DNA from: Sulfurospirillum cavolei
Lineage (GTDB): Bacteria > Campylobacterota > Campylobacteria > Campylobacterales > Sulfurospirillaceae
Assembly: GCF_001548055.1 (NCBI RefSeq)
Contig: NZ_AP014724.1
Location: 868,001-932,000, forward strand
Length of the DNA stretch: 64,000 bases
Direction of reading: 5' to 3'
This document shows positions 1 to 64,000 of this stretch, piece after piece. The notes beneath the pieces are model-generated. The model had not been told where the DNA came from. It saw only the letters and a program-made list of their open reading frames with translations, and did no database searches. The translations under genes were made by a program, and so were the position numbers. The stretch's first letter is position 1. Every line of letters begins with the position of its first letter.

Positions 1-336
1 TAAAAGCGCGTAAATATTGACACTCTCTCCGTATTCTTCAACATTGGCAAACTTTTTGGTGGCACTTTTATACAGCTTGATTCCGATGGACGTTTCATCG
101 TCGTAGCCGACCGTAATCGCGTAAAATTTATACGATCCGAATGAAATATCGACGATCGTCGTTTTAAAGCCGTAGGTCATGCTAGCATACGTCCCGGCGA
201 TGTCGAAGATTTTTTTATGGTTGACCTCACCAAGAAGGTATTGCGCTTCTTGGTTAAGGGAGATAATTTTGCCGTTGGTATCGAATACGATAAAAGGATT
301 GTAGTCGTGCTCAATCCACGCTTCAGCGAACGTCAT
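1..336 (-). CDS. PAS-like signalling protein, N-terminal 112 codons (runs off the left edge)
   Basis: The minus-strand reading frame starts with ATG at 336 and stays open to base 1 without a stop. It begins MTFAEAWIEHDYNPFIVFDT and continues with NGKIISLNQEAQYLLGEV, a typical PAS-domain pattern of beta strands and a N-x-E-A helix. No signal peptide or membrane segment is visible, so it should be cytoplasmic. It starts 2 bp after the rpoD stop and is probably cotranscribed with rpoD. A sensor histidine kinase or other PAS-containing regulator is likely, but the output domain lies outside the window. Confidence 0.65.
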   Translation of the reverse strand, partial: MTFAEAWIEHDYNPFIVFDTNGKIISLNQEAQYLLGEVNHKKIFDIAGTYASMTYGFKTTIVDISFGSYKFYAITVGYDDETSIGIKLYKSATKKFANVEEYGESVNIYALL

Positions 337-338
337 TG

Positions 339-2192
339 TTAGCTCTCGATATAGTTTTTAAGTTTACGTCCCACTTTCGGGTGTTTGAGCTTTTTGATCG
401 CCGAACTTTCGATCTGGCGAACGCGTTCACGTGTCACATTGAGCTCTTTCCCGATCTCTTCAAGCGTTCGATCGCTCTCGTCGTGCATCAAACCAAAACG
501 CATACGAATGACCGCTTTTTCACGGTCGTTGAGTTGATCAAGGACTTCATCGATCTGATCTTTAAGATCGGATTTTAAGATATGATCGATCGGTGCGATG
601 GAGTTTTTATCTTCCACGAAATCGCCGAATTTACCGTCGTCTTCATTACCGATAGGCGCTTCAAGCGAGATAGGCTCTTTGGTGATTTTAATGACGTTTT
701 TGACTTTATCGGCACTCAAACCAACCTCTTGTGCGATCGTCTCGATGTCAGGCTCTTTTCCCTCTTCTTGAAGGTGCTTACGAATAATCTTGTTGATACG
801 GTTGATCGTCTCGATCATGTGGATCGGAATACGAATCGTACGCGCTTGATCGGCGATGGCACGAGAGATCGCTTGTCTGATCCACCATGTCGCATAGGTT
901 GAAAATTTGTAGCCTTTTTTGTACTCAAATTTATCAACCGCTTTCATCAAACCGATGTTTCCCTCTTGAATCAAATCCAAGAACGGTAAACCGCGGTTGG
1001 TGTAACGTTTGGCGATGGAAACAACCAGACGAAGGTTACTTTTTGCCATACGCGTTTTAGACTCGTCGGCGATGCGTTTACCGCGTTTGATTTGCTCTAA
1101 AATCTCTTTGAGGGTTTCCGGTTCCAAATCAAAACCTTGTTTGCTGGCTTCTTTGGTTTGGAACAGCTTCTTAATTTCCATATACGTCGAAACCATCGTC
1201 GCTTCGGGAACCATCGTCGTGATGTCTTCTTTGTTCAAATCGACGATGTTTTTAAGAAGCTTCATATGGTTTTCTTTGAGTGCGTCGTTAAAAAGCGGCA
1301 AACGGTACTCAAGGCGTTTGAGTTCTTTATCGAATTCAAAATCGCTTTTAAGCGCAGTTTCCATCGATTTTACCAGCTCGTTAATCAGCTTACTGGTCGG
1401 TCCTAAGTCCATCAACGCTTCTTTGAGCAATTTTTTCTTATACGCAAGCCCTAAATCGTAGTTCATACGCTCTTCGGCATCCAACTCTTCTTCGGGCGGC
1501 TTAGAGAAACTTTTCAACCAATCTTTTTTGGCTTTTTCCAAGGCTTTAAAGCTTTCGATTACTTTTTCGGTACGCGTGTTGTCTTTTTTAGAAAACGTAC
1601 GTTTTTCTTCGCCGTCCTCGTCGTATTCTTCGCCTTCATCATCGCTATCGTCGTCGCTATCGTCGTCGTCTTCAAATGTTTTAAAAAGCTCTTTAACGCG
1701 TCGTTCGCGGTTGATAAGGGCTTCTTTATAGTCCAAAATAAAGTCGATGAGGTACGGAACGGAACAAAATGCGTCGATGATAATATCTTCGCCGAATTCG
1801 ATTTTTTTGCTGATCTCAATCTCTTCGTCTTTGGTCAAAAGTGAAATTTGTCCCATTTCGCGAAGGTACATTCGAACGGGGCTATCGCTTCTTGACCATT
1901 CCAAAAGCTCTTTTTCGCTGGCAAGATCAAACTCTTCTTCAAGGGCTTCGTCTTGGAGTTTTTGACGCTCTTCTTCACGTTTTTTGGCTTCTTCTTTGTT
2001 TCGAAGTTTGGCAATTTCCGCGGATGAAATAAGCGAAACTTTGTACTTTTCGAGCAATGCCATTAATTTTTTTACGTTTGCCGGAGTCGGGGGTTTGGTA
2101 AAAAGTTCCATGACGTTTTCATACGTTACGTATGATTTTTCATGTTCGACAAAAAGTTCTTCCAACTCGGTGTAAAGTTCTTTTGAAGCCAT
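339..2192 (-). CDS. rpoD: RNA polymerase primary sigma factor RpoD (sigma-70)
   Basis: 617 residues. Region 1.2 begins near residue 104 ([11 protein letters not shown]). The spacer carries a very acidic D/E run at about 174-197. Region 2 covers about 384-450 with [19 protein letters not shown] and [12 protein letters not shown], which bind core polymerase and the -10 element. Region 3 follows, and region 4 ends with the -35-binding helix-turn-helix at about 573-597 ([12 protein letters not shown]). ATG at 2192 has AAGGAGAG upstream. It is divergent from flgF. The family assignment is certain; the acidic spacer is longer and more charged than in E. coli and may influence core binding (inference). 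Confidence 0.97.
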
Positions 2193-2263
2193 AGGGTAAC
2201 TCTCCTTAAGAGTGTGGGTGTAGGAGTTTGATTTTTCTTTAAAATTCTCATAAAAAGATGTGG

Positions 2264-2269
2264 ATTATA
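2264..2269 (-). promoter_or_regulatory. Probable -10 box of rpoD
   Basis: On the minus strand TATAAT lies 72 bp upstream of the rpoD start, preceded by an A/T-rich tract. No clear -35 hexamer is seen, which is usual for sigma-70 promoters of Campylobacterota. Confidence 0.45.
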
Positions 2270-2314
2270 CCGAGTTTTTTTTTAAACGGCGTTAAAAAAT
2301 AATTGGGACAAAGA

Positions 2315-2330
2315 TGGAACGGGAGTTGCT
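2315..2330 (+). promoter_or_regulatory. Sigma-54 (RpoN) promoter of flgF-flgG
   Basis: TGGAAC-GGGAG-TTGCT matches the sigma-54 consensus TGGCAC-N5-TTGCW at -24/-12, with the GG and GC dinucleotides correctly spaced. It lies 38 bp upstream of the flgF start. In Campylobacter and Helicobacter, rod and hook genes are controlled by RpoN and the FlgSR system, so position and gene content agree. Confidence 0.8.
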
Positions 2331-2368
2331 TTAGTGTCTCAACGAATGAAAAAAGCGAGACATAAAGT

Positions 2369-3172
2369 ATGCAAAACGGCTATTACAGCGTTACCGGAGC
2401 GATGGTTACCCAGTTTAACAAACTCGACGTCATCTCCAATAATCTTGCCAATCTGAATACGCCCGCATTTAAAAGAGACGATGTCGTTATCGGTGATTTT
2501 AAACGTATTTTTCAAGAATTTCAAGAAGAGATGCCCTTAAAAGACAATACGAAAGAGGCGAGTAAATTTATGAACGCAACGATCGATCGCGTGCCTCAAA
2601 TTGTTGAAGGATACGTCAAGTACGAGCAAGGCGGCATCAAAAATACCGGCAATTCGCTTGATCTTGCGCTAAAACGCAATGACATTTTTTTCATGGTCGA
2701 AACGCCGCAGGGCATTCGCTTAACGCAAAACGGTGCATTTACGCTAAATAACGAAGGAACCTTGGTCACGAAAGAAGGCTTTCCCGTACTTCCGTCAACC
2801 TATTTTCAAAATCGTCAATACGTTACGCTTCCCGACGACGGTGAACTTCGCGTCGATAAAAGCGGCAATTTGTACAACCGAGAAGATGAGATCGGACGTC
2901 TTTATATCGTCCAAAGCGATGATGTTAAATCGCTTTTAAAAGAGGGTGCAAACCTTTTCAAGTTTAAAAGTACCGACGAATTGACCGAACTGGATACGGG
3001 CGAGCTTGTGGCGCAAGGTTTTTTGGAAACGAGCAATATTAACCCCGTATACGAGATGACGAATTTGATCGAAGCCAATCGTATGGTCGAGATGTATCAA
3101 AAAGTGATGAAATCGCATATGAACGACCTCAATTCCGAAGCCATTAGTAAATTGGCTTCGACTAAAGCTTAA
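2369..3172 (+). CDS. flgF: Flagellar basal-body rod protein FlgF/FlgG2
   Basis: 267 residues of the rod/hook axial family. The N-terminal coiled-coil segment contains KLDVISNNLANLNTPAFKR, the flagellar rod signature. The C-terminus (LIEANRMVEMYQKVMKSHMN) is the matching helix that packs in the axial structure. It precedes flgG by 16 bp behind a sigma-54 promoter. FlgF forms part of the proximal rod exported through the flagellar type III system. Which of the two Campylobacterota FlgG-like paralogues it is (FlgF or FlgG2) is inferred from gene order and divergence from the next gene. Confidence 0.88.
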   Translation: MQNGYYSVTGAMVTQFNKLDVISNNLANLNTPAFKRDDVVIGDFKRIFQEFQEEMPLKDNTKEASKFMNATIDRVPQIVEGYVKYEQGGIKNTGNSLDLALKRNDIFFMVETPQGIRLTQNGAFTLNNEGTLVTKEGFPVLPSTYFQNRQYVTLPDDGELRVDKSGNLYNREDEIGRLYIVQSDDVKSLLKEGANLFKFKSTDELTELDTGELVAQGFLETSNINPVYEMTNLIEANRMVEMYQKVMKSHMNDLNSEAISKLASTKA

Positions 3173-3188
3173 TTTTAAAGGATAGCCT

Positions 3189-3977
3189 ATGATGCGCTCT
3201 TTGTATACCGCAGCAACCGGTATGATCGCACAACAAACACAAATCGACACGACGTCTAACAATATTTCAAACGTCAATACGATCGGATATAAAAAACAAC
3301 GTGCCGAGTTTGCGGATTTGATGTATCAAACCATGACGTATGCGGGTACGTCCACCAGCGGAACGTCTGTTTCTCCTACCGGTATCGAAGTGGGTTTGGG
3401 AACGCGTCCGACGGCGATTGCGAAACAGTTTACGCAGGGCAATTTTAAGGAGACCGGCGGTTCTTTGGACTTAGCAATTACGGGTAACGGCTTTTTTCAA
3501 ATTCAATTACCCGACGGCACGACGGCATATACGCGTAACGGCTCGTTTAAACTCGACGCAGACGGTAACGTTATCAATAGCGACGGTTATAAACTTTTGC
3601 CCGAATTGGTGATTCCAGAAGATGCAACCCAAATTACGATCGGTGTAGACGGTATGGTTTCCGTACTTCAGGCGGGACAAACGGCAACGACGCAAATCGG
3701 GCAATTGGAATTGGCAAACTTCATTAATCCCGCAGGTCTTCACTCCTTAGGCGATAATAACTACGTCAATACCACCGCTTCGGGCGATCCGATCGTGAGC
3801 ACGCCCGGCCTCAACGGTCTTGGGCAGACACGACAGCAATTTGTCGAGATGAGTAACGTGCAGTTGGTTGACGAGATGACCGATTTGATTACGGGGCAAC
3901 GTGCGTATGAGGCAAACTCCAAAGCGATTACAACGAGCGATCAAATGCTCAAAATCGTCAACGACCTTAAGGCATAA
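3189..3977 (+). CDS. flgG: Flagellar distal rod protein FlgG
   Basis: 262 residues, the normal FlgG length. It starts MMRSLYTAATGMIAQQTQID and contains TTSNNISNVNTIGYKKQRAE, the classic FlgG N-terminus. The C-terminal helix EMTDLITGQRAYEANSKAI is the conserved end of FlgG/FlgE proteins. AAAGGA precedes the tandem ATG codons. It forms the distal rod that crosses the outer periplasm and is cotranscribed with flgF from the sigma-54 promoter. Confidence 0.95.
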   Translation: MMRSLYTAATGMIAQQTQIDTTSNNISNVNTIGYKKQRAEFADLMYQTMTYAGTSTSGTSVSPTGIEVGLGTRPTAIAKQFTQGNFKETGGSLDLAITGNGFFQIQLPDGTTAYTRNGSFKLDADGNVINSDGYKLLPELVIPEDATQITIGVDGMVSVLQAGQTATTQIGQLELANFINPAGLHSLGDNNYVNTTASGDPIVSTPGLNGLGQTRQQFVEMSNVQLVDEMTDLITGQRAYEANSKAITTSDQMLKIVNDLKA

Positions 3978-3985
3978 ACGCTAAT

Positions 3986-4156
3986 ATGATTTTTTTGCTT
4001 CCGATTGTCATGATTATCGCTTTGATCGTCACGGTGGATTATCTTTATTTCAGCGACGTCAAACCTCACAACGTACCTCCTTCCAAAGAGGTACGTCAAA
4101 CGTTGCACGATTCCAACGTCTCCAAAAACTATTTGGATCGATACATTCAAAAATAG
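3986..4156 (+). CDS. Small single-pass membrane protein, 56 aa, unknown
   Basis: ATG at 3986 opens a 56-codon frame starting 8 bp after the flgG stop. The first about 18 residues (MIFLLPIVMIIALIVTVD) form one membrane segment, followed by a charged tail ending NYLDRYIQK. The tight spacing suggests it belongs to the flgFG transcript, so a flagellar or envelope role is possible, but nothing in the sequence names a function. Upstream TAAACGCTAAT is a poor ribosome site, so translation may depend on coupling to flgG. Confidence 0.55.
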   Translation: MIFLLPIVMIIALIVTVDYLYFSDVKPHNVPPSKEVRQTLHDSNVSKNYLDRYIQK

Positions 4157-4203
4157 CGTTTTACATAACGCCGATACTAATCTTTACATGTCAAAGGATT
4201 TGA

Positions 4204-4878
4204 GTGTCTTTTTTTACTATCGTTAAGTTGACGATTCCCGTAATGATGGGCTATATTCCGCTGGGTATGGCGTTTGGGCTTTTACTCGCGAAATTGTTGA
4301 TTCCGTGGTATTACGCTTTTTTTATGAGCGTGTTTATTTTCGCGGGTTCGGGGCAATTTTTGGCCTTAACTTTGTTTGCTTCGCAAGCGACGATTTTGGA
4401 AATCGGCATCGCCACGTTTTTACTTAATCTGCGCCATACTTTTTACGGACTTTCGATGATCTCGGCGTTTAAAGATTTTTCATGGAAAAAACACTACTTG
4501 ATATTCGGGTTAACCGACGAAACGTTTGCCCTTTTAAAAACGAGCGAAGTTGACAAAGACGAACGCGAGCGGGTCTATTTGTGGATTACGTTTTTAAATC
4601 AATGCTATTGGATTATCGGAAGCGTTGCGGGTGCGGTGCTCGGCAATATCGTACCGTTTAATTACCAAGGCATCGAGTTTTCGCTGACGGCTCTTTTTGT
4701 CGTGCTTTCCATCGAGCTGTATAAGAAAAACAGGCTTCATAAACCGTTTTTTGTGGCACTGATTATCGGGCTTTTCGGCATGGTTTTCTTTCCGCCGCAA
4801 AAAATGTTGATTTTGTCGCTCTGTTTAGCGGCGTTTGTTTTGATCGTTTTTAAGAGGAGTATGGAAAGTGGAAAGTAG
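4204..4878 (+). CDS. azlC: Branched-chain amino acid exporter large subunit AzlC
   Basis: 224 residues and strongly hydrophobic, with about six membrane helices. The family signature region PVMMGYIPLGMAFGLLL sits at the N-terminus, and FIFAGSGQFLAL and LLNLRHTFYGLSM are typical AzlC motifs. The start is GTG at 4204, preceded by AAAGGA that is itself the right edge of an ACATGT palindrome at 4184. It overlaps azlD by 11 bp. AzlC and AzlD together form an inner-membrane exporter of branched-chain amino acids or analogues. Confidence 0.92.
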   Translation: MSFFTIVKLTIPVMMGYIPLGMAFGLLLAKLLIPWYYAFFMSVFIFAGSGQFLALTLFASQATILEIGIATFLLNLRHTFYGLSMISAFKDFSWKKHYLIFGLTDETFALLKTSEVDKDERERVYLWITFLNQCYWIIGSVAGAVLGNIVPFNYQGIEFSLTALFVVLSIELYKKNRLHKPFFVALIIGLFGMVFFPPQKMLILSLCLAAFVLIVFKRSMESGK

Positions 4879-5191
4879 CTATCTTATCGGAAGTATCGTT
4901 GTCGCGACGCTTGCGACGTATGCGACGCGCATCATTCCGTTTTTGGTGTTTCGCAACCGCGAACCTTCGCCGCTGATTAAGTATATCGAACTTACGATGC
5001 CCGTAATGATTATGGTCATTTTGGTTTTTTATGCCCTTAAAGACGTGAAGTGGGAAAGCTATCCTTACGGGTTGGCGGAGATCATCGGCGTAGGCATTGC
5101 GATTTTCTTACATGTCAGGTTTAAAAATGCGCTTCTAAGCATTTTTGTCGCAACGCTTGCGTATATGATTTTAATTCAAAACGTTTTTTAA
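4868..5191 (+). CDS. azlD: Branched-chain amino acid exporter small subunit AzlD
   Basis: 107 residues with about four membrane helices. ATRIIPFLVFR near the N-terminus and the central PVMIMVILVFYALKDV are typical of AzlD. The start is GTG at 4868, inside the end of azlC, so translation is probably coupled. A TTACATGTCA palindrome lies inside the gene at 5108. Confidence 0.9.
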   Translation: MESSYLIGSIVVATLATYATRIIPFLVFRNREPSPLIKYIELTMPVMIMVILVFYALKDVKWESYPYGLAEIIGVGIAIFLHVRFKNALLSIFVATLAYMILIQNVF

Positions 5192-5198
5192 ACACGTC

Positions 5199-5237
5199 GA
5201 ATTTGCGACATTGCGTATGACGCTCTCTCGCAAATTC
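5199..5237. terminator. Convergent hairpin between azlD and the PhnA/YjdM-like gene
   Basis: GAATTTGCGA (5199-5208) and TCGCAAATTC (5228-5237) form a perfect 10-bp inverted repeat with a 19-nt loop in the 55-bp gap between two convergent genes. No long T-run follows, so it may slow rather than strictly terminate transcription. Confidence 0.5.
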
Positions 5238-5246
5238 TCTTTAGAT

Positions 5247-5588
5247 TTAGGCTTTTTTTACAAACTCCGACTTTAATCCCATCGCTCCGATACCCTCGAT
5301 TTTACAATCGATATTGTGATCGCTCTCAAAATTCAGTCGAATATTTTTGACTTTCGTACCGCCTTTAATGACTGCCGAAGAGCCTTTAAGTTTGAGGTCT
5401 TTGATGACCGTGACGGTATCGCCGTCGTGTAAGATCGTTCCGTGAGCATCTTTGACGACTTTGCTCGATGCTTCGTCGGAAGCGGCATTGTTAGACCACT
5501 CGTAGGCACATTCGGGACAAATGATCGTATCGGCGTCTTCGTACGTGTATTCACAGTTGCATTTTGGACACGGAGGCAGTTGACTCAT
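5247..5588 (-). CDS. yjdM: PhnA/YjdM family zinc-ribbon protein
   Basis: 113 residues. The N-terminal zinc ribbon (CPKC at 7-10, then CPEC) is followed by the PhnA C-terminal domain with [21 protein letters not shown] and ending KSEFVKKA, as in E. coli YjdM. The historical name 'alkylphosphonate uptake' is misleading: the family is small and cytoplasmic and its role is not settled. It converges on azlD. Family identity is clear, function is not. Confidence 0.88.
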
Positions 5589-5626
5589 TTCAAGACCTTT
5601 TTCTTTTTAGTATGGCATAGCTTCGC

Positions 5627-6109
5627 TTAGAGATCTTTAAGCGGCGGAACTCTGCGGTCTCGGTCGTAACGTTTCATCTTCTCTTCGTAGGCATTGATGG
5701 CATCGACCATATCGTGTGCGAATTTCGTATCGATGATAAACTCTTTTTGATTGATATGCAAGGGTTGCATACCTTTTTGTTCCGCGGCGTACATCAACGC
5801 ATCTTTGATCGTTTCGGCATGATTATCCGTGAGGCGTCTTAAGTCGTGTCCCAATCCCGTCACCCACAAATCCATAAATAAAACGCGAAACGGCAACAAT
5901 TTTCCCGAACTGTTTTCGATCAATTTTCCGTTTTCTTGCGTATACGTGTAAAACAAAATGGCATCTTTTTTCGTATCGTAAACGCTGATTTCACCCGCTT
6001 GCAACAGGTTCACGGAAGTGTTGAAGGACGCGGGATTGACTTCTTTGGAAGCACAGCCGCTTAAAAGAAACGCCAACGTAGTGACGCATAAAAGCAAAAG
6101 ACGACGCAT
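5627..6109 (-). CDS. Putative lipoprotein, 160 aa, unknown
   Basis: The N-terminus MRRLLLLCVTTLAFLLSGCA is a signal peptide ending in a lipobox (LSGC) with the lipidated Cys at about 19. The mature part of about 140 residues is hydrophilic and contains FVIxD-like stretches without a recognised motif; its C-terminus is basic and ends RRVPPLKDL. It should be anchored in the inner or outer membrane. It is divergent from the SHP cytochrome operon, with a perfect TTACATGTAA at 6119 in the gap. I do not recognise the family. Confidence 0.7.
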   Translation of the reverse strand: MRRLLLLCVTTLAFLLSGCASKEVNPASFNTSVNLLQAGEISVYDTKKDAILFYTYTQENGKLIENSSGKLLPFRVLFMDLWVTGLGHDLRRLTDNHAETIKDALMYAAEQKGMQPLHINQKEFIIDTKFAHDMVDAINAYEEKMKRYDRDRRVPPLKDL

Positions 6110-6205
6110 AGAAACTCCTTACATGTAAAGAAAGTGTCAAGAAAAAGTCAATACGAAATTGACACCGTTATTTTAACATTTCAATATAAAAACCGAGGAG
6201 TTGTA

Positions 6206-6622
6206 ATGAAAAAAATATTTTTGATGCTATCGTGCAGTGCGGTTATACTGCTTGCGCAGGATTTTAATGCGCCGATGAAAGCTTATATGAATGAGCTTGA
6301 AAAAGAGGCCAAAGCCCAAGATGCTTCTTTTGAGAGGTTTGACGCCAAACGAGGCGAGAGCATTTTTACGAGTCAACATATCGGAAAAAAAGCTCAAGAG
6401 ATGAGTTGTACGACGTGTCACAAGAGTGATTTGAAAGCGACGGGACTCAATGTCAATACCAATAAAACCATCGCTCCTTTAGCTCCTTCAGCCAATGCGC
6501 AAAGGCTCACCGACGTTGAAGAAGTGCAAAAATGGTTGCGTCGCAATTTTAACGACGTTTACAATCGTGAGGGAAGCGCGCTTGAAAAAGGCGACGTTTT
6601 AACCTATTTGATCAACCAATAA
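6206..6622 (+). CDS. shp: SHP-type monohaem cytochrome c (DUF1924)
   Basis: ATG at 6206 is chosen over an upstream in-frame codon because GAGGAG lies 5-10 bp before it and a signal peptide follows (MKKIFLMLSCSAVILLAQ). The 138-residue protein has one haem site CTTCH at 68-72. FDAKRGESIF and the C-terminal RRNFNDVYNREGSALEKGDV match the DUF1924/SHP (Sphaeroides haem protein) family. SHP is a periplasmic high-spin cytochrome reported to bind oxygen or nitric oxide. The next two genes encode its usual partners, dihaem cytochrome DHC and a cytochrome b. Confidence 0.88.
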   Translation: MKKIFLMLSCSAVILLAQDFNAPMKAYMNELEKEAKAQDASFERFDAKRGESIFTSQHIGKKAQEMSCTTCHKSDLKATGLNVNTNKTIAPLAPSANAQRLTDVEEVQKWLRRNFNDVYNREGSALEKGDVLTYLINQ

Positions 6623-6631
6623 GGAAAAACG

Positions 6632-7087
6632 ATGAAACGAATTATTTTAAGTTGTTTGGTTTTAGCCTCAATGTCGTGGGCAAAAAACGTTCCTGCGGCA
6701 ACCGATGCGTTGTACCAAAAAGAGTGTGCGAGTTGTCATTTCGGGTATCAACCCGCACTTTTAAACGCGAGCGGTTGGCAAAAGGTGATGGGAAGTTTGA
6801 AAGACCACTTTGGAACCGATGCGTCGCTCTCCCAAAAAGAGCACGATGCTATTGTAACGTACGTGACACAAAACGCGGGAAATAGTAAACTAACGCAAGG
6901 CAATACGACGATGCGCATTTCGCAATCGCCGTATTTTATCAAAGAACACCGACGCATTCCAGAACGTCTTATCGACCAACCGGAAGTCAAATCGCTCAGT
7001 CAATGCGCGGCGTGTCATACCAAGGCCGAACAGGGCGATTATAGCGAGCGTACTATCGTGATACCCAATTACGGGAGATGGGAATGA
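6632..7087 (+). CDS. Dihaem cytochrome c (DHC family)
   Basis: 151 residues with a signal peptide (MKRIILSCLVLASMSWA). Two haem motifs are visible, CASCH at 32-36 and CAACH at 125-129. The stretch PALLNASGWQKVMGSLKDHF between them is the DHC family core. DHC is the electron donor to SHP in Rhodobacter and Shewanella. It overlaps the next gene by 4 bp. The same core sequence recurs in the C-terminus of the next protein, so the operon carries two DHC domains. Confidence 0.9.
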   Translation: MKRIILSCLVLASMSWAKNVPAATDALYQKECASCHFGYQPALLNASGWQKVMGSLKDHFGTDASLSQKEHDAIVTYVTQNAGNSKLTQGNTTMRISQSPYFIKEHRRIPERLIDQPEVKSLSQCAACHTKAEQGDYSERTIVIPNYGRWE

Positions 7088-8184
7088 AAAAAATACTTGT
7101 TTGGAGCCTCTACACAAGGGTGTTTCATCTTTTGGCAATGGTGTTGATGTTGGGCGTATACCTCAGTAGCGACGAAGATCGGCGGCTTTCCATTCATGCC
7201 TCTTTAGGCTATGCGATCGGCGTGCTTTTTTTGGGTCGTATCGTGTGGGGATTTTTGGATATTCCCTACTCGAAATTTAAAGATTTTAGTTTCAAAATCG
7301 CCGATTTAAAAACGTACATGTTAAGCGTTTTCGGCGCGAAAAAAAGCTATATCGGCCACAATCCGGCATCCAGTTATGCAATTGTCGGGATGATGGTGCT
7401 TCTATTTTTGAGTATTGTTACCGGTGCTTTGGCGTACGGCGCGCAAGAGGGGATGGGCATCGCCTCCTTTTTGAATCACACGTGGTTTGCGAAGATGAAA
7501 CTCTTTAAAGAAGTGCATGAATTTTTTGCCAACGCGTTGATGTTTCTTATTTTCGCACACATTGCCGGAGCCTTATTGGATAGATTGCTTCATTCCAAAC
7601 TGATTTTACGCTCTATGGTGGACGGCTATAAAGAGGGAGAGGGGCAAAGCGTTCAGCTCAGTCTCTTTCAAAAAGCGTTCGGAGTGTTGTGGTTGGGGGC
7701 GACTGTCGTTGCGCTGATTTATCTTTTAGCCTCGCCCAATGCTTTGCTTTTAGCCGATAACAACCCGAAGGTGGATTATGCCAAAGTCCACCCCGCTTTT
7801 GCGAAAGAGTGCGGCAGCTGTCATATGCTTTATCCGCCGTTTTTATTGCCTAAAACCTCGTGGGACGAGATGATGGCCTCTTTGGACAATCATTTCGGCG
7901 ATGATGCCTCGCTAGAGACCGCAACGATGCAGTCAATTAAAGCCTTTTTAGACGATAACAGTGCCGAACACGCTACCAAAGAAGCCGCCGTGTATATGCT
8001 CTCGCGTCTCAAAAATGATACAATGCCCAAGAGCATTACGCAAACGTCGTTTTGGAAAAAACGCCACCACGGAATCGAAAAAGTAGCGTCAAGCGACCCT
8101 AAAATCGGTAAAATTTCCAACTGTAAGGCGTGTCATCCGATGATAGAACAAGGCTCGATTAACGACAGGGATATTAAAGGCTAA
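7084..8184 (+). CDS. Cytochrome b561 fused to a C-terminal dihaem cytochrome c domain
   Basis: 366 residues. ATG at 7084 is preferred to ATG 7078 because GGGAG sits 6 bp upstream. Residues 1-170 form a four-helix b561-type membrane domain (RVFHLLAMVLMLGVYL, SIHASLGYAIGVLFLGRIVW, His in the helices). A fifth membrane helix lies at about 198-218. The periplasmic tail carries CGSCH at 243-247 and CKACH at 347-351 in a DHC-like arrangement (PKTSWDEMMASLDNHFGDDA). The protein probably passes electrons from quinol through haem b to its own haem c pair and on to DHC and SHP. A fusion of this kind is less usual than separate genes. Confidence 0.87.
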   Translation: MKKILVWSLYTRVFHLLAMVLMLGVYLSSDEDRRLSIHASLGYAIGVLFLGRIVWGFLDIPYSKFKDFSFKIADLKTYMLSVFGAKKSYIGHNPASSYAIVGMMVLLFLSIVTGALAYGAQEGMGIASFLNHTWFAKMKLFKEVHEFFANALMFLIFAHIAGALLDRLLHSKLILRSMVDGYKEGEGQSVQLSLFQKAFGVLWLGATVVALIYLLASPNALLLADNNPKVDYAKVHPAFAKECGSCHMLYPPFLLPKTSWDEMMASLDNHFGDDASLETATMQSIKAFLDDNSAEHATKEAAVYMLSRLKNDTMPKSITQTSFWKKRHHGIEKVASSDPKIGKISNCKACHPMIEQGSINDRDIKG

Positions 8185-8188
8185 AACG

Positions 8189-8566
8189 ATGAAACGAATC
8201 GTAGCGTTTTTACTGATTATGGTCACTTTAGGTGTTGCCGACGGGCATGAAAAACACCATTTGAGTAAAGATCTGTCTTCTTTGGAACTGAGTCTTGAAC
8301 AACAAAACGACGTTAAAGAGATTGTTAAAGCGTATCGACACGAGCTTAAAGCCTTTCGCGACGAAAAAGAGAGCGTCGAAAAACACAAAGAGAGATTGTT
8401 TCGTGAAAAGCAACTTGACGAGCGCGCTTTAGTTGCTTTGCAAACCTCTTTATCCCAAAAAGCATCGCAAATCGAAACGCGTTTTTTACTGCAAATGCAC
8501 GCTATCCTAACGCCCTCACAGCGTGAAAAATTCGCCCGTAATTTAGACGAGTGGGAGGTCGAATGA
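8189..8566 (+). CDS. Spy/CpxP-like periplasmic protein
   Basis: 125 residues with a signal peptide (MKRIVAFLLIMVTLGVADG) and a His-rich start (HEKHH). The rest is one long charged helical region, ending with an LTxxQ-type motif LTPSQREKF, the hallmark of Spy/CpxP proteins. In Cpx systems such proteins bind the sensor kinase and damp it or act as chaperones. It overlaps the response regulator by 4 bp, which supports a role as accessory sensor for the downstream kinase (inference). Confidence 0.75.
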   Translation: MKRIVAFLLIMVTLGVADGHEKHHLSKDLSSLELSLEQQNDVKEIVKAYRHELKAFRDEKESVEKHKERLFREKQLDERALVALQTSLSQKASQIETRFLLQMHAILTPSQREKFARNLDEWEVE

Positions 8567-9237
8567 GCGAGAAAATTTTACTCATCGAAGACGATTTGGA
8601 GATGCAATCTCTTATCAAAGAATATTTAACAAACTACGACTTCGAGGTTGTCGCGATCGATAAGCCTAAAGAAGCACTTGCGTACGTCAAAGCACATTCT
8701 CAAGAGATTCAACTGATCGTACTGGATTTGATGCTTCCTCAAATGGACGGTTTTGACGTGTGCAAAGCGTTACGGGCGTTGAATGAAGAGGTGTACATCA
8801 TCATCTCTTCCGCGCGCAATGAACTGAGCGATAAAATACTCGGATACGGACTCGGTGCGGATGATTATCTCGCCAAGCCGTATGAGCCTAGAGAGTTGGT
8901 GTTAAAAATCAATTCCGCCCTTCGAAGAACGCTCAAAAGTAAAAAGAAAATCGGCGATTTCGAGATTGATGAGGAAAAAATGCAAATCGCCTTAGAGGGT
9001 TACGCTTTGGATTTGACCAAAATCGAGTTTGATCTGTTGCACCTGCTTTTGTCTCACCCCGGAAAAGTTTTTTCGCGCGAAACGCTTTTCAACGCCATTA
9101 ACGGCATCGGATATAGTTCCAAAGACCGAACGGTCGATATGCACGTGAGCAATCTTCGCGCAAAACTCGGCGATGATTCTAAAAATCCCAAGTACATCAA
9201 ATCGGTGTGGGGCGTGGGTTACCAGTTGGTGCATTGA
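8563..9237 (+). CDS. OmpR-family response regulator (CpxR-like)
   Basis: 224 residues. ATG 8563 is chosen because GGGAGG lies 5 bp upstream and it overlaps the previous stop. The receiver domain has acidic residues DD at 10-11 and the phospho-acceptor Asp55 in LIVLDLMLPQMDG, then Lys in DDYLAKPYEPRELV. The C-terminal winged helix contains LTKIEFDLLHLL and DRTVDMHVSNLRAKLGDD. It should be a DNA-binding transcription factor for the haem operon or envelope stress genes. Confidence 0.9.
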   Translation: MSEKILLIEDDLEMQSLIKEYLTNYDFEVVAIDKPKEALAYVKAHSQEIQLIVLDLMLPQMDGFDVCKALRALNEEVYIIISSARNELSDKILGYGLGADDYLAKPYEPRELVLKINSALRRTLKSKKKIGDFEIDEEKMQIALEGYALDLTKIEFDLLHLLLSHPGKVFSRETLFNAINGIGYSSKDRTVDMHVSNLRAKLGDDSKNPKYIKSVWGVGYQLVH

Positions 9238-10457
9238 TGTCGATTTTTACGAAACTTTTACTGCTTTTTCTAGCCAGCCTCGCGGTTATGTTTTTTGTCG
9301 GTAAAGAGACGCATTCTTTAGCCAAAACCAATATCGAAGCATTACTCAGGGAAAAATACCTTCAAGCGAGCAACGAACTCTTTAAAGATTTGGCAAACAA
9401 CGATATGGTCGCTTTTCAAAAAAAGCTCGATGCTTGGGGTTTTGAAAGCGTTGCGTACGATATTTACGAACAAAAAGCACGTCGAATATACGAAGAACAA
9501 AGTAGTTTTGGCGAAATGAAAATCTATGAGGATGCCCAAGGTTACTATACGCTTTTGTTGCGCTATTTGGACGAACCTTTGCTCGTACGCGTTAAAAATC
9601 AAGAAGAGTATTTTGACCAACAAGCGCGCCTTGGCTATCTCATCGATGCGGACGTAGCACTGCTCGTCGTCATTTTCCTTCTGATCGCGAAGCTTTTACT
9701 GCCGTTAAAAACGATGACGCAAACCTTGAAGCGTTTTGGAGAAGGGGACTTACATGTCAGAATGTCGCAGCAAGGCTCCAACGAGCTTGGGCGGCTTGTG
9801 GAGAGTTTTAACGCAATGGCGTCCAATATCGAAAATCTGCTCAGTTCACGGGAACGCTTGCTCCGCGACATCGGGCACGAGCTACGAACACCCTTAGCCA
9901 AATCAAAATTGGCATTGGAAATGATGCCCTCAAATCCGCATCAAAAAATTCTCCAAAAAGCGATTTTTCAAATCGATCGACTTACGAACGAACTTTTGCA
10001 AATCGAGCGTTTGGGTGCAAATATGGCGGAATTTAAAACGGAGCGTTTTGAAGTCGAGACGCTTCTTTCCGAGGCACTGACCAAACTGATGATCGAGGAT
10101 GAATCGCTTTTGGAAATTCGTATCGCAGACTCTTTTACGATCGAGGGCGATTTGAATTATCTCGCAATTGCGTTAAAAAACCTTATCGACAACGCGCTCA
10201 AATATGCCGTGCATCTGCCTGTCGTGATCGATGTGGAAAACCGTACGATTGCCGTCAAAAACCAAGGCGAGGCTTTGAGTCGTCCTTTAGCGTATTATTG
10301 CGAGCCGTTTGTGAGAGGCAATGATGCGCGAGACGGTACGGGATTTGGGCTTGGGCTTAGCATCGTTCAGAAAATTCTCCAAAAACACGGCTTTTCATTA
10401 CGGCAGGATTACCGTGAAGGGTACTACACGTACGCAATCGTGTTTAAGCAATATTAA
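9237..10457 (+). CDS. Membrane sensor histidine kinase (CpxA-like)
   Basis: 406 residues starting at ATG 9237, overlapping the regulator stop (TGATG). Membrane helices lie at about 5-22 and 138-156 and enclose a periplasmic sensor of about 115 residues. HAMP follows. The H-box is RDIGHELRTPLAKSKLALEM with His214. The N-box (LKNLIDNALKYA) and G-box (GTGFGLGLSIVQK) are intact. It is cotranscribed with SHP/DHC and the Spy-like protein, so it may sense nitric oxide, oxygen or envelope stress (inference). Its 3' end overlaps the convergent diguanylate cyclase gene by 14 bp. Confidence 0.9.
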   Translation: MSIFTKLLLLFLASLAVMFFVGKETHSLAKTNIEALLREKYLQASNELFKDLANNDMVAFQKKLDAWGFESVAYDIYEQKARRIYEEQSSFGEMKIYEDAQGYYTLLLRYLDEPLLVRVKNQEEYFDQQARLGYLIDADVALLVVIFLLIAKLLLPLKTMTQTLKRFGEGDLHVRMSQQGSNELGRLVESFNAMASNIENLLSSRERLLRDIGHELRTPLAKSKLALEMMPSNPHQKILQKAIFQIDRLTNELLQIERLGANMAEFKTERFEVETLLSEALTKLMIEDESLLEIRIADSFTIEGDLNYLAIALKNLIDNALKYAVHLPVVIDVENRTIAVKNQGEALSRPLAYYCEPFVRGNDARDGTGFGLGLSIVQKILQKHGFSLRQDYREGYYTYAIVFKQY

Positions 10458-12378
10458 TTTTGTTTTTACCGCTTCTTTTGACCGCATACATCGCAATATC
10501 CGCATCTTTGAGAATGTCGTTGATCGTTTTGGAATTATCCCAAAAGAGCGTTCCTCCGATACTGGCGGAACATTCGTAGTCGCAATCGATTAAAGAAAAA
10601 GGTTTAGAAAATTCTTTGAGAACTTTGTGCGCGATACGGCGTAGTTGTTCTTTGGATGGATGTTCGTTCAATCCGAGTTGCGTAATCAAAACGACAAATT
10701 CGTCGCCGCCGAAACGTGCGACCGTATCGCAATGACGCAGTGTTTTTTGAAGACGTTTGGCGACTTTTTGGAGCAAAACGTCGCCGTATTCGTGGCCTAA
10801 AGTATCGTTGAGGTTTTTAAAATTATCCAAATCGATAAACAATAAGCCGCAGTATTCATGCGAGCGTGCACACATCGCCACGGTATAATTCAAGCGATCC
10901 AACAAAAGCTTACGGTTGGGAAGTTCGGTTAGGGAGTCGTAATAGGCTAAATGCTCGATCGTCTCTTTGGCTTTTTTCTCTTCGGTAATATTTCGAAAAA
11001 TCATCACCGAACCGACACTTCGGTTTTCCTGAATAAACGGCGTCAAATTGACATGTACGAAAATATGCTCTCCTTGCGCCGTTCGAAAGAGCTCTTCGCC
11101 GACATAGGAACGCTGATGCGCGATGCTCTCGATGATAGGGCAGGGTACTTGATCTAACGATTGGGGATGCACATGAATCAAACGGTGCGCGTTTTTCCCC
11201 AACATGTCGATTTCACGATACCCTAAGATCGTGAGTGTTGCGGCATTCACGAAGCGAATAGCTCCGTCGTTCGTGAGAAGAATAACGCCGTTGACGGTAG
11301 AGGTCACGATCGTTTCAAATTGAATTTTTTCAAGGACGATTCGTTTGCGCTGTACTAAAAGAAGATAAAGTCCAAACGTTAAAATCGTAAGCGTGATAAA
11401 GCCCAAAAGATAGATCGTAAGGTACTTGTTTTCAATGTCGACGAGTTCGGGTGCACAATCGTAAGTCGTGACGTATCCGCCGAGACGATTGTCGATCGCA
11501 AAAATAGGATAAAAATTGATGCTGTATCCTTGGTGCTCTAGCACTAGAGGAATCGAAAACGATTGATTGTGAGCAAGCAACTTTTGTACGCGCGGATTGT
11601 CGCGAAGCAGCGTATTGATGTGTATCAGTAAGGGCGATTTTAAGGCTTGATCGCTTAAAGACGAAATGGAAGGATTTTCGATCATAAAACGCTCGGAAAT
11701 CATCGACGGTACAAAATGGTCTCGGTGCTTTTCAAATACGACGTCCGTCGTCGTCTCCTTATTGAGTAGCAAAAGATAGTGTTGTGCGTTGAGAAGTTTC
11801 GAAAGTTCGGCAACGATGCGCTCGTAGGAAAGCGAAAGTTCTACGGTTCCTAAAAACGTCCCTTGATCGACGATCGGATAGACGTAACGAAATCCGGGAT
11901 AAATACGTCCGCCTTCAAAGCCGGAAACGAAGGTGCGCTCTTCATTGGCTTTTTTGATCGTCGCCCGAACGTCGATCAAGAGGTCGCCGTTTTCATTGGG
12001 TTGGTGAAACCGTAAAAAACTTTCGCCTTTTTCGGTGTGAAAGTGCAGTTGGCGAATACCGTGAGTGACGAGTTCTTGCTGATAAAGCGGGTACAAATAA
12101 CGGTACAAATTTCCGCGTAAGAGTGCTTTTTCCTCTTCAGATGCATGTAAAGATCGGCGTAAAATTTCGATGACGCGCGGTTGCATAATGACGTATTTAA
12201 AATAATTTTCAATCGAGATGCGATACATCTGCGTGACCGCTTTATACGAAGACTCCAAACTTTGATTTTTACCGTCTAGAATAATCTGAATTTCCCGCTC
12301 TTTCACGGCGTAACTATTAAGAAAAAAGAGAAGATACAACGTGCATAAAAGAGCAAGGGCGGGTACTATCTGCTTCAT
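10444..12378 (-). CDS. Membrane diguanylate cyclase, Cache-PAS-GGDEF
   Basis: 644 residues from ATG 12378, which overlaps the TGA of the PhnD-like gene by one base; an upstream in-frame start would only extend into that gene. Membrane helices are at about 4-22 and 320-342, framing a large periplasmic Cache-like sensor (IRQLHFHTEKGESFLR). A PAS domain covers about 352-465. The GGDEF domain holds FGGDEF at 556-561 with an RxxD inhibitory site (RHCD) five residues before it, so it should synthesise cyclic-di-GMP and be product-inhibited. The upstream periplasmic protein probably feeds its sensor. Confidence 0.9.
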   Translation of the reverse strand: MKQIVPALALLCTLYLLFFLNSYAVKEREIQIILDGKNQSLESSYKAVTQMYRISIENYFKYVIMQPRVIEILRRSLHASEEEKALLRGNLYRYLYPLYQQELVTHGIRQLHFHTEKGESFLRFHQPNENGDLLIDVRATIKKANEERTFVSGFEGGRIYPGFRYVYPIVDQGTFLGTVELSLSYERIVAELSKLLNAQHYLLLLNKETTTDVVFEKHRDHFVPSMISERFMIENPSISSLSDQALKSPLLIHINTLLRDNPRVQKLLAHNQSFSIPLVLEHQGYSINFYPIFAIDNRLGGYVTTYDCAPELVDIENKYLTIYLLGFITLTILTFGLYLLLVQRKRIVLEKIQFETIVTSTVNGVILLTNDGAIRFVNAATLTILGYREIDMLGKNAHRLIHVHPQSLDQVPCPIIESIAHQRSYVGEELFRTAQGEHIFVHVNLTPFIQENRSVGSVMIFRNITEEKKAKETIEHLAYYDSLTELPNRKLLLDRLNYTVAMCARSHEYCGLLFIDLDNFKNLNDTLGHEYGDVLLQKVAKRLQKTLRHCDTVARFGGDEFVVLITQLGLNEHPSKEQLRRIAHKVLKEFSKPFSLIDCDYECSASIGGTLFWDNSKTINDILKDADIAMYAVKRSGKNKINIA

Positions 12379-13208
12379 CAAAAATTCCCTTCTTGAGGGA
12401 TGCTTTCCATGTCGAAAAACAATTGCATATGACGGTACGTATCGGGGTGCACGGCTTGAACACCCCAAGAGATCTCTTTTCCCCACGAAGCATACTCTTT
12501 GGCGGGAGCATTTAAAAGGCGCGTGCGAATCGCTTCGATCTGTTCGGACGAGAGCGTTTTGGTATTTAAAATCAGCGCAAAGCTCGGAACGATAGGCGAA
12601 TAAGCAATGATCTCCAAGCCAAGCGATCGGTACGACTCGGCGATACTCTCTTTCATCCCGCCCAAATGAAACTCGCCGCGAAGAACGGCAAGAGCGACTT
12701 CATCGTGCTTATGAATATAGCGATAGTGCATCGTAGAAAGCGGTGCGTTCGCGTATGTTTGCACCAACGGAGCGGTTGAAAAATAGCCGCAGGTTGAAAG
12801 CGGCTCGGTGAGGGCAACTTTAAGCGTTTGGGGGTGTTCAAGTTCTAACATGTCAGGCGTAAATTTGACTAAAACGCAACGATAGCCGTTTTTGCCCTTA
12901 GCGTCGTTAAAGGTTACGACGGGGAGGGCGGAAGCATCTTGTTTCATCAAAGCAAGCGTAGGCAAAGGTCCCATATACGCTATATCGATCTTATCGTCGA
13001 TAAAATCCGCAATCAATTTTTGGTAAGAGGGTTCAAACCGAAACTCTACGGATCGATTGAGGTCGCGTTCGAGATAGCGAAACATCGGGGCAAAATCTTC
13101 TACGATACCGGTGTTGTTTTTATAGGGCAAAGAGGCAAAAATAAGTGATCTCGCTTCCAAAGGAAGAGCGCATATCGATATCAAACCGATGTAATAAATC
13201 CATCGCAT
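12378..13208 (-). CDS. PhnD-like periplasmic binding protein paired with a diguanylate cyclase
   Basis: 276 residues from ATG 13208, where a signal peptide starts (MRWIYYIGLISICALPLEA). LEARSLIFASLPYKN and the RYLERDLN, IDIAYMGPLPTLALM pattern match the phosphate/phosphonate (PhnD-type) substrate-binding fold. The usual STSGY ligand loop is altered to LSTCGYF. There is no ABC permease or ATPase nearby. Instead it is translationally coupled to the diguanylate cyclase, which points to a sensing rather than a transport role. Ligand unknown. Confidence 0.8.
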   Translation of the reverse strand: MRWIYYIGLISICALPLEARSLIFASLPYKNNTGIVEDFAPMFRYLERDLNRSVEFRFEPSYQKLIADFIDDKIDIAYMGPLPTLALMKQDASALPVVTFNDAKGKNGYRCVLVKFTPDMLELEHPQTLKVALTEPLSTCGYFSTAPLVQTYANAPLSTMHYRYIHKHDEVALAVLRGEFHLGGMKESIAESYRSLGLEIIAYSPIVPSFALILNTKTLSSEQIEAIRTRLLNAPAKEYASWGKEISWGVQAVHPDTYRHMQLFFDMESIPQEGNF

Positions 13209-13348
13209 GGATTCATCTTTTTCTAAAATCTCGACATACATCATACATAAGGAACAATAAAGAAAGTCTTAATAATTAGTAAAAAATCCAACTAATGATA
13301 GCTCTTAGGTACGATCAAAACGTAAAAGTAACTTTCAATAAAACTTAG

Positions 13349-13376
13349 GTACAATTAAAGATTATCTTAATTGTAC
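13349..13376 (+). promoter_or_regulatory. Perfect inverted repeat in the rhlE leader
   Basis: GTACAATTAA (13349-13358) and TTAATTGTAC (13367-13376) are perfect 10-bp arms around an 8-nt loop, ending 11 bp before the rhlE start and just ahead of AAAGGA. CTTAGGTAC also occurs twice upstream. It could be an operator or an RNA stem sequestering the ribosome site, which would suit autoregulation by an RNA helicase (inference). The rest of the 179-bp gap back to 13209 shows no gene. Confidence 0.45.
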
Positions 13377-13387
13377 AAAGGAAACAG

Positions 13388-14686
13388 ATGGTCTTTGAAA
13401 AACTCGGTTTACTTTCCGTGATTCAAAAAGCGATCGACGAACTAGGCTATCTTAAACCGACCCCCGTTCAAGAAAAAGCCATTCCGATCGTTCTTGATGG
13501 AAAAGACGTTATGGTAACCGCCCAAACGGGTACGGGAAAAACGGCGGCGTATGCCCTGCCTCTTTTAGAAATTCTTACGAAAAAAAGCCAAAAAGCGACG
13601 CTTCCGAAGAGTACGCGTTCGTTGATTTTAGTTCCGACACGCGAATTGGCGTCGCAAGTCGGGCAAAACATTCAAGCGTACGGTAAATACACGTCGTTGC
13701 AGATTTGTACGGTGTACGGCGGCGTCAAGTTTACGCCTCAAACGAAAAAATTGGAAAAAGGTACGGATATTTTAATCGCGACGCCGGGACGATTGCTCGA
13801 ACATGTCAAGCTCGGCAATATCGATCTTGCGCGCGTGGAAGTGCTTATTTTTGATGAAGCCGATCGTATTTTGGATATGGGTTTTTGGGATGAGGTCGAA
13901 CTGCTTTTATCGTTGATAAGCAAAAAACGTCAAACGCTTTTATTTTCGGTCGGTATGACCAAATCGCTGAAACGTTTGAGCGAGATCAGTTTGAAAAAAC
14001 CTCAAAAGATCGCTATCAACAATCAAGGCAATTTTGCCAAAAAAGTCGAGCAGACCGTCTATTTGGTCGATCAAGAGCGAAAAAGCGAACTGCTTGCGTA
14101 TATGATCGGCTCAAAAAACTGGCAACAAGTCTTAGTCTTTACCAAAACGAAACAACGTGCGGACGAAGTGGGACGCTATTTGGAAGAGAGCGGTTTGAAA
14201 ACCTTGGTGCTCCACGGCGATAAAGCCCATGCAAAGCGTTCGCAAGCGATTAAGGCGTTTAAGGAAAATGCGATTCGCGTTTTAGTCGCTACCGATATTG
14301 CTTCCCGCGGACTCGATATTGAAGATTTGGAGCATGTTATTAACTACGAATTGCCCGGCGACGCGGAAGATTACGTGCATCGCGCGGGACGTACGGGACG
14401 TGCCGGAAAAGAGGGATGTGCTATCTCTTTGGTTTCTCAAGAAGAAAAGCAAAAGCTCAAAGAGATCGAAAAGATTTTAAAATATGCCATTAACATCGAA
14501 TTTTATGCCGGTTTCGAAACCAAAAAACAGTTGGAAAAAGAGGCGAAAAAAGGGACGGTTAAGGCAAAAATAGAGTATGAAAAAGCCAATAAACGCTCTG
14601 TCTCCATTCAGAAAAAACGTGAAGCGTACCACAAAACCAAAACGAAAAAGCAAGCGCAAGGCAAGGATAAAGGAAGTAAGAGATGA
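13388..14686 (+). CDS. rhlE: DEAD-box RNA helicase (RhlE family)
   Basis: 432 residues. Q motif with TPVQ at about 25-28, Walker A AQTGTGKT, motif II DEAD at 156-159 and motif VI HRAGRTGRAG are intact. Motif III, normally SAT, reads SVG at 187-189 (LLFSVGMTK), which is unusual because this motif couples ATP hydrolysis to unwinding. The C-terminus is Lys-rich as in RhlE/CsdA proteins. It probably remodels rRNA or mRNA, often at low temperature. The next gene overlaps it by 4 bp. Confidence 0.92.
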   Translation: MVFEKLGLLSVIQKAIDELGYLKPTPVQEKAIPIVLDGKDVMVTAQTGTGKTAAYALPLLEILTKKSQKATLPKSTRSLILVPTRELASQVGQNIQAYGKYTSLQICTVYGGVKFTPQTKKLEKGTDILIATPGRLLEHVKLGNIDLARVEVLIFDEADRILDMGFWDEVELLLSLISKKRQTLLFSVGMTKSLKRLSEISLKKPQKIAINNQGNFAKKVEQTVYLVDQERKSELLAYMIGSKNWQQVLVFTKTKQRADEVGRYLEESGLKTLVLHGDKAHAKRSQAIKAFKENAIRVLVATDIASRGLDIEDLEHVINYELPGDAEDYVHRAGRTGRAGKEGCAISLVSQEEKQKLKEIEKILKYAINIEFYAGFETKKQLEKEAKKGTVKAKIEYEKANKRSVSIQKKREAYHKTKTKKQAQGKDKGSKR

Positions 14687-15156
14687 CGGTTGAAATGCAA
14701 AAATTGCACTATTTTAAAGAGTTTATCGAGCAAGAAGAAAATCCCCTTGGGAAAAACCTCTATGTGATGGTTTTGGCGGTCGAAGCGTACTATGAGTTTG
14801 TCGCCGAAGTGTTGATCCCTGGAACGTCTCGCAGTATGACACAGTTTAAATTGCTAGAGGAGCTACGAGCGTTAAAGACGATTAGCGAGCAAGAGTTTGT
14901 CATCATGAACGAGACGCGAAAGCTGAAAAACGAACTAACGCACCGTTTGGATTATCAGATTGATCTGACCTATCTTTACGATTTTTGCAACAACTGTGGC
15001 GTGAAAGACAAGATCGTTCCTGAGAACAAAGACGATCAAAACGAACTCGACGCCGCATTGCTCGATGGCTTGCTCAAAAGTTATAAAATCGTTGATCTAA
15101 AACTCTACTCCAAAGTGCGCAAAGAACTTGAAAAGGTGCATGGAGCGGGGAAATGA
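14683..15156 (+). CDS. Conserved helical protein, possible HEPN-like fold, 157 aa
   Basis: ATG 14683 overlaps the rhlE stop (ATGA). The protein is predicted mostly helical and soluble, without signal peptide or membrane segments. NETRKLKNELTHRLDYQ resembles the basic-x-N-x-x-x-H pattern of HEPN-type helical bundles, but spacing is not canonical and I would not call it a nuclease. Two Cys (CNNC) lie near residue 103. It overlaps the thioesterase gene by 4 bp. The family is not recognised with certainty. Confidence 0.6.
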   Translation: MTVEMQKLHYFKEFIEQEENPLGKNLYVMVLAVEAYYEFVAEVLIPGTSRSMTQFKLLEELRALKTISEQEFVIMNETRKLKNELTHRLDYQIDLTYLYDFCNNCGVKDKIVPENKDDQNELDAALLDGLLKSYKIVDLKLYSKVRKELEKVHGAGK

Positions 15157-15656
15157 AGTTTAAAGTAACGAACCAACAGCACATCTCAAAAAACTGTTTG
15201 GTCTGTGGAATTGAAAACCCTTTTGGTTTGAAAACGAAGTTTTACGAGCTGGAGAACAAAGAGGTTGTGGCGTATTTTACGCCGCATACCTACCTTCAAA
15301 GCTACCCCGGCATATTGCATGGCGGTATCTCGGCGACCATTTTGGACGAAACGATCGGTAGGGCGATTATGGCGCACTACGGACAAGATAAATTCGGTAT
15401 GACGATCGAATTAAACGTCAAATACAAAAAACCCGTTCCTTTGGATGTCGAACTCAAAGTCGTCGGGCGCATTACGCTTGATAAAGGGCGCATTTTTGAA
15501 GGTACGGGAGAGTTGATCTTACCGGACGGTGAAGTTGCGGTCAGTGCAACGGGGCGCTACATGAAACGTAGTGTCACACAGATCGTTGAGAACGATTTTA
15601 TCGAAGATGAATGGTTTGAAAGCGATGGAAAAGATCGAGACGAGATAGACGTTTAG
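15153..15656 (+). CDS. Hotdog-fold thioesterase (PaaI/YigI-like)
   Basis: 167 residues. The hotdog signature GILHGGISATILDETIGRAI is clear, with the catalytic acidic residue in the LDE segment. The N-terminus has a CLVCGxxNPFGL pattern found in a branch of PaaI-like thioesterases. The C-terminal 30 residues are acidic and probably extend beyond the fold. It should hydrolyse acyl-CoA thioesters in the cytoplasm; the substrate cannot be read from the sequence. It ends directly before the GTG of recQ. Confidence 0.85.
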   Translation: MKFKVTNQQHISKNCLVCGIENPFGLKTKFYELENKEVVAYFTPHTYLQSYPGILHGGISATILDETIGRAIMAHYGQDKFGMTIELNVKYKKPVPLDVELKVVGRITLDKGRIFEGTGELILPDGEVAVSATGRYMKRSVTQIVENDFIEDEWFESDGKDRDEIDV

Positions 15657-17450
15657 GTGGAGAAAAAATACCGAATACTTCAAAGCGTCTTTGGACACCG
15701 TAGTTTTCGCACCAACCAAGAAGCGACGGTCGATGCGATCTTAGCGGGGCACGATGTGATGATGATCGTTCCCACGGGTGCTGGAAAATCGCTCTGTTAT
15801 CAGCTTCCCTCTTTGGTGATGGACGGTCTTAGTGTAGTGATTTCACCGCTTTTAGCCTTGATGCACGACCAGATCACCGCACTCTCCGCCTTTGGCATTA
15901 AAGCGGCAATGATCTCGTCGATGCAATCAGCCGATGAAATCCATGAAAGCATGCAGGCGTGTCGTAAGGGTGAACTGAAACTCTTGTATGTGGCACCTGA
16001 GCGTTTAAAAGGCGAGTCATTTTTGCACTTTTTGCAAACGCTTTCCATCAACTTTTTTGTCATCGACGAAGCGCACTGCGTGAGCGAGTGGGGGCATGAG
16101 TTTAGGGAAGATTATAGGCAGCTCTTTCGCCTGAAACACTACTTCCCAAACACACCCATTGCCGCATTTACCGCGACGGCAACGAAGCTTGTCGAGCAGG
16201 ACATCGTGCATCAGTTGAGACTATCAAATCCTCTGATCGTTCGTGCCAAAGTTGAGCGGGACAATCTGCACATCAGCGCTGCGTATCGAAACGGCAACGG
16301 GCGAGAGCAACTGCTTGATTTTTTAAAAGCATTTGCACATGAGAGCGGCATCGTCTATACGCTAAGCCGCAAAGAGACCGAGAGTCTTGCTTCGTTTCTA
16401 AACACCCGTGGCATTTCTGCCAAGCCGTACCATGCGGGACTTTCAAGTGAAGAAAAAAATGCGACCTATCAAGCGTTTTTAAACGATGAGATCGACGTGG
16501 TGGTGGCAACCGTGGCGTTTGGCATGGGGATCGATAAGAGTAATATCCGCTTTGTCGCGCACATGTCTTTGCCAAAAACCATCGAAAATTACTACCAAGA
16601 GATCGGGCGAGCGGGGCGTGACGGGCTTGCTTCTTCGACCCTGCTTCTCTTCTCGGCATCCGACATCGTAGAACACAAGCGTCGCATCGGCGAACAGCCC
16701 GCTTCCGCGTACCAAAAAGTAGCGTACGAAAAGTTAGACGCCATCGCCAAATTTGCGACCTCGCAAGTGTGTCGCCATCAACAGATCGCGCGTTATTTTG
16801 ACGATGCGATTCTTACATGTAAAACGCGGTGTGATAACTGTGTCGAGGGCGAACGCCAAAGTGTGGACATCTCGCAAGAGGCGCTCAAGTTTTTATCGGC
16901 GGTGTACCGTACAGGTCAGCGTTTTGGGCTTGCGTATGTGGTCGATGTTTTACAGGGTTCCTCTAGTGAGAAAATCGCACACAATGGGCATGAGAGCTTG
17001 TCGGTTTTTGGTATCGGCAAGGAGCGAAGCAGGGCGCAGTGGTTGAGCATCGCTGAGCGGTTGCTGGAGCTTGAAGCGCTCAATGTAGGCGAATACCGCG
17101 TGGTGAGCCTCAGCGAATACGGTGCAAAAATCCTCAAAGAGCGTTTACATGTAAGCATTCATGCCAAACGGTTGGAAGAGAAAAAGAGGGCGTCTAAAAA
17201 AGTGGAAAAAAGACTCAGCGGTGCGTTTGAAGCTTCTGTGTTTGAACAGTTGCGCGCGTTACGTTTGGAGATCGCCAAAGAGAACAGCTTGCCGCCTTAC
17301 GTCATCTTTAGCGACAAGACGCTTAAAGAGATGGCGGAGAAATTGCCTTTGGATAAAGAGGCGATGCTTCAGATCAGCGGTGTGGGCGAAGTGAAGTTTG
17401 AGCGCTACGGTGAGGCTTTTTTAGAGCGTTGTGCGACGCTGATTTCATAG
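15657..17450 (+). CDS. recQ: ATP-dependent DNA helicase RecQ
   Basis: 597 residues, GTG start immediately after the preceding TAG. Walker A PTGAGKS, motif II IDEAHCVSEWGHEFR, and motif VI QEIGRAGRDG are intact. The zinc-binding Cys cluster (VCRHQQ, then CKTRCDNC) marks the RQC region. HRDC follows near the C-terminus (KENSLPPYVIFSDKTLKEMA). RecQ unwinds DNA in recombination and fork repair. Two perfect TTACATGTAA palindromes lie inside it at 16813 and 17145. Its stop codon is formed by the left arm of the long palindrome that follows. Confidence 0.95.
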   Translation: MEKKYRILQSVFGHRSFRTNQEATVDAILAGHDVMMIVPTGAGKSLCYQLPSLVMDGLSVVISPLLALMHDQITALSAFGIKAAMISSMQSADEIHESMQACRKGELKLLYVAPERLKGESFLHFLQTLSINFFVIDEAHCVSEWGHEFREDYRQLFRLKHYFPNTPIAAFTATATKLVEQDIVHQLRLSNPLIVRAKVERDNLHISAAYRNGNGREQLLDFLKAFAHESGIVYTLSRKETESLASFLNTRGISAKPYHAGLSSEEKNATYQAFLNDEIDVVVATVAFGMGIDKSNIRFVAHMSLPKTIENYYQEIGRAGRDGLASSTLLLFSASDIVEHKRRIGEQPASAYQKVAYEKLDAIAKFATSQVCRHQQIARYFDDAILTCKTRCDNCVEGERQSVDISQEALKFLSAVYRTGQRFGLAYVVDVLQGSSSEKIAHNGHESLSVFGIGKERSRAQWLSIAERLLELEALNVGEYRVVSLSEYGAKILKERLHVSIHAKRLEEKKRASKKVEKRLSGAFEASVFEQLRALRLEIAKENSLPPYVIFSDKTLKEMAEKLPLDKEAMLQISGVGEVKFERYGEAFLERCATLIS

Positions 17451-17560
17451 ATGTTTTGCATAATCCGCAAGAGAGACTTTGTTCCGATGGGTCAAAGCTT
17501 TAGCTTTGGGGTACCCATCGTGAACAACCGTCTCGAAATAGGGTTATGCAAAACATCTAT
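17447..17560. repeat. 114-bp nested palindrome (MITE-like or structured RNA)
   Basis: Outer arms 17447-17466 and 17541-17560 match at 19 of 20 bases. Inside, further pairs line up in register: GAGAC 17473-17477 with GTCTC 17530-17534, GTTC 17481-17484 with GAAC 17522-17525, CGATGGGT 17485-17492 with ACCCATCG 17513-17520, and CAAAGC 17493-17498 with GCTTTG 17503-17508 around a TTTA loop. The whole element folds into one rod. It has no T-run, so it is not a plain terminator. It abuts recQ, whose TAG stop it supplies, and is followed 3 bp later by TTACATGTAA. Confidence 0.75.
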
Positions 17561-17563
17561 TGC

Positions 17564-17573
17564 TTACATGTAA
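17564..17573. repeat. TTACATGTAA palindrome, representative of a dispersed family
   Basis: Perfect TTACATGTAA copies, read by eye: 6119, 16813, 17145, 17564, 20548, 25728, 33330, 40711, 41339, 48682, 51674, 57502, 63930. One-G variants (TTACATGTCA or TGACATGTAA): 4184, 5108, 9749, 17782, 19437, 21082, 30837, 36202, 48909, 55080, 57448, 63727. TGACATGTCA: 30655. Many less complete ACATGT copies exist. About 16 of the 26 lie inside genes. The copy here and those at 4184 and 57502 run directly into AAAGG ribosome sites. Confidence 0.8.
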
Positions 17574-17583
17574 AGGATAAACG

Positions 17584-17781
17584 ATGAATGAAGGGCAACA
17601 ACGAAGTAACATCAAAAAAGGCGTGCGCGTACAGATCGTGCTCAAAGAAGATCAACGAAGCGGCAAGTTAACCGAAGGCGTGGTCAAAGACATCCTCACC
17701 AACTCTGCCAACCATCCGCATGGCATCAAAGTGCGGCTTGAAAGCGGCGAAGTCGGGCGGGTGAAAGAGATCATCCTCTAA
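17584..17781 (+). CDS. ywbE: YwbE family protein, 65 aa
   Basis: 65 residues matching the YwbE (DUF2196) family throughout: RSNIKKGVRVQIVLKEDQRSG, then LTEGVVKDILTNSANHPHGI and a final VRLESGEVGRVKEI. The fold is a small KOW-like beta barrel; function is unknown. Ribosome site AAAGGA is formed by the right edge of the TTACATGTAA palindrome at 17564. Confidence 0.9.
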   Translation: MNEGQQRSNIKKGVRVQIVLKEDQRSGKLTEGVVKDILTNSANHPHGIKVRLESGEVGRVKEIIL

Positions 17782-17798
17782 TTACATGTCAAAGCGTT

Positions 17799-18614
17799 TT
17801 ACTCCAAATGCAGTAAACGGTCGTATAAAAACAGCGGCTTTTCTTCAAATCCCGCGATACTGCTTTGCGTGTTGGTGGAAGAGTGAAACGCTAAAAGAAG
17901 TGTTTTGATCTTCGCTACAAGGGCTGGGTCTAGATGCCCTGAGGCGATCATCGCATCGTAGGGGATCTCTTCGGACGTGCTTAAAATACGAATCTTACGT
18001 TGCGTCTCTTCGGGCAGCGCACGGTAAATACCATCATACACTGCTCCCGCGTCAATCGACTTTTCCAAAAGGGCATCGATGATCTTGGAGTGTTTTTTCA
18101 ACATGTAGATTTTCCCTAACTCTTTACTCGGGTCAATGCCGTTTTGGCGCATCGTAAAACACGGGTAAAGATAGCCCGAAGTGGAGTCAACGTCGGTAAA
18201 GCCGAAGCTTTTTCCCTTAAGATCGGCAAGTGTTTTAACGCTACTCTCTTTTGGCGTGAGGATCAAGCTACGGTAGGTGCTGCGTTTGAGCGTTTGGGTG
18301 TCTGCAAACTGAATCGTTCCTAGATAATCGGCATTGACCTCTTTTTGACGCAACATCGCAAACAGTTTGGGTGAAATAGACGCCATGTCCACACTGCCTT
18401 GCTCAATCAGCGTGATAAGCTGGTTATAATCTTTGGAAACAACAAAAACGATCTCTTTATCGAGAGCTTTTTCAAGGTACGCGATCAATTCAGCGTGAAT
18501 GGCTTGAAGTTCAGGCGTCGTTTTGTAAGGGTTAACGCCTAAGACGAGTTGGTCTTTAGCGCACAAACAGGTACAGCATAACAGCACGATGCTAATGAGG
18601 TTTTTAATCTTCAT
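17799..18614 (-). CDS. PhnD-like periplasmic binding protein, second of the 18-21 kb module
   Basis: 271 residues from ATG 18614, which gives a clean signal peptide (MKIKNLISIVLLCCTCLCA). DVDSTSGYLYPCFTMRQNGID is the PhnD-family ligand loop, and SVDMASISPKLFAML and GAVYDGIYRAL fit the same fold. It overlaps the diguanylate cyclase gene by 11 bp. No transporter permease or ATPase is adjacent. It is likely a periplasmic sensor partner of the cyclase (inference). It is clearly related to, but not identical with, the binding protein at 20060-20920. Confidence 0.82.
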   Translation of the reverse strand: MKIKNLISIVLLCCTCLCAKDQLVLGVNPYKTTPELQAIHAELIAYLEKALDKEIVFVVSKDYNQLITLIEQGSVDMASISPKLFAMLRQKEVNADYLGTIQFADTQTLKRSTYRSLILTPKESSVKTLADLKGKSFGFTDVDSTSGYLYPCFTMRQNGIDPSKELGKIYMLKKHSKIIDALLEKSIDAGAVYDGIYRALPEETQRKIRILSTSEEIPYDAMIASGHLDPALVAKIKTLLLAFHSSTNTQSSIAGFEEKPLFLYDRLLHLE

Positions 18615-20076
18615 GTTCAACCCTATCCCTTCCGTTATTTTTAGCGCGGTACAGCGCAGTATCTGCACGTTTTAAGATCGCATTGGGTGTGTCGCCTGCG
18701 TGGTAGGTTGCAACCCCTAAACTCATGGAAACCGTACGGTCGTAGCGCTCAAAGACGTGCTCTTTGACGTTGGTACGCATTTGCTCAGCAATCACGCAAG
18801 CGCCCACAAGATCGGTTTGTGGCAGAATCAGTAAAAACTCTTCGCCACCCCAACGCCCTAGCATATCGCTGGTACGAACGCTTTGGCGCATCAGTTGCGC
18901 TGTGACTTCTAGGACATGATCGCCCACCTCGTGCCCGCACGTATCGTTGATCGTTTTAAAACGGTCTATGTCGATCATCAGCACAGAGAAAAAGCTTCCT
19001 CGCTCACTCTCTTTAATCTTCTGCTCCAGACACTCTTCGAGTTTGCGTCGGTTCCAAAGAGAAGTAAGCTGGTCGGTGGAGCTTAGATGTTCCAGCGCAT
19101 CTTGTGTTTCGGCGACTTTTTGGCTCATATTGAAAAGTGCTTCAGCGATTTTTTTCACTTCAGGCGTCGAGCGCTCTTTGGTAGTATGTTTGATCGTCGT
19201 GCCGACTTCTTTGATGTCCAAGCGGTCTTCGTAAAAATCGATCAGCACTTGAGAGAGTGATTTGTACTCTTTGAGGTGTTTTAAGAGGGTAAAATGCAGC
19301 GCCAATACAAATAAAATCAACGCTATGCCAATGCTCACGAAAAAATTGGTACGCGCTTCTTTCAGGGCTTGAAGTTCATCTTCGGATGCCAGCCCAATGG
19401 TAAAGCTTGCCTCTTTGATACTGCCTGCTTGAAGCATGACATGTAAGGACGATGCATTGCTCAGCGTTTCATGTTTGATCGCAGAGAGCGTTTGGTTTTC
19501 GGAGTGGTAGGCGATGTTCATCGTTGTGCCTTGCACCAAGGAAGAGAGCAAATCATCATCGATGATGAGCGCAACGCTGATCAGACCAATGGGTCTTTCC
19601 CCATACTGTTTAATGCGTTTGGCGAAGATGAGGCACTCTTTGTCGTCGACTTTATCGATGCCTAAAAAGGTGTCATTTTGAAGTGCTTGTTGTACGTAAA
19701 AGCGTTTGGACGCATCGTCTCCAAATCGAAACTCGGACTCACCACGGCTGATGATCGTTCCATCCAGATCAATGAAATGGATTTTATGTGCCGAAGATGA
19801 GAGGAAGAGTTTGCTCCAGTTGTAGAGCATGTCGGTGTCGTTACTGATGATGCCTGTGATGACCTCTTGCGAGTTGATGAGAATTTGTGCCGTTTTTTGA
19901 AGCTGATCCAACTTTTCTTCAAAACGTTTTTGAATCATCTCCGATTGGATCAGGTTTTTTTGGTCAAACGCCGCTTTTTGCGTCACGTAAAGAGACTGGA
20001 TTTGATAAATTCCGAAACTAAAGATAGCTCCCAACTGAACAAGGGTGAGAAAGAGGATTTTATTGTACAGTTTCAT
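18604..20076 (-). CDS. Membrane diguanylate cyclase, Cache-HAMP-like-GGDEF
   Basis: 490 residues. Membrane helices at about 6-24 and 245-264 frame a periplasmic Cache sensor (HFIDLDGTIISRGESEFRFG). A linker follows, then the GGDEF domain with RWGGEEF at about 408-414 and an RxxD inhibitory site (RTSD) five residues before it. It should make cyclic-di-GMP. It overlaps PhnD-like genes on both sides, by 17 bp upstream and 11 bp downstream, so the three proteins are made together. A TGACATGTAA site lies inside it at 19437. Confidence 0.9.
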   Translation of the reverse strand: MKLYNKILFLTLVQLGAIFSFGIYQIQSLYVTQKAAFDQKNLIQSEMIQKRFEEKLDQLQKTAQILINSQEVITGIISNDTDMLYNWSKLFLSSSAHKIHFIDLDGTIISRGESEFRFGDDASKRFYVQQALQNDTFLGIDKVDDKECLIFAKRIKQYGERPIGLISVALIIDDDLLSSLVQGTTMNIAYHSENQTLSAIKHETLSNASSLHVMLQAGSIKEASFTIGLASEDELQALKEARTNFFVSIGIALILFVLALHFTLLKHLKEYKSLSQVLIDFYEDRLDIKEVGTTIKHTTKERSTPEVKKIAEALFNMSQKVAETQDALEHLSSTDQLTSLWNRRKLEECLEQKIKESERGSFFSVLMIDIDRFKTINDTCGHEVGDHVLEVTAQLMRQSVRTSDMLGRWGGEEFLLILPQTDLVGACVIAEQMRTNVKEHVFERYDRTVSMSLGVATYHAGDTPNAILKRADTALYRAKNNGRDRVEHED

Positions 20077-20920
20077 AGATGCGTGCTTTTAAAATGCGCT
20101 TAAACGGTTCGTAAAAGCGTTCATCTTTGCGGACAAATCCCGCGCTTTCCCAGCCTAAAAACTCTTCAAAGGCTTTGTTGATTGCAGAGTCGATGGGAAT
20201 TTGCTCCAGTAAGATTGCGATGCGTTTGCTCTCATCTTGCGAGACATGGGCTGATGCGACGATGGCATCCAGTGGGATCGGCTCTGAGGCGGCTAGAATG
20301 GTGAATTGATCGCCGTACTTTTCTAGCGCATTGTAGTACGTTCCATCGGACATCGCTCCCACGTCGATGGAGTGGTTGACGAGCGCTTCGACCACTTTGT
20401 CATGTTTTTTGAGAAAAAAGACTTTTTGAAAAAAGGTGTAGGGGTTGATGTGGCGCTCTTCTAACATCAGCATCGGGTAGGCATACCCTGAGGTCGAATC
20501 TTTGTCGGTAAAAGCAAAATGCTTGCCTTTTGCCTCTTCGAGTGCGTTTACATGTAAGCTTTTCAGCGTGACGATAAAGGACTGATAATACGGCGTAATC
20601 TGCCCATTTTTGGAGTGTTCCAAATAGGTTACGAGGTAGCGCACCGAGGGATTTTTCTCTTTTAAAAGCACGAAGCTTTTGGTATTGACCCACGCAAAAT
20701 CGACACTTTTTTCTTCGATGCGTGAAAAGAGCTCATCGTAATCTTTGGTCACGACGATTTTAAACGTGTCATGGGTGTTTGCGCTCAAATACTCCATCAA
20801 CGGAGCAAAAGCGCGCATGATTTTTTCGGGGTTGTTAGAGGGATAGGTCGCAAAAGTATACTCTTTGGCTTGCAAAGAAGAGAAAAAAAGAAGACCGATA
20901 AAAATGCATTTAAAAAGCAT
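20060..20920 (-). CDS. PhnD-like periplasmic binding protein, first of the 18-21 kb module
   Basis: 286 residues with signal peptide MLFKCIFIGLLFFSSLQA. YTFATYPSNNPEKIMRAFAP, SVDFAWVNTKSFVLL and the ligand loop DKDSTSGYAYPMLML place it in the PhnD family. DVGAMSDGTYYNALEKYG matches the second lobe. It heads a three-gene unit with the diguanylate cyclase and a second PhnD-like protein. A perfect TTACATGTAA lies inside at 20548. Ligand unknown; phosphate, phosphite or another small oxyanion or ester are candidates only by family. Confidence 0.82.
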   Translation of the reverse strand: MLFKCIFIGLLFFSSLQAKEYTFATYPSNNPEKIMRAFAPLMEYLSANTHDTFKIVVTKDYDELFSRIEEKSVDFAWVNTKSFVLLKEKNPSVRYLVTYLEHSKNGQITPYYQSFIVTLKSLHVNALEEAKGKHFAFTDKDSTSGYAYPMLMLEERHINPYTFFQKVFFLKKHDKVVEALVNHSIDVGAMSDGTYYNALEKYGDQFTILAASEPIPLDAIVASAHVSQDESKRIAILLEQIPIDSAINKAFEEFLGWESAGFVRKDERFYEPFKRILKARIYETVQ

Positions 20921-21049
20921 AGGTTCCTGCTGCGTGATGAAAAAGTTTACTAAGTAGGTATTATTTTAGCATAATAGACTAGAAGAAAAATAAAACCCAA
21001 ATGGATTTGTAACCTTTCTGAAATATACCTAAAAATGAAGTTTTAAAAG

Positions 21050-21083
21050 AAAGCGTTTAAGGCAAAACGACCTTAAACGCTTT
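21050..21083 (-). terminator. Rho-independent terminator of psrABC
   Basis: Perfect 13-bp arms 21050-21062 and 21071-21083 with an 8-nt loop lie 53 bp beyond the psrC stop. In the psr direction the stem is followed by a U-rich tract (TTTCTTTTAAAAC). A TTACATGTCA site starts at 21082 and overlaps the stem foot. The remainder of the 215-bp gap shows no gene. Confidence 0.75.
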
Positions 21084-21135
21084 ACATGTCAAACGCTAAA
21101 CGCACGCGATTTTACGATTGCGATCTCACGCGTGA

Positions 21136-22350
21136 TTAAGCCTCTTCTTGATAGTTTTGAAAATACGCGTCGTCTTCATTCGGGTCTAGAAAGAAGAAAT
21201 TCTCGCCGACGTAATACAACGCTAAACAGATGCCGATCCCTCCAAACGCAATCGCCCATTCCGTCATCGTCGGCATATACTCTACCCATGAAGGTGCGAG
21301 TTGATACTCTTTGAGCTTCATCGTTTGCATCGGATAGACAAGCGTGTCGTGTACAAGATCGTAGCGCATAAAAAAGATGCCTATCATGCCCGAAACAGAT
21401 GCGTAGATCATCGCTTTAAGTGCTTTGGCTTTGCTGTATAAAATGATAACGAAAGGAATCGCCATACCCAAAAGCACTTCGCCGACCCAGAAGTTAAACG
21501 AGCCTAAGATGTGCAACGCCGTTTCGGCACGCTCGGGAAAGTTACCGTAAATCGCCGTTAAAAAACGCCAAAATTCAAAAAAGACGAGAATCGCGATGAG
21601 CAATCCCAAAAGCCGCCCTAAGTGCATTAAAAACTTTTGCATCTCGTCGTTAAAAACCATTTTATATTTGTAGCCGTACATGAGAAACAAAAGATAACAC
21701 CCCGTAATCATCGCCGATAAAATAAAATAAACGGGATAAAAAACGCCGTTTGCCATAGGTCTTCCGATCAAAAAGCCAAAGACGGCCCCCAAGTTGGAGT
21801 GTGCCGCAATGCCGACCAACAAGCCCCCAAGACCGAAAATACGCGACCATTTGTGATCGTCGCGCGAAAGAAAGATAAACTCTAAAATAATCAAAAAGAG
21901 ATACACGGAGTACAAGACGCCCATACCCCAAATCGCGGAAGAAAAACCGGGCGAGAGGGTATTGTAGATGACCATACGCACGGGATGACCGATCTCTAAG
22001 CCGATCACCGCAAAGCCCGAAACAATCGTAATGATCGCACCGAAAATGGCGCGTTTACCGATAAATTCAAAGCTTTTGATATGAAAAACATGCCCTAACG
22101 AGGAGATGATGCAAAGTCCCGTCGATGAAACGACGAAAAAGATATACATCGCGATCAGCAATCCCCAAGGATGCTCTCTCGTAACGCCGTAAGCGTGGTG
22201 TCCGTGCATCAAATAGTGCACGAATCCTCCCGCAAACGCCGCCAAAAGAAGCAGGGTCGTCAGTGCCATAACGAGATTAAACGGGGTTCTCTCAAAATCG
22301 AAAACGGATCGTAACGTAATGCTTTTATGCGGAATCAAATGATCTAACAT
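21136..22350 (-). CDS. psrC: Polysulfide/thiosulfate reductase membrane subunit PsrC (NrfD family)
   Basis: 404 residues, about eight to ten membrane helices. NrfD features are seen in GFAVIGLEIGHPVRMVIYN and FNFWVGEVLLGMAIPFVIIL. It is the quinol-oxidising membrane anchor that delivers electrons through PsrB to the catalytic PsrA. It follows psrB by 9 bp. The order A-B-C equals that of Wolinella psrABC. Whether polysulfide, thiosulfate or tetrathionate is the true substrate cannot be decided from sequence alone. Confidence 0.85.
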   Translation of the reverse strand: MLDHLIPHKSITLRSVFDFERTPFNLVMALTTLLLLAAFAGGFVHYLMHGHHAYGVTREHPWGLLIAMYIFFVVSSTGLCIISSLGHVFHIKSFEFIGKRAIFGAIITIVSGFAVIGLEIGHPVRMVIYNTLSPGFSSAIWGMGVLYSVYLFLIILEFIFLSRDDHKWSRIFGLGGLLVGIAAHSNLGAVFGFLIGRPMANGVFYPVYFILSAMITGCYLLFLMYGYKYKMVFNDEMQKFLMHLGRLLGLLIAILVFFEFWRFLTAIYGNFPERAETALHILGSFNFWVGEVLLGMAIPFVIILYSKAKALKAMIYASVSGMIGIFFMRYDLVHDTLVYPMQTMKLKEYQLAPSWVEYMPTMTEWAIAFGGIGICLALYYVGENFFFLDPNEDDAYFQNYQEEA

Positions 22351-22359
22351 GCGTGTTCC

Positions 22360-22923
22360 TTATTTGATGTAAAAGAGTCTCGGTTCCGTACCGATACCGG
22401 CTTTAAGCGTAAAGTGCTCTTTGGTGCGAAGAATGTGCGAAACTTCGCTGTTGGGATCTTCCATATCGCCGAAGATGCGTACTTTGGTCGGGCAAGTCGC
22501 TTGGCATGCCGTGGTTTTGAGCCCTCGCGCCAGACGCGTATCGCTGCAAAAATTGCACTTATCGACGCTCATCGTGCGCGTATCGACGTAGCGTGCGTCA
22601 TACGGACATGCGACCATACAGTAACTACACAAAATACACTTTTGCGCGTCGATTTGAACGACGCCGTTTTTGTCGTAGTAGGTTGCATGCGTCGGGCAAA
22701 CCTCTTCACACGGCGCATTGGCGCAATGTTGGCATTGGCTTGGGTAAAACGTGCTGGATGGAATGCTCAAAAACGGGTATTTTCCTTCGATCTCATACGT
22801 ACCGACCCAAATGCGATGCGCTTTAGCTCCCAGTTCGATTCCGTTTTCTTCCTTACAGGCGACTTCGCACGCTTTACAGTTAATGCAGTTTTTATAGTTT
22901 AAGATCATTGCGTACTTTGCCAT
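22360..22923 (-). CDS. psrB: Polysulfide/thiosulfate reductase iron-sulfur subunit PsrB
   Basis: 187 residues. Cys clusters occur as CINCKACEVAC at 13-23, CQHCANAPCEEVCP, CILCSYCMVACPYD and CNFC, giving the four [4Fe-4S] sites usual for DMSO-reductase family electron-transfer subunits. No signal peptide is present; it would be exported attached to the Tat substrate PsrA. It lies 2 bp after psrA and 9 bp before psrC. Confidence 0.92.
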   Translation of the reverse strand: MAKYAMILNYKNCINCKACEVACKEENGIELGAKAHRIWVGTYEIEGKYPFLSIPSSTFYPSQCQHCANAPCEEVCPTHATYYDKNGVVQIDAQKCILCSYCMVACPYDARYVDTRTMSVDKCNFCSDTRLARGLKTTACQATCPTKVRIFGDMEDPNSEVSHILRTKEHFTLKAGIGTEPRLFYIK

Positions 22924-22925
22924 GA

Positions 22926-25319
22926 TTACACCTTTTTAATTTCGACGTTGGTTTCGTGCATGATCGAAGAGCCGTATACCGGTTCGATAATATCTTCGAT
23001 GAGGGCGTTATCGTTGGCACCTTGTCGGTAAGCAAGCGTTAAAGCTGAGCTTTCGCTTCCGAATCCGTGCACGAAAAAGACGACTTCGTGTCCGATTTTT
23101 TCCGTCGGATACGCTTTAAGGCGCGTTTTGCCGACTTTACCGGAGACTTCGACCGTATCGCCGAAACGAATTTTCATCTTTTTGGCGACGCTTGCATTGA
23201 TCCAAAGATAGTTTTCGTCCATCAAGTCCCGCAACATGGCGTTATTGGCGGTTCCGCTTTGCGTAAATTGTGCGTGCCGTCCCGTAATCAGTCTAAATTT
23301 TCCCTCAGGTACGCTAAAGGCAAACGCTTCGTGCCATGTCGGCATTGCGTCTACGCCTTGTTCCGCCATCGTTGAGAGTTTGCATTCGATTTTTCCCGAA
23401 GCGGTTTTCGGTTTGCCGTTTTGAACGCTATAGGCTTTTTCGTTTTCGGGGTAGTATTGAAATTCATTGGCGTTGATGGCTTTAAAGCGACGTTCCATCT
23501 CGGGATAAAAAACCCCTTTCGTGCACAAGGTTTCATAGGCACCCGCGTATTTCGCGACCGCCGCTTGATTGGCTTCTTCTTGCGAATGTTCAAACGCTTT
23601 AGAGATGTCAAAATCCGCATAAACTTCTTCTTCCGAGCTCTCTTCGATAGCGGCTTGGACGTCTTCGTCGTATTTTTTCGTCACGTCAAACAGCGGCTTG
23701 CTTATCATGTGACTCAGATCGTTTAAAATTTCGCGGACCGGTTTGCTTTCAAACATCGGATCGACGACTTTGTTTCTTTGAGCGATCGAAGGTTCCGCTC
23801 CCGCGAAAGAGACCACGGGGTCGGTACGCTCCAAATAGGTACATTCGGGCAAAATCACGTCGGCATACATCGCCGTATCGCTCGGCATGGTATCAATGAC
23901 GACGACCAAGTCCATTTTTTTAAGCATTTCGATGCTTTTAGCACTATTGGGCATATTTAAAACGGGATTGTGTTTGTAGACGAAGGCACCTCTAACGGGA
24001 TAGGGCATTTTTCCTTCCAAAAAGCGGTTTCGCCACCCGATCCACGATCCGCCTCCGGAGATAATCGCGCAATCTTCATAACCGCTTTCGCCTTTTTTGA
24101 CGTTCTTTTTACGCGCGATCGCACGCGATTTTGCTTGGGCGTAAATCGGGCTTGAGACTTCGTGTTCGGCTAAAGGAAGATTTTTTCCGAAAATCAGCCC
24201 GCCTTTCGTATCGATGCCGCCGCTTAAAGCCTGAAACAGAGCCATCGCACGTCTGAGCTGAAAATCGCTTTGCGAAAACGTACTGCGCCTTCCGGGATAA
24301 TAGATCGCTTTGGGCGCATAGAGCATAAATTCGCGTGCGATTTCCCGAATCTGTTTGGCACTGATTCCCGTAATGTTTTCCGCCCATTCGGGGGTGTACT
24401 CATGGCTTAAAATATGCTCTTCATACGCTTCAAAGTCCGAAAAATAGGTTTCGACGTATGCAAGGTTGTACATTTTTTCCTGAATGACGACGTAGGTTAA
24501 CGCCAAAACGAAAGCCAAGTCGGTTCCGGGTTTGATCGGTAGCCACATGTCGGCTTTGGCGGCGGTATTGGTAAAACGAGGGTCGATATAGACCAATTTA
24601 GCACCTCGGCCTTGCGTTTTTTTGAAAAGCTCCGTCGAGTCGGGCGTCACGATCGCCTCCGCACGATTGGCACCCGCCATAATCACGTACTGGGCGTTTT
24701 GCAAATCGGCAAACGGATAAGCACCTAAAGTAACACCGTAAGCCGAAACAACGGTTTGAAGGCATAAAGAAGCGTGGTTGAGCCAGTTGGAAGAGCCGAA
24801 AAGCTGGTAAAACGTTTTGAAGGTATGTTCCGCCATACCCTCTCCGGCACAAAATAAAAAGGAAGAGCGGTTATCTTTTTCTTCGTCTAAAATCGTGACG
24901 ATCTTTTCTTGAAGATAGGTATTGACTTCAGCCCATGACGCACGTCTAAATTTGCCTGAGCCTTTTTCTCCGCTGCGAATCAAAGGATATTTGAGCCTGT
25001 CCGGATCGTACAGGGCTTGAATGCCGGCATTACCGCGCGGGCAGAGCATATTTTTCGACTTTGGAAACAAAGGGTTTGGGTCGAGTTTGGTCACAACGCC
25101 TTTTTCAACTCGTGCGAGGAGGGCACATTTGTTGACGCATACTTCGCATAAAGTCGGTATTTCGATACCGCCGGTGGAGGTTTTGGTAATGCCGTAAGCG
25201 TTAGCGGGCATGTGCGTATTGTCCTGCGGCTTTGTACCGCCAAAAGTGCTACTTGTCGCAACAATGCTCAAAGCAACGCTTCCTTGTAAAAACCGTCTAC
25301 GAGATATTTCTACTTCCAA
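22926..25319 (-). CDS. psrA: Molybdopterin catalytic subunit, polysulfide/thiosulfate reductase type PsrA
   Basis: 797 residues. The start is TTG at 25319, supported by AAGGAG 4 bp upstream. A Tat signal (SRRRFLQGS) opens the protein. The [4Fe-4S] site is CEVCVNKC plus the later C of MLCPRGNAG. LNHASLCLQT supplies the likely Mo-ligating Cys at about 186. Dinucleotide-binding MGD segments follow (FRLITGRHAQ near residue 665). It acts in the periplasm and reduces a sulfur compound with quinol electrons via PsrBC. It heads the operon; the promoter must lie in the 25320-25700 region. Confidence 0.87.
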   Translation of the reverse strand: MEVEISRRRFLQGSVALSIVATSSTFGGTKPQDNTHMPANAYGITKTSTGGIEIPTLCEVCVNKCALLARVEKGVVTKLDPNPLFPKSKNMLCPRGNAGIQALYDPDRLKYPLIRSGEKGSGKFRRASWAEVNTYLQEKIVTILDEEKDNRSSFLFCAGEGMAEHTFKTFYQLFGSSNWLNHASLCLQTVVSAYGVTLGAYPFADLQNAQYVIMAGANRAEAIVTPDSTELFKKTQGRGAKLVYIDPRFTNTAAKADMWLPIKPGTDLAFVLALTYVVIQEKMYNLAYVETYFSDFEAYEEHILSHEYTPEWAENITGISAKQIREIAREFMLYAPKAIYYPGRRSTFSQSDFQLRRAMALFQALSGGIDTKGGLIFGKNLPLAEHEVSSPIYAQAKSRAIARKKNVKKGESGYEDCAIISGGGSWIGWRNRFLEGKMPYPVRGAFVYKHNPVLNMPNSAKSIEMLKKMDLVVVIDTMPSDTAMYADVILPECTYLERTDPVVSFAGAEPSIAQRNKVVDPMFESKPVREILNDLSHMISKPLFDVTKKYDEDVQAAIEESSEEEVYADFDISKAFEHSQEEANQAAVAKYAGAYETLCTKGVFYPEMERRFKAINANEFQYYPENEKAYSVQNGKPKTASGKIECKLSTMAEQGVDAMPTWHEAFAFSVPEGKFRLITGRHAQFTQSGTANNAMLRDLMDENYLWINASVAKKMKIRFGDTVEVSGKVGKTRLKAYPTEKIGHEVVFFVHGFGSESSALTLAYRQGANDNALIEDIIEPVYGSSIMHETNVEIKKV

Positions 25320-25699
25320 TGGGACTCCTTCAAAGATTTATGTTACGATTTGAATCGATTGTAAGGCCATAGTTATTATTTTATAAAATAATTTTCATTA
25401 ATTTATAAAATGATGCACCATAGTAACAGTTTGACTCAAAAAAATCCTTAACATAAGTCAATTAAAATTAAATTATTATAATAAGTAATTTTTTAGAGAG
25501 CGTATTTCAAGAGAAATGAAGCTATAAAAAAGAGAGGCTTACATGTTGTTTTGCTCAGAAAAAGTCTTATAAATAATAATATTGTAAGATTAGTGTGATA
25601 AAATTTCGTTATTATTTTTGCCTTCCTTCTTTTGCTTCCTCCAAAAATAGATAAAATCGTTGCTTTACAAAAGCGCGTTCATCGCTTTTAAGGAATAAA

Positions 25700-25783
25700 A
25701 TGCTTTCTTTATTGAAAAGTAAATCTCTTACATGTAAACCTATGTTAAAGTTAAAAGTTAAAAGTTTAGCCCTGACCCCTTAA
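25700..25783 (+). pseudogene. Short frame with good ribosome site, possible 5' remnant of a receptor gene
   Basis: ATG 25700 follows AAGGA by 5 bp. The frame reads MLSLLKSKSLTCKPMLKLKV and ends at TAA 25783 after 27 residues, running into the inverted repeat. The first nine residues look like the start of a membrane receptor, and a 3' fragment of a chemotaxis receptor on the same strand lies beyond the IS and toxin-antitoxin genes. That the two belonged to one gene is inference from position and orientation only. Confidence 0.3.
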
Positions 25784-25843
25784 TTCTGACCCCTTAATTT
25801 CAAATAGAGAAATCTAGGGGTCAGGTCTAAACTTTTAACTTTT
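25753..25843. repeat. Long inverted repeat, 28-bp arms
   Basis: Arms 25753-25780 and 25816-25843 match at 27 of 28 bases around a 35-nt loop. The arm contains AAAAGTTTAG and CCTGACCCCT; the motif CTGACCCCTTAATT also occurs twice in tandem at the left arm and loop, and GTTAAAA repeats precede it. It resembles the mobile hairpin sequences that often collect next to transposons. It lies 28 bp from the IS left end but is not part of the IS. Confidence 0.7.
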
Positions 25844-25910
25844 ATAATATTCGCCCGTACAGAAAACTATTGATCTGTCAACAGTTTATGATACACAGAA
25901 AAGAAAATGT

Positions 25911-26783
25911 CTAAGCACTGATGTTGTTTTGTAACAAGTATCTATTTTCAAAATCTACCGGAGATAAATAGCCATTACTTGAGTGTAACCTCTGTCTATT
26001 GTAAAACACTTCAATATATTCAAATATTGCTTGATTGGCTTGGCTCCTTGTTTCAAATTTCATGTGATGTGTCAGTTCGGTTTTTAGCGAGTGAAAAAAA
26101 CTCTCAGCAACAGCATTATCGTAACAGTTTCCCTTAGCACTCATACTCTGAACGATGCCATATTCCTTAAGTAAGGCTTTGTGAGCATCAGAAGCATATT
26201 GACTGCCGCGATCGGTATGCCAGATAACACCATGAGGAGGATTACGCTTTTTAAGTGCCATAAATAAAGCATCATTGACAAGCATGGAACTCATATGTGT
26301 ATCCATAGACCACCCGATGACTCTTCTCGAATATAAATCAATTACAACCGCTAAATACAGCCACCCTTCTTGTGTCGGAATATAGGTGATATCGCCCACA
26401 TACATTTGATCGGGCGTTGATGTATAAAAGTCTTGTTGTATTCGATTAGGGGCAATGGCATACGTATGATTGGAATTGGTGGTAAGCACTCTAAAACGAC
26501 GTTTATTGCGACAACTGAGTCCTAATTTTTTCATAATCCTTGCAATTCGTCTACGAGAAACGATCAAGCCATAGAGTTGCTCAAGTCTTTTTTTTAGACG
26601 ACGCGTGCCATAGGTTTGATAGGTTCCAAGAAAAATATCCTTGATCATCGTATTTAAAAAAGTATCTTCTTGTTTTTCAATACGAAGCCATCGATAATAA
26701 CAGTTCCTTGATACCTCTAATATATGACACATTGATGCAACATTGAATTCGTTGCAATGCTCTTTGATCCAGGCGTACTTCAA
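25911..26783 (-). CDS. IS3-family transposase OrfB (DDE integrase domain)
   Basis: 290 residues reading from TTG 26783, more likely made as an OrfAB fusion by frameshifting. An HTH-like N-terminus (TRRLKKRLEQLYG) is followed by the rve/DDE core: the Asp in YVGDITYIPT, the Asp in WHTDRGSQYAS and the Glu in DNAVAESFFHSLKTE. The C-terminus RLHSSNGYLSPVDFE is the usual IS3 ending. All catalytic residues appear intact, so it may still be active. Confidence 0.92.
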   Translation of the reverse strand: MKYAWIKEHCNEFNVASMCHILEVSRNCYYRWLRIEKQEDTFLNTMIKDIFLGTYQTYGTRRLKKRLEQLYGLIVSRRRIARIMKKLGLSCRNKRRFRVLTTNSNHTYAIAPNRIQQDFYTSTPDQMYVGDITYIPTQEGWLYLAVVIDLYSRRVIGWSMDTHMSSMLVNDALFMALKKRNPPHGVIWHTDRGSQYASDAHKALLKEYGIVQSMSAKGNCYDNAVAESFFHSLKTELTHHMKFETRSQANQAIFEYIEVFYNRQRLHSSNGYLSPVDFENRYLLQNNISA

Positions 26784-27097
26784 TGAGCTTCGTTTGCGAA
26801 GAACGCCGCTGCCTTTTTTAAGATATCTCTTTCCATCTTTAAACGGGCATTCTCTTTACGCAAGCGCTTGTTCTCTTCTTCCACGCTCTCTTTGGCATGA
26901 TGGTTGATTGAAGAACGTACAATCATTGGAGATTCCAAATGATGCTTCTGACGATATTGACGTAACCATGCATATAAAGTCTTCTCACTCATCCCCAACT
27001 CTTTGGCAATTACCATCGCAGATTTCTCACTGTTTAATGCCAACTGTATCGCTGAATCTTTAAATTCTTGGGTATATCTTTGTACTCTCCCTGACAT
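26780..27097 (-). CDS. IS3-family transposase OrfA
   Basis: 105 residues from ATG 27097. An N-terminal helix-turn-helix (FKDSAIQLALNSEKSAMVIA, then LGMSEKTLYAWLRQY) recognises the IS ends. A leucine-zipper-like coiled coil follows (ENKRLRKENARLKMERDILK). The slippery heptamer A-AAA-AAG at 26819-26813 near its 3' end lies in the correct phase for a -1 frameshift into the orfB frame, which is open there. Confidence 0.9.
   Translation of the reverse strand: MSGRVQRYTQEFKDSAIQLALNSEKSAMVIAKELGMSEKTLYAWLRQYRQKHHLESPMIVRSSINHHAKESVEEENKRLRKENARLKMERDILKKAAAFFANEAH
26813..26819 (-). promoter_or_regulatory. Programmed -1 frameshift site of the IS3 element
   Basis: On the minus strand codons TTA AAA AAG contain A-AAA-AAG, the standard IS3 slippery heptamer. 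A -1 slip continues as AAA AAA GGC AGC in the orfB frame, which is open from here into the OrfB coding sequence. This gives the OrfAB transposase. Confidence 0.75.
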
Positions 27098-27240
27098 ACG
27101 TTTATCCTCTTTATGATTTACAGAAATTCTATCATCTCTGTGTATCATTTAGTGTAGCCAGATCAAACCAAGAAAGGATAAAGGGGACAGTTTCCACCTT
27201 TCACCATATGACTAATCATTAATTTATTATGTGTTATAAT

Positions 27241-27254
27241 GATGTTTATACATC
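27241..27254 (+). promoter_or_regulatory. Probable toxin-antitoxin operator with overlapping promoter
   Basis: GATGTTTATACATC is an imperfect palindrome immediately downstream of TATAAT (27235-27240), and ATGATGT/ACATCAT form a wider inverted repeat up to 27265. Autorepression of such operons by the ribbon-helix-helix antitoxin is well established, so this is the expected operator position. The motif GGGGACAGTTTCC at 27182-27195 is a common transposon-associated tag and is probably unrelated. Confidence 0.5.
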
Positions 27255-27279
27255 ACTACATCATGAAAGGAGTATTAGG

Positions 27280-27525
27280 ATGCATAGAATCAGTTTAACC
27301 ATAGATAAAGAGCTTTACGAACAAGCAAGGGCATTTGGTTTTATAGAAAAAAAATCTATTTCTCAAATTTTACGTGAAAGCTTGGAAGTTTATTTTAAAA
27401 CATCAAATTCCAAAGATAAAGCAGCTCTGATTTTAGATGCCAAAGACAAAGAAGATGTTTTGCACATCTTGAATTCAGATACGTTTACAGATCAAAATGA
27501 TTTTGCTAAAAAGTATAATGTGTGA
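27280..27525 (+). CDS. Ribbon-helix-helix antitoxin
   Basis: 81 residues from ATG 27280, which has AAGGAG 8 bp upstream. The N-terminus HRISLTIDKELYEQARAFG with KSISQILRESLEVYF is a ribbon-helix-helix DNA-binding fold. The C-terminal half is acidic and probably wraps the toxin. It overlaps the toxin gene by 4 bp. It neutralises the next gene product and likely represses the operon. Confidence 0.82.
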   Translation: MHRISLTIDKELYEQARAFGFIEKKSISQILRESLEVYFKTSNSKDKAALILDAKDKEDVLHILNSDTFTDQNDFAKKYNV

Positions 27526-27761
27526 AAATATCATTCTCCAAGACATTTGAAAAAAGCTTTTCAAAATATGACCATACTTTACAAAAGCGCATTTATGATG
27601 CGATTGTAAAATTACCAGAAGGTGATGTCAAACGATTGGCGGGTGATGACATACCACCCATTTTTAGATTGAGGGTTTCTAAATATCGCATTCTCTTTTA
27701 CATGGACGACATTGAAATCAAAATTTTAAAAGTCGATAGTCGAGGGGATATTTACAAATAA
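27522..27761 (+). CDS. RelE/ParE-family toxin
   Basis: 79 residues, GTG start at 27522 inside the antitoxin end. The pattern F-x-K-x-F-E-K-S-F at the N-terminus, then LPEGDVKRLAGDD, FRLRVSKYRILFYMDD and a final basic VDSRGDIYK are typical of RelE/ParE toxins. RelE members cleave mRNA in the ribosome and ParE members poison gyrase; the C-terminal Arg and Tyr fit RelE better, but I cannot decide. Confidence 0.85.
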   Translation: MKISFSKTFEKSFSKYDHTLQKRIYDAIVKLPEGDVKRLAGDDIPPIFRLRVSKYRILFYMDDIEIKILKVDSRGDIYK

Positions 27762-27925
27762 GATTTTCCACCTCCGATACCGATAGAATCGTCTCTATGG
27801 TAACCAATATTAACGCTCTAACGAGTGAAAATGCCAGAAGCGTCGAAGAGATCGCAAGCGCGGCAGATCACCTCTCAAAATTGGCGGAAAGCCTCAACGC
27901 TAAGTTAAATCAATTGAAATCTTAA
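27762..27925 (+). pseudogene. 3' remnant of a methyl-accepting chemotaxis receptor
   Basis: Directly after the toxin stop a frame reads through DRIVSMVTNINALTSENARS, then VEEIASAADHLSKLAESLNA and KLNQLKS before TAA at 27923. This is the C-terminal end of a chemotaxis receptor. AATGCCAGAAGCGTCGAAGA and the next bases are identical to the 3' end of the intact receptor at 28729-30342. No receptor 5' part is attached; it was cut off at the toxin-antitoxin junction. Confidence 0.8.
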
Positions 27926-27971
27926 TCCTCTTTTGCACGGATATAACGTTTTCAGACGTTATATCCTTCGT

Positions 27972-28571
27972 TTACAATCCCAAAAGCATCCATGCTAAAG
28001 AAAGCATGATGATTCCGATGAGCACTTCTAAAATCTTCCATGAAAGCGGCTTTTGAAAAAGAGGGGTTAAAATCCTCGCTCCGTATCCTAACGAAAAGAA
28101 GAAAACAAACGACGCACTCATCGCCCCCAAGCCAAACATCGGAGCAAGCGAGCCAAATTTAGTCGAAACGGAGCCTAGTAAAATAACCGTATCAAGATAC
28201 ACATGCGGGTTGAGCCACGTAAAGGCAAGCACAATTAAGACGGTTTTCAAAAGCGATGCCGTCGGTTGGTCGAGAGGGTTTAGCTCATGCGTCATGCTCC
28301 ATGCCGTGTAAAAACTCTTCAACCCATAGGTCACTAAAAACACAAAACCGCCGTACTTCGCGACCGTTTGCAGTGCGGGAAACTGCTCTACCAAATACCC
28401 AAAACCAAAAACGCCCGCAAAAATTAAAACAGCGTCGGAAAGCGCGCAAATCAAGCAAATGACAAACACATGCTCTTTTTTGATGCCTTGTTTGAGCACA
28501 AAAGCATTTTGCGCTCCGATGGCTAAGATCAGAGAAAAACCGAGACTAAAACCGGAAATAAATGCGTTCAT
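27972..28571 (-). CDS. LysE/ArgO-type amino acid exporter
   Basis: 199 residues from ATG 28571 with AAGAG upstream; the longer in-frame start lacks support. About six membrane helices. SLGFSLILAIGAQNAFVLKQG is the LysE signature, with the conserved GAQNAFVL, and FTWLNPHVYLDTVILLGSVS is the second family motif (N-P-x-x-Y-D). It should export a basic amino acid such as arginine or lysine across the inner membrane. Confidence 0.9.
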   Translation of the reverse strand: MNAFISGFSLGFSLILAIGAQNAFVLKQGIKKEHVFVICLICALSDAVLIFAGVFGFGYLVEQFPALQTVAKYGGFVFLVTYGLKSFYTAWSMTHELNPLDQPTASLLKTVLIVLAFTWLNPHVYLDTVILLGSVSTKFGSLAPMFGLGAMSASFVFFFSLGYGARILTPLFQKPLSWKILEVLIGIIMLSLAWMLLGL

Positions 28572-28674
28572 AAAGGGCTCTTTTGGGAAAAATTGATGGA
28601 TTATAACCAAACCTCTCTAAAAATTTTGACTCTTTAGTTTTAAGGTATTTCCTCATTTTCCTTTTATATTTACG

Positions 28675-28680
28675 TATAAT
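28675..28680 (+). promoter_or_regulatory. Probable -10 box of the chemotaxis receptor gene
   Basis: TATAAT 49 bp upstream of the receptor start, in an A/T-rich region (TACGTATAATTTACGC). No sigma-28 motif was found. Confidence 0.4.
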
Positions 28681-28728
28681 TTACGCAGTTTTGCTATTGT
28701 ACTTTTTGAATACAATTGAAAGGGTATT

Positions 28729-30342
28729 ATGTTTTTAGCGACGATTAACCACAAGCTCGTCTTTTTACTGGCGATCATTTTTTTAGGATTTAGTGCCATC
28801 GGATATGAGATTATCAAGGAGGCGAACGATGCCAAAATGGCGGCGATTCGCTTAACGACGATTGCCGAGATCGAAAATGCAACATTGGAATTGCGCATTC
28901 AGCAACGCGATTATCAGATCTATTTTAAGCCGGTAAATCTCGAAAATTACGAAAAAACGTACCAAAAGCTCTTGGCTGATTTGGATGAGCTTAAGACGAT
29001 TTTGATGAGTTCTTCTAACCATAAACGTATTGAAACGCTCAAAAGCCTGCTCGTCGAGTGGCATGAGATCAACGTGCCGCGTATGAAACTTTTCGGTACT
29101 TACGGCGTGAAAATTTATGACGAAGCGTTTGCGCAAACCTTCCCCGAAGATGCTAAAAAGCTCGATGAATACTACCAAAAAAGCAGCAAAATGTTTCACG
29201 TACTGGTCGAAAAACTAGACGATTTAGCTTCTTCGGTTAAAACCAACAACTTTGAGCGTTTAGATACCAACAAATTTGCCTCGCAGCTCTCTTTGGGGAT
29301 TATTTCTCTTTTTGTAGTCGGTATCTTTTTTCTTGTCACCCGCTCTATCAAACGGTCCGTTTATCATGCCAAAAACGCCTGTGAGCAGATGCGAACGAGT
29401 AAAGATTTAAGTGTACGGATTAATACGGGAAGCAAAGACGAGATCAACGATATTATGAACGCCATTAACATGTTAATCGCCGACGTCGCTACCGCACTGA
29501 ATCTTGCCAAAAGCAACGCTCTTGAAAACGCTTCCGTTGCGGAAGAACTCTCAAGCACGAGCTTGCAAATCGGTAAGCGTGCCGAAGAAGAAGCCAAAGT
29601 CGTTTTTGAAACCACCAACGACGCCCAAGAAGTTGCCAAAGCCATCGGTGATGCCAGCGAGCGGTCGCATAGCGTTCAAGAAATTACGTTTGGGGCACAC
29701 AAAAGCTTGCTGAGTGCGCAAGCGTTGCTCGATGAAACGCTGACGCAACTGAGTCAAACGGCGGAAGCGGAAGCGACGATCAACGATCGACTGAACCATC
29801 TTGCCGGCGAAGCCGAACAAGTGAGGTCGGTCTTAGACGTTATCGGAGACATTGCCGATCAGACCAATCTTTTAGCCCTTAACGCCGCCATAGAAGCGGC
29901 ACGTGCGGGAGATCACGGGCGTGGATTTGCCGTGGTTGCCGATGAGGTACGCAAACTTGCCGAACGCACGCAAAAAAGCCTTGTGGAGACCAACGCCACG
30001 GTCAATGTTATCGTCCAGTCTATCGGCGACATTAGCGGCGAAATGAACCAAAACGCTAAACGTATTCATGAGCTTAGCGAATTTTCAAACCAAGTCACGA
30101 TCCAAACCAACGATGCGGTGGGAATGTTGGAGCAAAGTACGCAAGCAACGCAAGAGGTCGTACGCAATGCCAATGCCAACGTCACGCTCATTAAATCTGC
30201 CGTAATCGAAAAAATCGGTGAGATCAATACGCTCTCAAGCTCCAATGCCAGAAGCGTCGAAGAGATCGCAGGTGCGGCAGAACACCTCTCCAAACTCTCA
30301 TCCAACCTCAGCGATACCCTCGCACAATTTAAAACCGCTTAA
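28729..30342 (+). CDS. Methyl-accepting chemotaxis receptor
   Basis: 537 residues. Membrane helices at about 8-25 and 188-206 frame a periplasmic helical sensor of about 160 residues. HAMP follows ([20 protein letters not shown]). The cytoplasmic signalling hairpin has its tip at [17 protein letters not shown] and [18 protein letters not shown], the most conserved receptor sequence. The ligand domain is not recognised with certainty. It shares its 3' end with the broken copy 800 bp upstream, which suggests past tandem duplication. Confidence 0.93.
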
Positions 30343-30356
30343 ACTTTATCCCTTTT

Positions 30357-30390
30357 CGTTAACGCCGAAGCAACCGTGAGGGCGTTAACG
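30357..30390. terminator. Bidirectional hairpin between convergent genes
   Basis: CGTTAACGCC (30357-30366) and GGCGTTAACG (30381-30390) are perfect 10-bp arms with a 14-nt loop in the 74-bp gap between the chemotaxis receptor and the convergent cytochrome c gene. Confidence 0.6.
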
Positions 30391-30416
30391 ATGGCGTTTG
30401 CGCTTTAAGAAACGCT

Positions 30417-30755
30417 TTAAAAAGAGCCGTCGTACAGAAATTCGGCGATCGCTTCAAGGCTCTCTTGGTCGACGCCTATGGTCGGCATAAGCTCAAATTT
30501 TTTGACCGCATCTTGTAAAATCGCACGCTTCGCATCAGGGGCGTTTAACCATCGTACCGTAAACGACACGAAAGCTTCTTTTGTGTGAAACACGTTTTTG
30601 TAACGTGCTTGTATCTCTTTTATCGCAGGTGCGGAGAGGGTTTTCGTATAGTCGTGACATGTCACGCAGTTGCCTTGAAACAATGTTTCGCCGCTAGGGG
30701 CGGCATACAAAGAGACGCTTAACAAAGAGATCAATCCCCAAGAAATGACATGCAT
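30417..30755 (-). CDS. Small monohaem cytochrome c
   Basis: 112 residues from ATG 30755, chosen because AAGGAG lies upstream and a signal peptide begins here (MHVISWGLISLLSVSLYAA). One haem motif CVTCH at about 31-35, with a possible distal Met in FELMPTIGV. It should be a periplasmic electron carrier. A perfect TGACATGTCA at 30655 falls on the codons of the haem motif. Neighbours do not show its partner. Confidence 0.85.
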   Translation of the reverse strand: MHVISWGLISLLSVSLYAAPSGETLFQGNCVTCHDYTKTLSAPAIKEIQARYKNVFHTKEAFVSFTVRWLNAPDAKRAILQDAVKKFELMPTIGVDQESLEAIAEFLYDGSF

Positions 30756-30996
30756 CGCTGCTCCTTTTTGTCGGATTGTAGCCAAAAAAGGGCTTTTTTG
30801 TCGTTGCGTTACGTCAAGGAAAAGCGAAGAAAAACCTGACATGTAATGCCTTGGGAAGACTTAAGGTTTCAGTCATCATGACATGTAGGTTTTTAGCTGA
30901 CGATAAAACATGTCAATATTTCTTGAAATAGGTTTCATTTAACACACTTTTAACACTAGGACTTTAAGATTAATGCACCATTTTAAGGGAGGATAT

Positions 30997-33006
30997 ATGA
31001 AAAGAATTATCGGAGTGTCTTTGGCGGTCTCGACGCTTTTAATTGCGGAGACAATCGATCTTGGAGCGATTAGCGTTGAGGGTGAGCGTTTTTCGACGGA
31101 AATCAAAAATATTAGCGGCGAAGAGCTCAAATCGGCGGATTTAGCCGATGCACTCTCTCGTAATAGCGCGTCCATTACGATGCTACGAGGAAGCGGCATT
31201 GCCAACGACATTATTTTACGCGGGCAAAAGAGGGATAACATCAACGTTTTGATCGACGATGCTAAACTTTACGGTGGATGCCCCAATCGTATGGACCCTG
31301 CCGTCACGCATATCAATGCCGATAATATCGAAAGCGTTAAGATCGTCGAAGGTCCTTACGACGTCGAAAATTTTGGAACGCTGAGCGGTTTGGTCGTAGC
31401 GGAAACCAAAACTCCGACCAAAGAGCCAAACGGCGACGTTAATTTGGGTATCGGCAGTTACGGTTATCGTAAAGCATCGGCGAGTGCGGGCGGCGGAAAC
31501 GAGTATATTCGAGCTTTGCTCAGTGCGTCAACCGAACGAAGCGATCAGTACAAAGACGGTAACGGCGATACGTTTTACGATCAACTCAACAATGCCGTCG
31601 CTCAAGGAATGGGTATGAACGCCAATCGCTACAGTACGAGCGATTTACGCTCTTACGAAAAGAAAACGTTTATGGGCAAAGTCTTTATCAACCCCGCTGA
31701 CAATCAAGAAATCCGTTTAGGCTATACGCTCAATCGTAGCGATAACGTGCTTTACCCTTCGCGTATGATGGATGCAGATCGCGACGATAGCGATATTTAC
31801 ACCTTCGGTTATAGCCTATACGATTTGGGCACGTTTTCCAAAGAGCTGGCGTTGGAGACGTATTATTCCAAAGTCGAACATCCTATGTCGAACAAATTTC
31901 GCATACGTCCTTCCTCTGCCACGTACAACACGGCCGATATGGATTCTTCGGTTGAGGGCGCTAAGGTAAAAAATAGTATGGACTTAGGCGGCGGAGAGCT
32001 CGTTTACGGTATCGATATGAGCAAACGTAATTGGGACGGAAAAAGTTACGTAACGAACGTAGCGACGGGAGTAATCTCAAGCGTTACCGATTTATCGACG
32101 ATTCCCGACGTCGATACGACCAATAAGGCACTGTTTGCACACTACGAGAAAACGATCGATCGCGTGAACGTTCAAGTAGGTGCTCGTTACGATGATACGG
32201 ACATAAAAGCCCATCGCAAAGGACAAACGTACGTCCAACGTTACGACAACGATTACGAAGCACTTTCGGCGAATGCGATTGTCACCTATAAAGCAACCGA
32301 TAACGTGGACTATTTTATCGGTTTCGGAAAAGCATCGCGCGTACCGGATGCAAGAGAGTTGTACCACGCGGCTCGCTCGACGGGTATTTTGGATCAAGTG
32401 ACCAATTACGAAACCGATCTTGGTTTTAAAGCTCACTACGACAATGCCGGCGTTAAAGGAAAAATTTTCTATTCGGATTTAAAAGATTATATCTATTATA
32501 ACGCCGATGCGACGAAATACGTCAATGTCGATGCAACGATTTACGGTGCTGCCTTGGATGCGTATTACGATTTTTCCAAAGCATGGACGATCAATTACGG
32601 TATGAGCTATCTTAAAGGCGAAAAAGATAAACCGCTTGCGGGACAAAGCGATAAAGATTTAGCCGATATCGTACCGCTTCGCGCCGTAACGTCGCTGACC
32701 TATCATGAAGCGGCGCATACCTTGAAAACGGAAGTCGTTGCGGCAAAACGTTGGGATAACGTCGATAGCGATAACGGAGAGCAAATCCTCGGAGGATACG
32801 CCGTTTTAAACGTCAAATACAACTATAAAATCAGTAAAAACTTTGACGTCACGGTCGGTATCGACAATCTCTTCGACAAAACGTACGCCGTCTCCAATAC
32901 GTATAAAGATTTAACGCTTATCAACTATTCCGGAAGCGACGATACCGTTATGCTCATTAACGAGCCGGGTCGTTACGGTTATATCAACTTGCACTATTCG
33001 TTCTAA
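30997..33006 (+). CDS. TonB-dependent outer-membrane receptor, OprC/NosA-like (putative copper)
   Basis: 669 residues from ATG 30997 behind GGGAGG. A signal peptide (MKRIIGVSLAVSTLLIAE) is followed by a plug domain with ILRGQKRDNINVLIDDAKLY and IESVKIVEGPYDVENFG, then a beta barrel ending in Phe. LYGGCPNRMDP holds a Cys95-x3-Met99 pair; a CxxxM motif in the equivalent GACGNRMDP loop binds copper in OprC. That similarity is the basis for the copper call; the N-terminal plug is shorter than average. Four ACATGT sites lie within the 340 bp upstream. Confidence 0.8.
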   Translation: MKRIIGVSLAVSTLLIAETIDLGAISVEGERFSTEIKNISGEELKSADLADALSRNSASITMLRGSGIANDIILRGQKRDNINVLIDDAKLYGGCPNRMDPAVTHINADNIESVKIVEGPYDVENFGTLSGLVVAETKTPTKEPNGDVNLGIGSYGYRKASASAGGGNEYIRALLSASTERSDQYKDGNGDTFYDQLNNAVAQGMGMNANRYSTSDLRSYEKKTFMGKVFINPADNQEIRLGYTLNRSDNVLYPSRMMDADRDDSDIYTFGYSLYDLGTFSKELALETYYSKVEHPMSNKFRIRPSSATYNTADMDSSVEGAKVKNSMDLGGGELVYGIDMSKRNWDGKSYVTNVATGVISSVTDLSTIPDVDTTNKALFAHYEKTIDRVNVQVGARYDDTDIKAHRKGQTYVQRYDNDYEALSANAIVTYKATDNVDYFIGFGKASRVPDARELYHAARSTGILDQVTNYETDLGFKAHYDNAGVKGKIFYSDLKDYIYYNADATKYVNVDATIYGAALDAYYDFSKAWTINYGMSYLKGEKDKPLAGQSDKDLADIVPLRAVTSLTYHEAAHTLKTEVVAAKRWDNVDSDNGEQILGGYAVLNVKYNYKISKNFDVTVGIDNLFDKTYAVSNTYKDLTLINYSGSDDTVMLINEPGRYGYINLHYSF

Positions 33007-33009
33007 ATC

Positions 33010-33564
33010 TTAGTGCCGCTTTGACATGTTAAAGCGGCACTCCTTCCACACCCTTTCTCCGAGTAACACGATGCCGATCGCCATCATGCCGTACTCAAAC
33101 GCTCCGGCGACCTTTTGCGCCCAAAAATCGTGAAGCAAAATCAGCACCAGTGCACCGTAAACGGCTTTATGATAGCGCGAAAAACGCGCAAAAAGTTTTT
33201 TGGTAGACGTCAACGCCATCAATAAAAGAATCAAAAAGGCGATAACACCGACGTAGATAAAGGGTTTTTTGAGGCTTTTTGCAAAGAGCGTCACGAAATC
33301 CAATTCGCTGTCTAAAACGATAAAAACGCTTACATGTAAAAGAGCGTAGACAAACGCCAAGAGTCCGAGCGTTTTGCGAAAACGAAGCAGATTGAGGGCG
33401 CAAAATCTTTGACATGTAGAAGGTGCTAAGGAAAGTAACAGAAGCAACAAGGCTCCCACGCCTGTCGTAGTGTAGAGCATTTTGATGGGGTCGATGGCAC
33501 TTTCAAGCGCGTAGTACGTATAGCCTAGCGGTAAAAGGGCTAAAACAACGATGAGTGTTTTCAA
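33010..33564 (-). CDS. msrQ: MsrQ, haem b membrane subunit of methionine sulfoxide reductase
   Basis: 184 residues with about five to six membrane helices. [20 protein letters not shown] and [20 protein letters not shown] carry the haem-ligating His residues of the ferric-reductase-like MsrQ family. It transfers quinol electrons to MsrP in the periplasm. It overlaps msrP by 4 bp. A perfect TTACATGTAA at 33330 and a TGACATGTAG at 33410 are inside the gene. Confidence 0.9.
33012..33041. terminator. Hairpin with ACATGT loop between the TonB receptor and msrQ
   Basis: AGTGCCGCTTT (33012-33022) and AAAGCGGCACT (33031-33041) are perfect 11-bp arms. The 8-nt loop is GACATGTT, so the dispersed palindrome sits exactly in the loop. 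It overlaps the last codons of msrQ and ends the receptor transcript. Confidence 0.65.
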
Positions 33565-34487
33565 TACTGCTTCCTCAAATCCATACCGGCGTATAAATGC
33601 GAAACCTCTTTTTCGTAGCCGTTAAACATCAGCGTCTCTTGCTTGGTGAGTTTACCTAAAAGCCTTTCTTTGGCTTGGCTCCACCTTGGATGATCGACGT
33701 GAGGGTTGACATTGGCGTAAAAGCCGTACTCTTCCGGTGCCATCGCCTGCCATGTGTTGAGGGGTTGTTCTTCCACGCATTCGATGAGATCAAGCGATTT
33801 GATGGATTTAAAGCCGTATTTCCACGGAACGACAAGACGAATGGGCGCGCCGTTTTGTTTGGGCAAAGGCTTGCCGTACATACCGACCGCTAAAAAGGTA
33901 AGCGGATGCCTTGCTTCGTCCATACGAAGTCCTTCCACGTAGGGGTGTTTGATGGAGGCAAAAAGACCTTTGGCTTGGTCTGGGAAGATGTCCGGTTCGT
34001 GACGCGTGGTAAATTTGACGTATTTGGCTTTGGAGTTTGGTTGTAAATAATCAAGCAGCTTATAAAGCGGAAATCCGATCCACGGTACGACCATCGACCA
34101 ACCTTCGACGCAACGAAAACGGTAAATCCGCTCTTCCAGCCCGAATTTCGCGATAAGATCGTCTACTTCGACCATCTCTTCGCGTGCAATTTCGCCGAAA
34201 AATCCTAAACTCCACGGTTTCAGTTTTATTACTTGCGCCATTTTCACGGGGGCGGTTTTATCGGTGGAAAACTCGTAGAAATTGACGTAGTTGCTGACTT
34301 GCTCGAACGTATTGGGTGTCAGTTTTAACGGGTTGGGGTCTTTCGTGAAAGAGAGTTGTATCTCTTCTGGCATAGAAGCTAAAAGTTGCGAGAGCGCGGT
34401 GGAGCTTACCAGTGCGCCCGCTCCGAGTTTGAGAAAATGACGGCGTGCCTCAAAGAGGATTTCCGGCGTGATAGAAGGTGTCGGCAT
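33561..34487 (-). CDS. msrP: MsrP (YedY), periplasmic molybdenum methionine sulfoxide reductase
   Basis: 308 residues. A Tat signal ([15 protein letters not shown]) is at 15-29. [18 protein letters not shown] contains the Mo-ligating Cys and is the YedY signature, with [19 protein letters not shown] near the C-terminal half. MsrP repairs methionine sulfoxide in periplasmic proteins without thioredoxin, using electrons from MsrQ. In E. coli msrPQ responds to hypochlorite and copper; here no regulator is adjacent except the two-component system 2.5 kb away. Confidence 0.94.
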
Positions 34488-34508
34488 GTTTATTCCTTTG
34501 TCCTGCGC

Positions 34509-36161
34509 TTATACGAGGAGATCAAAATGGTTTTTAATATAATCGGCGATACGAAAGGCGTTTGCATAAATCGTCCATGTGTAAGGAACACTGCCTCCTG
34601 TGGGCATAAAACTCCCGTCTGTTACGAAAAGATTGGGAATATCGTGGCTTTGGCAATAGCGATTGAGCACGTGTTTTTTAGGATCGTCACCAAAACGGCA
34701 GCCTCCCGCTTGGAGATTTTGAGACGGTAAAGGAGAAATTTCGTACGCTATATTTTTTGCTCCCATGTGTTGGAGTAATTGAGTCGCTTTGGTGGCTAAA
34801 AATTCTCCTACCCTTACATCTTCGGGATGCGCCCCTATGCGAATGTTTGCAACAGGAATGCCGTATTTATCTTTGTATTTTTCATCAACGGAGACGAAAC
34901 AGTTATCATTGGGCATCCAATCGTTAAAGATTTCAAAATTAAGCACTCTGATTGTTGTAAATGTTTGAAAGATTTTATCTTGAAGCTTTTGCCCAAAGAT
35001 GAGTTTGTCGTCTTCTCGTTTCAAAGCGTTGGCACGTCGAATCGGATTGGCATGCTCAAATAAAAAGTCAATCAATCCACCTTTAAACTTTGGTGTAAAA
35101 TACCAATCTTTCAAGGCACGATTTACAAAAAGCCCCGGTTGCAAAAGAACTTCTTGACTAAAATGGCTTACATCAAACTCACCTGAACCCATACCCCCAC
35201 CTGAAAAGAGAAGATTTTTTCCAACGGCTCCTGAAGAATTGGCTAACCCGTTCGGAAATGCCTCATTTTTGGAATTTAACAATAAACGTGAACTCTCAAC
35301 TGCTTGCGCTGCAAGGATAAAAAGTTTCGCTTTTACCTGTTTTTGAGTGCCTTCTTTTGTAAGATAGCGTGCTTTTTGAACCTTGTGCGTACCATCGGTT
35401 TCCAATTTGACTACAAAAGCGTTTGCTATGATATGTAAATTACCGGTTGCTAAAGCAGGTTGAATTAAAGCAGCTCTTGAGCTTCCTTTTGCTCCGCTTG
35501 AACATGCGTAAGAACCGCAATAATGAGAATAGTAACACGGGTTTCGGTTCCCTTTAGGTTCGGAAAGAATGGCTCTTGGTGTCATGAAAGAGGTGAAGTT
35601 TAACTCTTTACATGCCGCATCAAATTTTTCAACAATGGGGTGTTCTGCTAAAGGGGGATACGGGTATGCGTTAGTGCTTCTTGGTTCTTGATGCGCATGT
35701 TCGCTAACACGTCCTGAAACACCAACGATTTTTTCAACCATATCATAGTAAGGCTCAAGCTCTTCATAGCGTATAGGCCAATCTTCAATATTGGCTCCCT
35801 CATACGCGCCGTAAACAGATTTTAGCTTAAAATCATTTGGTTTAAGGCGATGAAAAAAGCCGCTCATGAAATTGGAAGAGCCTCCCAGAAGACTTCCGTT
35901 CCAAAAATTCCAATGATTTTCATAGGTAGGCGTTTTGATCCATTTTCCCTCTTCCAAGGTTTCAATCGTATGGTACTCATCGCTTAGTTTAGGCGTAAAA
36001 ACAGGGCGTTTGGTATAAGCGATTTCATCTTTGGAAAAATCTTGTTCACTGTAAATATCGCCTTTTTCGAGGATAACGACCTTTTTCCCAGCATGTGAAA
36101 GCTCATAAGCAAGCGGTCCTGCTCCCGCACCGCTACCGATAATGCAAACATCGTACTTCAT
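34509..36161 (-). CDS. GMC-family flavin dehydrogenase, large subunit
   Basis: 550 residues from ATG 36161; an upstream in-frame ATG would reach 63 bp into the partner gene. The FAD-binding GSGAGAGPLAYELSHAGKKV opens the protein. NGSLLGGSSNFMSGFFHRL and the C-terminal TDGSFMPTGGSVPYTWTIYA follow the GMC pattern of membrane-bound gluconate or sorbitol dehydrogenases. Lacking its own signal, it is probably exported with the Tat-bearing small subunit, whose gene overlaps by 4 bp. No cytochrome subunit is adjacent. Substrate unknown. Confidence 0.87.
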   Translation of the reverse strand: MKYDVCIIGSGAGAGPLAYELSHAGKKVVILEKGDIYSEQDFSKDEIAYTKRPVFTPKLSDEYHTIETLEEGKWIKTPTYENHWNFWNGSLLGGSSNFMSGFFHRLKPNDFKLKSVYGAYEGANIEDWPIRYEELEPYYDMVEKIVGVSGRVSEHAHQEPRSTNAYPYPPLAEHPIVEKFDAACKELNFTSFMTPRAILSEPKGNRNPCYYSHYCGSYACSSGAKGSSRAALIQPALATGNLHIIANAFVVKLETDGTHKVQKARYLTKEGTQKQVKAKLFILAAQAVESSRLLLNSKNEAFPNGLANSSGAVGKNLLFSGGGMGSGEFDVSHFSQEVLLQPGLFVNRALKDWYFTPKFKGGLIDFLFEHANPIRRANALKREDDKLIFGQKLQDKIFQTFTTIRVLNFEIFNDWMPNDNCFVSVDEKYKDKYGIPVANIRIGAHPEDVRVGEFLATKATQLLQHMGAKNIAYEISPLPSQNLQAGGCRFGDDPKKHVLNRYCQSHDIPNLFVTDGSFMPTGGSVPYTWTIYANAFRIADYIKNHFDLLV

Positions 36162-36646
36162 GCTTTTCTTCCGTATTTTTGCATAGGGCGAGGATTTCCA
36201 TTGACATGTAAGGTTGCGTTCCACCCTCGTTCATGGGTATTTCCACCGTAAATAGGATCGCTAAACATAGCTTCAAGCGTATAATAGATAAGTCTTGAAA
36301 GCCATTTTTCTAAGTCATCATCTTTTGTTGCAATCTCTAAGATTTTGTTTTTGGATACAGTATCTTGCTCCCAAAAATCCGGAAATTTTTGATGAAAAAC
36401 AAAAGCTCCTTTGATAAGCAACTCTAAATCATTTGCATCAAAATATTCGGATGAACTGTTCGATACCAAATAAAAAAGTGCATTTACCTCCTGTGCTGAT
36501 GGCATGTGTTGGGTTTTGGGAAATAAAACGTCTTGCACACTTGCTATGGTTTCCCATACGTCTTTAGGAATTTCTCGAGCGTGCGTATCCATTCTCAAAA
36601 ACAAAGGTGATGTAGCACCGAGTGCTATAAAGGTTCGTCTCTTCAT
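36158..36646 (-). CDS. Gluconate 2-dehydrogenase subunit 3-like, Tat-exported small subunit
   Basis: 162 residues from ATG 36646, where a Tat-like signal starts (MKRRTFIALGATSPLFL). The rest matches the gluconate 2-dehydrogenase subunit 3 family, including SNSSSEYFDANDLELLIKGA and a C-terminal FSDPIYGGNTHERGWNATLH. It should escort the flavoprotein to the periplasm and hold it there. A TGACATGTAA site lies at 36202. Base composition of this gene pair is more A/T-rich than msrPQ, which may indicate separate acquisition. Confidence 0.82.
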   Translation of the reverse strand: MKRRTFIALGATSPLFLRMDTHAREIPKDVWETIASVQDVLFPKTQHMPSAQEVNALFYLVSNSSSEYFDANDLELLIKGAFVFHQKFPDFWEQDTVSKNKILEIATKDDDLEKWLSRLIYYTLEAMFSDPIYGGNTHERGWNATLHVNGNPRPMQKYGRKA

Positions 36647-36719
36647 GGTAGCTATTTTAGCACACCGCATGTAAAGGATTTGTGTAATAAAACTACATAA
36701 TGACTACACGTAAAATCAT

Positions 36720-36725
36720 TATACT
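36720..36725 (+). promoter_or_regulatory. Probable -10 box of the EGKCG peptide gene
   Basis: TATACT 33 bp upstream of the ATG, followed by an AAAAAAGGAG ribosome site at 36743-36752. No clear -35. Confidence 0.4.
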
Positions 36726-36757
36726 GCCACTATCCAAACCCCAAAAAAGGAGATTTT

Positions 36758-36973
36758 ATGCAAGTTAAAGTTAAACCTCTTGTAGCGTTAGGTATGGCTG
36801 CAATGTTCGTAAGCGGTGCAATGGCGGCCGAGGGTAAATGCGGCGGAGAGATGAACGCTACCAAAGATACCAAAGAGATGAAAAAGCCTGCCGATGCAAA
36901 ATGCGGCGGCGATAAAATGTCTCAGGATACCAAAAAACCCGCCGATGCAAAGTGCGGAGCGGAAAAGAAATAA
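36758..36973 (+). CDS. Small exported Cys-rich EGKCG-repeat peptide (bufferin/HvfA-like)
   Basis: 71 residues. Signal peptide MQVKVKPLVALGMAAMFVSG ending AMA at about 23. The mature 48-residue chain is Lys-rich with three KCG motifs at 27-29, 48-50 and 65-67; the first is EGKCGG, and KKPADAKCG is repeated. EGKCG cores are the modification sites in copper-binding HvfA/bufferin precursors, whose Cys are converted by MNIO (DUF692) enzymes. No DUF692 or DUF2063 gene is present in the window, so either the modifier is elsewhere or the resemblance is only compositional. A two-component system follows directly. Confidence 0.7.
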   Translation: MQVKVKPLVALGMAAMFVSGAMAAEGKCGGEMNATKDTKEMKKPADAKCGGDKMSQDTKKPADAKCGAEKK

Positions 36974-36988
36974 GTAAGGCTCACAGTC

Positions 36989-37018
36989 ATACCGTAGCCT
37001 TCGCAAAGGCTATGGTAT
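36989..37018 (+). terminator. Terminator-like hairpin whose right arm contains the next promoter
   Basis: Arms 36989-37001 (ATACCGTAGCCTT) and 37006-37018 (AAGGCTATGGTAT) pair at 12 of 13 positions plus one G-T, with a 4-nt loop. The right arm runs into TATAAT at 37016-37021, 22 bp before the response regulator start. No T-run follows. Confidence 0.55.
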
Positions 37019-37021
37019 AAT
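37016..37021 (+). promoter_or_regulatory. Probable -10 box of the two-component operon
   Basis: TATAAT within GGTATAATGG, overlapping the hairpin that ends the EGKCG peptide gene. It is 22 bp upstream of the response regulator ATG. Confidence 0.45.
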
Positions 37022-37042
37022 GGATGAAAAAGGGAACGCTCG

Positions 37043-37699
37043 ATGAAGATTTTAGTGTTGGAGGACGATCCTATTTTGTCCGACATTTTACTCTGTCATC
37101 TCAACGGACATAGGCATCAAACCGTGCATTTTTGCGATGGACAATCAGCTTTTGATGCACTGAACGATCAAAAATTTGACCTTTTAATTCTTGACATCAA
37201 TGTCCCCAAATTAAGCGGTATCGACCTTCTTAAAGAAATTCGTACGTATCAAAACAATACTCCTACCATTATTATAACCGCCTTTCAAGATACGGCTCAT
37301 TTAAAAAAAGGCTTTGAGAACGGCTGTGACGATTACATTAAAAAACCTTTTGATCTGGAAGAGCTGGATTTAAGAATTAAAAATATTCAAAAACGCTTTC
37401 ACATCGTCAATGAAGAAGCCTTAAAATTAGACGACGATGTTTCGTTAATCGTTTCAAAAAATCGTTTGCTTGTCAATGGAATATCCTACACGCTTACTCG
37501 CAAAGAGTGTAAAATTTTACTGTATCTGTGCAATCAAAAAGGGAAAGTCGTTTCTTCGGAAGAGCTTATTCAAAATTTATGGGATTATCATGAAATGCCC
37601 AGTGAAGCGACGATTAGAGTTTATATTAAAAATTTACGCACTATTTTAGGAAAAGATAAAATTCAAACCGTTAGAGGAAATGGATACCTTTTTGAATAA
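37043..37699 (+). CDS. OmpR-family response regulator
   Basis: 218 residues. The receiver has LEDDPILSDIL at the N-terminus, the phospho-acceptor Asp in LLILDINVPKLSG (about residue 51) and a Lys in CDDYIKKPFDLEELD. The winged-helix output contains LTRKECKILLYLC and SEATIRVYIKNLRTILGKD. It overlaps the kinase gene by 20 bp. Position next to the EGKCG peptide suggests a metal- or redox-responsive system, which is inference. Confidence 0.9.
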   Translation: MKILVLEDDPILSDILLCHLNGHRHQTVHFCDGQSAFDALNDQKFDLLILDINVPKLSGIDLLKEIRTYQNNTPTIIITAFQDTAHLKKGFENGCDDYIKKPFDLEELDLRIKNIQKRFHIVNEEALKLDDDVSLIVSKNRLLVNGISYTLTRKECKILLYLCNQKGKVVSSEELIQNLWDYHEMPSEATIRVYIKNLRTILGKDKIQTVRGNGYLFE

Positions 37700-38852
37700 A
37701 GAAGAACTTAAAACATTATGGGGATTTTTAATCGTCTATGTTGCCTCCGCTTTGATCCTTATGGTGATCATTGCTATTTTGTATTACCGCAACGAGACAT
37801 ATAAAATTAACGAAAAACGCTTAATGGAAATTAAAACCGTCATCATGGGTTATGAAAAAGAGCTGATGAGGGCGGAAATGGATAAAGTACCTTATGCGTT
37901 TCATCCACCGAAAGAGTTTTTTAGCGTGGCATTGTTAAACAGGGAAAAACAACCTCTTTTTTCGAACTTCAAAAATCAGATTGTTGATGTGAATGCAACA
38001 CGTTACGCCGTTCGCGAATTAGCAACGCCTATCAATGAAGTCGCCTATATTGTTGTCGATGAAGCCAAGAGCGAACAAGAGATATTCACGTTAAAATTCA
38101 TTATTTTCTTGAGTATTTTTATATCCGCTATTTTTGTCGGTATTGAAGGTTATTTTTTAAGTCGGTTTTTACTCAAGCCCGTTCATTCGCGCATTGAAAA
38201 ACTCAATAAATTTATTAAAGACAGTTCGCATGAACTCAATACGCCCGTAGCGGCTTTGATGATGAGCGTTTCAAGCCTGAAACAAAGCTCTTTTAGCGAT
38301 AGACGCATTATTAACCATATCTCTATTAGTACCAAACTCATTTCACAGATTTACAATAGCTTAAGCTACATCGCTTTTAACGATATCGATGAAGTCTTTG
38401 AAGAGACCTTTGATCTTGCTCTTTTAATCCAAGAGAGTGTTAGCTATTTCAATGAAATCGCCGCGACGAAAGAAAATACGATTACCGCGCAACTTCAAAC
38501 AACCTTTATTCATATGGATAAGTCCCGTATTCAAAAAGTGATTCACAATCTTTTATCCAATGCCATCAAATACAGTTATCCCAAAACAACGATTTCCGTG
38601 AAACTTTCCGAGTACCTTTTGACGGTTACCGACAAGGGTATCGGTATTAGCGAAGAAAATAAAAAAACTATTTTTAAGCGATTTGAACGTAGAAGCACCA
38701 CAGTCGGTGGTTTTGGCATAGGACTGGATATTGTGAATTCTGTTTGCAAAATGTACCGTATTAAAGTTTGGGTTGAGTCCGTAGCCATGAAGGAAACCAC
38801 GTTTTACTTACAATTTCCTCCGCTTCGAAATGTTACAACCCTATCGGTTTGA
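37680..38852 (+). CDS. Membrane sensor histidine kinase
   Basis: 390 residues. Membrane helices at about 15-37 and 139-162 bracket a periplasmic sensor of about 100 residues. H-box FIKDSSHELNTPVAALMMSV; the DSSHELNTP form (Asn instead of Arg) is common in Campylobacterota kinases. N-box VIHNLLSNAIKYSYP and G-box VGGFGIGLDIVN are intact. No HAMP is obvious. It should phosphorylate the overlapping upstream regulator. Codon use is more A/T-rich than its neighbours. Confidence 0.9.
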   Translation: MDTFLNKEELKTLWGFLIVYVASALILMVIIAILYYRNETYKINEKRLMEIKTVIMGYEKELMRAEMDKVPYAFHPPKEFFSVALLNREKQPLFSNFKNQIVDVNATRYAVRELATPINEVAYIVVDEAKSEQEIFTLKFIIFLSIFISAIFVGIEGYFLSRFLLKPVHSRIEKLNKFIKDSSHELNTPVAALMMSVSSLKQSSFSDRRIINHISISTKLISQIYNSLSYIAFNDIDEVFEETFDLALLIQESVSYFNEIAATKENTITAQLQTTFIHMDKSRIQKVIHNLLSNAIKYSYPKTTISVKLSEYLLTVTDKGIGISEENKKTIFKRFERRSTTVGGFGIGLDIVNSVCKMYRIKVWVESVAMKETTFYLQFPPLRNVTTLSV

Positions 38853-38871
38853 AAAAGAGTTCAAACGCGAT

Positions 38872-39675
38872 TTAGTGTTTTTGTAGCCACGTTTGGATCA
38901 TTTGATAAGCGATACTTGTGGAATAGGGCAGGTCGGGAAGCGTCTCTTTGGTAAACCATTTGGCGTCTTCGAGCTCCTCTTCTTGAATGATGATTTCTCC
39001 GCTTTTGTATCGGGCGAAAAAGCCGATCATAAACGAATGGGGAAACGGCCACGGTTGCGTACCGAAATACTCCAAGCCTTCGATTTCGAGTCCGACTTCT
39101 TCTTTGACTTCCCGAACCACACACGCTTCGGCACTCTCTCCGGCTTCGACGAATCCGGCGATCAGGCTGTACATGCTATTGGCATAATGGTACGAACGCG
39201 CTAAGAGTATCTCATCGCCGCGCGTAATCAGGACGATGCATGCGGGGGAGAGTTTTGGAAACGAAAGTTGTCCGCAAGCGGTACATTTGAGCGATGACAT
39301 GGTTGCAAAGTAGCTAAAAGGCGCACCGCATCTGCCGCAAAAACGGTTGTCTTGAAGCCAGTGGACGAGTTGTTTTGCGCGAATTAAAGGCTCCAAAAGA
39401 TCATCGCCGACCAAAGGAAGGATGCTTCGAAGTTGTCTTTTTTCAAAAGGTGCATTCACTTCCAAAGCCGCGTCCCAAAGGTAGAGACTAAAGGTTTGTC
39501 GATCGTTTTTGGCGATGTCGAATCGGTGTGTCGGTTCTTGAAAGAGGGCTAAATCTTCTTCCGAGGGAAAGGTAAGATCGGGAAGCAGTAAGACTAAATC
39601 ATCCGAAAATGCTAAAATAAATCGGTTTGGTTCGTGTTGCGTCGGTTTAAAAAACGGAACAATAGGGTTCGCCAT
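38872..39675 (-). CDS. nudC: NADH pyrophosphatase / RNA decapping hydrolase NudC
   Basis: 267 residues from ATG 39675 with AGAGGA upstream. A zinc ribbon (FCGRCG, then KCTACG) lies in the middle. The Nudix box GFVEAGESAEACVVREVKEE is complete, and the NADH-specific motif TQPWPFPHSFM follows it. It hydrolyses NAD(H) to NMN(H) and AMP and removes NAD caps from RNA. It converges on the kinase gene with a 19-bp gap. Confidence 0.95.
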   Translation of the reverse strand: MANPIVPFFKPTQHEPNRFILAFSDDLVLLLPDLTFPSEEDLALFQEPTHRFDIAKNDRQTFSLYLWDAALEVNAPFEKRQLRSILPLVGDDLLEPLIRAKQLVHWLQDNRFCGRCGAPFSYFATMSSLKCTACGQLSFPKLSPACIVLITRGDEILLARSYHYANSMYSLIAGFVEAGESAEACVVREVKEEVGLEIEGLEYFGTQPWPFPHSFMIGFFARYKSGEIIIQEEELEDAKWFTKETLPDLPYSTSIAYQMIQTWLQKH

Positions 39676-39801
39676 CGCAAAATCCTCTTTTTTTGATCGA
39701 AGTATCATAGCACAAACCCCCTAAAGAGCCTTAAAAATGCATTTTTGAGGCAAAAAATAAAAAAATAAAAAAAAATCGTTATGTTTTTAAATATATTACG
39801 C

Positions 39802-39862
39802 TATACTATGCTTCTGATTTGAGAGTCAAGGCTTCATGCGCTTCCCCATGTTTGAAGCCTTG
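39802..39862 (+). promoter_or_regulatory. Promoter -10 and leader hairpin before a small membrane-protein gene
   Basis: TATACT at 39802-39807 follows an A/T-rich block. About 20 bp later CAAGGCTTCA (39827-39836) pairs perfectly with TGAAGCCTTG (39853-39862), followed by GTTTTATT. The stem could be an attenuator or protect the leader of the downstream 58-codon gene. The other part of the gap (39676-39800) is A/T-rich and shows no gene. Confidence 0.45.
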
Positions 39863-39889
39863 GTTTTATTACCTTGAAAGGAAGTGACG

Positions 39890-40066
39890 ATGGAATCGTT
39901 AAACACAATCTTTTTTTCGTTATGTGAAATCAGTTGCATTTTGACGCTTTTTTGCTTAATGCTCATTGGTATTTACGGATTAACCTTCAAATGTTTTACC
40001 CTGTTTTTAAGGTTTGATAAAACCGTTTCTTCCCAAAACAAAAACCATCCGCCGTTTCAATCCTAA
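39890..40066 (+). CDS. Small membrane protein, 58 aa, unknown
   Basis: ATG 39890 is preceded by AAAGGAAG at good distance. The protein starts MESLNTIFFSLCEISC, has one or two membrane segments rich in Cys, Phe and Leu (to about residue 40), and a polar tail ending NHPPFQS. It has its own promoter and leader hairpin and converges on arsB with a 6-bp gap. I do not recognise it. The good ribosome site and hydrophobic pattern argue that it is translated. Confidence 0.5.
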   Translation: MESLNTIFFSLCEISCILTLFCLMLIGIYGLTFKCFTLFLRFDKTVSSQNKNHPPFQS

Positions 40067-40072
40067 GCTTCT

Positions 40073-41329
40073 CTAAACGGCAATACTGAGCAATACGACC
40101 GCCAAAATCGGCGGTGTGACGAGAAGTCCAAATTTAGAGTAATCCCAAAAGCTGATTTTCACCCCTTTTTTTGCCATAGTGTGCAACCATAAAAGGGTGG
40201 CAAGCGAGCCAAAAGGGGTCATTTTAGGTCCTAGATTACAGCCGATGATATTGGCATACGCCAAAGCGGAGTTAGGAATGTCCTGCAAAGCGATGTCCAT
40301 GATCATGACACTGGGCATATTGTTCATGAGTGCGCTCAAAATGGCGGCGATAAAACCCGTGCCGACAATCGCAATCGTATTGCCCTGTGCATTGAGTTCA
40401 TTTAAAATATGTGTCAGATACGTTGTGAGTCCCGCATTTTTCAGTCCGTAAACAACGATGTACAGCCCGATGCTAAACCACACAACCTGCCACGGAGCGG
40501 TTTTGATGGTGAGCCACGGTTTGGCGGCTTTAAAGTAGGTGGCGATGGCAAGAAACACAAGTGCGCCGCCAAGAGCTATAAAGCTGATCGGCACGTGGTA
40601 AAGCTCGCCCACAAAATAGCTCCCCAAGAGCGCTGCGATAAAAAACCAACTGAGGTAAAAAAGTGGCTTACTTTTTAAAACGTCATCGGGATTTTTTAAG
40701 AGTTCCACATTTACATGTAAAGGGATGTCCTTGCGCAAAAAGAGCCACAAAACAGCGATGGAGACGAGAGTGCTTACGATGTAAGGCGTGAACATGACAC
40801 TTAAGTATTTGGCAAAGCCGATGTGAAAATAGTTCGCTGTGACGATGTTGGTGAGGTTGGAGAAGATAAAAGGAAGCGACGCGGAGTCTGAGATAAAACC
40901 ACCAGCGAGCAAAAACGCGACAATCGTTTTAGCTTCCAGTTTTAAAATGCGCATTTTTGCGAGTAAAATCGGCGTTAAGATCAGCACGGCGCCGTCATTC
41001 GCAAATAACGCGGAGATGATGGAGCCAAGAAGCAGCGAGTAGACGAACATCCAATGCCCATTGCCTTTGGAAAACTTCGTCATCTTGATCGCGCACCATT
41101 CAAAAAAGCCGATCTCATCGAGAACCAATGAGAGAATGATAATGCCGATAAACGCCAACGTCGCGTCCCAAACGATGTTCGTTACGACCAAAACATCGGC
41201 AAAACTGACCACGCCTAAAAGGAGGGCAAAAAGAGCGCCGATGATGGCAGACGTGCCGATCTGAAGCCCGCGCGGTTGAAGAATGACCAAAAGCAAGGTT
41301 GCAAGAAAAATGACAAAAGCTAAGATCAT
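40073..41329 (-). CDS. arsB: Arsenite efflux permease ArsB
   Basis: 418 residues with about 11-12 membrane helices. FANDGAVLILTPILLAKMR and the C-terminal AYANIIGCNLGPKMTPFGSL are ArsB signatures. It exports arsenite or antimonite, driven by membrane potential. It overlaps arsR by 4 bp and is controlled by it. A perfect TTACATGTAA is inside at 40711. No arsC or arsA is adjacent. Confidence 0.92.
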   Translation of the reverse strand: MILAFVIFLATLLLVILQPRGLQIGTSAIIGALFALLLGVVSFADVLVVTNIVWDATLAFIGIIILSLVLDEIGFFEWCAIKMTKFSKGNGHWMFVYSLLLGSIISALFANDGAVLILTPILLAKMRILKLEAKTIVAFLLAGGFISDSASLPFIFSNLTNIVTANYFHIGFAKYLSVMFTPYIVSTLVSIAVLWLFLRKDIPLHVNVELLKNPDDVLKSKPLFYLSWFFIAALLGSYFVGELYHVPISFIALGGALVFLAIATYFKAAKPWLTIKTAPWQVVWFSIGLYIVVYGLKNAGLTTYLTHILNELNAQGNTIAIVGTGFIAAILSALMNNMPSVMIMDIALQDIPNSALAYANIIGCNLGPKMTPFGSLATLLWLHTMAKKGVKISFWDYSKFGLLVTPPILAVVLLSIAV

Positions 41330-41640
41330 TTATCAGCCTTACATGTAACACTGCATGAAGGAACGGTAAGCTCCAAATAGCCGATCTCTTCTAAACACGC
41401 CAACCTAAAACGATCCAGAGGAGAGCGAATGGCATAATACGCCCATTTCCCACGTCGATCCACACGCAAAAAGCCCGCGTCTTTGAGGATTTTGAGATGA
41501 CGTGAGACACGCGACTGGATCATACTGAACGCCGATTCGATCTCACAGACACAGACTTCGCCGTTTTGGTGAATGAAGTTTAAGATGTGTAAGCGCGTTT
41601 CGTCATTGAGCGCGCCAACGGTTTTTAAAAAAATGTCCAT
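41326..41640 (-). CDS. arsR: ArsR-family arsenic-responsive repressor
   Basis: 104 residues from ATG 41640. The winged helix covers ETRLHILNFIHQNGEVCVCE and SRVSRHLKILKDAGFLRV. The metal-binding CVCE lies at the start of the recognition region, and extra Cys occur at the C-terminus (PSCSVTC). It should release its operator on binding As(III). A perfect TTACATGTAA sits at 41339 near its 3' end. Confidence 0.93.
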   Translation of the reverse strand: MDIFLKTVGALNDETRLHILNFIHQNGEVCVCEIESAFSMIQSRVSRHLKILKDAGFLRVDRRGKWAYYAIRSPLDRFRLACLEEIGYLELTVPSCSVTCKADK

Positions 41641-41667
41641 CGTTTTCTCTTTGGTTTGATTTGGCGT

Positions 41668-41706
41668 AGTATAGCACAAAAAAGTTTCACATCAAGATAT
41701 ATTGAT
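41668..41706 (-). promoter_or_regulatory. arsRB promoter and ArsR operator
   Basis: On the minus strand the -35 TTGATG (41695-41690) and -10 TATACT (41673-41668) are separated by 16 bp. ATCAA-N6-TTGAT (41691-41706) is a perfect inverted repeat covering the -35 box, the type of site ArsR proteins bind. Binding there would block polymerase. Confidence 0.7.
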
Positions 41707-41748
41707 ATGAATTAAACGTAGCGACCTAAAGCGGTAAGGAGCAAACCT

Positions 41749-44700
41749 TTATCGCTTTAAAAAACGTTCTTTGATTTTCATCATTCCGTAAAAAAACAGC
41801 GGCGTAAAGAAAACGCCGATCAACGTTAACGTCAACATTCCACCCACCACGGTCGTTCCGATAATATGGCGACTGTTAGCACCCGCACCCGAACTTAACG
41901 CCAAAGGTATCGTTCCGGCGATAAATGCCAAAGAGGTCATAATAATGGGACGAAAGCGGATTTTTGCACCCTCGATCGTTGCGTCGATGAGGCTTAGGCC
42001 TTCCTCCATCTTTTGCAACGCAAACTCGACCATTAAGATCGCGTTTTTCGCCGAAAGACCGACGAGGGTAATCAATCCGATTTGAAAATAGATGTCGTTT
42101 TGGAGTCCGCGAAGCCAAACACCCGCATAAGCACCCAAAAGTGCGAACGGAACGGCAAGGACGATCGCCCAAGGGATCAGCCAACTCTCATACAATGCCA
42201 CGAGAATTAAAAAGATAAACAAGACCGCGAAGACGAACGAGAGATTGCCTTTGCCTAAGAGCATTTTCTCTTGGAGTGACGCTCCGCCCCATGCAATTGC
42301 ATAGTTTTCGGGCAGGACTTCTTGGGCGATCTCTTCCATGATACGCAAGGCGTCGCCTGAGGAGTATCCCATCGCCGTTTCGCCTAAAATTTGCGCCGAG
42401 GGGAACATGTTAAAACGTTTGGTAATGCTAGGATTGAGCGTGCGTTGAAGCGTCATCAGTTCGTTTAGCGCAATAAACGCCCCGCTTGAGGATTTGACGT
42501 AAACGTCGCCGTAATTTTGAATCGTTTCGCGAAATTCGTCTTTGGCTTGGACGTTGACTTTGTAGTTGCGCCCGAAAAGATTGACGTCGTTGACGTAAAC
42601 GCTTCCGAACATCGCCTGAATCGTCGTGTACACGTCGGCGATGTTGACGCCGTAGGCTTTGACTTTAGCTTCGTCGACGTCGATGCGGTATTGGGGCGTA
42701 CCGGCACTGAGCGTGGAGCGAACCGCTTGCAATTCTTCGCGTTTTGAAGCTCTTTGGACGATCTCTTTGGCATAGGTTTCCAATGCGGCGTAATTACCGC
42801 CCGTTTTATCTTGAATATACATTTCAAAACCGCCCGAAACGCCGAGTCCGATGATGGAAGAGGGCGCAACGGCGATAATACGCGCCTCTTTGTTTTTCGA
42901 AAACTCTTTAAGCATGGCTTTGGAAACGGCTTCTACGCTTTGGTTGGCATCCGTGCGTCGATCCCAGTCGTTTAGCCTGACGTAGCTATAACCCGCATCG
43001 GTCGTGTAGGCCTTGGAGCTAAAGTCCGATCCCGAAAACCCGCCGACTTTGGCTACGTCTGAAAAACGCATCGCCACCTCGCCTACGAAACGATTGACCT
43101 CATGGGTACGGCTCAGCGATGCACCCGAGGGAAGCGTGCTAACCGCGAAAAAGACGCCTTTGTCCTCTTTGGGAATCAAACCGGTGGGAATATGATGCGA
43201 CAGTTGGTAAATCCCGAAAATCATTACGCCGAAGAGAAGCAGGTTAAAAGCTCCGTAGCGAATCGTTTTTGTGACGATTTGCCCGAAACGTTGCGTTAAA
43301 AGATCAAACAAGGCGTTAAATTTTCGAATCAACCATAAAGGCTCTTCTTCCTCTTGTTTCAAAATCAATGCACACAATGCAGGCGTAAGCGTTAAGGCAA
43401 CCAATCCCGAGATCGTGACCGAAATGACGATCGTAACGGCAAACTGGCGTGACATCGTACCGCTTAATCCGCCCATAAACGCCGCAGGGATAAACACCGC
43501 ACTGAGAACCAAAACGATGGCTAAAACGGGTGCCGTGATCTCTTGCATCGCTTTGATCGTCGCTTCTTTGACGCTTAACGCCTCTTTGCGCAAAATACGC
43601 TCGATATTTTCAATAACGATGATCGCGTCGTCAACGACCAACCCGATGGCAAGGGTCAATCCAAATAGCGTTAACAGGTTGATCGAAAAGCCGCTGGCGT
43701 AAAATCCCGCGAACGTTCCGACGATCGAAACGGGAATCGCCAAAACGGGAATCAGCGTTGCGCGAAGATTGCCCAAGAAGAGATACACGACGCCGATAAC
43801 CAACACGATCGCTTCTAAAAGCGTGACGATCACTTCATGAATGGAAGCTCGCACAAACGTCGTCGGATCGTAGGTTGCGTCGATGCGAAGACCTTCGGGA
43901 AAATGGCGTGAAAGTTCTTCTATTTTTTGATCTAACAAGTCCGAAACTTCCAAGGCATTTGCCGAAGAGGTCAAATAAACGCGAATCGCCGCCATAGGTT
44001 GGTTGTTAAAAAGCCCTTTGAAAAAATACTTTTCCGCTCCAAGCTCCACCGAAGCGACGTTTTTCAGGAAAAGGGAAGAGCCGTCGTTTTGCGTTTTAAT
44101 CAAAATATCGCCGAAAGCTTCGGGCGTTTTCAAACGTCCTTTAGAAGTGACGGTATAGGTATAAGCCAGCGGTTTTTCCATCGGCTCTTGCCCGAGTTGA
44201 CCGACGGGAAACTGTTCGTTTTGCGCTTGAATCGCACCGATGACTTCGGAGGGCGTCACTTCGTAAAAGGCGAGTTTTTGCGGGTCGAGCCAAACGCGAA
44301 TCGAATACTCTTGATTGCCCACGACGCTCGCTTCGGAGACGCCGGGGATACGTTTGAACTCTTCTAAGATATTGTTGATCGCGTAGTTTGCCATATAGGT
44401 TGTGTCGTAGCGGTTGTCTTTGGACGTTAACGCCAAAACGCGTAAAACGTCCGCGGATTTGTCGGCGACTTCCACGCCTTGGCGTTTGACCGCGTCGGGC
44501 AGTTTGCTCTCGGCAATACGAATCCGGTTGTTGACGTCGAGCTTGGCTTGCGCGATGTCGGTATCGACTTCAAAGTAGAGGTTCATCGTCAGCAAGCCGC
44601 TAGGAGACGTCGTCGACATCATATAGAGCATATGTTCCACGCCGTTGAGTTGTTGTTCCAACACCGAAGCGACGCTCTCTTCCAAGGTTTTGGCATCTGC

Positions 44701-44856
44701 ACCCGAATAGGTCGTCGAAACGACGATTTGCGGCGGCACGACGTCGGGATACTCTTGAACGGGAAGCGTACGAATCGCGACGATACCCGCAATAACGATG
44801 AGCAGCGAAACGACGATGGCAAAATTAGGGCGGTTGATAAAAAATTTGGAAAACAT
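41749..44856 (-). CDS. RND-family multidrug efflux permease (AcrB/CmeB type)
   Basis: 1035 residues from ATG 44856, the usual HAE1 length. The N-terminus FFINRPNFAIVVSLLIVIAG is typical. TM4 shows the proton-relay acidic pair in GLVVDDAIIVIENIERILR. The second half repeats the fold (LITLVGLSAKNAILMVEFAL). It pumps drugs or bile-like compounds from the periplasm. The normal membrane-fusion and outer-membrane partners are absent from both sides, so it must borrow them from elsewhere. Confidence 0.92.
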   Translation of the reverse strand: MFSKFFINRPNFAIVVSLLIVIAGIVAIRTLPVQEYPDVVPPQIVVSTTYSGADAKTLEESVASVLEQQLNGVEHMLYMMSTTSPSGLLTMNLYFEVDTDIAQAKLDVNNRIRIAESKLPDAVKRQGVEVADKSADVLRVLALTSKDNRYDTTYMANYAINNILEEFKRIPGVSEASVVGNQEYSIRVWLDPQKLAFYEVTPSEVIGAIQAQNEQFPVGQLGQEPMEKPLAYTYTVTSKGRLKTPEAFGDILIKTQNDGSSLFLKNVASVELGAEKYFFKGLFNNQPMAAIRVYLTSSANALEVSDLLDQKIEELSRHFPEGLRIDATYDPTTFVRASIHEVIVTLLEAIVLVIGVVYLFLGNLRATLIPVLAIPVSIVGTFAGFYASGFSINLLTLFGLTLAIGLVVDDAIIVIENIERILRKEALSVKEATIKAMQEITAPVLAIVLVLSAVFIPAAFMGGLSGTMSRQFAVTIVISVTISGLVALTLTPALCALILKQEEEEPLWLIRKFNALFDLLTQRFGQIVTKTIRYGAFNLLLFGVMIFGIYQLSHHIPTGLIPKEDKGVFFAVSTLPSGASLSRTHEVNRFVGEVAMRFSDVAKVGGFSGSDFSSKAYTTDAGYSYVRLNDWDRRTDANQSVEAVSKAMLKEFSKNKEARIIAVAPSSIIGLGVSGGFEMYIQDKTGGNYAALETYAKEIVQRASKREELQAVRSTLSAGTPQYRIDVDEAKVKAYGVNIADVYTTIQAMFGSVYVNDVNLFGRNYKVNVQAKDEFRETIQNYGDVYVKSSSGAFIALNELMTLQRTLNPSITKRFNMFPSAQILGETAMGYSSGDALRIMEEIAQEVLPENYAIAWGGASLQEKMLLGKGNLSFVFAVLFIFLILVALYESWLIPWAIVLAVPFALLGAYAGVWLRGLQNDIYFQIGLITLVGLSAKNAILMVEFALQKMEEGLSLIDATIEGAKIRFRPIIMTSLAFIAGTIPLALSSGAGANSRHIIGTTVVGGMLTLTLIGVFFTPLFFYGMMKIKERFLKR

Positions 44857-44927
44857 CGAGACGACGACCTTTGGCATGGATTCGGAATGTCACATTTTAA
44901 CTAAATTTTCTTAATAAGGAAATGCGC

Positions 44928-44933
44928 TATAAT
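44928..44933 (+). promoter_or_regulatory. Probable -10 box of the ABC ATPase gene
   Basis: TGCGCTATAATCGC, an extended -10 without clear -35, 33 bp upstream of the ATG, in the divergent gap with the RND gene. Confidence 0.45.
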
Positions 44934-44965
44934 CGCCCTATTGTTTCGTATTGAGGGGTTTAGGG

Positions 44966-45757
44966 ATGAAAATGATCGATTTTGAACATGTCAGCGTTGC
45001 GTATGATGGAGAAAACGTTCTTCACGACATCGCTTTAGGGATCGAAAAAGGGCAACATACGGCGATTTTGGGCGCGAACGGTTCGGGCAAATCGACGCTT
45101 TTGAAACTCTTTTCCAACGACATTTATCCGCGTTTTAATCCGAAAATGCGCAAAGAGATTTTCGGCAAGAGCATTTGGGATATTTGGGAGCTTAAAAAAC
45201 ATCTGGGCATCATCACGAACGATCTGCACTACCAATTTAGCGAACGCGCTCCCGATTTGAACGGCTTTGAAGTGACGCTTTCGGGATTTTACAGTAGCTT
45301 TCACATCTACGAGCATCAAGAGTTTTCACCCTTACATGTACAAAAAGTGAAAGAAGTTTTAGAGTTTTTGGAGATTGCGCATTTGCGCGACAAACGCATT
45401 TCCCAAATGTCCACGGGAGAGCTTCGTAAATGTATTATCGCAAGAGCATTGGTGCATGAACCCCAAGCGATGATTTTGGACGAGCCGACCGTGGGGCTTG
45501 ACATCAAAGCGCAGATCAATTTCATTCAATTGGTGCGAAAAATCGCGCGCGAACGAACGATTATTTTGGTAACGCATCATCTCGAAGAGGTTTTCGAAGA
45601 GATCGCTCAGGTGGTGCTGATTCGCCAAGGGCGCATCTACGCGCAAGGCGATAAAACGGAGCTTTTAACCGACGCGCATTTGAAAAACGTCTTCGATCTG
45701 CCTTTACATGTCGGATGTGAAAACGGACGTTATTTTGTGCAAAGCGTCGGGGATTAA
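44966..45757 (+). CDS. ABC transporter ATP-binding protein, stand-alone
   Basis: 263 residues from ATG 44966, with GAGGGG 7 bp upstream. Walker A GANGSGKST, signature MSTGELRK, Walker B AMILDEPTVGLD and switch His in LVTHHLEE are intact. The sequence resembles the ModF/molybdate-type ATPases that lack a dedicated permease. No permease gene is adjacent. Function beyond ATP hydrolysis is unknown. Confidence 0.85.
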   Translation: MKMIDFEHVSVAYDGENVLHDIALGIEKGQHTAILGANGSGKSTLLKLFSNDIYPRFNPKMRKEIFGKSIWDIWELKKHLGIITNDLHYQFSERAPDLNGFEVTLSGFYSSFHIYEHQEFSPLHVQKVKEVLEFLEIAHLRDKRISQMSTGELRKCIIARALVHEPQAMILDEPTVGLDIKAQINFIQLVRKIARERTIILVTHHLEEVFEEIAQVVLIRQGRIYAQGDKTELLTDAHLKNVFDLPLHVGCENGRYFVQSVGD

Positions 45758-45820
45758 ACTTTTTCACAAGCCTCTTTAGCTAAAATTTTATCATATCAAG
45801 AGACTACGAAGGACAATGTC

Positions 45821-46309
45821 ATGAGTACCATTAGCGGAAAAGTGTGGTGTTTTGGCGATAATATCGACACCGATTTGATTATCGCGGCACGCTATCTCAA
45901 TACTTCCGACCCTAAAGAATTGGCAAAACACGTGATGGAAGACGCCGATCCCGAGTTTGTTAAAAAAATGCAAGCGGGCGATATTATCGTTGCGGGCGAG
46001 AATTTTGGATGCGGCAGTAGTCGCGAGCATGCGCCTATCGCTTTAAAAGCGGCGGGTATTCGAGCCGTAGTGGCGAAGAGTTTTGCGCGTATTTTTTACC
46101 GCAACGCATTCAATACGGGACTGCCTATTTTCGAGCTTTCCAATACCGAAGCGATTCAAGAAGGCGATACTATCGCTATTTCGATGGAAAGCGGCGAGAT
46201 TAAGCACGGCGCACAAACGTACCGATTTACGCCGATTCCTCCGTTTATGCAAGAGCTTTTGGCGTGCGGCGGTTTGATGAATTACGCAAAAAAAGAGATA
46301 ACGAAATGA
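45821..46309 (+). CDS. leuD: 3-Isopropylmalate dehydratase small subunit LeuD
   Basis: 162 residues. [15 protein letters not shown] and [20 protein letters not shown] are LeuD/aconitase swivel-domain signatures, and [17 protein letters not shown] follows. With LeuC (not in the window) it isomerises 2-isopropylmalate in leucine biosynthesis. It overlaps leuB by 4 bp. Confidence 0.96.
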
Positions 46310-47379
46310 AAAAAATTTACAATATAGCAGTCATTCGAGGCGACGGTATCGGTCCTGAAATCGTCGATGAGGCGATTAAAGTTTTAGACAGCGTGTGTGC
46401 GAAAGAAAATTTCGAGTTGCGTTACGAAGACTATTTGATGGGCGGCGTGGCGTACGATTTTAAAGGAACGCCGCTTCCGGAGGAGACGATCGAGGGATGT
46501 TTAAAAAGCGACGCCGTCCTTTTCGGTGCGATCGGCGGCGAAAAGTGGGACACTTTAGCGCGTGAATTTCGCCCCGAGACGGGACTTTTAAAACTTCGCA
46601 AAGCGTTGGGGCTTTTTGCTAACCTCCGACCGACCAGCGTTTACGACGAATTGTTGGAAGCCAGTACCCTCAAACCCGAAGTGCTTCAGGGCGTAGACCT
46701 TTTGGTTGTGCGCGAACTTACCGGCGGTATCTATTTCGGCGAGCCCAGAGCCAACGACGGTTTTAAAGGCTACAACACGATGGTGTATACCAAACCCGAG
46801 ATCGAACGTATCGCACGCGTCGCGTTTGAATCGGCGATGAAACGTCGTAAAATCGTCTGTTCGGTCGATAAAGCCAACGTTTTGGAAGTCTCTCAGCTTT
46901 GGCGCGACACGGTCATCGAAATTTCCAAAGAGTACCCCGAAGTAACACTTTCTCACATGTACGTCGATAATGCGGCGATGCAGTTGGTTCGAAATCCCAA
47001 ACAATTCGACGTCATTTTAACGGGCAATATTTTCGGCGATATTTTAAGCGACGAAGCGAGTATGATCAGCGGTTCTATCGGCTTATTGCCCTCAGCTTCC
47101 ATCGGCGGAACGGTCGGACTTTTCGAGCCGATTCACGGTTCGGCTCCGGACATCGCGGGACAAGGCATCGCCAATCCCTTAGCGACGATTTTGAGTGCGT
47201 CGATGATGCTTCGTTTCGCTTTGGGCGAAGTATCAGCCGCCGATCGCATCGAAACGGCAATCAAAAACGTCTTAAAAGAGGGCTATCGTACGAAAGACTT
47301 GGCGAATTACGGTGCGAAAGAGGTCTGTTCTACGACGCAAATCGGCTCGATTATCGCGGATTACGTTGCGAAACTATGA
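46306..47379 (+). CDS. leuB: 3-Isopropylmalate dehydrogenase LeuB
   Basis: 357 residues from ATG 46306. [13 protein letters not shown] and the C-terminal [20 protein letters not shown] with [18 protein letters not shown] mark IPM dehydrogenase. It oxidatively decarboxylates 3-isopropylmalate with NAD in leucine synthesis. It is coupled to leuD upstream and overlaps the next small gene by 4 bp. Confidence 0.97.
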
Positions 47380-47624
47380 AAACTTTAACGCTGGCTTCGA
47401 TTTACGAACTCCAAGGTCTCAAAAACGAGGCTTTGGAGATTTACAAAGAGCTTTTGCGTGAAAATCCCGACAATAAAGAGGCGAAAATCGCCATTAAACG
47501 GCTTTCGGGCATTCGTAAAAAATACTTGGGCGTCGATGAAGAGATGAAAAAGTTTTTTTTAACGATGAATTCGGAAGTGGAGTTTTTAGAGTTTGAGCGT
47601 TGGCTAGTAAAACTATGGAAGTGA
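47376..47624 (+). CDS. Small TPR-like protein, 82 aa
   Basis: ATG 47376 overlaps the leuB stop. The first 40 residues ([20 protein letters not shown], then [18 protein letters not shown]) form one tetratricopeptide-like hairpin. The rest is basic. It probably mediates protein contacts in the cytoplasm. It sits between leuB and the ciaD-like gene and has no recognised name. Confidence 0.7.
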
Positions 47625-47628
47625 GAGC

Positions 47629-48003
47629 ATGGAACTAAAAGAGATGATTTTATCCACCCTCAAGGAGCTTGAACAAAGCGTTCCTCAAGAGGAAAAACAA
47701 TCCCTACAGCCTCCAAGACGCCCTGAAGTACAAGACGTCGAATTTCAACCCGAACCGCTTTTAGAGTTTGCCGAAGAGCCGAATATGCTTAAAGTCTACG
47801 ACGACGAGCTGATGCACGAAGACGACAAGCACAAGCAGTTTTATCTGAATTTGCGCGAGCGTATTTTGGTTCTCTTCGAGGGCTTTCAGTCGCCGAACAA
47901 TAAAAACATCGAAGCCAAGATCGATTTGACGCTAAATTTTTTAGAGTATCTTTTAGCGACGATCGACGAGCAATTGGAGAAGATGGAACCTCGCGTCTCA
48001 TGA
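47629..48003 (+). CDS. CiaD-like protein, 124 aa
   Basis: Acidic, Pro-rich N-terminal half (to about residue 65), then a conserved helical domain (QFYLNLRERILVLFEGFQSP, then EAKIDLTLNFLEYLLATIDE). In C. jejuni, the gene before cca and purU is ciaD, a secreted invasion antigen; here the same order holds. The match rests on synteny plus the helical C-terminus. In a free-living relative its role is probably not invasion. Confidence 0.7.
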   Translation: MELKEMILSTLKELEQSVPQEEKQSLQPPRRPEVQDVEFQPEPLLEFAEEPNMLKVYDDELMHEDDKHKQFYLNLRERILVLFEGFQSPNNKNIEAKIDLTLNFLEYLLATIDEQLEKMEPRVS

Positions 48004-49124
48004 AGCCGCTTTGTTCGATTCCACGGCACTTTTATACCCAAGTGTCGCGCGCGGTTGAACTGCTGAGCCCGTACACGAAACGTGCGTATCTGGTCGGCGG
48101 AAGCGTGCGCGATTTGCTGACAAACACGCCTTTGCACGATCTTGACATCGAAGTTTACGACATGACGCCCGAAACGTTTGAGAGCGTCATGCTCCAAGCC
48201 GGAGCGGTGGGTGTGGGAAAAAGTTTTTTCGTGTATAAACTGGGCGACATCGATTTTGCACTGCCGCGCGTCGAGCGTAAAAGCGGTGTCGGACATAGCG
48301 CATTTGAGATCGAAGTGTGCCAAGACGAACGCGAAGCGTCCAAGCGTCGCGATTTTAGTATGAACGCGATGATGCTCAATATTTTCGATGAAACGTTGCT
48401 TGATTTTTGGGGCGGACAAGCCGCCATTGCACGCAAAACGCTAGCGATGATCGATGAAGCACGTTTTAGGGAAGACAGTTTACGGGTGTTGCGCGCGGTG
48501 CAATTTAGCGCACGGTTGGGCTTTAAGATCGAGCCTCGAAGTTTGGACGTGATGCGAAGCATCGACCTTAGCGATCTAAGTCGTCCGCGCATTTTGTGGG
48601 AGTTTGAAAAGCTTTTTCGCGCCCCGTTTTTGCATTACGGGCTTTTTTACATGTACGCGCTTGGGTTGTTTGAAAAATGCTTTACATGTAACGTCGAAAA
48701 CCGCTTTTTTGAGATCGCGCACGAATTGCTACGATGCAAGCAAAATTTTGAAGAAGCGTTGCTTCCTTACTATTTTGTTTACATCGTCGCCAATCGTTTA
48801 GGCGAAGACCCGCTTCGCTGGCTCAACGTGTTGGAAGCTCCCAAGCACTACCTTCACGCTTTGAGGCGGCAGCCGTTTTTTGAAGGAAAGATCGGCGATG
48901 AGGCACTCTTACATGTCAGTCTTGAAAGACCCCTTTCGCAATGGCTCGGCAATTACCGTCGCGGCGTTAAAGAACGCGCGATCGCTTTGGGGATTTGGGA
49001 TCAGATCTTTACCGGCGGTGTGGACGTTCAAGAGGTAATATCAGACGGGTTTGAAAAAGAGGCGATCGGCATAGAATTGAAACGAAGACGAATCGAAAAA
49101 ATACAACAACAGTGTGAGGCATAA
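48000..49124 (+). CDS. cca: tRNA CCA-adding enzyme / poly(A) polymerase family
   Basis: 374 residues. The nucleotidyltransferase head contains YLVGGSVRDLL and the catalytic DLDIEVYD; SKRRDFSMNAMML and EDSLRVLRAVQFSARLGFKI follow as in class II CCA enzymes. It restores the 3' CCA of tRNAs. Start ATG 48000 overlaps the previous stop. It carries TTACATGTAA at 48682, TTACATGTCA at 48909 and TTACATGTAC at 48647, an unusual local density. Confidence 0.93.
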   Translation: MKPLCSIPRHFYTQVSRAVELLSPYTKRAYLVGGSVRDLLTNTPLHDLDIEVYDMTPETFESVMLQAGAVGVGKSFFVYKLGDIDFALPRVERKSGVGHSAFEIEVCQDEREASKRRDFSMNAMMLNIFDETLLDFWGGQAAIARKTLAMIDEARFREDSLRVLRAVQFSARLGFKIEPRSLDVMRSIDLSDLSRPRILWEFEKLFRAPFLHYGLFYMYALGLFEKCFTCNVENRFFEIAHELLRCKQNFEEALLPYYFVYIVANRLGEDPLRWLNVLEAPKHYLHALRRQPFFEGKIGDEALLHVSLERPLSQWLGNYRRGVKERAIALGIWDQIFTGGVDVQEVISDGFEKEAIGIELKRRRIEKIQQQCEA

Positions 49125-49127
49125 GGT

Positions 49128-49970
49128 ATGCAAGAGAATAGAAACTATATTTTAAAGATCGATTGTACCGACGAAAAAGGGTTGATTTACCGTATTTCGG
49201 ACGTGGTGTTTAAGTACCAACTCAACATCATCAAAAACGATGAATACGTCGATCGGGAAAACGGCAAGTTTTTTATGCGTGCGGAAGTGAGCGGCGAAGT
49301 CGATATGAACGCGTTTAAAGGAACGCTTGAGGCGATGTTGCCCTCAGGTGCCGAGATTTACGTCGCCGAAGCGCGCAAAAAAGATATTATTTTAATGGGA
49401 ACGAAAGAGACGCACTGCTTGGGCGATATTTTACTGAAGCACGACAGCGGCGATTTAAACGCAAACATCTTGGCACTGGTTTCCAACTACGACGATTTGA
49501 GGGATTTGAGCGAAAAATTTCACATTCCCTACCATTGCGTGAGCCATGAGGGACTCAACCGTGCGGAACACGAAGCCAAAGTTTTGGAAGTTTTGGCGGG
49601 CTATACGATCGACTATATCGTTTTAGCCAAGTACATGCGTATTTTATCGAGCGAGTTCGTGAGCCATTACGAAGAGCGAATGATCAATATTCACCACTCC
49701 TTTTTACCGGCGTTTATCGGCGCAAATCCGTATAAACAAGCCTATGAGCGAGGCGTAAAGATTATCGGCGCGACCGCGCATTTCGTGAACAATCATTTGG
49801 ACGAAGGTCCCATCATTGCACAAGACGTGGTGAGAGTCAATCATGAAATGAGCTGGAAAGATATGCAACGAGCCGGTCGCAATGTCGAAAAAGTGGTGCT
49901 TTCCAATGCCCTTGATTTGGTCTTTGAAGAGCGCATTTTTGTGCACGATAACAAGACGATTATCTTTTAA
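49128..49970 (+). CDS. purU: Formyltetrahydrofolate deformylase PurU
   Basis: 280 residues. An N-terminal ACT domain (DCTDEKGLIYRISDVVFKY) precedes the formyltransferase-like domain with INIHHSFLPAFIGANPYKQA and TAHFVNNHLDEGPIIAQDV, which hold the catalytic His and Asp. It releases formate from 10-formyl-THF for purine synthesis and C1 balance. Gene order after cca matches C. jejuni. Confidence 0.95.
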   Translation: MQENRNYILKIDCTDEKGLIYRISDVVFKYQLNIIKNDEYVDRENGKFFMRAEVSGEVDMNAFKGTLEAMLPSGAEIYVAEARKKDIILMGTKETHCLGDILLKHDSGDLNANILALVSNYDDLRDLSEKFHIPYHCVSHEGLNRAEHEAKVLEVLAGYTIDYIVLAKYMRILSSEFVSHYEERMINIHHSFLPAFIGANPYKQAYERGVKIIGATAHFVNNHLDEGPIIAQDVVRVNHEMSWKDMQRAGRNVEKVVLSNALDLVFEERIFVHDNKTIIF

Positions 49971-50087
49971 GACCATTTTGACACGCTTTATGGGCGAAGC
50001 GCATAAAGTTACGTTGCACTAGGCACTAAAGCTTGCCACTGTGTGGCAGAAAAAAGCCAACCGTTTTTCTTCTGAGGAGATAAGTTT
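49971..50087 (+). promoter_or_regulatory. 117-bp gap with small stems before trmL
   Basis: CTTTATG/CATAAAG (around 49987 and 50001) and TGCCAC/GTGGCA (around 50035-50047) form two short stems, the second followed by AAAAAA. They may end purU or structure the trmL leader. A GAGGAG ribosome site lies at 50074-50079. Confidence 0.3.
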
Positions 50088-50567
50088 ATGTTTAATATCG
50101 TTTTAGTTCACCCGCAAATTCCGCAAAATACAGGCAGTATTGGGCGCATGTGCGTTAATGCCGATTGTAAATTGCACATCATCAAACCTACGATGTTTGA
50201 GATCAGCGATAAGACCGTAAAGCGAGCAGGGTTGGATTATTGGCATCTTTTAGACGTCACGGTGTGGGAGAATCTGGACGCTTTTTTAGAGGCGCATCAA
50301 GACAAACTGGATCGTTTCTTTTTTGCGACCACAAAAACCACAAAAACGTATTTTGAAGCCTCGTTTCAGCCGGGGGATTTTCTCTTTTTCGGTGGCGAAT
50401 CCACGGGACTTCCGATGGAACTCATGCAGATGAAATGGGATAATGCGATCACGATTCCGATGGGCAAACAAGGACGAAGCCTCAACCAAGCCACATCGGC
50501 AGGCATCATTCTCTACGATGCGATTCGTCAAAACTTTGACGCGTTTAAAGCGACATCACTCGCGTAA
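50088..50567 (+). CDS. trmL: tRNA (cytidine/uridine-2'-O-)-methyltransferase TrmL
   Basis: 159 residues, SPOUT fold. VHPQIPQNTGSIGRMCVNAD at the N-terminus, GGESTGLPMELM in the middle and IPMGKQGRSLNQATSAGIIL at the end are TrmL motifs that form the knotted AdoMet site. It methylates the wobble nucleotide 34 of leucine tRNAs. The C-terminal NQATSAG replaces the more usual NLSNSVA. Confidence 0.93.
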   Translation: MFNIVLVHPQIPQNTGSIGRMCVNADCKLHIIKPTMFEISDKTVKRAGLDYWHLLDVTVWENLDAFLEAHQDKLDRFFFATTKTTKTYFEASFQPGDFLFFGGESTGLPMELMQMKWDNAITIPMGKQGRSLNQATSAGIILYDAIRQNFDAFKATSLA

Positions 50568-50578
50568 AAGGGGCATTT

Positions 50579-51274
50579 ATGAAAAAATGGATTTTTATAG
50601 TCAGCCTTTTTCCGCTTCTAGCATGGGCAGACATGTCAATTTCAACAACCGAGCGCGTCTCACAGGTGCTAACGCCGGATATTTTGCGCGCACAGATCGG
50701 TTTTGAAGAGCAGGGCAAGAGTGCCGATGGCATCAAAGAGCATCTTAACGCACTGGTTGCTTCCATCAAGCAGTTTGACTCCAAAGGTGAAGTGTGCCAT
50801 GGTGGTGGGTATTACCTCTCGCCTCGCTACAGTTATAAAGAGCAAAAACAGACATTTTTAGGCTACAGTGGCTCGCTCTCTTTGGGGTGCGAGTTTACAA
50901 GCATCGATCAGTACAATACGCTTCTTACCCAGCTAAATGCGATCAAAGCACCCAGCGTGCAAGTCAATCAAAGCGCACTTTCGTGGGATGTGAGCGTCAA
51001 AGCACGGGAAAAAGCGCGTCTTTTGATGCGAACATCACTGTTAAAGACGGCAACGGAGCAAGCGCTTTTTTTCTCCAAAGAGACGAAAATGCGCTGTACT
51101 GTAAGCTCCGTTTCGTTTGATGGAACACAGCCCTCTGAGCCTGTGATGATGAAAAGCATGCTTCGCGCCAGCGCACCGCTCAAAGAAGAATCTGTTTCCA
51201 CGGAAGCGCCTATTTTACGTGATGAAACGCTCTTTTTAGATGCGAACGTTCATTATACTTGTATGAATGAATAG
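50579..51274 (+). CDS. Periplasmic SIMPL-like protein, 231 aa
   Basis: Signal peptide MKKWIFIVSLFPLLAWA. The mature part resembles SIMPL/DUF541 proteins: an early Thr/Arg-rich strand, then SADGIKEHLNALVASIKQFD and KAREKARLLMRTSLLKTATE. A Cys pair is possible (CHGGG and CEF). Function unknown. It and the next gene use somewhat different codons from leuB-purU. Confidence 0.65.
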   Translation: MKKWIFIVSLFPLLAWADMSISTTERVSQVLTPDILRAQIGFEEQGKSADGIKEHLNALVASIKQFDSKGEVCHGGGYYLSPRYSYKEQKQTFLGYSGSLSLGCEFTSIDQYNTLLTQLNAIKAPSVQVNQSALSWDVSVKAREKARLLMRTSLLKTATEQALFFSKETKMRCTVSSVSFDGTQPSEPVMMKSMLRASAPLKEESVSTEAPILRDETLFLDANVHYTCMNE

Positions 51275-51289
51275 CCTTTTGATGAAGCG

Positions 51290-52435
51290 TTGCGTTTGAA
51301 AATCCACGATATTCTCTTCATCGGTGCGGGGGCGAGTGCGCTGATGGCGGCTTCGCAGTTGCAAGGACGCGACGTGGCGCTTGTGGACTCTAACCCCAAA
51401 ATAGGTATGAAACTGCTGATCTCGGGTGGTGGAAAATGCAATCTCACGAATCGTTTTGCCACGGCTGAGAACTATCTGGGCGATGCAGGGTTTATCGCGC
51501 CTATTTTAAAAGCGTTTGATGCGAACTCGACGCTTTTGTTTGCCAAAGAGCATCGCCTTGCGTTAGAAGAGCGTGCGCACGGACAGATGTTTTGTGCGAA
51601 CAGTGCGAAAGATCTGGTCTCCATTTTTGGGCGATTGACCGCGTTTTGCACCTTTTATTTGCAGACAAACGTTTTACATGTAAAGAAAGAGAAGCACTTT
51701 GTGGTGCAGACAAACAAGGGTGAAATTTACGCTCAAAAGCTTGTGGTCGCAAGCGGTGGGCTAAGCTATGCCAGCATCGGTGCGAGCGATATTGGCTACA
51801 AGGTCGCCGAACATTTTGGGCACACGCTCATCACACCTTCTCCTGCCCTTGTGGGTTTGACGCTTCAAAAAGAGCAATTTTGGATGAAAGAGCTCAGCGG
51901 TATTGCCATCCCCGTGGTGTTCCATGTCGAGGGAAAACGCTTTCGCGAGAACCTGCTGTTTGCCCACAAAGGTATCAGTGGACCTGCTGTTTTAAGCGGT
52001 TCGTTGTACTGGAAAAAAGGGGCGGTTTGCATCGACTTTTTACCCGATGTCAAAAGCATGGAATCTTTGTTTAAAGCACACCGTCAAAAGCAAATCAGCA
52101 CGGCACTTCCTCTTCCCAAACGTTTTACCAAGGCTTTTTTAGAAGCACTGGGTCTGGAAGATAAAACCATCGCAAAACTAACCCCCAGTGAGCGTGAGAG
52201 CATTGCTTCCCTAAAAGCCTACACATTCGCACCTGCGGGCAATTTTGGCTACACCAAAGCTGAAGTCACCCGAGGTGGTGTTTCGACTTTCGAAATTGAC
52301 GATTTAACGATGCAAAGTCGTTTGTGCGAGGGGCTTTATTTTTTAGGCGAGGTTGTTGACGTGACCGGAGAACTCGGCGGATTTAATTTCCAATGGGCAT
52401 TTGCTTCCGCAATGCAGTTTGTAAAAAATTTTTGA
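51290..52435 (+). CDS. HI0933/YhiN-family NAD(P)/FAD-dependent oxidoreductase
   Basis: 381 residues, probably from TTG 51290; the local ATG at 51282 is out of frame. FAD-binding IGAGASALMAASQ and SGGGKCNLTN are YhiN signatures; AGNFGYTKAEVTRGGVSTFE and the C-terminal GELGGFNFQWAFASA complete the family pattern. Its substrate is unknown. A perfect TTACATGTAA is inside at 51674. Confidence 0.88.
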   Translation: MRLKIHDILFIGAGASALMAASQLQGRDVALVDSNPKIGMKLLISGGGKCNLTNRFATAENYLGDAGFIAPILKAFDANSTLLFAKEHRLALEERAHGQMFCANSAKDLVSIFGRLTAFCTFYLQTNVLHVKKEKHFVVQTNKGEIYAQKLVVASGGLSYASIGASDIGYKVAEHFGHTLITPSPALVGLTLQKEQFWMKELSGIAIPVVFHVEGKRFRENLLFAHKGISGPAVLSGSLYWKKGAVCIDFLPDVKSMESLFKAHRQKQISTALPLPKRFTKAFLEALGLEDKTIAKLTPSERESIASLKAYTFAPAGNFGYTKAEVTRGGVSTFEIDDLTMQSRLCEGLYFLGEVVDVTGELGGFNFQWAFASAMQFVKNF

Positions 52436-52463
52436 TACAATAGCGCAAATGCGAGGGGTAACC

Positions 52464-55082
52464 GTGATACATACGATCGTTCAACGACTCAATCAACCTA
52501 AAATCGTTTTGGTATCGGTTTTTATAAGTACGTTTGTTTTACTTTCTTTGGTCGTGTACCGCTTGCATACCTTTGAACTCGATACCGAACGAAAACAAGT
52601 TGAAGCCATTGCAACAAACTACGGATATGATATTCGGTCGATGTTGGAAAGAGCACTTTCATCGACGTATATGCTTCAAGCCCTGCTTAATGAAAACAAC
52701 CATACCCGTATTGAAAATTTTGAGAGTGTCGCCAACGATATTTTGCCTTTTTATCCCGGCGTTATCGAGCTAGCGATCGCCCCTAAAGGTATCATTCAAC
52801 AAGTCGCGCCCTTGAGGGGTAACGAAAAAGCGTTAGGGCTTAACCTCTTTGAAACGGCTTCACAGCAAACCGAAGCGCTCTTGGCCAAAGAGACGGGAAG
52901 TTTAACGCTGGCAGGTCCCTTTAATCTGGTTCAAGGCGGCGTCGGACTTGCCGGACGGTTGCCGATTTTTGAAACTCAAGACCAAAAAGAGACGTTTTGG
53001 GGGTTTGCCGTGGTGATTATTCGTATCTCGGAGATTTTCGAGACGGTTAAAGCGGCCTCGTTAGGCGGAGAAACGATGGCGTACGAAGTCTGGCGGATTG
53101 AGCCGCAAAGCCGCGAAAAACAAGTCATCTATGCTTCCGACGCTTCGAGCTTGACGCATCCGATCGAACACGGTTTCGACGTTCCTAACGGTCGATGGAT
53201 GATTCACATGTCGCCGCATCGAGGCTGGGGCGACGCTTCGGCGTTGATGCTGCGTGAGTTGATCGTGTTGGCATTTTCACTTTTATCGGCGTATATGGCA
53301 AAGTTTTTCGTCGATTTGCGTATCGCCAAAAAAGCTTTGGAAACGAGAATTATTCAAACCCACAACGAAAAAGAGATTCTTGAACAGCGTTTATCGACGC
53401 TTTTAGATGCCGTTCCCGATTTGGTTTTTTTAAAAAATCCCGAGGGCGTTTACCTGTTTTGCAATCGAGCTTTCGAAAAATTGTACGGCGTTAAAGAAGC
53501 CGATATGATGGGAAAAACGGATTATGATTTTGTCGATAAACAAGCGGCGGATTTTTTTAGAACCAACGATTTGATCGCGATCGATGCTCAAACATCGGTG
53601 ACTAACGAAGAAGAACTTTGCTTTAAAGAAGACGGCTACAACGGGTTGTTCGAGACGATCAAAACGCCGATGTACGATACCAAAGGCGAGCTTATCGGCG
53701 TTTTGGGAATCGCTCGGGACATTACGGCGCGTAGGGAAAACGAAGTCAAATTGGAGCGTTTAGAATACTTTGATCCTTTAACGTCCCTTCCCAATAAAGT
53801 GCAATTGCATTTACGCCTCGAACACGATCTTTTGATGATGGAAAAGAAACACGAGCAATTGGCGGTTTTATTTATCGACTTCGATCATTTTAAAAACATT
53901 AACGATACGTTAGGACATGCATTCGGCGACGAATTGCTCATCAAGGTCTCCAAGCGGCTTAAAAGCCTCATTCGTCCCGTCGATACGCTTTCAAGACAAG
54001 GCGGGGACGAGTTTGTGATGGTCTTGCCCAGCGTGCGCGTCGACGATGCGGTGCATACGGCAAAACGCGTGTTGCAGACGATTGAGCAGCCGATCGTTTT
54101 GCAAGAACACGAACTCGTGATTACCGCTTCGATCGGTATCGCGTTGTATCCTAACGACGGAAAAGACGTTGAGAGCTTGTTTAAAAGTGCCGATGCCGCG
54201 ATGTATTTAGCAAAAAAAGACGGCAGGAACAATTACCGCTTTTTTACCTCCGAAATTCAAAGCCGTTCGGCACGCCTTTTAAGCCTTGAAAATGCCTTGC
54301 GTTACGCGCACACGCGAGGGGAATTAAGCCTTCATTATCAGCCGCAAATTTCGTTGCAAGAGGGGACGATCGTCGGCGTTGAAGCTCTGTTGCGATGGAC
54401 GCATCCTGAACTTGGGACGATTTCTCCCGCCGAATTTATTCCGATTGCCGAAGAGAGCGGGCAAATTTTGTTGATCGGCGAGTGGGTGATGCGAAGTGCG
54501 GCAATGCGGATGAAACAGTGGATCGAGGCGGGATTTTCTCCGATTAGCGTGGCGGTAAACCTCTCGGCGGTACAGTTTCACCATACGCACCTGTCGCATT
54601 TGGTCGGAACGATTTTGGACGAGGTAAAGCTTCCGGCGGAGTATTTGGAGTTGGAACTGACCGAAAGCGTCGCGGCGCAAAACCCCGAACATGCCATTGC
54701 AACGATGAATGCGCTTGTCGCGCAAGGCATACGGCTTTCGATCGACGATTTCGGTACGGGATATTCGTCGTTAAGTTATTTGAAGCGTTTTAAAGTCTAT
54801 AAACTCAAAATCGATCAATCGTTTATTCGCGATATTCACAGCGATCCTGAAGATAAAGAGATTGTTAAGACGATTATCGCCTTAGGAAAAAGCTTGGGGT
54901 TGAAGGTTATTGCCGAGGGCGTTGAAACGCAAGAGCAGCTTGATTTTCTCAAAGAACACGGGTGCGACGAAGCTCAAGGGTACTACTTTAGTAAACCCTT
55001 AAGCGTAGAAGATCTCGAAGCGTTACGCTTGCATCCCGAAATTATAGAACGTAAGAACAACAATAATCCGCAAACGTCGTGA
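52464..55082 (+). CDS. CHASE-PAS-GGDEF-EAL cyclic-di-GMP protein
   Basis: 872 residues from GTG 52464, preferred to ATG 52449 because GAGGGG lies 5 bp before the GTG. Membrane helices near residues 14-35 and 265-285 frame a CHASE sensor. PAS follows (about 300-420). GGDEF has RQGGDEF with RPVD five residues before it, so both active and inhibitory sites are intact. EAL has GVEALLRW and later DDFGTGYSSL, also intact. It could make or degrade cyclic-di-GMP depending on signal. Its 3' end overlaps ppnP by 41 bp. Confidence 0.93.
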   Translation: MIHTIVQRLNQPKIVLVSVFISTFVLLSLVVYRLHTFELDTERKQVEAIATNYGYDIRSMLERALSSTYMLQALLNENNHTRIENFESVANDILPFYPGVIELAIAPKGIIQQVAPLRGNEKALGLNLFETASQQTEALLAKETGSLTLAGPFNLVQGGVGLAGRLPIFETQDQKETFWGFAVVIIRISEIFETVKAASLGGETMAYEVWRIEPQSREKQVIYASDASSLTHPIEHGFDVPNGRWMIHMSPHRGWGDASALMLRELIVLAFSLLSAYMAKFFVDLRIAKKALETRIIQTHNEKEILEQRLSTLLDAVPDLVFLKNPEGVYLFCNRAFEKLYGVKEADMMGKTDYDFVDKQAADFFRTNDLIAIDAQTSVTNEEELCFKEDGYNGLFETIKTPMYDTKGELIGVLGIARDITARRENEVKLERLEYFDPLTSLPNKVQLHLRLEHDLLMMEKKHEQLAVLFIDFDHFKNINDTLGHAFGDELLIKVSKRLKSLIRPVDTLSRQGGDEFVMVLPSVRVDDAVHTAKRVLQTIEQPIVLQEHELVITASIGIALYPNDGKDVESLFKSADAAMYLAKKDGRNNYRFFTSEIQSRSARLLSLENALRYAHTRGELSLHYQPQISLQEGTIVGVEALLRWTHPELGTISPAEFIPIAEESGQILLIGEWVMRSAAMRMKQWIEAGFSPISVAVNLSAVQFHHTHLSHLVGTILDEVKLPAEYLELELTESVAAQNPEHAIATMNALVAQGIRLSIDDFGTGYSSLSYLKRFKVYKLKIDQSFIRDIHSDPEDKEIVKTIIALGKSLGLKVIAEGVETQEQLDFLKEHGCDEAQGYYFSKPLSVEDLEALRLHPEIIERKNNNNPQTS

Positions 55083-55353
55083 CATGTAACGTAAAAGAGG
55101 AATTGGCCGGAACGCGAAACGTCGCTTCTCCGCAAATACTAAGAGGCTCTTGACGATCGGGTAACTCGACGCTTAATTCACCGCTTAAGATTTCCATCAC
55201 TTCGGCGACGCCGGTACGAAAGGTATAATCGCCTTTTTGCATAAAACCGAGCGTTTTGGTCGTTCCGTCTTCAAACTTAACGGTGCGGCTGACCACGTTT
55301 CCGTCGTAATAGACGTTGGCTTTTTTGACGACCGTAACATTGCTAAATTCCAT
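55042..55353 (-). CDS. ppnP: Pyrimidine/purine nucleoside phosphorylase PpnP (YaiE)
   Basis: 103 residues, a one-domain cupin. KANVYYDGNVVSRTV, KTLGFMQKGDYTF and EIMEILSGE-like MEILSGELSVELP are characteristic. It phosphorolyses several nucleosides. It converges on, and overlaps, the GGDEF-EAL gene. TGACATGTAA at 55080 sits at that overlap. Confidence 0.92.
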   Translation of the reverse strand: MEFSNVTVVKKANVYYDGNVVSRTVKFEDGTTKTLGFMQKGDYTFRTGVAEVMEILSGELSVELPDRQEPLSICGEATFRVPANSSFTLHVTTFADYCCSYVL

Positions 55354-55543
55354 CGTTTTCCTTTAAAGAGAGTTTTGGTATGTGAGCCTTTGAAACAAAG
55401 CTTCCAAACGAAGTTTGCGTAAAAAGCGACGCTAGGGTTAAAGGTACTTGCGCACCTGAATACTTTTTTTCTTACAAAACGTGTTTTGAAGAGCTCTATT
55501 ATAATCGTTTCGAGCTTGTAATTTCTTTTTCATGCTCTTTGTA

Positions 55544-55549
55544 TATAAT
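55544..55549 (+). promoter_or_regulatory. Probable -10 box of the carbonic anhydrase gene
   Basis: TATAAT in TGTATATAATGACG, 29 bp upstream of the ATG, which has CGAGGAG before it. The 225-bp gap from 55354 holds no other gene I can support. Confidence 0.5.
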
Positions 55550-55578
55550 GACGTCGTTGAAACTACCGAGGAGCGACG

Positions 55579-56223
55579 ATGAAAATAGCGGATTTGATAA
55601 GCGGTTACGAGAAGTTTAAAGACACGAAGTTTAAAAAATACGAAAATAAGTTTATAGACTTGGTAAAAAACGGACAAAAGCCTAAAGTTCTTTTTATTGC
55701 GTGCAGCGATTCGCGCGTTGACCCGACTTTGATTACCGATGCGGCTCCGGGAGAGTTGTTTGTTTTACGCAATATCGGCAATTTCGTGCCGCCGTTTGCG
55801 CCGGACGATGATTATCACGCGACGGCGGCGGGAATCGAATATGCCGTTTCGGTTTTGGGCGTGAGCGATATTATCGTGTGCGGTCACTCGCATTGCGGGG
55901 CGATCGAGACGATGTATACGAAAATTACCGACATTAATTTAGTACATGTCAAAAAGTGGTTGCAATTAGGGCTCGATGCTAAAAACTACGTGGAGGCCAA
56001 GCTGGGTCAAAACATCGACCATGCCAAACGTTTGGAATTGACGGAAAAAATCTCGCTTTTATTTCAGTCCAAAAATTTGCTAACGTATCCGGACGTCGAA
56101 CGACGCGTGAATGAAGGAGAGCTTTTTATTCGTTCGTGGTATTACCATTTGGAAACGGGCGAATTGGAGTATTTCAATACCGAAACGGGCGAGTTTGAGC
56201 CCATGCTCGGATGCGAGGGTTGA
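55579..56223 (+). CDS. Beta-class carbonic anhydrase
   Basis: 214 residues. Zinc ligands are Cys42 in ACSDSRVDP and His103/Cys106 in CGHSHCGA; Asp44 and Arg46 form the catalytic dyad. AAGIEYAVSVLGV and GELFVLRNIGNF are family segments. It hydrates CO2 in the cytoplasm, useful for carboxylating enzymes. It overlaps the next gene by one base. Confidence 0.95.
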   Translation: MKIADLISGYEKFKDTKFKKYENKFIDLVKNGQKPKVLFIACSDSRVDPTLITDAAPGELFVLRNIGNFVPPFAPDDDYHATAAGIEYAVSVLGVSDIIVCGHSHCGAIETMYTKITDINLVHVKKWLQLGLDAKNYVEAKLGQNIDHAKRLELTEKISLLFQSKNLLTYPDVERRVNEGELFIRSWYYHLETGELEYFNTETGEFEPMLGCEG

Positions 56224-57155
56224 TGCGTTTTTTGTGGCTTCTTTGTCCTTTAGTGCTAGGAGCACTCGAGTTTAAAGTCGCCAATTATAACGTCGAAAAT
56301 TTGTTCGACGCCAGCGTTCAAGGCGGCGAATACCAAGAGTATATCCCCAATGCCAAACACGGTTGGAACGAAGCGATGCTTCGCATCAAAATCGCCAATC
56401 TTGCACGCGTCATACGCGATATCGACGCGGACGTGATCGCCTTGGAAGAGGTTGAAAACCAAGCGGTTTTGGAGCGTTTAAACGCCGCGCTCGGCGATAA
56501 AGCGTATGCGTTCGTGTTTTATCCCAAGAAAAAAGAGCGCGTAAGCGTCGAAACGGCACTGCTTTCGCGTTTTGCGATCGAAAAGACGCAAACGTTTTGG
56601 TTACCCGACCAAGCCCGAGGCATTCACAAACTTTCCCTACGCGTCGGTGCGTATCCGCTCACGCTTTACGTGAGCCACTGGCCGGCGTATAAAGAAAAAG
56701 AGGATGAACGGCTTGTCTATGCGAAAACCTTGCACAACCTCTTAGAACAGGACAAAAACGCCGAAGTCATCGTGATGGGCGATTTAAATTCGCCGTATCA
56801 GGAGCGCAAAGGGCATTGGGGCATGGGGCTCTCAACGTTTTTAAAAGCCGGCGATAAAAACGCTCCGTTGTATAACTTGTGGTACGATCTGCCTCAAAAT
56901 GCGCGTTATTCGCATAGTTACGGCAAAGAAAAAGAGACTTTAGATCATATTATCGTCTCTAAAACGCTTTTCGACCGCCAAAAAATCGAGTACGTTCCGT
57001 TTTCGATGCGGGTCTTTATTGCGCCTTACATGTTAGACGAAAAAGGAAATCCCAATCGCTGGCAAATCAGCGACCGAGGACGAGGACAACACCTCGGTAT
57101 CGGTTATTCCGATCACTTTCCGATAACTGCGATTTTCCATACGCCAAAAGAGTAA
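56223..57155 (+). CDS. Exported endonuclease/exonuclease/phosphatase-family protein
   Basis: 310 residues from ATG 56223, giving a short signal peptide (MRFLWLLCPLVLGALE). FKVANYNVENLFD, VIALEEVENQAVLERL, VSHWPAYKE, VMGDLNSP and the C-terminal YSDHFPITA are the catalytic EEP/DNase-I-like motifs (Asn, Glu, His, Asp, His). It may act as a periplasmic nuclease or phosphodiesterase. It is translationally coupled to the carbonic anhydrase gene. Confidence 0.87.
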   Translation: MRFLWLLCPLVLGALEFKVANYNVENLFDASVQGGEYQEYIPNAKHGWNEAMLRIKIANLARVIRDIDADVIALEEVENQAVLERLNAALGDKAYAFVFYPKKKERVSVETALLSRFAIEKTQTFWLPDQARGIHKLSLRVGAYPLTLYVSHWPAYKEKEDERLVYAKTLHNLLEQDKNAEVIVMGDLNSPYQERKGHWGMGLSTFLKAGDKNAPLYNLWYDLPQNARYSHSYGKEKETLDHIIVSKTLFDRQKIEYVPFSMRVFIAPYMLDEKGNPNRWQISDRGRGQHLGIGYSDHFPITAIFHTPKE

Positions 57156-57229
57156 TTTTAAAAAATAACACGTTTCTAAGTGCCTTCTTTTTATAGTTAT
57201 ACCTTATAAATGAGATAAAAGGATACGAT

Positions 57230-57433
57230 ATGAGATGTGCGGAAAAACTTCAACGTTTGATGATGGCAGCGGTACTTTTTATCGCATGTTGCTTGATGAG
57301 TGCCGGCTCGATTTACGGTACGATCCTCTTAGGCTTCGTGATCGCAATGATCGTCGTTTGGGCGATTACCGATTTTTGCCCTTCGATTTGGCTTTTAAGC
57401 AAGTGGGTCGGGCATTGTAAATCCAAAGCCTAA
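57230..57433 (+). CDS. Small membrane protein, DUF2892/YgaP-like, 67 aa
   Basis: Two membrane helices (LQRLMMAAVLFIACCLMSAG and ILLGFVIAMIVVWAITDF) followed by CPSIWLL. The pattern 'helix, helix, x-FCP-x-x-x-LL' is that of DUF2892 proteins. ATG 57230 has AAAGGAT upstream. Function unknown. A TGACATGTAA lies 15 bp after its stop. Confidence 0.75.
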   Translation: MRCAEKLQRLMMAAVLFIACCLMSAGSIYGTILLGFVIAMIVVWAITDFCPSIWLLSKWVGHCKSKA

Positions 57434-57521
57434 GGCGTTTGCGACCTTGACATGTAAAAGGACGATTTAACCAACTCTTGGTTACAATAAACCTAAATTA
57501 TTTACATGTAAAGGTCGATCG

Positions 57522-59573
57522 ATGATCAAACCCCTTTTAATTGAAATAGGCGTCGAAGAGCTTCCCGCCGTTCCCTTCTTAAAAGAACTTCCCAACATTG
57601 AAAAACTCTGGCTCGATATTTTAGAAAAAAACGCTTTGGCGTGCGAATTTCAATTTTACTATACGCCGCGTCGTCTCGTCTTGTGGCATCAAGCGTTTCC
57701 TACCGAACAAGAAGCGCGTGAAGAAGAGTTTTTCGGCGCACCTTTAAACGTTGCGTTTAAAGACGGCGAACCGACTCCTGCGGCACTCAGTTTTGCTAAA
57801 AAGTGCGGCGTCGATTTTAGTGAAATCGCCCAAGGCGAAAAAGACGGTAAAACGGTTCTTTACTACAAAAAAACCGTTGAAGGACAAGCGAGTCAACACT
57901 TGCTCAAGGGGATGATCGAGACGTTTCTCAAAGGGCTCAATTTCGGTAAATCGATGCGTTGGGGCTTTTTAGAGGAGCATTTTATTCGTCCGATTCGTTG
58001 GATCGGATGTATGCTCGGAGACGAACATGTGAGCTTTTCGCTCTTCGGTGTCGAGTCGACGCCGTTTTCGTATCCGCATCGAACGGTTTCGTACGAACCT
58101 TTTGCTTACATGTTTGCGGGTGATTATTTCGAGCGATTGGAAAAGCGCGGCGTCGTATTGTATCCGCACAAACGCGAAGCGATTATTTTGGATGACTTTA
58201 AAGCGATCGAAGCCAAAGAAGGCGTTCATATCGAAATTGATGCGGATCTTTTGGCGGAAGTCGTTGCGATCACGGAGTATCCCAAAGCATTGATCGGTTC
58301 GTTTGAAGAGCGTTTTTTACAATTGCCTCCCGAAGTCATTATTACGTCGATGAAAGAGAATCAACGCTATTTCCCCGTCTTTAAAGAGGGCAAACTGAGC
58401 AATCGTTTTATCGTCGTTTCCAACGCGATCAGCGACGATTACGATTTGATCGTTAAGGGCAACGAAAAAGTGCTTCGTGCTCGCCTTTCCGACGCGCTTT
58501 TCTTTTGGGAAAACGACCTCAAAAACGGTCTTCGTTACGAAGGATTGAGCGATATTACCTACCTTGAAGGCTTAGGATCGCTTTTGGATAAAGAGCTTCG
58601 CGAAAAAACGATTGCCGATTATTTGACGCACCGATACGCATCGACGCTTTTAGCCCAACATGCGCCGATCGACGAGGCGACTTTAAACGCTTTGATGCAC
58701 AAAGCCGTGATGTACTCTAAAAGCGATTTGCTCTCGGAGATGGTGTACGAGTTTACGGAGCTTCAAGGTTTGATGGGCTACTACTATGCGACGGCGGCGG
58801 GCGAAGAGCCTCTTGTGGCGTTGGCGTTGAGGGAACAATACCTTCCCAATTCCGAAGAGAGTGCTCTTCCGAGCACGCTTTTTAGTGCTATTGTCGCGTT
58901 GGCGTATAAATTGGATTCGTTGATTGCGCTCTTTAGCATTCAAAAAATTCCGACGGGCAATAAAGACCCTTATGCGCTTCGACGTGCGGTCAACGGCATT
59001 ATTAAAATCGTCTTGGATCAACGCATCGCGTTTGATATTAAAAACGATTTGCAGGCTTTGGCGCAAGGGTATCGTCCGTTTGATTTTGCCGTGTTGGAAA
59101 ACTTCTTTTTGGAGCGTTTATACCAGTTCTTCGACGTCAATCCTTCGATTATCACGGCGGTTATCGATAGCGGAGAACGGGACGTCGTTCGTCTTGCCGA
59201 CAAGATCAAAGCTTTATCTTCGATCGCGACGAGCGAAGGATTTAAAGAGATGTTCTCGACTTTCAAAAGGGTCGCGAACATCATCAAAAATATGCACCTA
59301 ACGAACGAGCTTCGTATCGACGAAGCGTTATTTGACGACGCGCACGAAACAGCGCTTTTTCAGGCGTTTCAAGCCCTCAATGCACAACATTACGCTTCGT
59401 ACGAAGAGCACCTCGACGCGCTTTTTGGACTCAAACCCGCTATCGACGCCTTTTTCGATAACGTCATGGTCAACACGGACGATCTTGCGCGAAGAACCAA
59501 TCGTCAAAACCTGATCGCTTCTATTTATCTTGCGTTTAAATCTATCGCGGATATTAAAGAAATTAGCATTTAA
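57522..59573 (+). CDS. glyS: Glycyl-tRNA synthetase beta subunit
   Basis: 683 residues. LLIEIGVEELPAVPFL is the GlyS N-terminus; YYTPRRLVLW, GLNFGKSMRWG and FPVFKEGKLSNRFI-like segments follow. The C-terminal HD/anticodon-binding region ends RRTNRQNLIASIYLAFKS-like. It works with GlyQ, not in this window. Its ribosome site AAAGG is the right edge of the TTACATGTAA at 57502. Confidence 0.96.
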   Translation: MIKPLLIEIGVEELPAVPFLKELPNIEKLWLDILEKNALACEFQFYYTPRRLVLWHQAFPTEQEAREEEFFGAPLNVAFKDGEPTPAALSFAKKCGVDFSEIAQGEKDGKTVLYYKKTVEGQASQHLLKGMIETFLKGLNFGKSMRWGFLEEHFIRPIRWIGCMLGDEHVSFSLFGVESTPFSYPHRTVSYEPFAYMFAGDYFERLEKRGVVLYPHKREAIILDDFKAIEAKEGVHIEIDADLLAEVVAITEYPKALIGSFEERFLQLPPEVIITSMKENQRYFPVFKEGKLSNRFIVVSNAISDDYDLIVKGNEKVLRARLSDALFFWENDLKNGLRYEGLSDITYLEGLGSLLDKELREKTIADYLTHRYASTLLAQHAPIDEATLNALMHKAVMYSKSDLLSEMVYEFTELQGLMGYYYATAAGEEPLVALALREQYLPNSEESALPSTLFSAIVALAYKLDSLIALFSIQKIPTGNKDPYALRRAVNGIIKIVLDQRIAFDIKNDLQALAQGYRPFDFAVLENFFLERLYQFFDVNPSIITAVIDSGERDVVRLADKIKALSSIATSEGFKEMFSTFKRVANIIKNMHLTNELRIDEALFDDAHETALFQAFQALNAQHYASYEEHLDALFGLKPAIDAFFDNVMVNTDDLARRTNRQNLIASIYLAFKSIADIKEISI

Positions 59574-59579
59574 CCCTTG

Positions 59580-59607
59580 ACGAGGAGATACGCTCTCCTC
59601 GTTTTTT
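59580..59607 (+). terminator. Rho-independent terminator of glyS
   Basis: ACGAGGAGA (59580-59588) and TCTCCTCGT (59594-59602) form a perfect 9-bp stem with a 5-nt loop, followed by TTTTTT. It lies 7 bp after the glyS stop. The rest of the 129-bp gap is A/T-rich and should hold the next promoter. Confidence 0.85.
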
Positions 59608-59702
59608 CTTCCTCTTTTTCCTCTTAAATCGTTGCTTAAGCTTTGTTGGGGCATAATTGGTAAAATTATTTTTACTAAATTAAAAAAAGATGACAAAAAA
59701 AG

Positions 59703-61391
59703 ATGTCCTTAAGCAAGAAAATTAAATATTTTAAACAAATCGCTATTTTGCTGACGATTTGCTGGACGTTTTTAACCTCTCTTTTTGTCGTATACCAATT
59801 TATCAACGAAGAGAAGCATATCGAGCAAAGCTCTCTGGAAAAAATAAAAGGCGTTGCCGAGCAGTCGATCGCTTTTGTGTATTGGGCGTATGAACAAAAA
59901 GCCAAAGCGTTAAGCGACGAGCAAAAGTACAGCATTCGCAATAATTTTTCCCTACGCGACCTTCTGGCCGTTTTGGCACGCCATAGCGATATGGATCTTT
60001 CCATTAACTCGATTTACAAAGATATTCATGCGATGAACGTTCCTGCTAGCGTTAAACAATCGCTTTTAAGCGTCAAAGAGACGAAACAAGATACGTACAA
60101 TATTTTTTACAAAAACGAACGCAAATACCTTTTTTACGCCGTACCGATGTTGGCAAACCACTCGTGCATCTCCTGCCACGTTCACGACGACGAGAAGATC
60201 GGTGCGTTGTTGGGTTTTACGACGATTTCGATGCAAGTTCCCACGTTTCGGGAAGCTAATGCGCAAAGTTACTATTTTTTAATCGGTATGTATTTGGGAA
60301 CGTGGTGCTTAGGACTCTTTGCGATTTGGTGGATTCACGCCAAAGGACGCAATTATTTGAACGAAAAAACGAAACTCTACGAAGAGAGCATGTACGCGCT
60401 TATCGATATGGTCGAGAAACGCGACAGTTATACCGCCGGTCACAGCCAAAGGGTTGCCGAGTATGCCAAGCTTCTCACGCTTGAGCTCGGCTACTCCCAC
60501 GATGAAGCCGATTTTATCTATAAAGCGGGCATGTTGCACGACATCGGAAAGATCGAGATTCCAGACTCGATCCTCCTCAAACCCGATACGCTCTCTTCGA
60601 TGGAATATTCACTGATTCAACGCCATTCGACCGCCAGCTACGAGTTGTTGTTGCGTGAACCTTTTAGCGCATTGGCAACCATCGTTTTGCACCATCACGA
60701 ACGTTACGACGGACGAGGGTATCCGAGCGGATTGAAAGGGGAGCAAATTCCGATTTTCTCGCAAATCATTACCGTGGCGGATGCCTTTGACGCAATGACG
60801 ACGAATCGAGCGTATCGTAAATGCTTACGTCGCGAAGAGGCACTTTTTCTTTTGGAAGAAGAGAGCGGCAAACAATTCAACCCTTCCATCGTTGCCGCTG
60901 CCAAAAAAGTGTTTAAAAACGTAAAATTGCCTGAAAATACGACGCAAATGCCTAAAGATTTATTGGAAGAGATGCGCTTTTCATACTACTTCCGCGATCA
61001 ACTGACCGGTTTTTACAATATCAATTACCTCAAATTTCTCTTCGCGCACGCAGGGGACTGTTCCATGAAATTGTTATGCATCGACCATCTCAACTGTACG
61101 CATTTTGCCGAGTACAATAAACGTTACGGTTGGAAAAAAGGCGATCTTTTTTTAAGGCGTATCGCGCAGTGTATCCATGAAATTTATCCCGAAGCGATGA
61201 TCGTTCGAGCCTACAGCGACAATTTTTTGGTAATCCATACGCAAGAGCATACGCATATGCGCTACGAAGCGTTAGACGCCATGTTGGAAGAGTACGCTTT
61301 AAGCATGGAATACCAACATCTGGATATTGACGTGAATGAGCCTTTAAGCTTGGAAATCTTGGAAGATAAACTTTTGCGTTTGGAGAATTAG
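59703..61391 (+). CDS. HD-GYP cyclic-di-GMP phosphodiesterase with haem-binding periplasmic sensor and degenerate GGDEF
   Basis: 562 residues. Membrane helices at about 12-31 and 190-212 frame a DUF3365/Tll0287-like sensor. It contains CISCH at 155-159, a c-type haem motif. The HD-GYP domain has GHSQRVAEYAKLL, MLHDIGKIEIPD with HD at 279-280 and GRGYPSGL with GYP at 339-341, all intact. The last 130 residues look like GGDEF without the motif (RAYSDNFLVI replaces RxGGDEFxxL) and probably have no cyclase activity. It should degrade cyclic-di-GMP in response to redox state or a gas. Confidence 0.88.
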   Translation: MSLSKKIKYFKQIAILLTICWTFLTSLFVVYQFINEEKHIEQSSLEKIKGVAEQSIAFVYWAYEQKAKALSDEQKYSIRNNFSLRDLLAVLARHSDMDLSINSIYKDIHAMNVPASVKQSLLSVKETKQDTYNIFYKNERKYLFYAVPMLANHSCISCHVHDDEKIGALLGFTTISMQVPTFREANAQSYYFLIGMYLGTWCLGLFAIWWIHAKGRNYLNEKTKLYEESMYALIDMVEKRDSYTAGHSQRVAEYAKLLTLELGYSHDEADFIYKAGMLHDIGKIEIPDSILLKPDTLSSMEYSLIQRHSTASYELLLREPFSALATIVLHHHERYDGRGYPSGLKGEQIPIFSQIITVADAFDAMTTNRAYRKCLRREEALFLLEEESGKQFNPSIVAAAKKVFKNVKLPENTTQMPKDLLEEMRFSYYFRDQLTGFYNINYLKFLFAHAGDCSMKLLCIDHLNCTHFAEYNKRYGWKKGDLFLRRIAQCIHEIYPEAMIVRAYSDNFLVIHTQEHTHMRYEALDAMLEEYALSMEYQHLDIDVNEPLSLEILEDKLLRLEN

Positions 61392-61393
61392 GG

Positions 61394-61399
61394 TATAAT
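61394..61399 (+). promoter_or_regulatory. Probable -10 box of the molybdopterin oxidoreductase gene
   Basis: GGGTATAATTAACG directly after the HD-GYP stop, 33 bp before the ATG, with AAAGGGGA ribosome site. TTAACG/CGTTAA form a small stem between them. Confidence 0.45.
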
Positions 61400-61431
61400 T
61401 AACGCCATTTTTCATCGTTAAAGGGGATCAA

Positions 61432-63180
61432 ATGCGTCTTACGACTTGTCCTTTGGATTGCTTCGACGGGTGTAGCATCGTCGTTAACGAGAACCGCGTG
61501 CTTAAGGGCAATAAAGCCCACCCGATTACGCAAGGCTATCTTTGCCACCATCTCAACCATTACCATCAATTCGACCGCATCGAAGAGGCTCGCTACTTGG
61601 GGCAGACCGTCTCATTAGAGCGGGCATGCGAAATTTTGGAAACACAGCTTCGAACGTATCTGCCTTCACGCACGCTTTATTTTAAAGGAAGCGGCAATTT
61701 AGGCGTGATGCAAAGCGTCTCGAAAATGTTTTTTGCCCGACACGGAGCCGTATTTGCCTCCGGTTCGTTGTGCGAAGAAGCGGGAGCGAGCGGAATCGTA
61801 CAAGGAAGAGGGGCGGATCTTTCGCTTTCTCCCTTACATGTTAAAAAGTCCGAAGTTGTCATCGTATGGGGACGAAACCCGAGCGTGACCAATTCTCACA
61901 TGTTACCCGCCTTAAAAGGGAAAACCCTTATCGTCATCAATCCCGTTAAAATAGATCTTGCCGAACGCGCGGATATGTTTATTCCGATTCGTCCGAAAAG
62001 CGATCTGTATTTGGCACTGCTTCTATGCCGTTTAATCGCAACGAAAGGCATGGAAGATCGCTCCTTTTTAGAGTCGCGTTGTTTACATTACACGGCTTTT
62101 TCAGCTCTGATCGAAAAATTCTCACTACCGTATCTTGTAGAAAAATCGGGAGTAAGTCTTGAAGAAGCAAGCGCGTTGCTCTCCTTGATTGCCGGGAAAA
62201 AAACTTCCGTTTTGGTCGGCATCGGCGTGCAAAAATACCGTTTCGGACACAGCGTTTTGCGCTCAATCGACGCTTTCGCGGCGATGTTGGGGCTTTTTGG
62301 AAAAGAAGGGTGCGGCGTAGGGTACATTAGCGACAGCGGTTTTGGGTTTAGCTCGCCTTTTAAAATTGATGCTACGAAAGTAACGCTACCGACCGTCAAT
62401 TTCGGCGATTACGATTTGGTGTTTATTCAAGGCGGCAATCCGTTGAGCCAAATGCCCTGTTCTTCCAAAGTTCAAGAAGGACTCTCCAAGGCAAAGTGCG
62501 TCGTTTATTTCGGGCTTCACGAAAACGAGACGTCTGCGAAAGCGCATTTAGTGATTCCCGCCCAATCGTTTTTGGAAAAAAACGACCTCAAACTCAGCTA
62601 CGGACACCCGTTTATCGGACGGATGCCCAAACTTGAAGACGCAACCTTTGCGATCAGCGAATATGCATTGACGCAACGGCTCTTAGAAACGTTTAAACAC
62701 GCGCCTTTGGAAGAAGATACGGTCATATTAGAGCGTATGATCGCAACGAACAGTGTTGAAAAAGAGGGCTTTTTGATGTCGAAAACGTATGAAACGCTAC
62801 CCTACGAAGAGCGTTTTTACACGCCTACCGGTCGTTTTGAATTTATGGACTCTTTTGATGAGGGAGAGGTATTGGAAGAGGGGGGATTTTTTCTGATCGC
62901 CGCGAAGCAAAACCGATCGCTCAATTCGCAATTTGTGACCGACGATTATTTGTACGTACCGCAAAGTTTGGGGCTTAAGCAAGAAGAACGCGTGAGGCTT
63001 TCGAGTCGTTACGGCTCTTGTATGTACTCCGTGATGCCCAGTTCCAAGCTTCGAGACGATTGTTTGTTGCTCTACAGCGGTGCGAAAAACGTGAACATGT
63101 TAACGCCTTACGCAACGAGTCAAGAGGGACAATGTGCGGTTTTTCAGGATATGAAAGTGCATTTGGAGCGACTCTCGTGA
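61432..63180 (+). CDS. Short molybdopterin-dependent oxidoreductase (DMSO reductase superfamily)
   Basis: 582 residues, shorter than the usual 700-900. The N-terminal iron-sulfur site is CPLDCFDGC at 6-14 with a fourth Cys in QGYLCHH. MGD-binding parts appear as VVIVWGRNPSVTNSH, LVFIQGGNPLSQMP and VIPAQSFLEKNDLKLSYG. There is no Tat signal, so it is cytoplasmic. The tail domain is compact (LNSQFVTDDYLYVPQ). FLIAAKQNRSLNSQF replaces the common TGR motif. It overlaps the next gene by 4 bp (GTGA). Substrate unknown; formate-like or subunit-like roles are possible. Confidence 0.82.
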   Translation: MRLTTCPLDCFDGCSIVVNENRVLKGNKAHPITQGYLCHHLNHYHQFDRIEEARYLGQTVSLERACEILETQLRTYLPSRTLYFKGSGNLGVMQSVSKMFFARHGAVFASGSLCEEAGASGIVQGRGADLSLSPLHVKKSEVVIVWGRNPSVTNSHMLPALKGKTLIVINPVKIDLAERADMFIPIRPKSDLYLALLLCRLIATKGMEDRSFLESRCLHYTAFSALIEKFSLPYLVEKSGVSLEEASALLSLIAGKKTSVLVGIGVQKYRFGHSVLRSIDAFAAMLGLFGKEGCGVGYISDSGFGFSSPFKIDATKVTLPTVNFGDYDLVFIQGGNPLSQMPCSSKVQEGLSKAKCVVYFGLHENETSAKAHLVIPAQSFLEKNDLKLSYGHPFIGRMPKLEDATFAISEYALTQRLLETFKHAPLEEDTVILERMIATNSVEKEGFLMSKTYETLPYEERFYTPTGRFEFMDSFDEGEVLEEGGFFLIAAKQNRSLNSQFVTDDYLYVPQSLGLKQEERVRLSSRYGSCMYSVMPSSKLRDDCLLLYSGAKNVNMLTPYATSQEGQCAVFQDMKVHLERLS

Positions 63181-63902
63181 GCGATACGGACGTTTTGTTG
63201 GACGATGCTTTATTGCTTGTCGAGCAAAATTTTTATTTTTTACATATGGGCGAATTTCTCGGCAAATTGACCAAAACGGAAGATTTAAGCGATCGAAGTC
63301 TATTTGTCGTCAAAAAATACGACAACGATCAAGCGTACTATTTTAACGCCGAATTGATTCACGAACTTTTAGTCAATGCAAGAGAGACGCAAAACGAAGC
63401 GATTTCGTTGTTTGAATATTTTGTCGAGTTCAATGCGTTTCGAGGTATTTGTATGGCGATGGTCGAGAGTTTGCGGTTTGAAAGTCCGTTTAAAGTCTTT
63501 ATGCAACGCCTGTGCGGCGAGCAATACGAGAATTTTGTCGATATTCTCTCTTTCGTGCGCAACGTACTTTCGCACAATATCCATTCGGAGATTCGCCTCA
63601 GCGAAAAAGATTACGACGGGACGCTAAAACGCATTCGACGTATGGGGCGCAATCCAAATATCGCCTTTGCGTTTCAATACGCTTTGCGCCTTCCCGAACT
63701 CGGTGCTCCCAACGACGCTTATACCTTTACATGTCAGATCGATTTTGAAAGCCTTGAAGAAGGAATGCCTTTTTTAGAGATTCTCTCTATGTGGGAACTT
63801 CTGATGCTCAGCGAATTGTGTTTTAACCTCGTGATGACCTACCGTAAAAAAGAAGAAAAAGAGTTACAAGAAGAAGCGATGGGAGACGACTCTCTACGAT
63901 AA
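63177..63902 (+). CDS. Helical protein with HEPN-like RNxxxH motif, 241 aa
   Basis: GTG 63177 overlaps the oxidoreductase stop. The protein appears all-helical and soluble. FVRNVLSHNIHSEIRL near residue 123 contains R-N-x3-H, which resembles the R-x4-6-H motif of HEPN domains, flanked by a helix LCGEQYENFVDILS. A second part is mixed (LPELGAPNDAYTFTCQIDFE). It is cotranscribed with the molybdoenzyme, so a chaperone or maturation role is an alternative to an RNase role. TTACATGTCA lies at 63727. Confidence 0.55.
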   Translation: MSDTDVLLDDALLLVEQNFYFLHMGEFLGKLTKTEDLSDRSLFVVKKYDNDQAYYFNAELIHELLVNARETQNEAISLFEYFVEFNAFRGICMAMVESLRFESPFKVFMQRLCGEQYENFVDILSFVRNVLSHNIHSEIRLSEKDYDGTLKRIRRMGRNPNIAFAFQYALRLPELGAPNDAYTFTCQIDFESLEEGMPFLEILSMWELLMLSELCFNLVMTYRKKEEKELQEEAMGDDSLR

Positions 63903-63981
63903 TATCACGATTTGCTTGCGTAAAAATGTTTACATGTAAGGCAAATTCATCTAATGACCTGATGATTTACAAGGAGCCGTA

Positions 63982-64000
63982 ATGCAGATAGTCCTTGAGT
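63982..64000 (+). CDS. Start of a gene cut by the right edge
   Basis: ATG 63982 is preceded by AAGGAG (63971-63976) and reads MQIVLE before the window ends. The 79-bp gap before it holds a perfect TTACATGTAA at 63930. Nothing can be said about its function. Confidence 0.45.

Follow-up and report, generated by a model that had tools for sequence, protein, structure and literature searches.

PhnD-family binding proteins encoded with diguanylate cyclases as probable periplasmic co-receptors for cyclic-di-GMP signalling in Sulfurospirillum cavolei

Sensory members of the PhnD family of periplasmic binding proteins are known from arsenic-oxyanion sensing, in which AioX, ArrX and ArxX are encoded beside the membrane receptors AioS, ArrS and ArxS, histidine kinases that act with a response regulator. 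In AioX, the ligand is contacted by Tyr88, Cys106, Tyr131, Ser161, Ser163, His192 and Asp210 (PMC5908839). PhnD-like sensory domains also occur in TtrS and ThsS, the tetrathionate and thiosulfate kinases. Binding proteins can likewise control cyclic-di-GMP (c-di-GMP): in the norspermidine system NspS-MbaA of Vibrio cholerae and Sinorhizobium meliloti, the binding protein drives a GGDEF receptor, and this control is independent of transport (PMC9993111). According to a 2022 review of c-di-GMP sensing, SBP_bac_3 is the only family of the periplasmic-binding-protein clan to have been studied in c-di-GMP networks (PMC8846402), and our search of the open-licence literature for PhnD paired with GGDEF domains or diguanylate cyclases found nothing relevant. 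Here we describe loci that probably represent a branch of the c-di-GMP receptors gated by binding proteins, one that uses the PhnD family and seems not to have been described in that literature.

The window, as we call the whole 64,000-nucleotide stretch analysed, covers positions 868001-932000 of the single 2.70-Mb chromosome of Sulfurospirillum cavolei. On its minus strand, at 17799-20920, a diguanylate cyclase gene lies between two genes for PhnD-family binding proteins and overlaps both, and Pfam bears out all three members of this module as originally predicted. PhnD1 (20060..20920, 286 aa) is a periplasmic binding protein that matches PF12974 (Phosphonate-bd) with an E-value of 1e-50 and carries a putative signal peptide ending at SLQA/KE. 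The membrane cyclase DGC1 (18604..20076, 490 aa; Pfam GGDEF, E 3e-47) is laid out as a transmembrane segment, a dCache-like periplasmic domain, a second transmembrane segment and the GGDEF domain. For PhnD2, the PF12974 match (E 8e-52) was obtained with the open reading frame 17799-18668. We moved its start from the GTG at 18668 to a better ATG at 18614 on the basis of the signal peptide and the junction sequence; from the ATG the protein has a normal signal peptide, while the GTG gives a longer, unlikely N-terminus. PhnD2 thus occupies 17799..18614 and is 271 aa long. The overlaps read in the sequence are 17 nt between PhnD1 and DGC1 (20060..20076) and, given the ATG start, 11 nt between DGC1 and PhnD2 (18604..18614).

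A GG(D/E)EF motif and an RxxD I-site mark an active diguanylate cyclase, and both are present in DGC1, as they are in a second cyclase of the window, DGC2. The GGEEF catalytic motif of DGC1 (residues 410-414; 18835..18849, minus strand) is invariant in 18 homologues, as are R401 and D404 of its I-site RTSD (residues 401-404; 18865..18876, minus strand), which lies five residues upstream, so the active and inhibitory sites are indeed intact, as had been claimed. In the periplasmic domain, dCache_3 scores 23.6 bits against a gathering cut-off of 25.7, and 9 of the 18 homologues match at E <= 0.01. The predicted structure (pLDDT 86) has a dCache-like order of strands and helices that fits the dCache fold; a Foldseek search with the whole protein, in which GGDEF matches swamped the list, left the sensor domain unclassified. 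Orthologues of DGC1 within the genus are 64-89% identical, with the nearest named relative, Sulfurospirillum sp. UBA4058, at 89%. A promoter scan scored no better than shuffles.

A second minus-strand locus, at 10444-13208, had been described as one binding protein with a Cache-PAS-GGDEF cyclase, and our searches confirm this. It encodes PhnD3 (12378..13208, 276 aa; PF12974 E 2e-36), in which a pocket Ser is replaced by Cys (STCG), and DGC2 (10444..12378, 644 aa from the ATG at 12378; GGDEF E 1e-44), in which dCache_3 reaches 48 bits (cut-off 25.7) and PAS is also matched. The two genes overlap by 1 nt in the junction TGATG, and the motifs of DGC2 read GGDEF and RHCD. By Pfam, neither DGC1 nor DGC2 carries an EAL domain. 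We infer that PhnD3 and DGC2 form a second, independent receptor with the same design as PhnD1-DGC1-PhnD2.

The genome holds six PF12974 matches, three of them inside the window. A fourth strong PhnD gene, at 1410504, adjoins the gene for a HAMP-GGDEF-EAL-CZB protein. Of the two weaker matches, one is in a protein resembling the aliphatic-sulfonate binding protein SsuA and the other lies beside a TRAP permease. Each of the four strong PhnD genes has a GGDEF gene as its neighbour. With 51 GGDEF domains in the genome, about 4% of genes are expected to have a GGDEF neighbour; strong PhnD genes have one at three of three independent loci, for which we estimate a chance probability of about 5e-5. 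The adjacency of PhnD and GGDEF genes in this genome is not due to chance.

ArrX is the closest PDB sequence to PhnD1 (E 3e-16) and gives the best Foldseek matches to its AlphaFold2 model (pLDDT 90.7; E 5e-25). Equivalents of AioX Tyr88, Tyr131, Ser161, Ser163, His192 and Asp210 are all retained in PhnD1 and PhnD2, so that the pocket Tyr, Tyr, Ser, Ser and His are kept as in AioX, ArrX and ArxX, while in PhnD3 Ser163 and Asp210 give way to Cys and Glu, respectively. The arsenic-binding Cys106 is replaced by Asn in PhnD1, Ser in PhnD2 and Gly in PhnD3, which makes arsenic an unlikely ligand of all three. In a set of 157 PhnD domains (see below), Cys106 marks exactly one 15-gene, kinase-linked clade and Cys163 exactly one 19-gene clade, PhnD3 included. 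The one member of the Cys106 clade that we checked (locus L173) is part of a PhnD-kinase-regulator arrangement whose neighbour is a gene for an ArrA-like reductase (ArrA score of 1069 bits, under the curated value of 1600), and it provides a positive control, from within the genus, for sensory PhnDs.

A count of PhnD-GGDEF neighbourhoods across Campylobacterota was a test set beforehand, and the neighbourhood proved to be conserved. We searched 397 Campylobacterota genomes with PF12974 and took the neighbourhoods of nearly all of the roughly 150 best-scoring matches, which yielded 157 distinct PhnD genes. Neighbours were classed with HMMs built from the window proteins, with a GGDEF neighbour defined as lying within 150 bp on the same strand, and the ABC class was assigned by motifs. 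A GGDEF neighbour was found for 55 of the 157 genes (32 genomes, 13 genera and 4 families), a histidine kinase neighbour for 35, signalling domains in the same ORF for another 35 and an ABC operon context for 28; four fell into no class. Apart from the start-ambiguous overlaps among module orthologues, the commonest junctions between PhnD and receptor genes are 4-nt and 1-nt overlaps, and PhnD lies 5′ of the receptor gene in 76 of 97 neighbour cases.

Among the fusions, the sensor at the N-terminus of the GGDEF, EAL or HD-GYP enzyme is PhnD itself; Pfam analysis of ten proteins (nine fusions) found N-terminal PhnD joined to GGDEF, GGDEF-EAL or an HD-GYP-type HD domain. The sensor domains of the partner cyclases vary (dCache_3 in 9 of 30, as well as CHASE8, LapD_MoxY_N and others), so that docking surfaces probably differ and there is no single docking partner. 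Outside the phylum, PhnD-GGDEF neighbours occurred twice, in one Rhodocyclales genome (L248 and L252), PhnD beside kinases was common in a sample of other bacteria, and one Nitrospirae protein (L258) is a fusion of PhnD and a chemoreceptor. No PhnD was present at any of 76 GGDEF loci that had been chosen for the similarity of their catalytic domains and came mostly from other phyla.

In a maximum-likelihood tree built quickly from the 157 PhnD domains, ABC and signalling PhnDs are separated by two changes, kinase and cyclase partners are swapped about ten times, and fused PhnDs group in a single clade. PhnD1 and PhnD2, which share 33% identity, fall in neighbouring (sister) clades with GGDEF partners throughout (23 rows, 99%). 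A genome of another family (G298, locus L144) also has the PhnD-cyclase-PhnD order, and both PhnDs of this locus belong to the PhnD1 and PhnD2 clades, so the duplication is probably old; the pair is conserved in two families. In two relatives (G056 and G206; L145 and L146), PhnD1 is absent at the locus and the cyclase and PhnD2 are kept, so PhnD1 is dispensable there. Mirror-tree comparison gave r = 0.88 for PhnD1 with the cyclase sensor and 0.88 for PhnD1 with the GGDEF domain; because the correlation is as strong for the catalytic domain as for the sensor, this correlated evolution is not specific to contact and does not distinguish contact from linkage.

We consider it probable that PhnD1 and PhnD2 are AioX/ArrX-type periplasmic co-receptors that gate the c-di-GMP output of DGC1, and that PhnD3 acts likewise on DGC2. 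The features that point to this can be read from the sequence: the domain content, active and inhibitory sites that are intact, the co-directional overlaps, a pocket of oxyanion type, the conserved pairing and the split of these lineages from transport PhnDs. Once exported, each PhnD would bind a small anion, which we propose to be a phosphorus or sulfur oxyanion or similar, and would close on it. PhnD1 and PhnD2 would then dock on the dCache-like domain of DGC1, which is encoded between them, and docking would change the cyclase dimer and thereby alter the c-di-GMP level, upwards or downwards. The varied sensor domains of the partner cyclases and the two relatives that lack PhnD1 at the locus count against this reading. 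The original prediction that the binding proteins serve as extracytoplasmic ligand sensors for c-di-GMP signalling is supported by the conserved pairing, by the separate sensory lineages and by a genome in which no PhnC or PhnE exceeds its cut-off.

It is very unlikely that the PhnDs instead supply an ABC permease whose gene lies at another site with phosphonate, phosphite or phosphate, the cyclase being a chance neighbour. PhnD1 and PhnD2 do exceed the cut-off of TIGR01098 (phosphate/phosphite/phosphonate ABC binding protein) at 136-138 bits, and there are 57 PhnC-like ATPase matches in the genome, but in whole-genome profile searches none of the 57 reaches the PhnC cut-off (best 221 bits vs 266) and no PhnE permease reaches its own (best 81 bits vs 217). 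The PhnD equivalog TIGR03431 (cut-off 261 bits) is missed by PhnD1 (119 bits), PhnD2 (118) and PhnD3 (76). The tree also sets signalling PhnDs apart from ABC PhnDs, and of 94 PhnD genes that stand alone outside the ABC class, 90 adjoin a GGDEF or kinase gene. The earlier observation that no ABC permease or ATPase lies near the module holds, the sole PhnC-like ATPase match within the window being at about 44972, and a distant ABC transporter, which had been named as the case against a sensory role, finds no support in a genome without recognisable PhnC or PhnE. A more specific proposal arises from the psrABC/phsABC-like operon that lies 5′ of the module, on the same strand, and ends 215 bp upstream: the PhnDs could be dedicated sensors that detect the substrate of the psrABC-like molybdoenzyme (polysulfide, thiosulfate or another oxyanion), as ArrX does arsenate, and report it via c-di-GMP. 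This would be a special case of the co-receptor reading with another ligand and role, and it is in line with the finding that for AioX, ArrX and ArxX alike the ligand is the substrate of the cognate molybdoenzyme (PMC5908839) and with the sensing of thiosulfate and tetrathionate by PhnD-like kinase domains (PMC5408782). We judge it improbable, since operon and module are neighbours only in the window and at one further locus (L007), whereas at all 16 remaining loci compared, each with a module homologue, the operon is missing from the vicinity. Moreover, a perfect 14-bp hairpin followed by CTTTT (21050..21083, minus strand; fold of -22.3 kcal/mol for a 91-nt stretch, z -2.4) is the probable terminator of the operon and parts the two transcripts, so that PhnD1-DGC1-PhnD2 is probably transcribed on its own. 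Coupling to the operon was rejected as the main explanation on both grounds. A sulfur oxyanion is kept as a candidate ligand of the module PhnDs because there are known kinases that sense thiosulfate and tetrathionate through PhnD-type domains (PMC5408782).

We also hold it unlikely that the PhnDs and the cyclase are co-expressed without contact, with DGC1 sensing its own ligand by its dCache domain and the PhnDs buffering or scavenging a related periplasmic compound. dCache domains usually bind ligands themselves, and the sensor domains vary among the partner cyclases, both of which would suit such an arrangement. However, fusions place PhnD directly within the receptor, overlap coupling is recurrent with PhnD mostly upstream, and the sister proteins ArrX and AioX stand at the head of a signal transduction system built on a kinase (PMC5908839). 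Returning to gating by co-receptors, we tentatively suggest, as a possibility that is open to considerable doubt, that PhnD1 and PhnD2 share one dCache cyclase, either as competitors or by occupying it together, in which case the ratio of two similar anions (e.g., a phosphorus and a sulfur oxyanion) might set the c-di-GMP level.

The module most likely carries out the logic of NspS-MbaA with proteins of the AioX/ArrX type. It shares with AioX, ArrX and ArxX a sensory PhnD-family protein encoded beside a membrane receptor, but its partner is a GGDEF cyclase and not a histidine kinase with a response regulator, its one receptor is flanked by two PhnDs, and it has no conserved cognate molybdoenzyme. 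NspS-MbaA provides the pairing of a binding-protein gene with a membrane GGDEF receptor, although NspS is a polyamine binder of the PotD type and MbaA a GGDEF-EAL protein with HAMP, whereas the module combines PF12974-family proteins with a GGDEF-only cyclase. TtrS and ThsS hold PhnD and kinase in one polypeptide, in contrast to the separate genes and cyclase output seen here. The comparison originally drawn with LuxP-LuxQ stands as an analogy only, in that a binding protein acts through a membrane receptor; LuxP-LuxQ uses another binding-protein family and a hybrid kinase output, and is a poorer match than ArrX/AioX (PhnD family, sensory) or NspS-MbaA (GGDEF receptor).

With ABC operons holding only 28 of the 157 sampled PhnD genes, most “phosphonate-binding” annotations in these Campylobacterota genomes probably denote sensors and not transport proteins. 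If two-input sensing were true of the module, the module would exemplify a PhnD sensory family that is widespread and can be coupled interchangeably to kinases, cyclases and chemoreceptors. The PhnD-cyclase pairs offer a concrete set of receptors whose ligands, once known, would tie an outside anion to the control of biofilm or motility in sulfur- and arsenic-respiring bacteria.

In one clade of sensory PhnD proteins, comprising PhnD3 of the second PhnD-cyclase locus (window 12378–13208) and 18 relatives, the second ligand-contacting serine is replaced by cysteine (pocket motif STCG). Because of this substitution in the pocket sequence, we suggest that the clade may bind a distinct, possibly thiol-reactive ligand. 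The PhnD3/DGC2 locus is convergent with genes for an ArsS-family histidine kinase (9207–10457, above the NCBIfam cut-off) and an OmpR-type regulator (8551–9237). The window carries two further genes related to c-di-GMP, one for a CHASE-PAS-GGDEF-EAL protein (52449–55082) and one for an HD-GYP-type protein (59703–61391), and the genome encodes 51 GGDEF domains. Beside the main PhnD-cyclase-PhnD module lies a psrABC/phsABC-like molybdoenzyme operon (21136–25319), whose catalytic subunit is PhsA-like at 475 bits, below the family cut-off of 694.

Elsewhere in the genus, a locus of genome G239 (L147, 6586–10916) carries a single PhnD gene flanked by two GGDEF genes, the mirror image of the PhnD-cyclase-PhnD order in the window. 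In Thermodesulfobacterium- and Nitrospirota-type genomes, two tandem PhnD domains occur within single proteins of about 550–580 aa, followed by a kinase and then a regulator (L264, L274, L275). PhnD-GGDEF-EAL fusions and fusions to an HD-GYP-type HD domain were found among loci L120–L235 (e.g., L194, L196, L212), and one Nitrospirae protein joins a chemoreceptor signalling domain to PhnD (L258). Judging by this range of fused domains, PhnD seems to be a plug-in sensor of general use.
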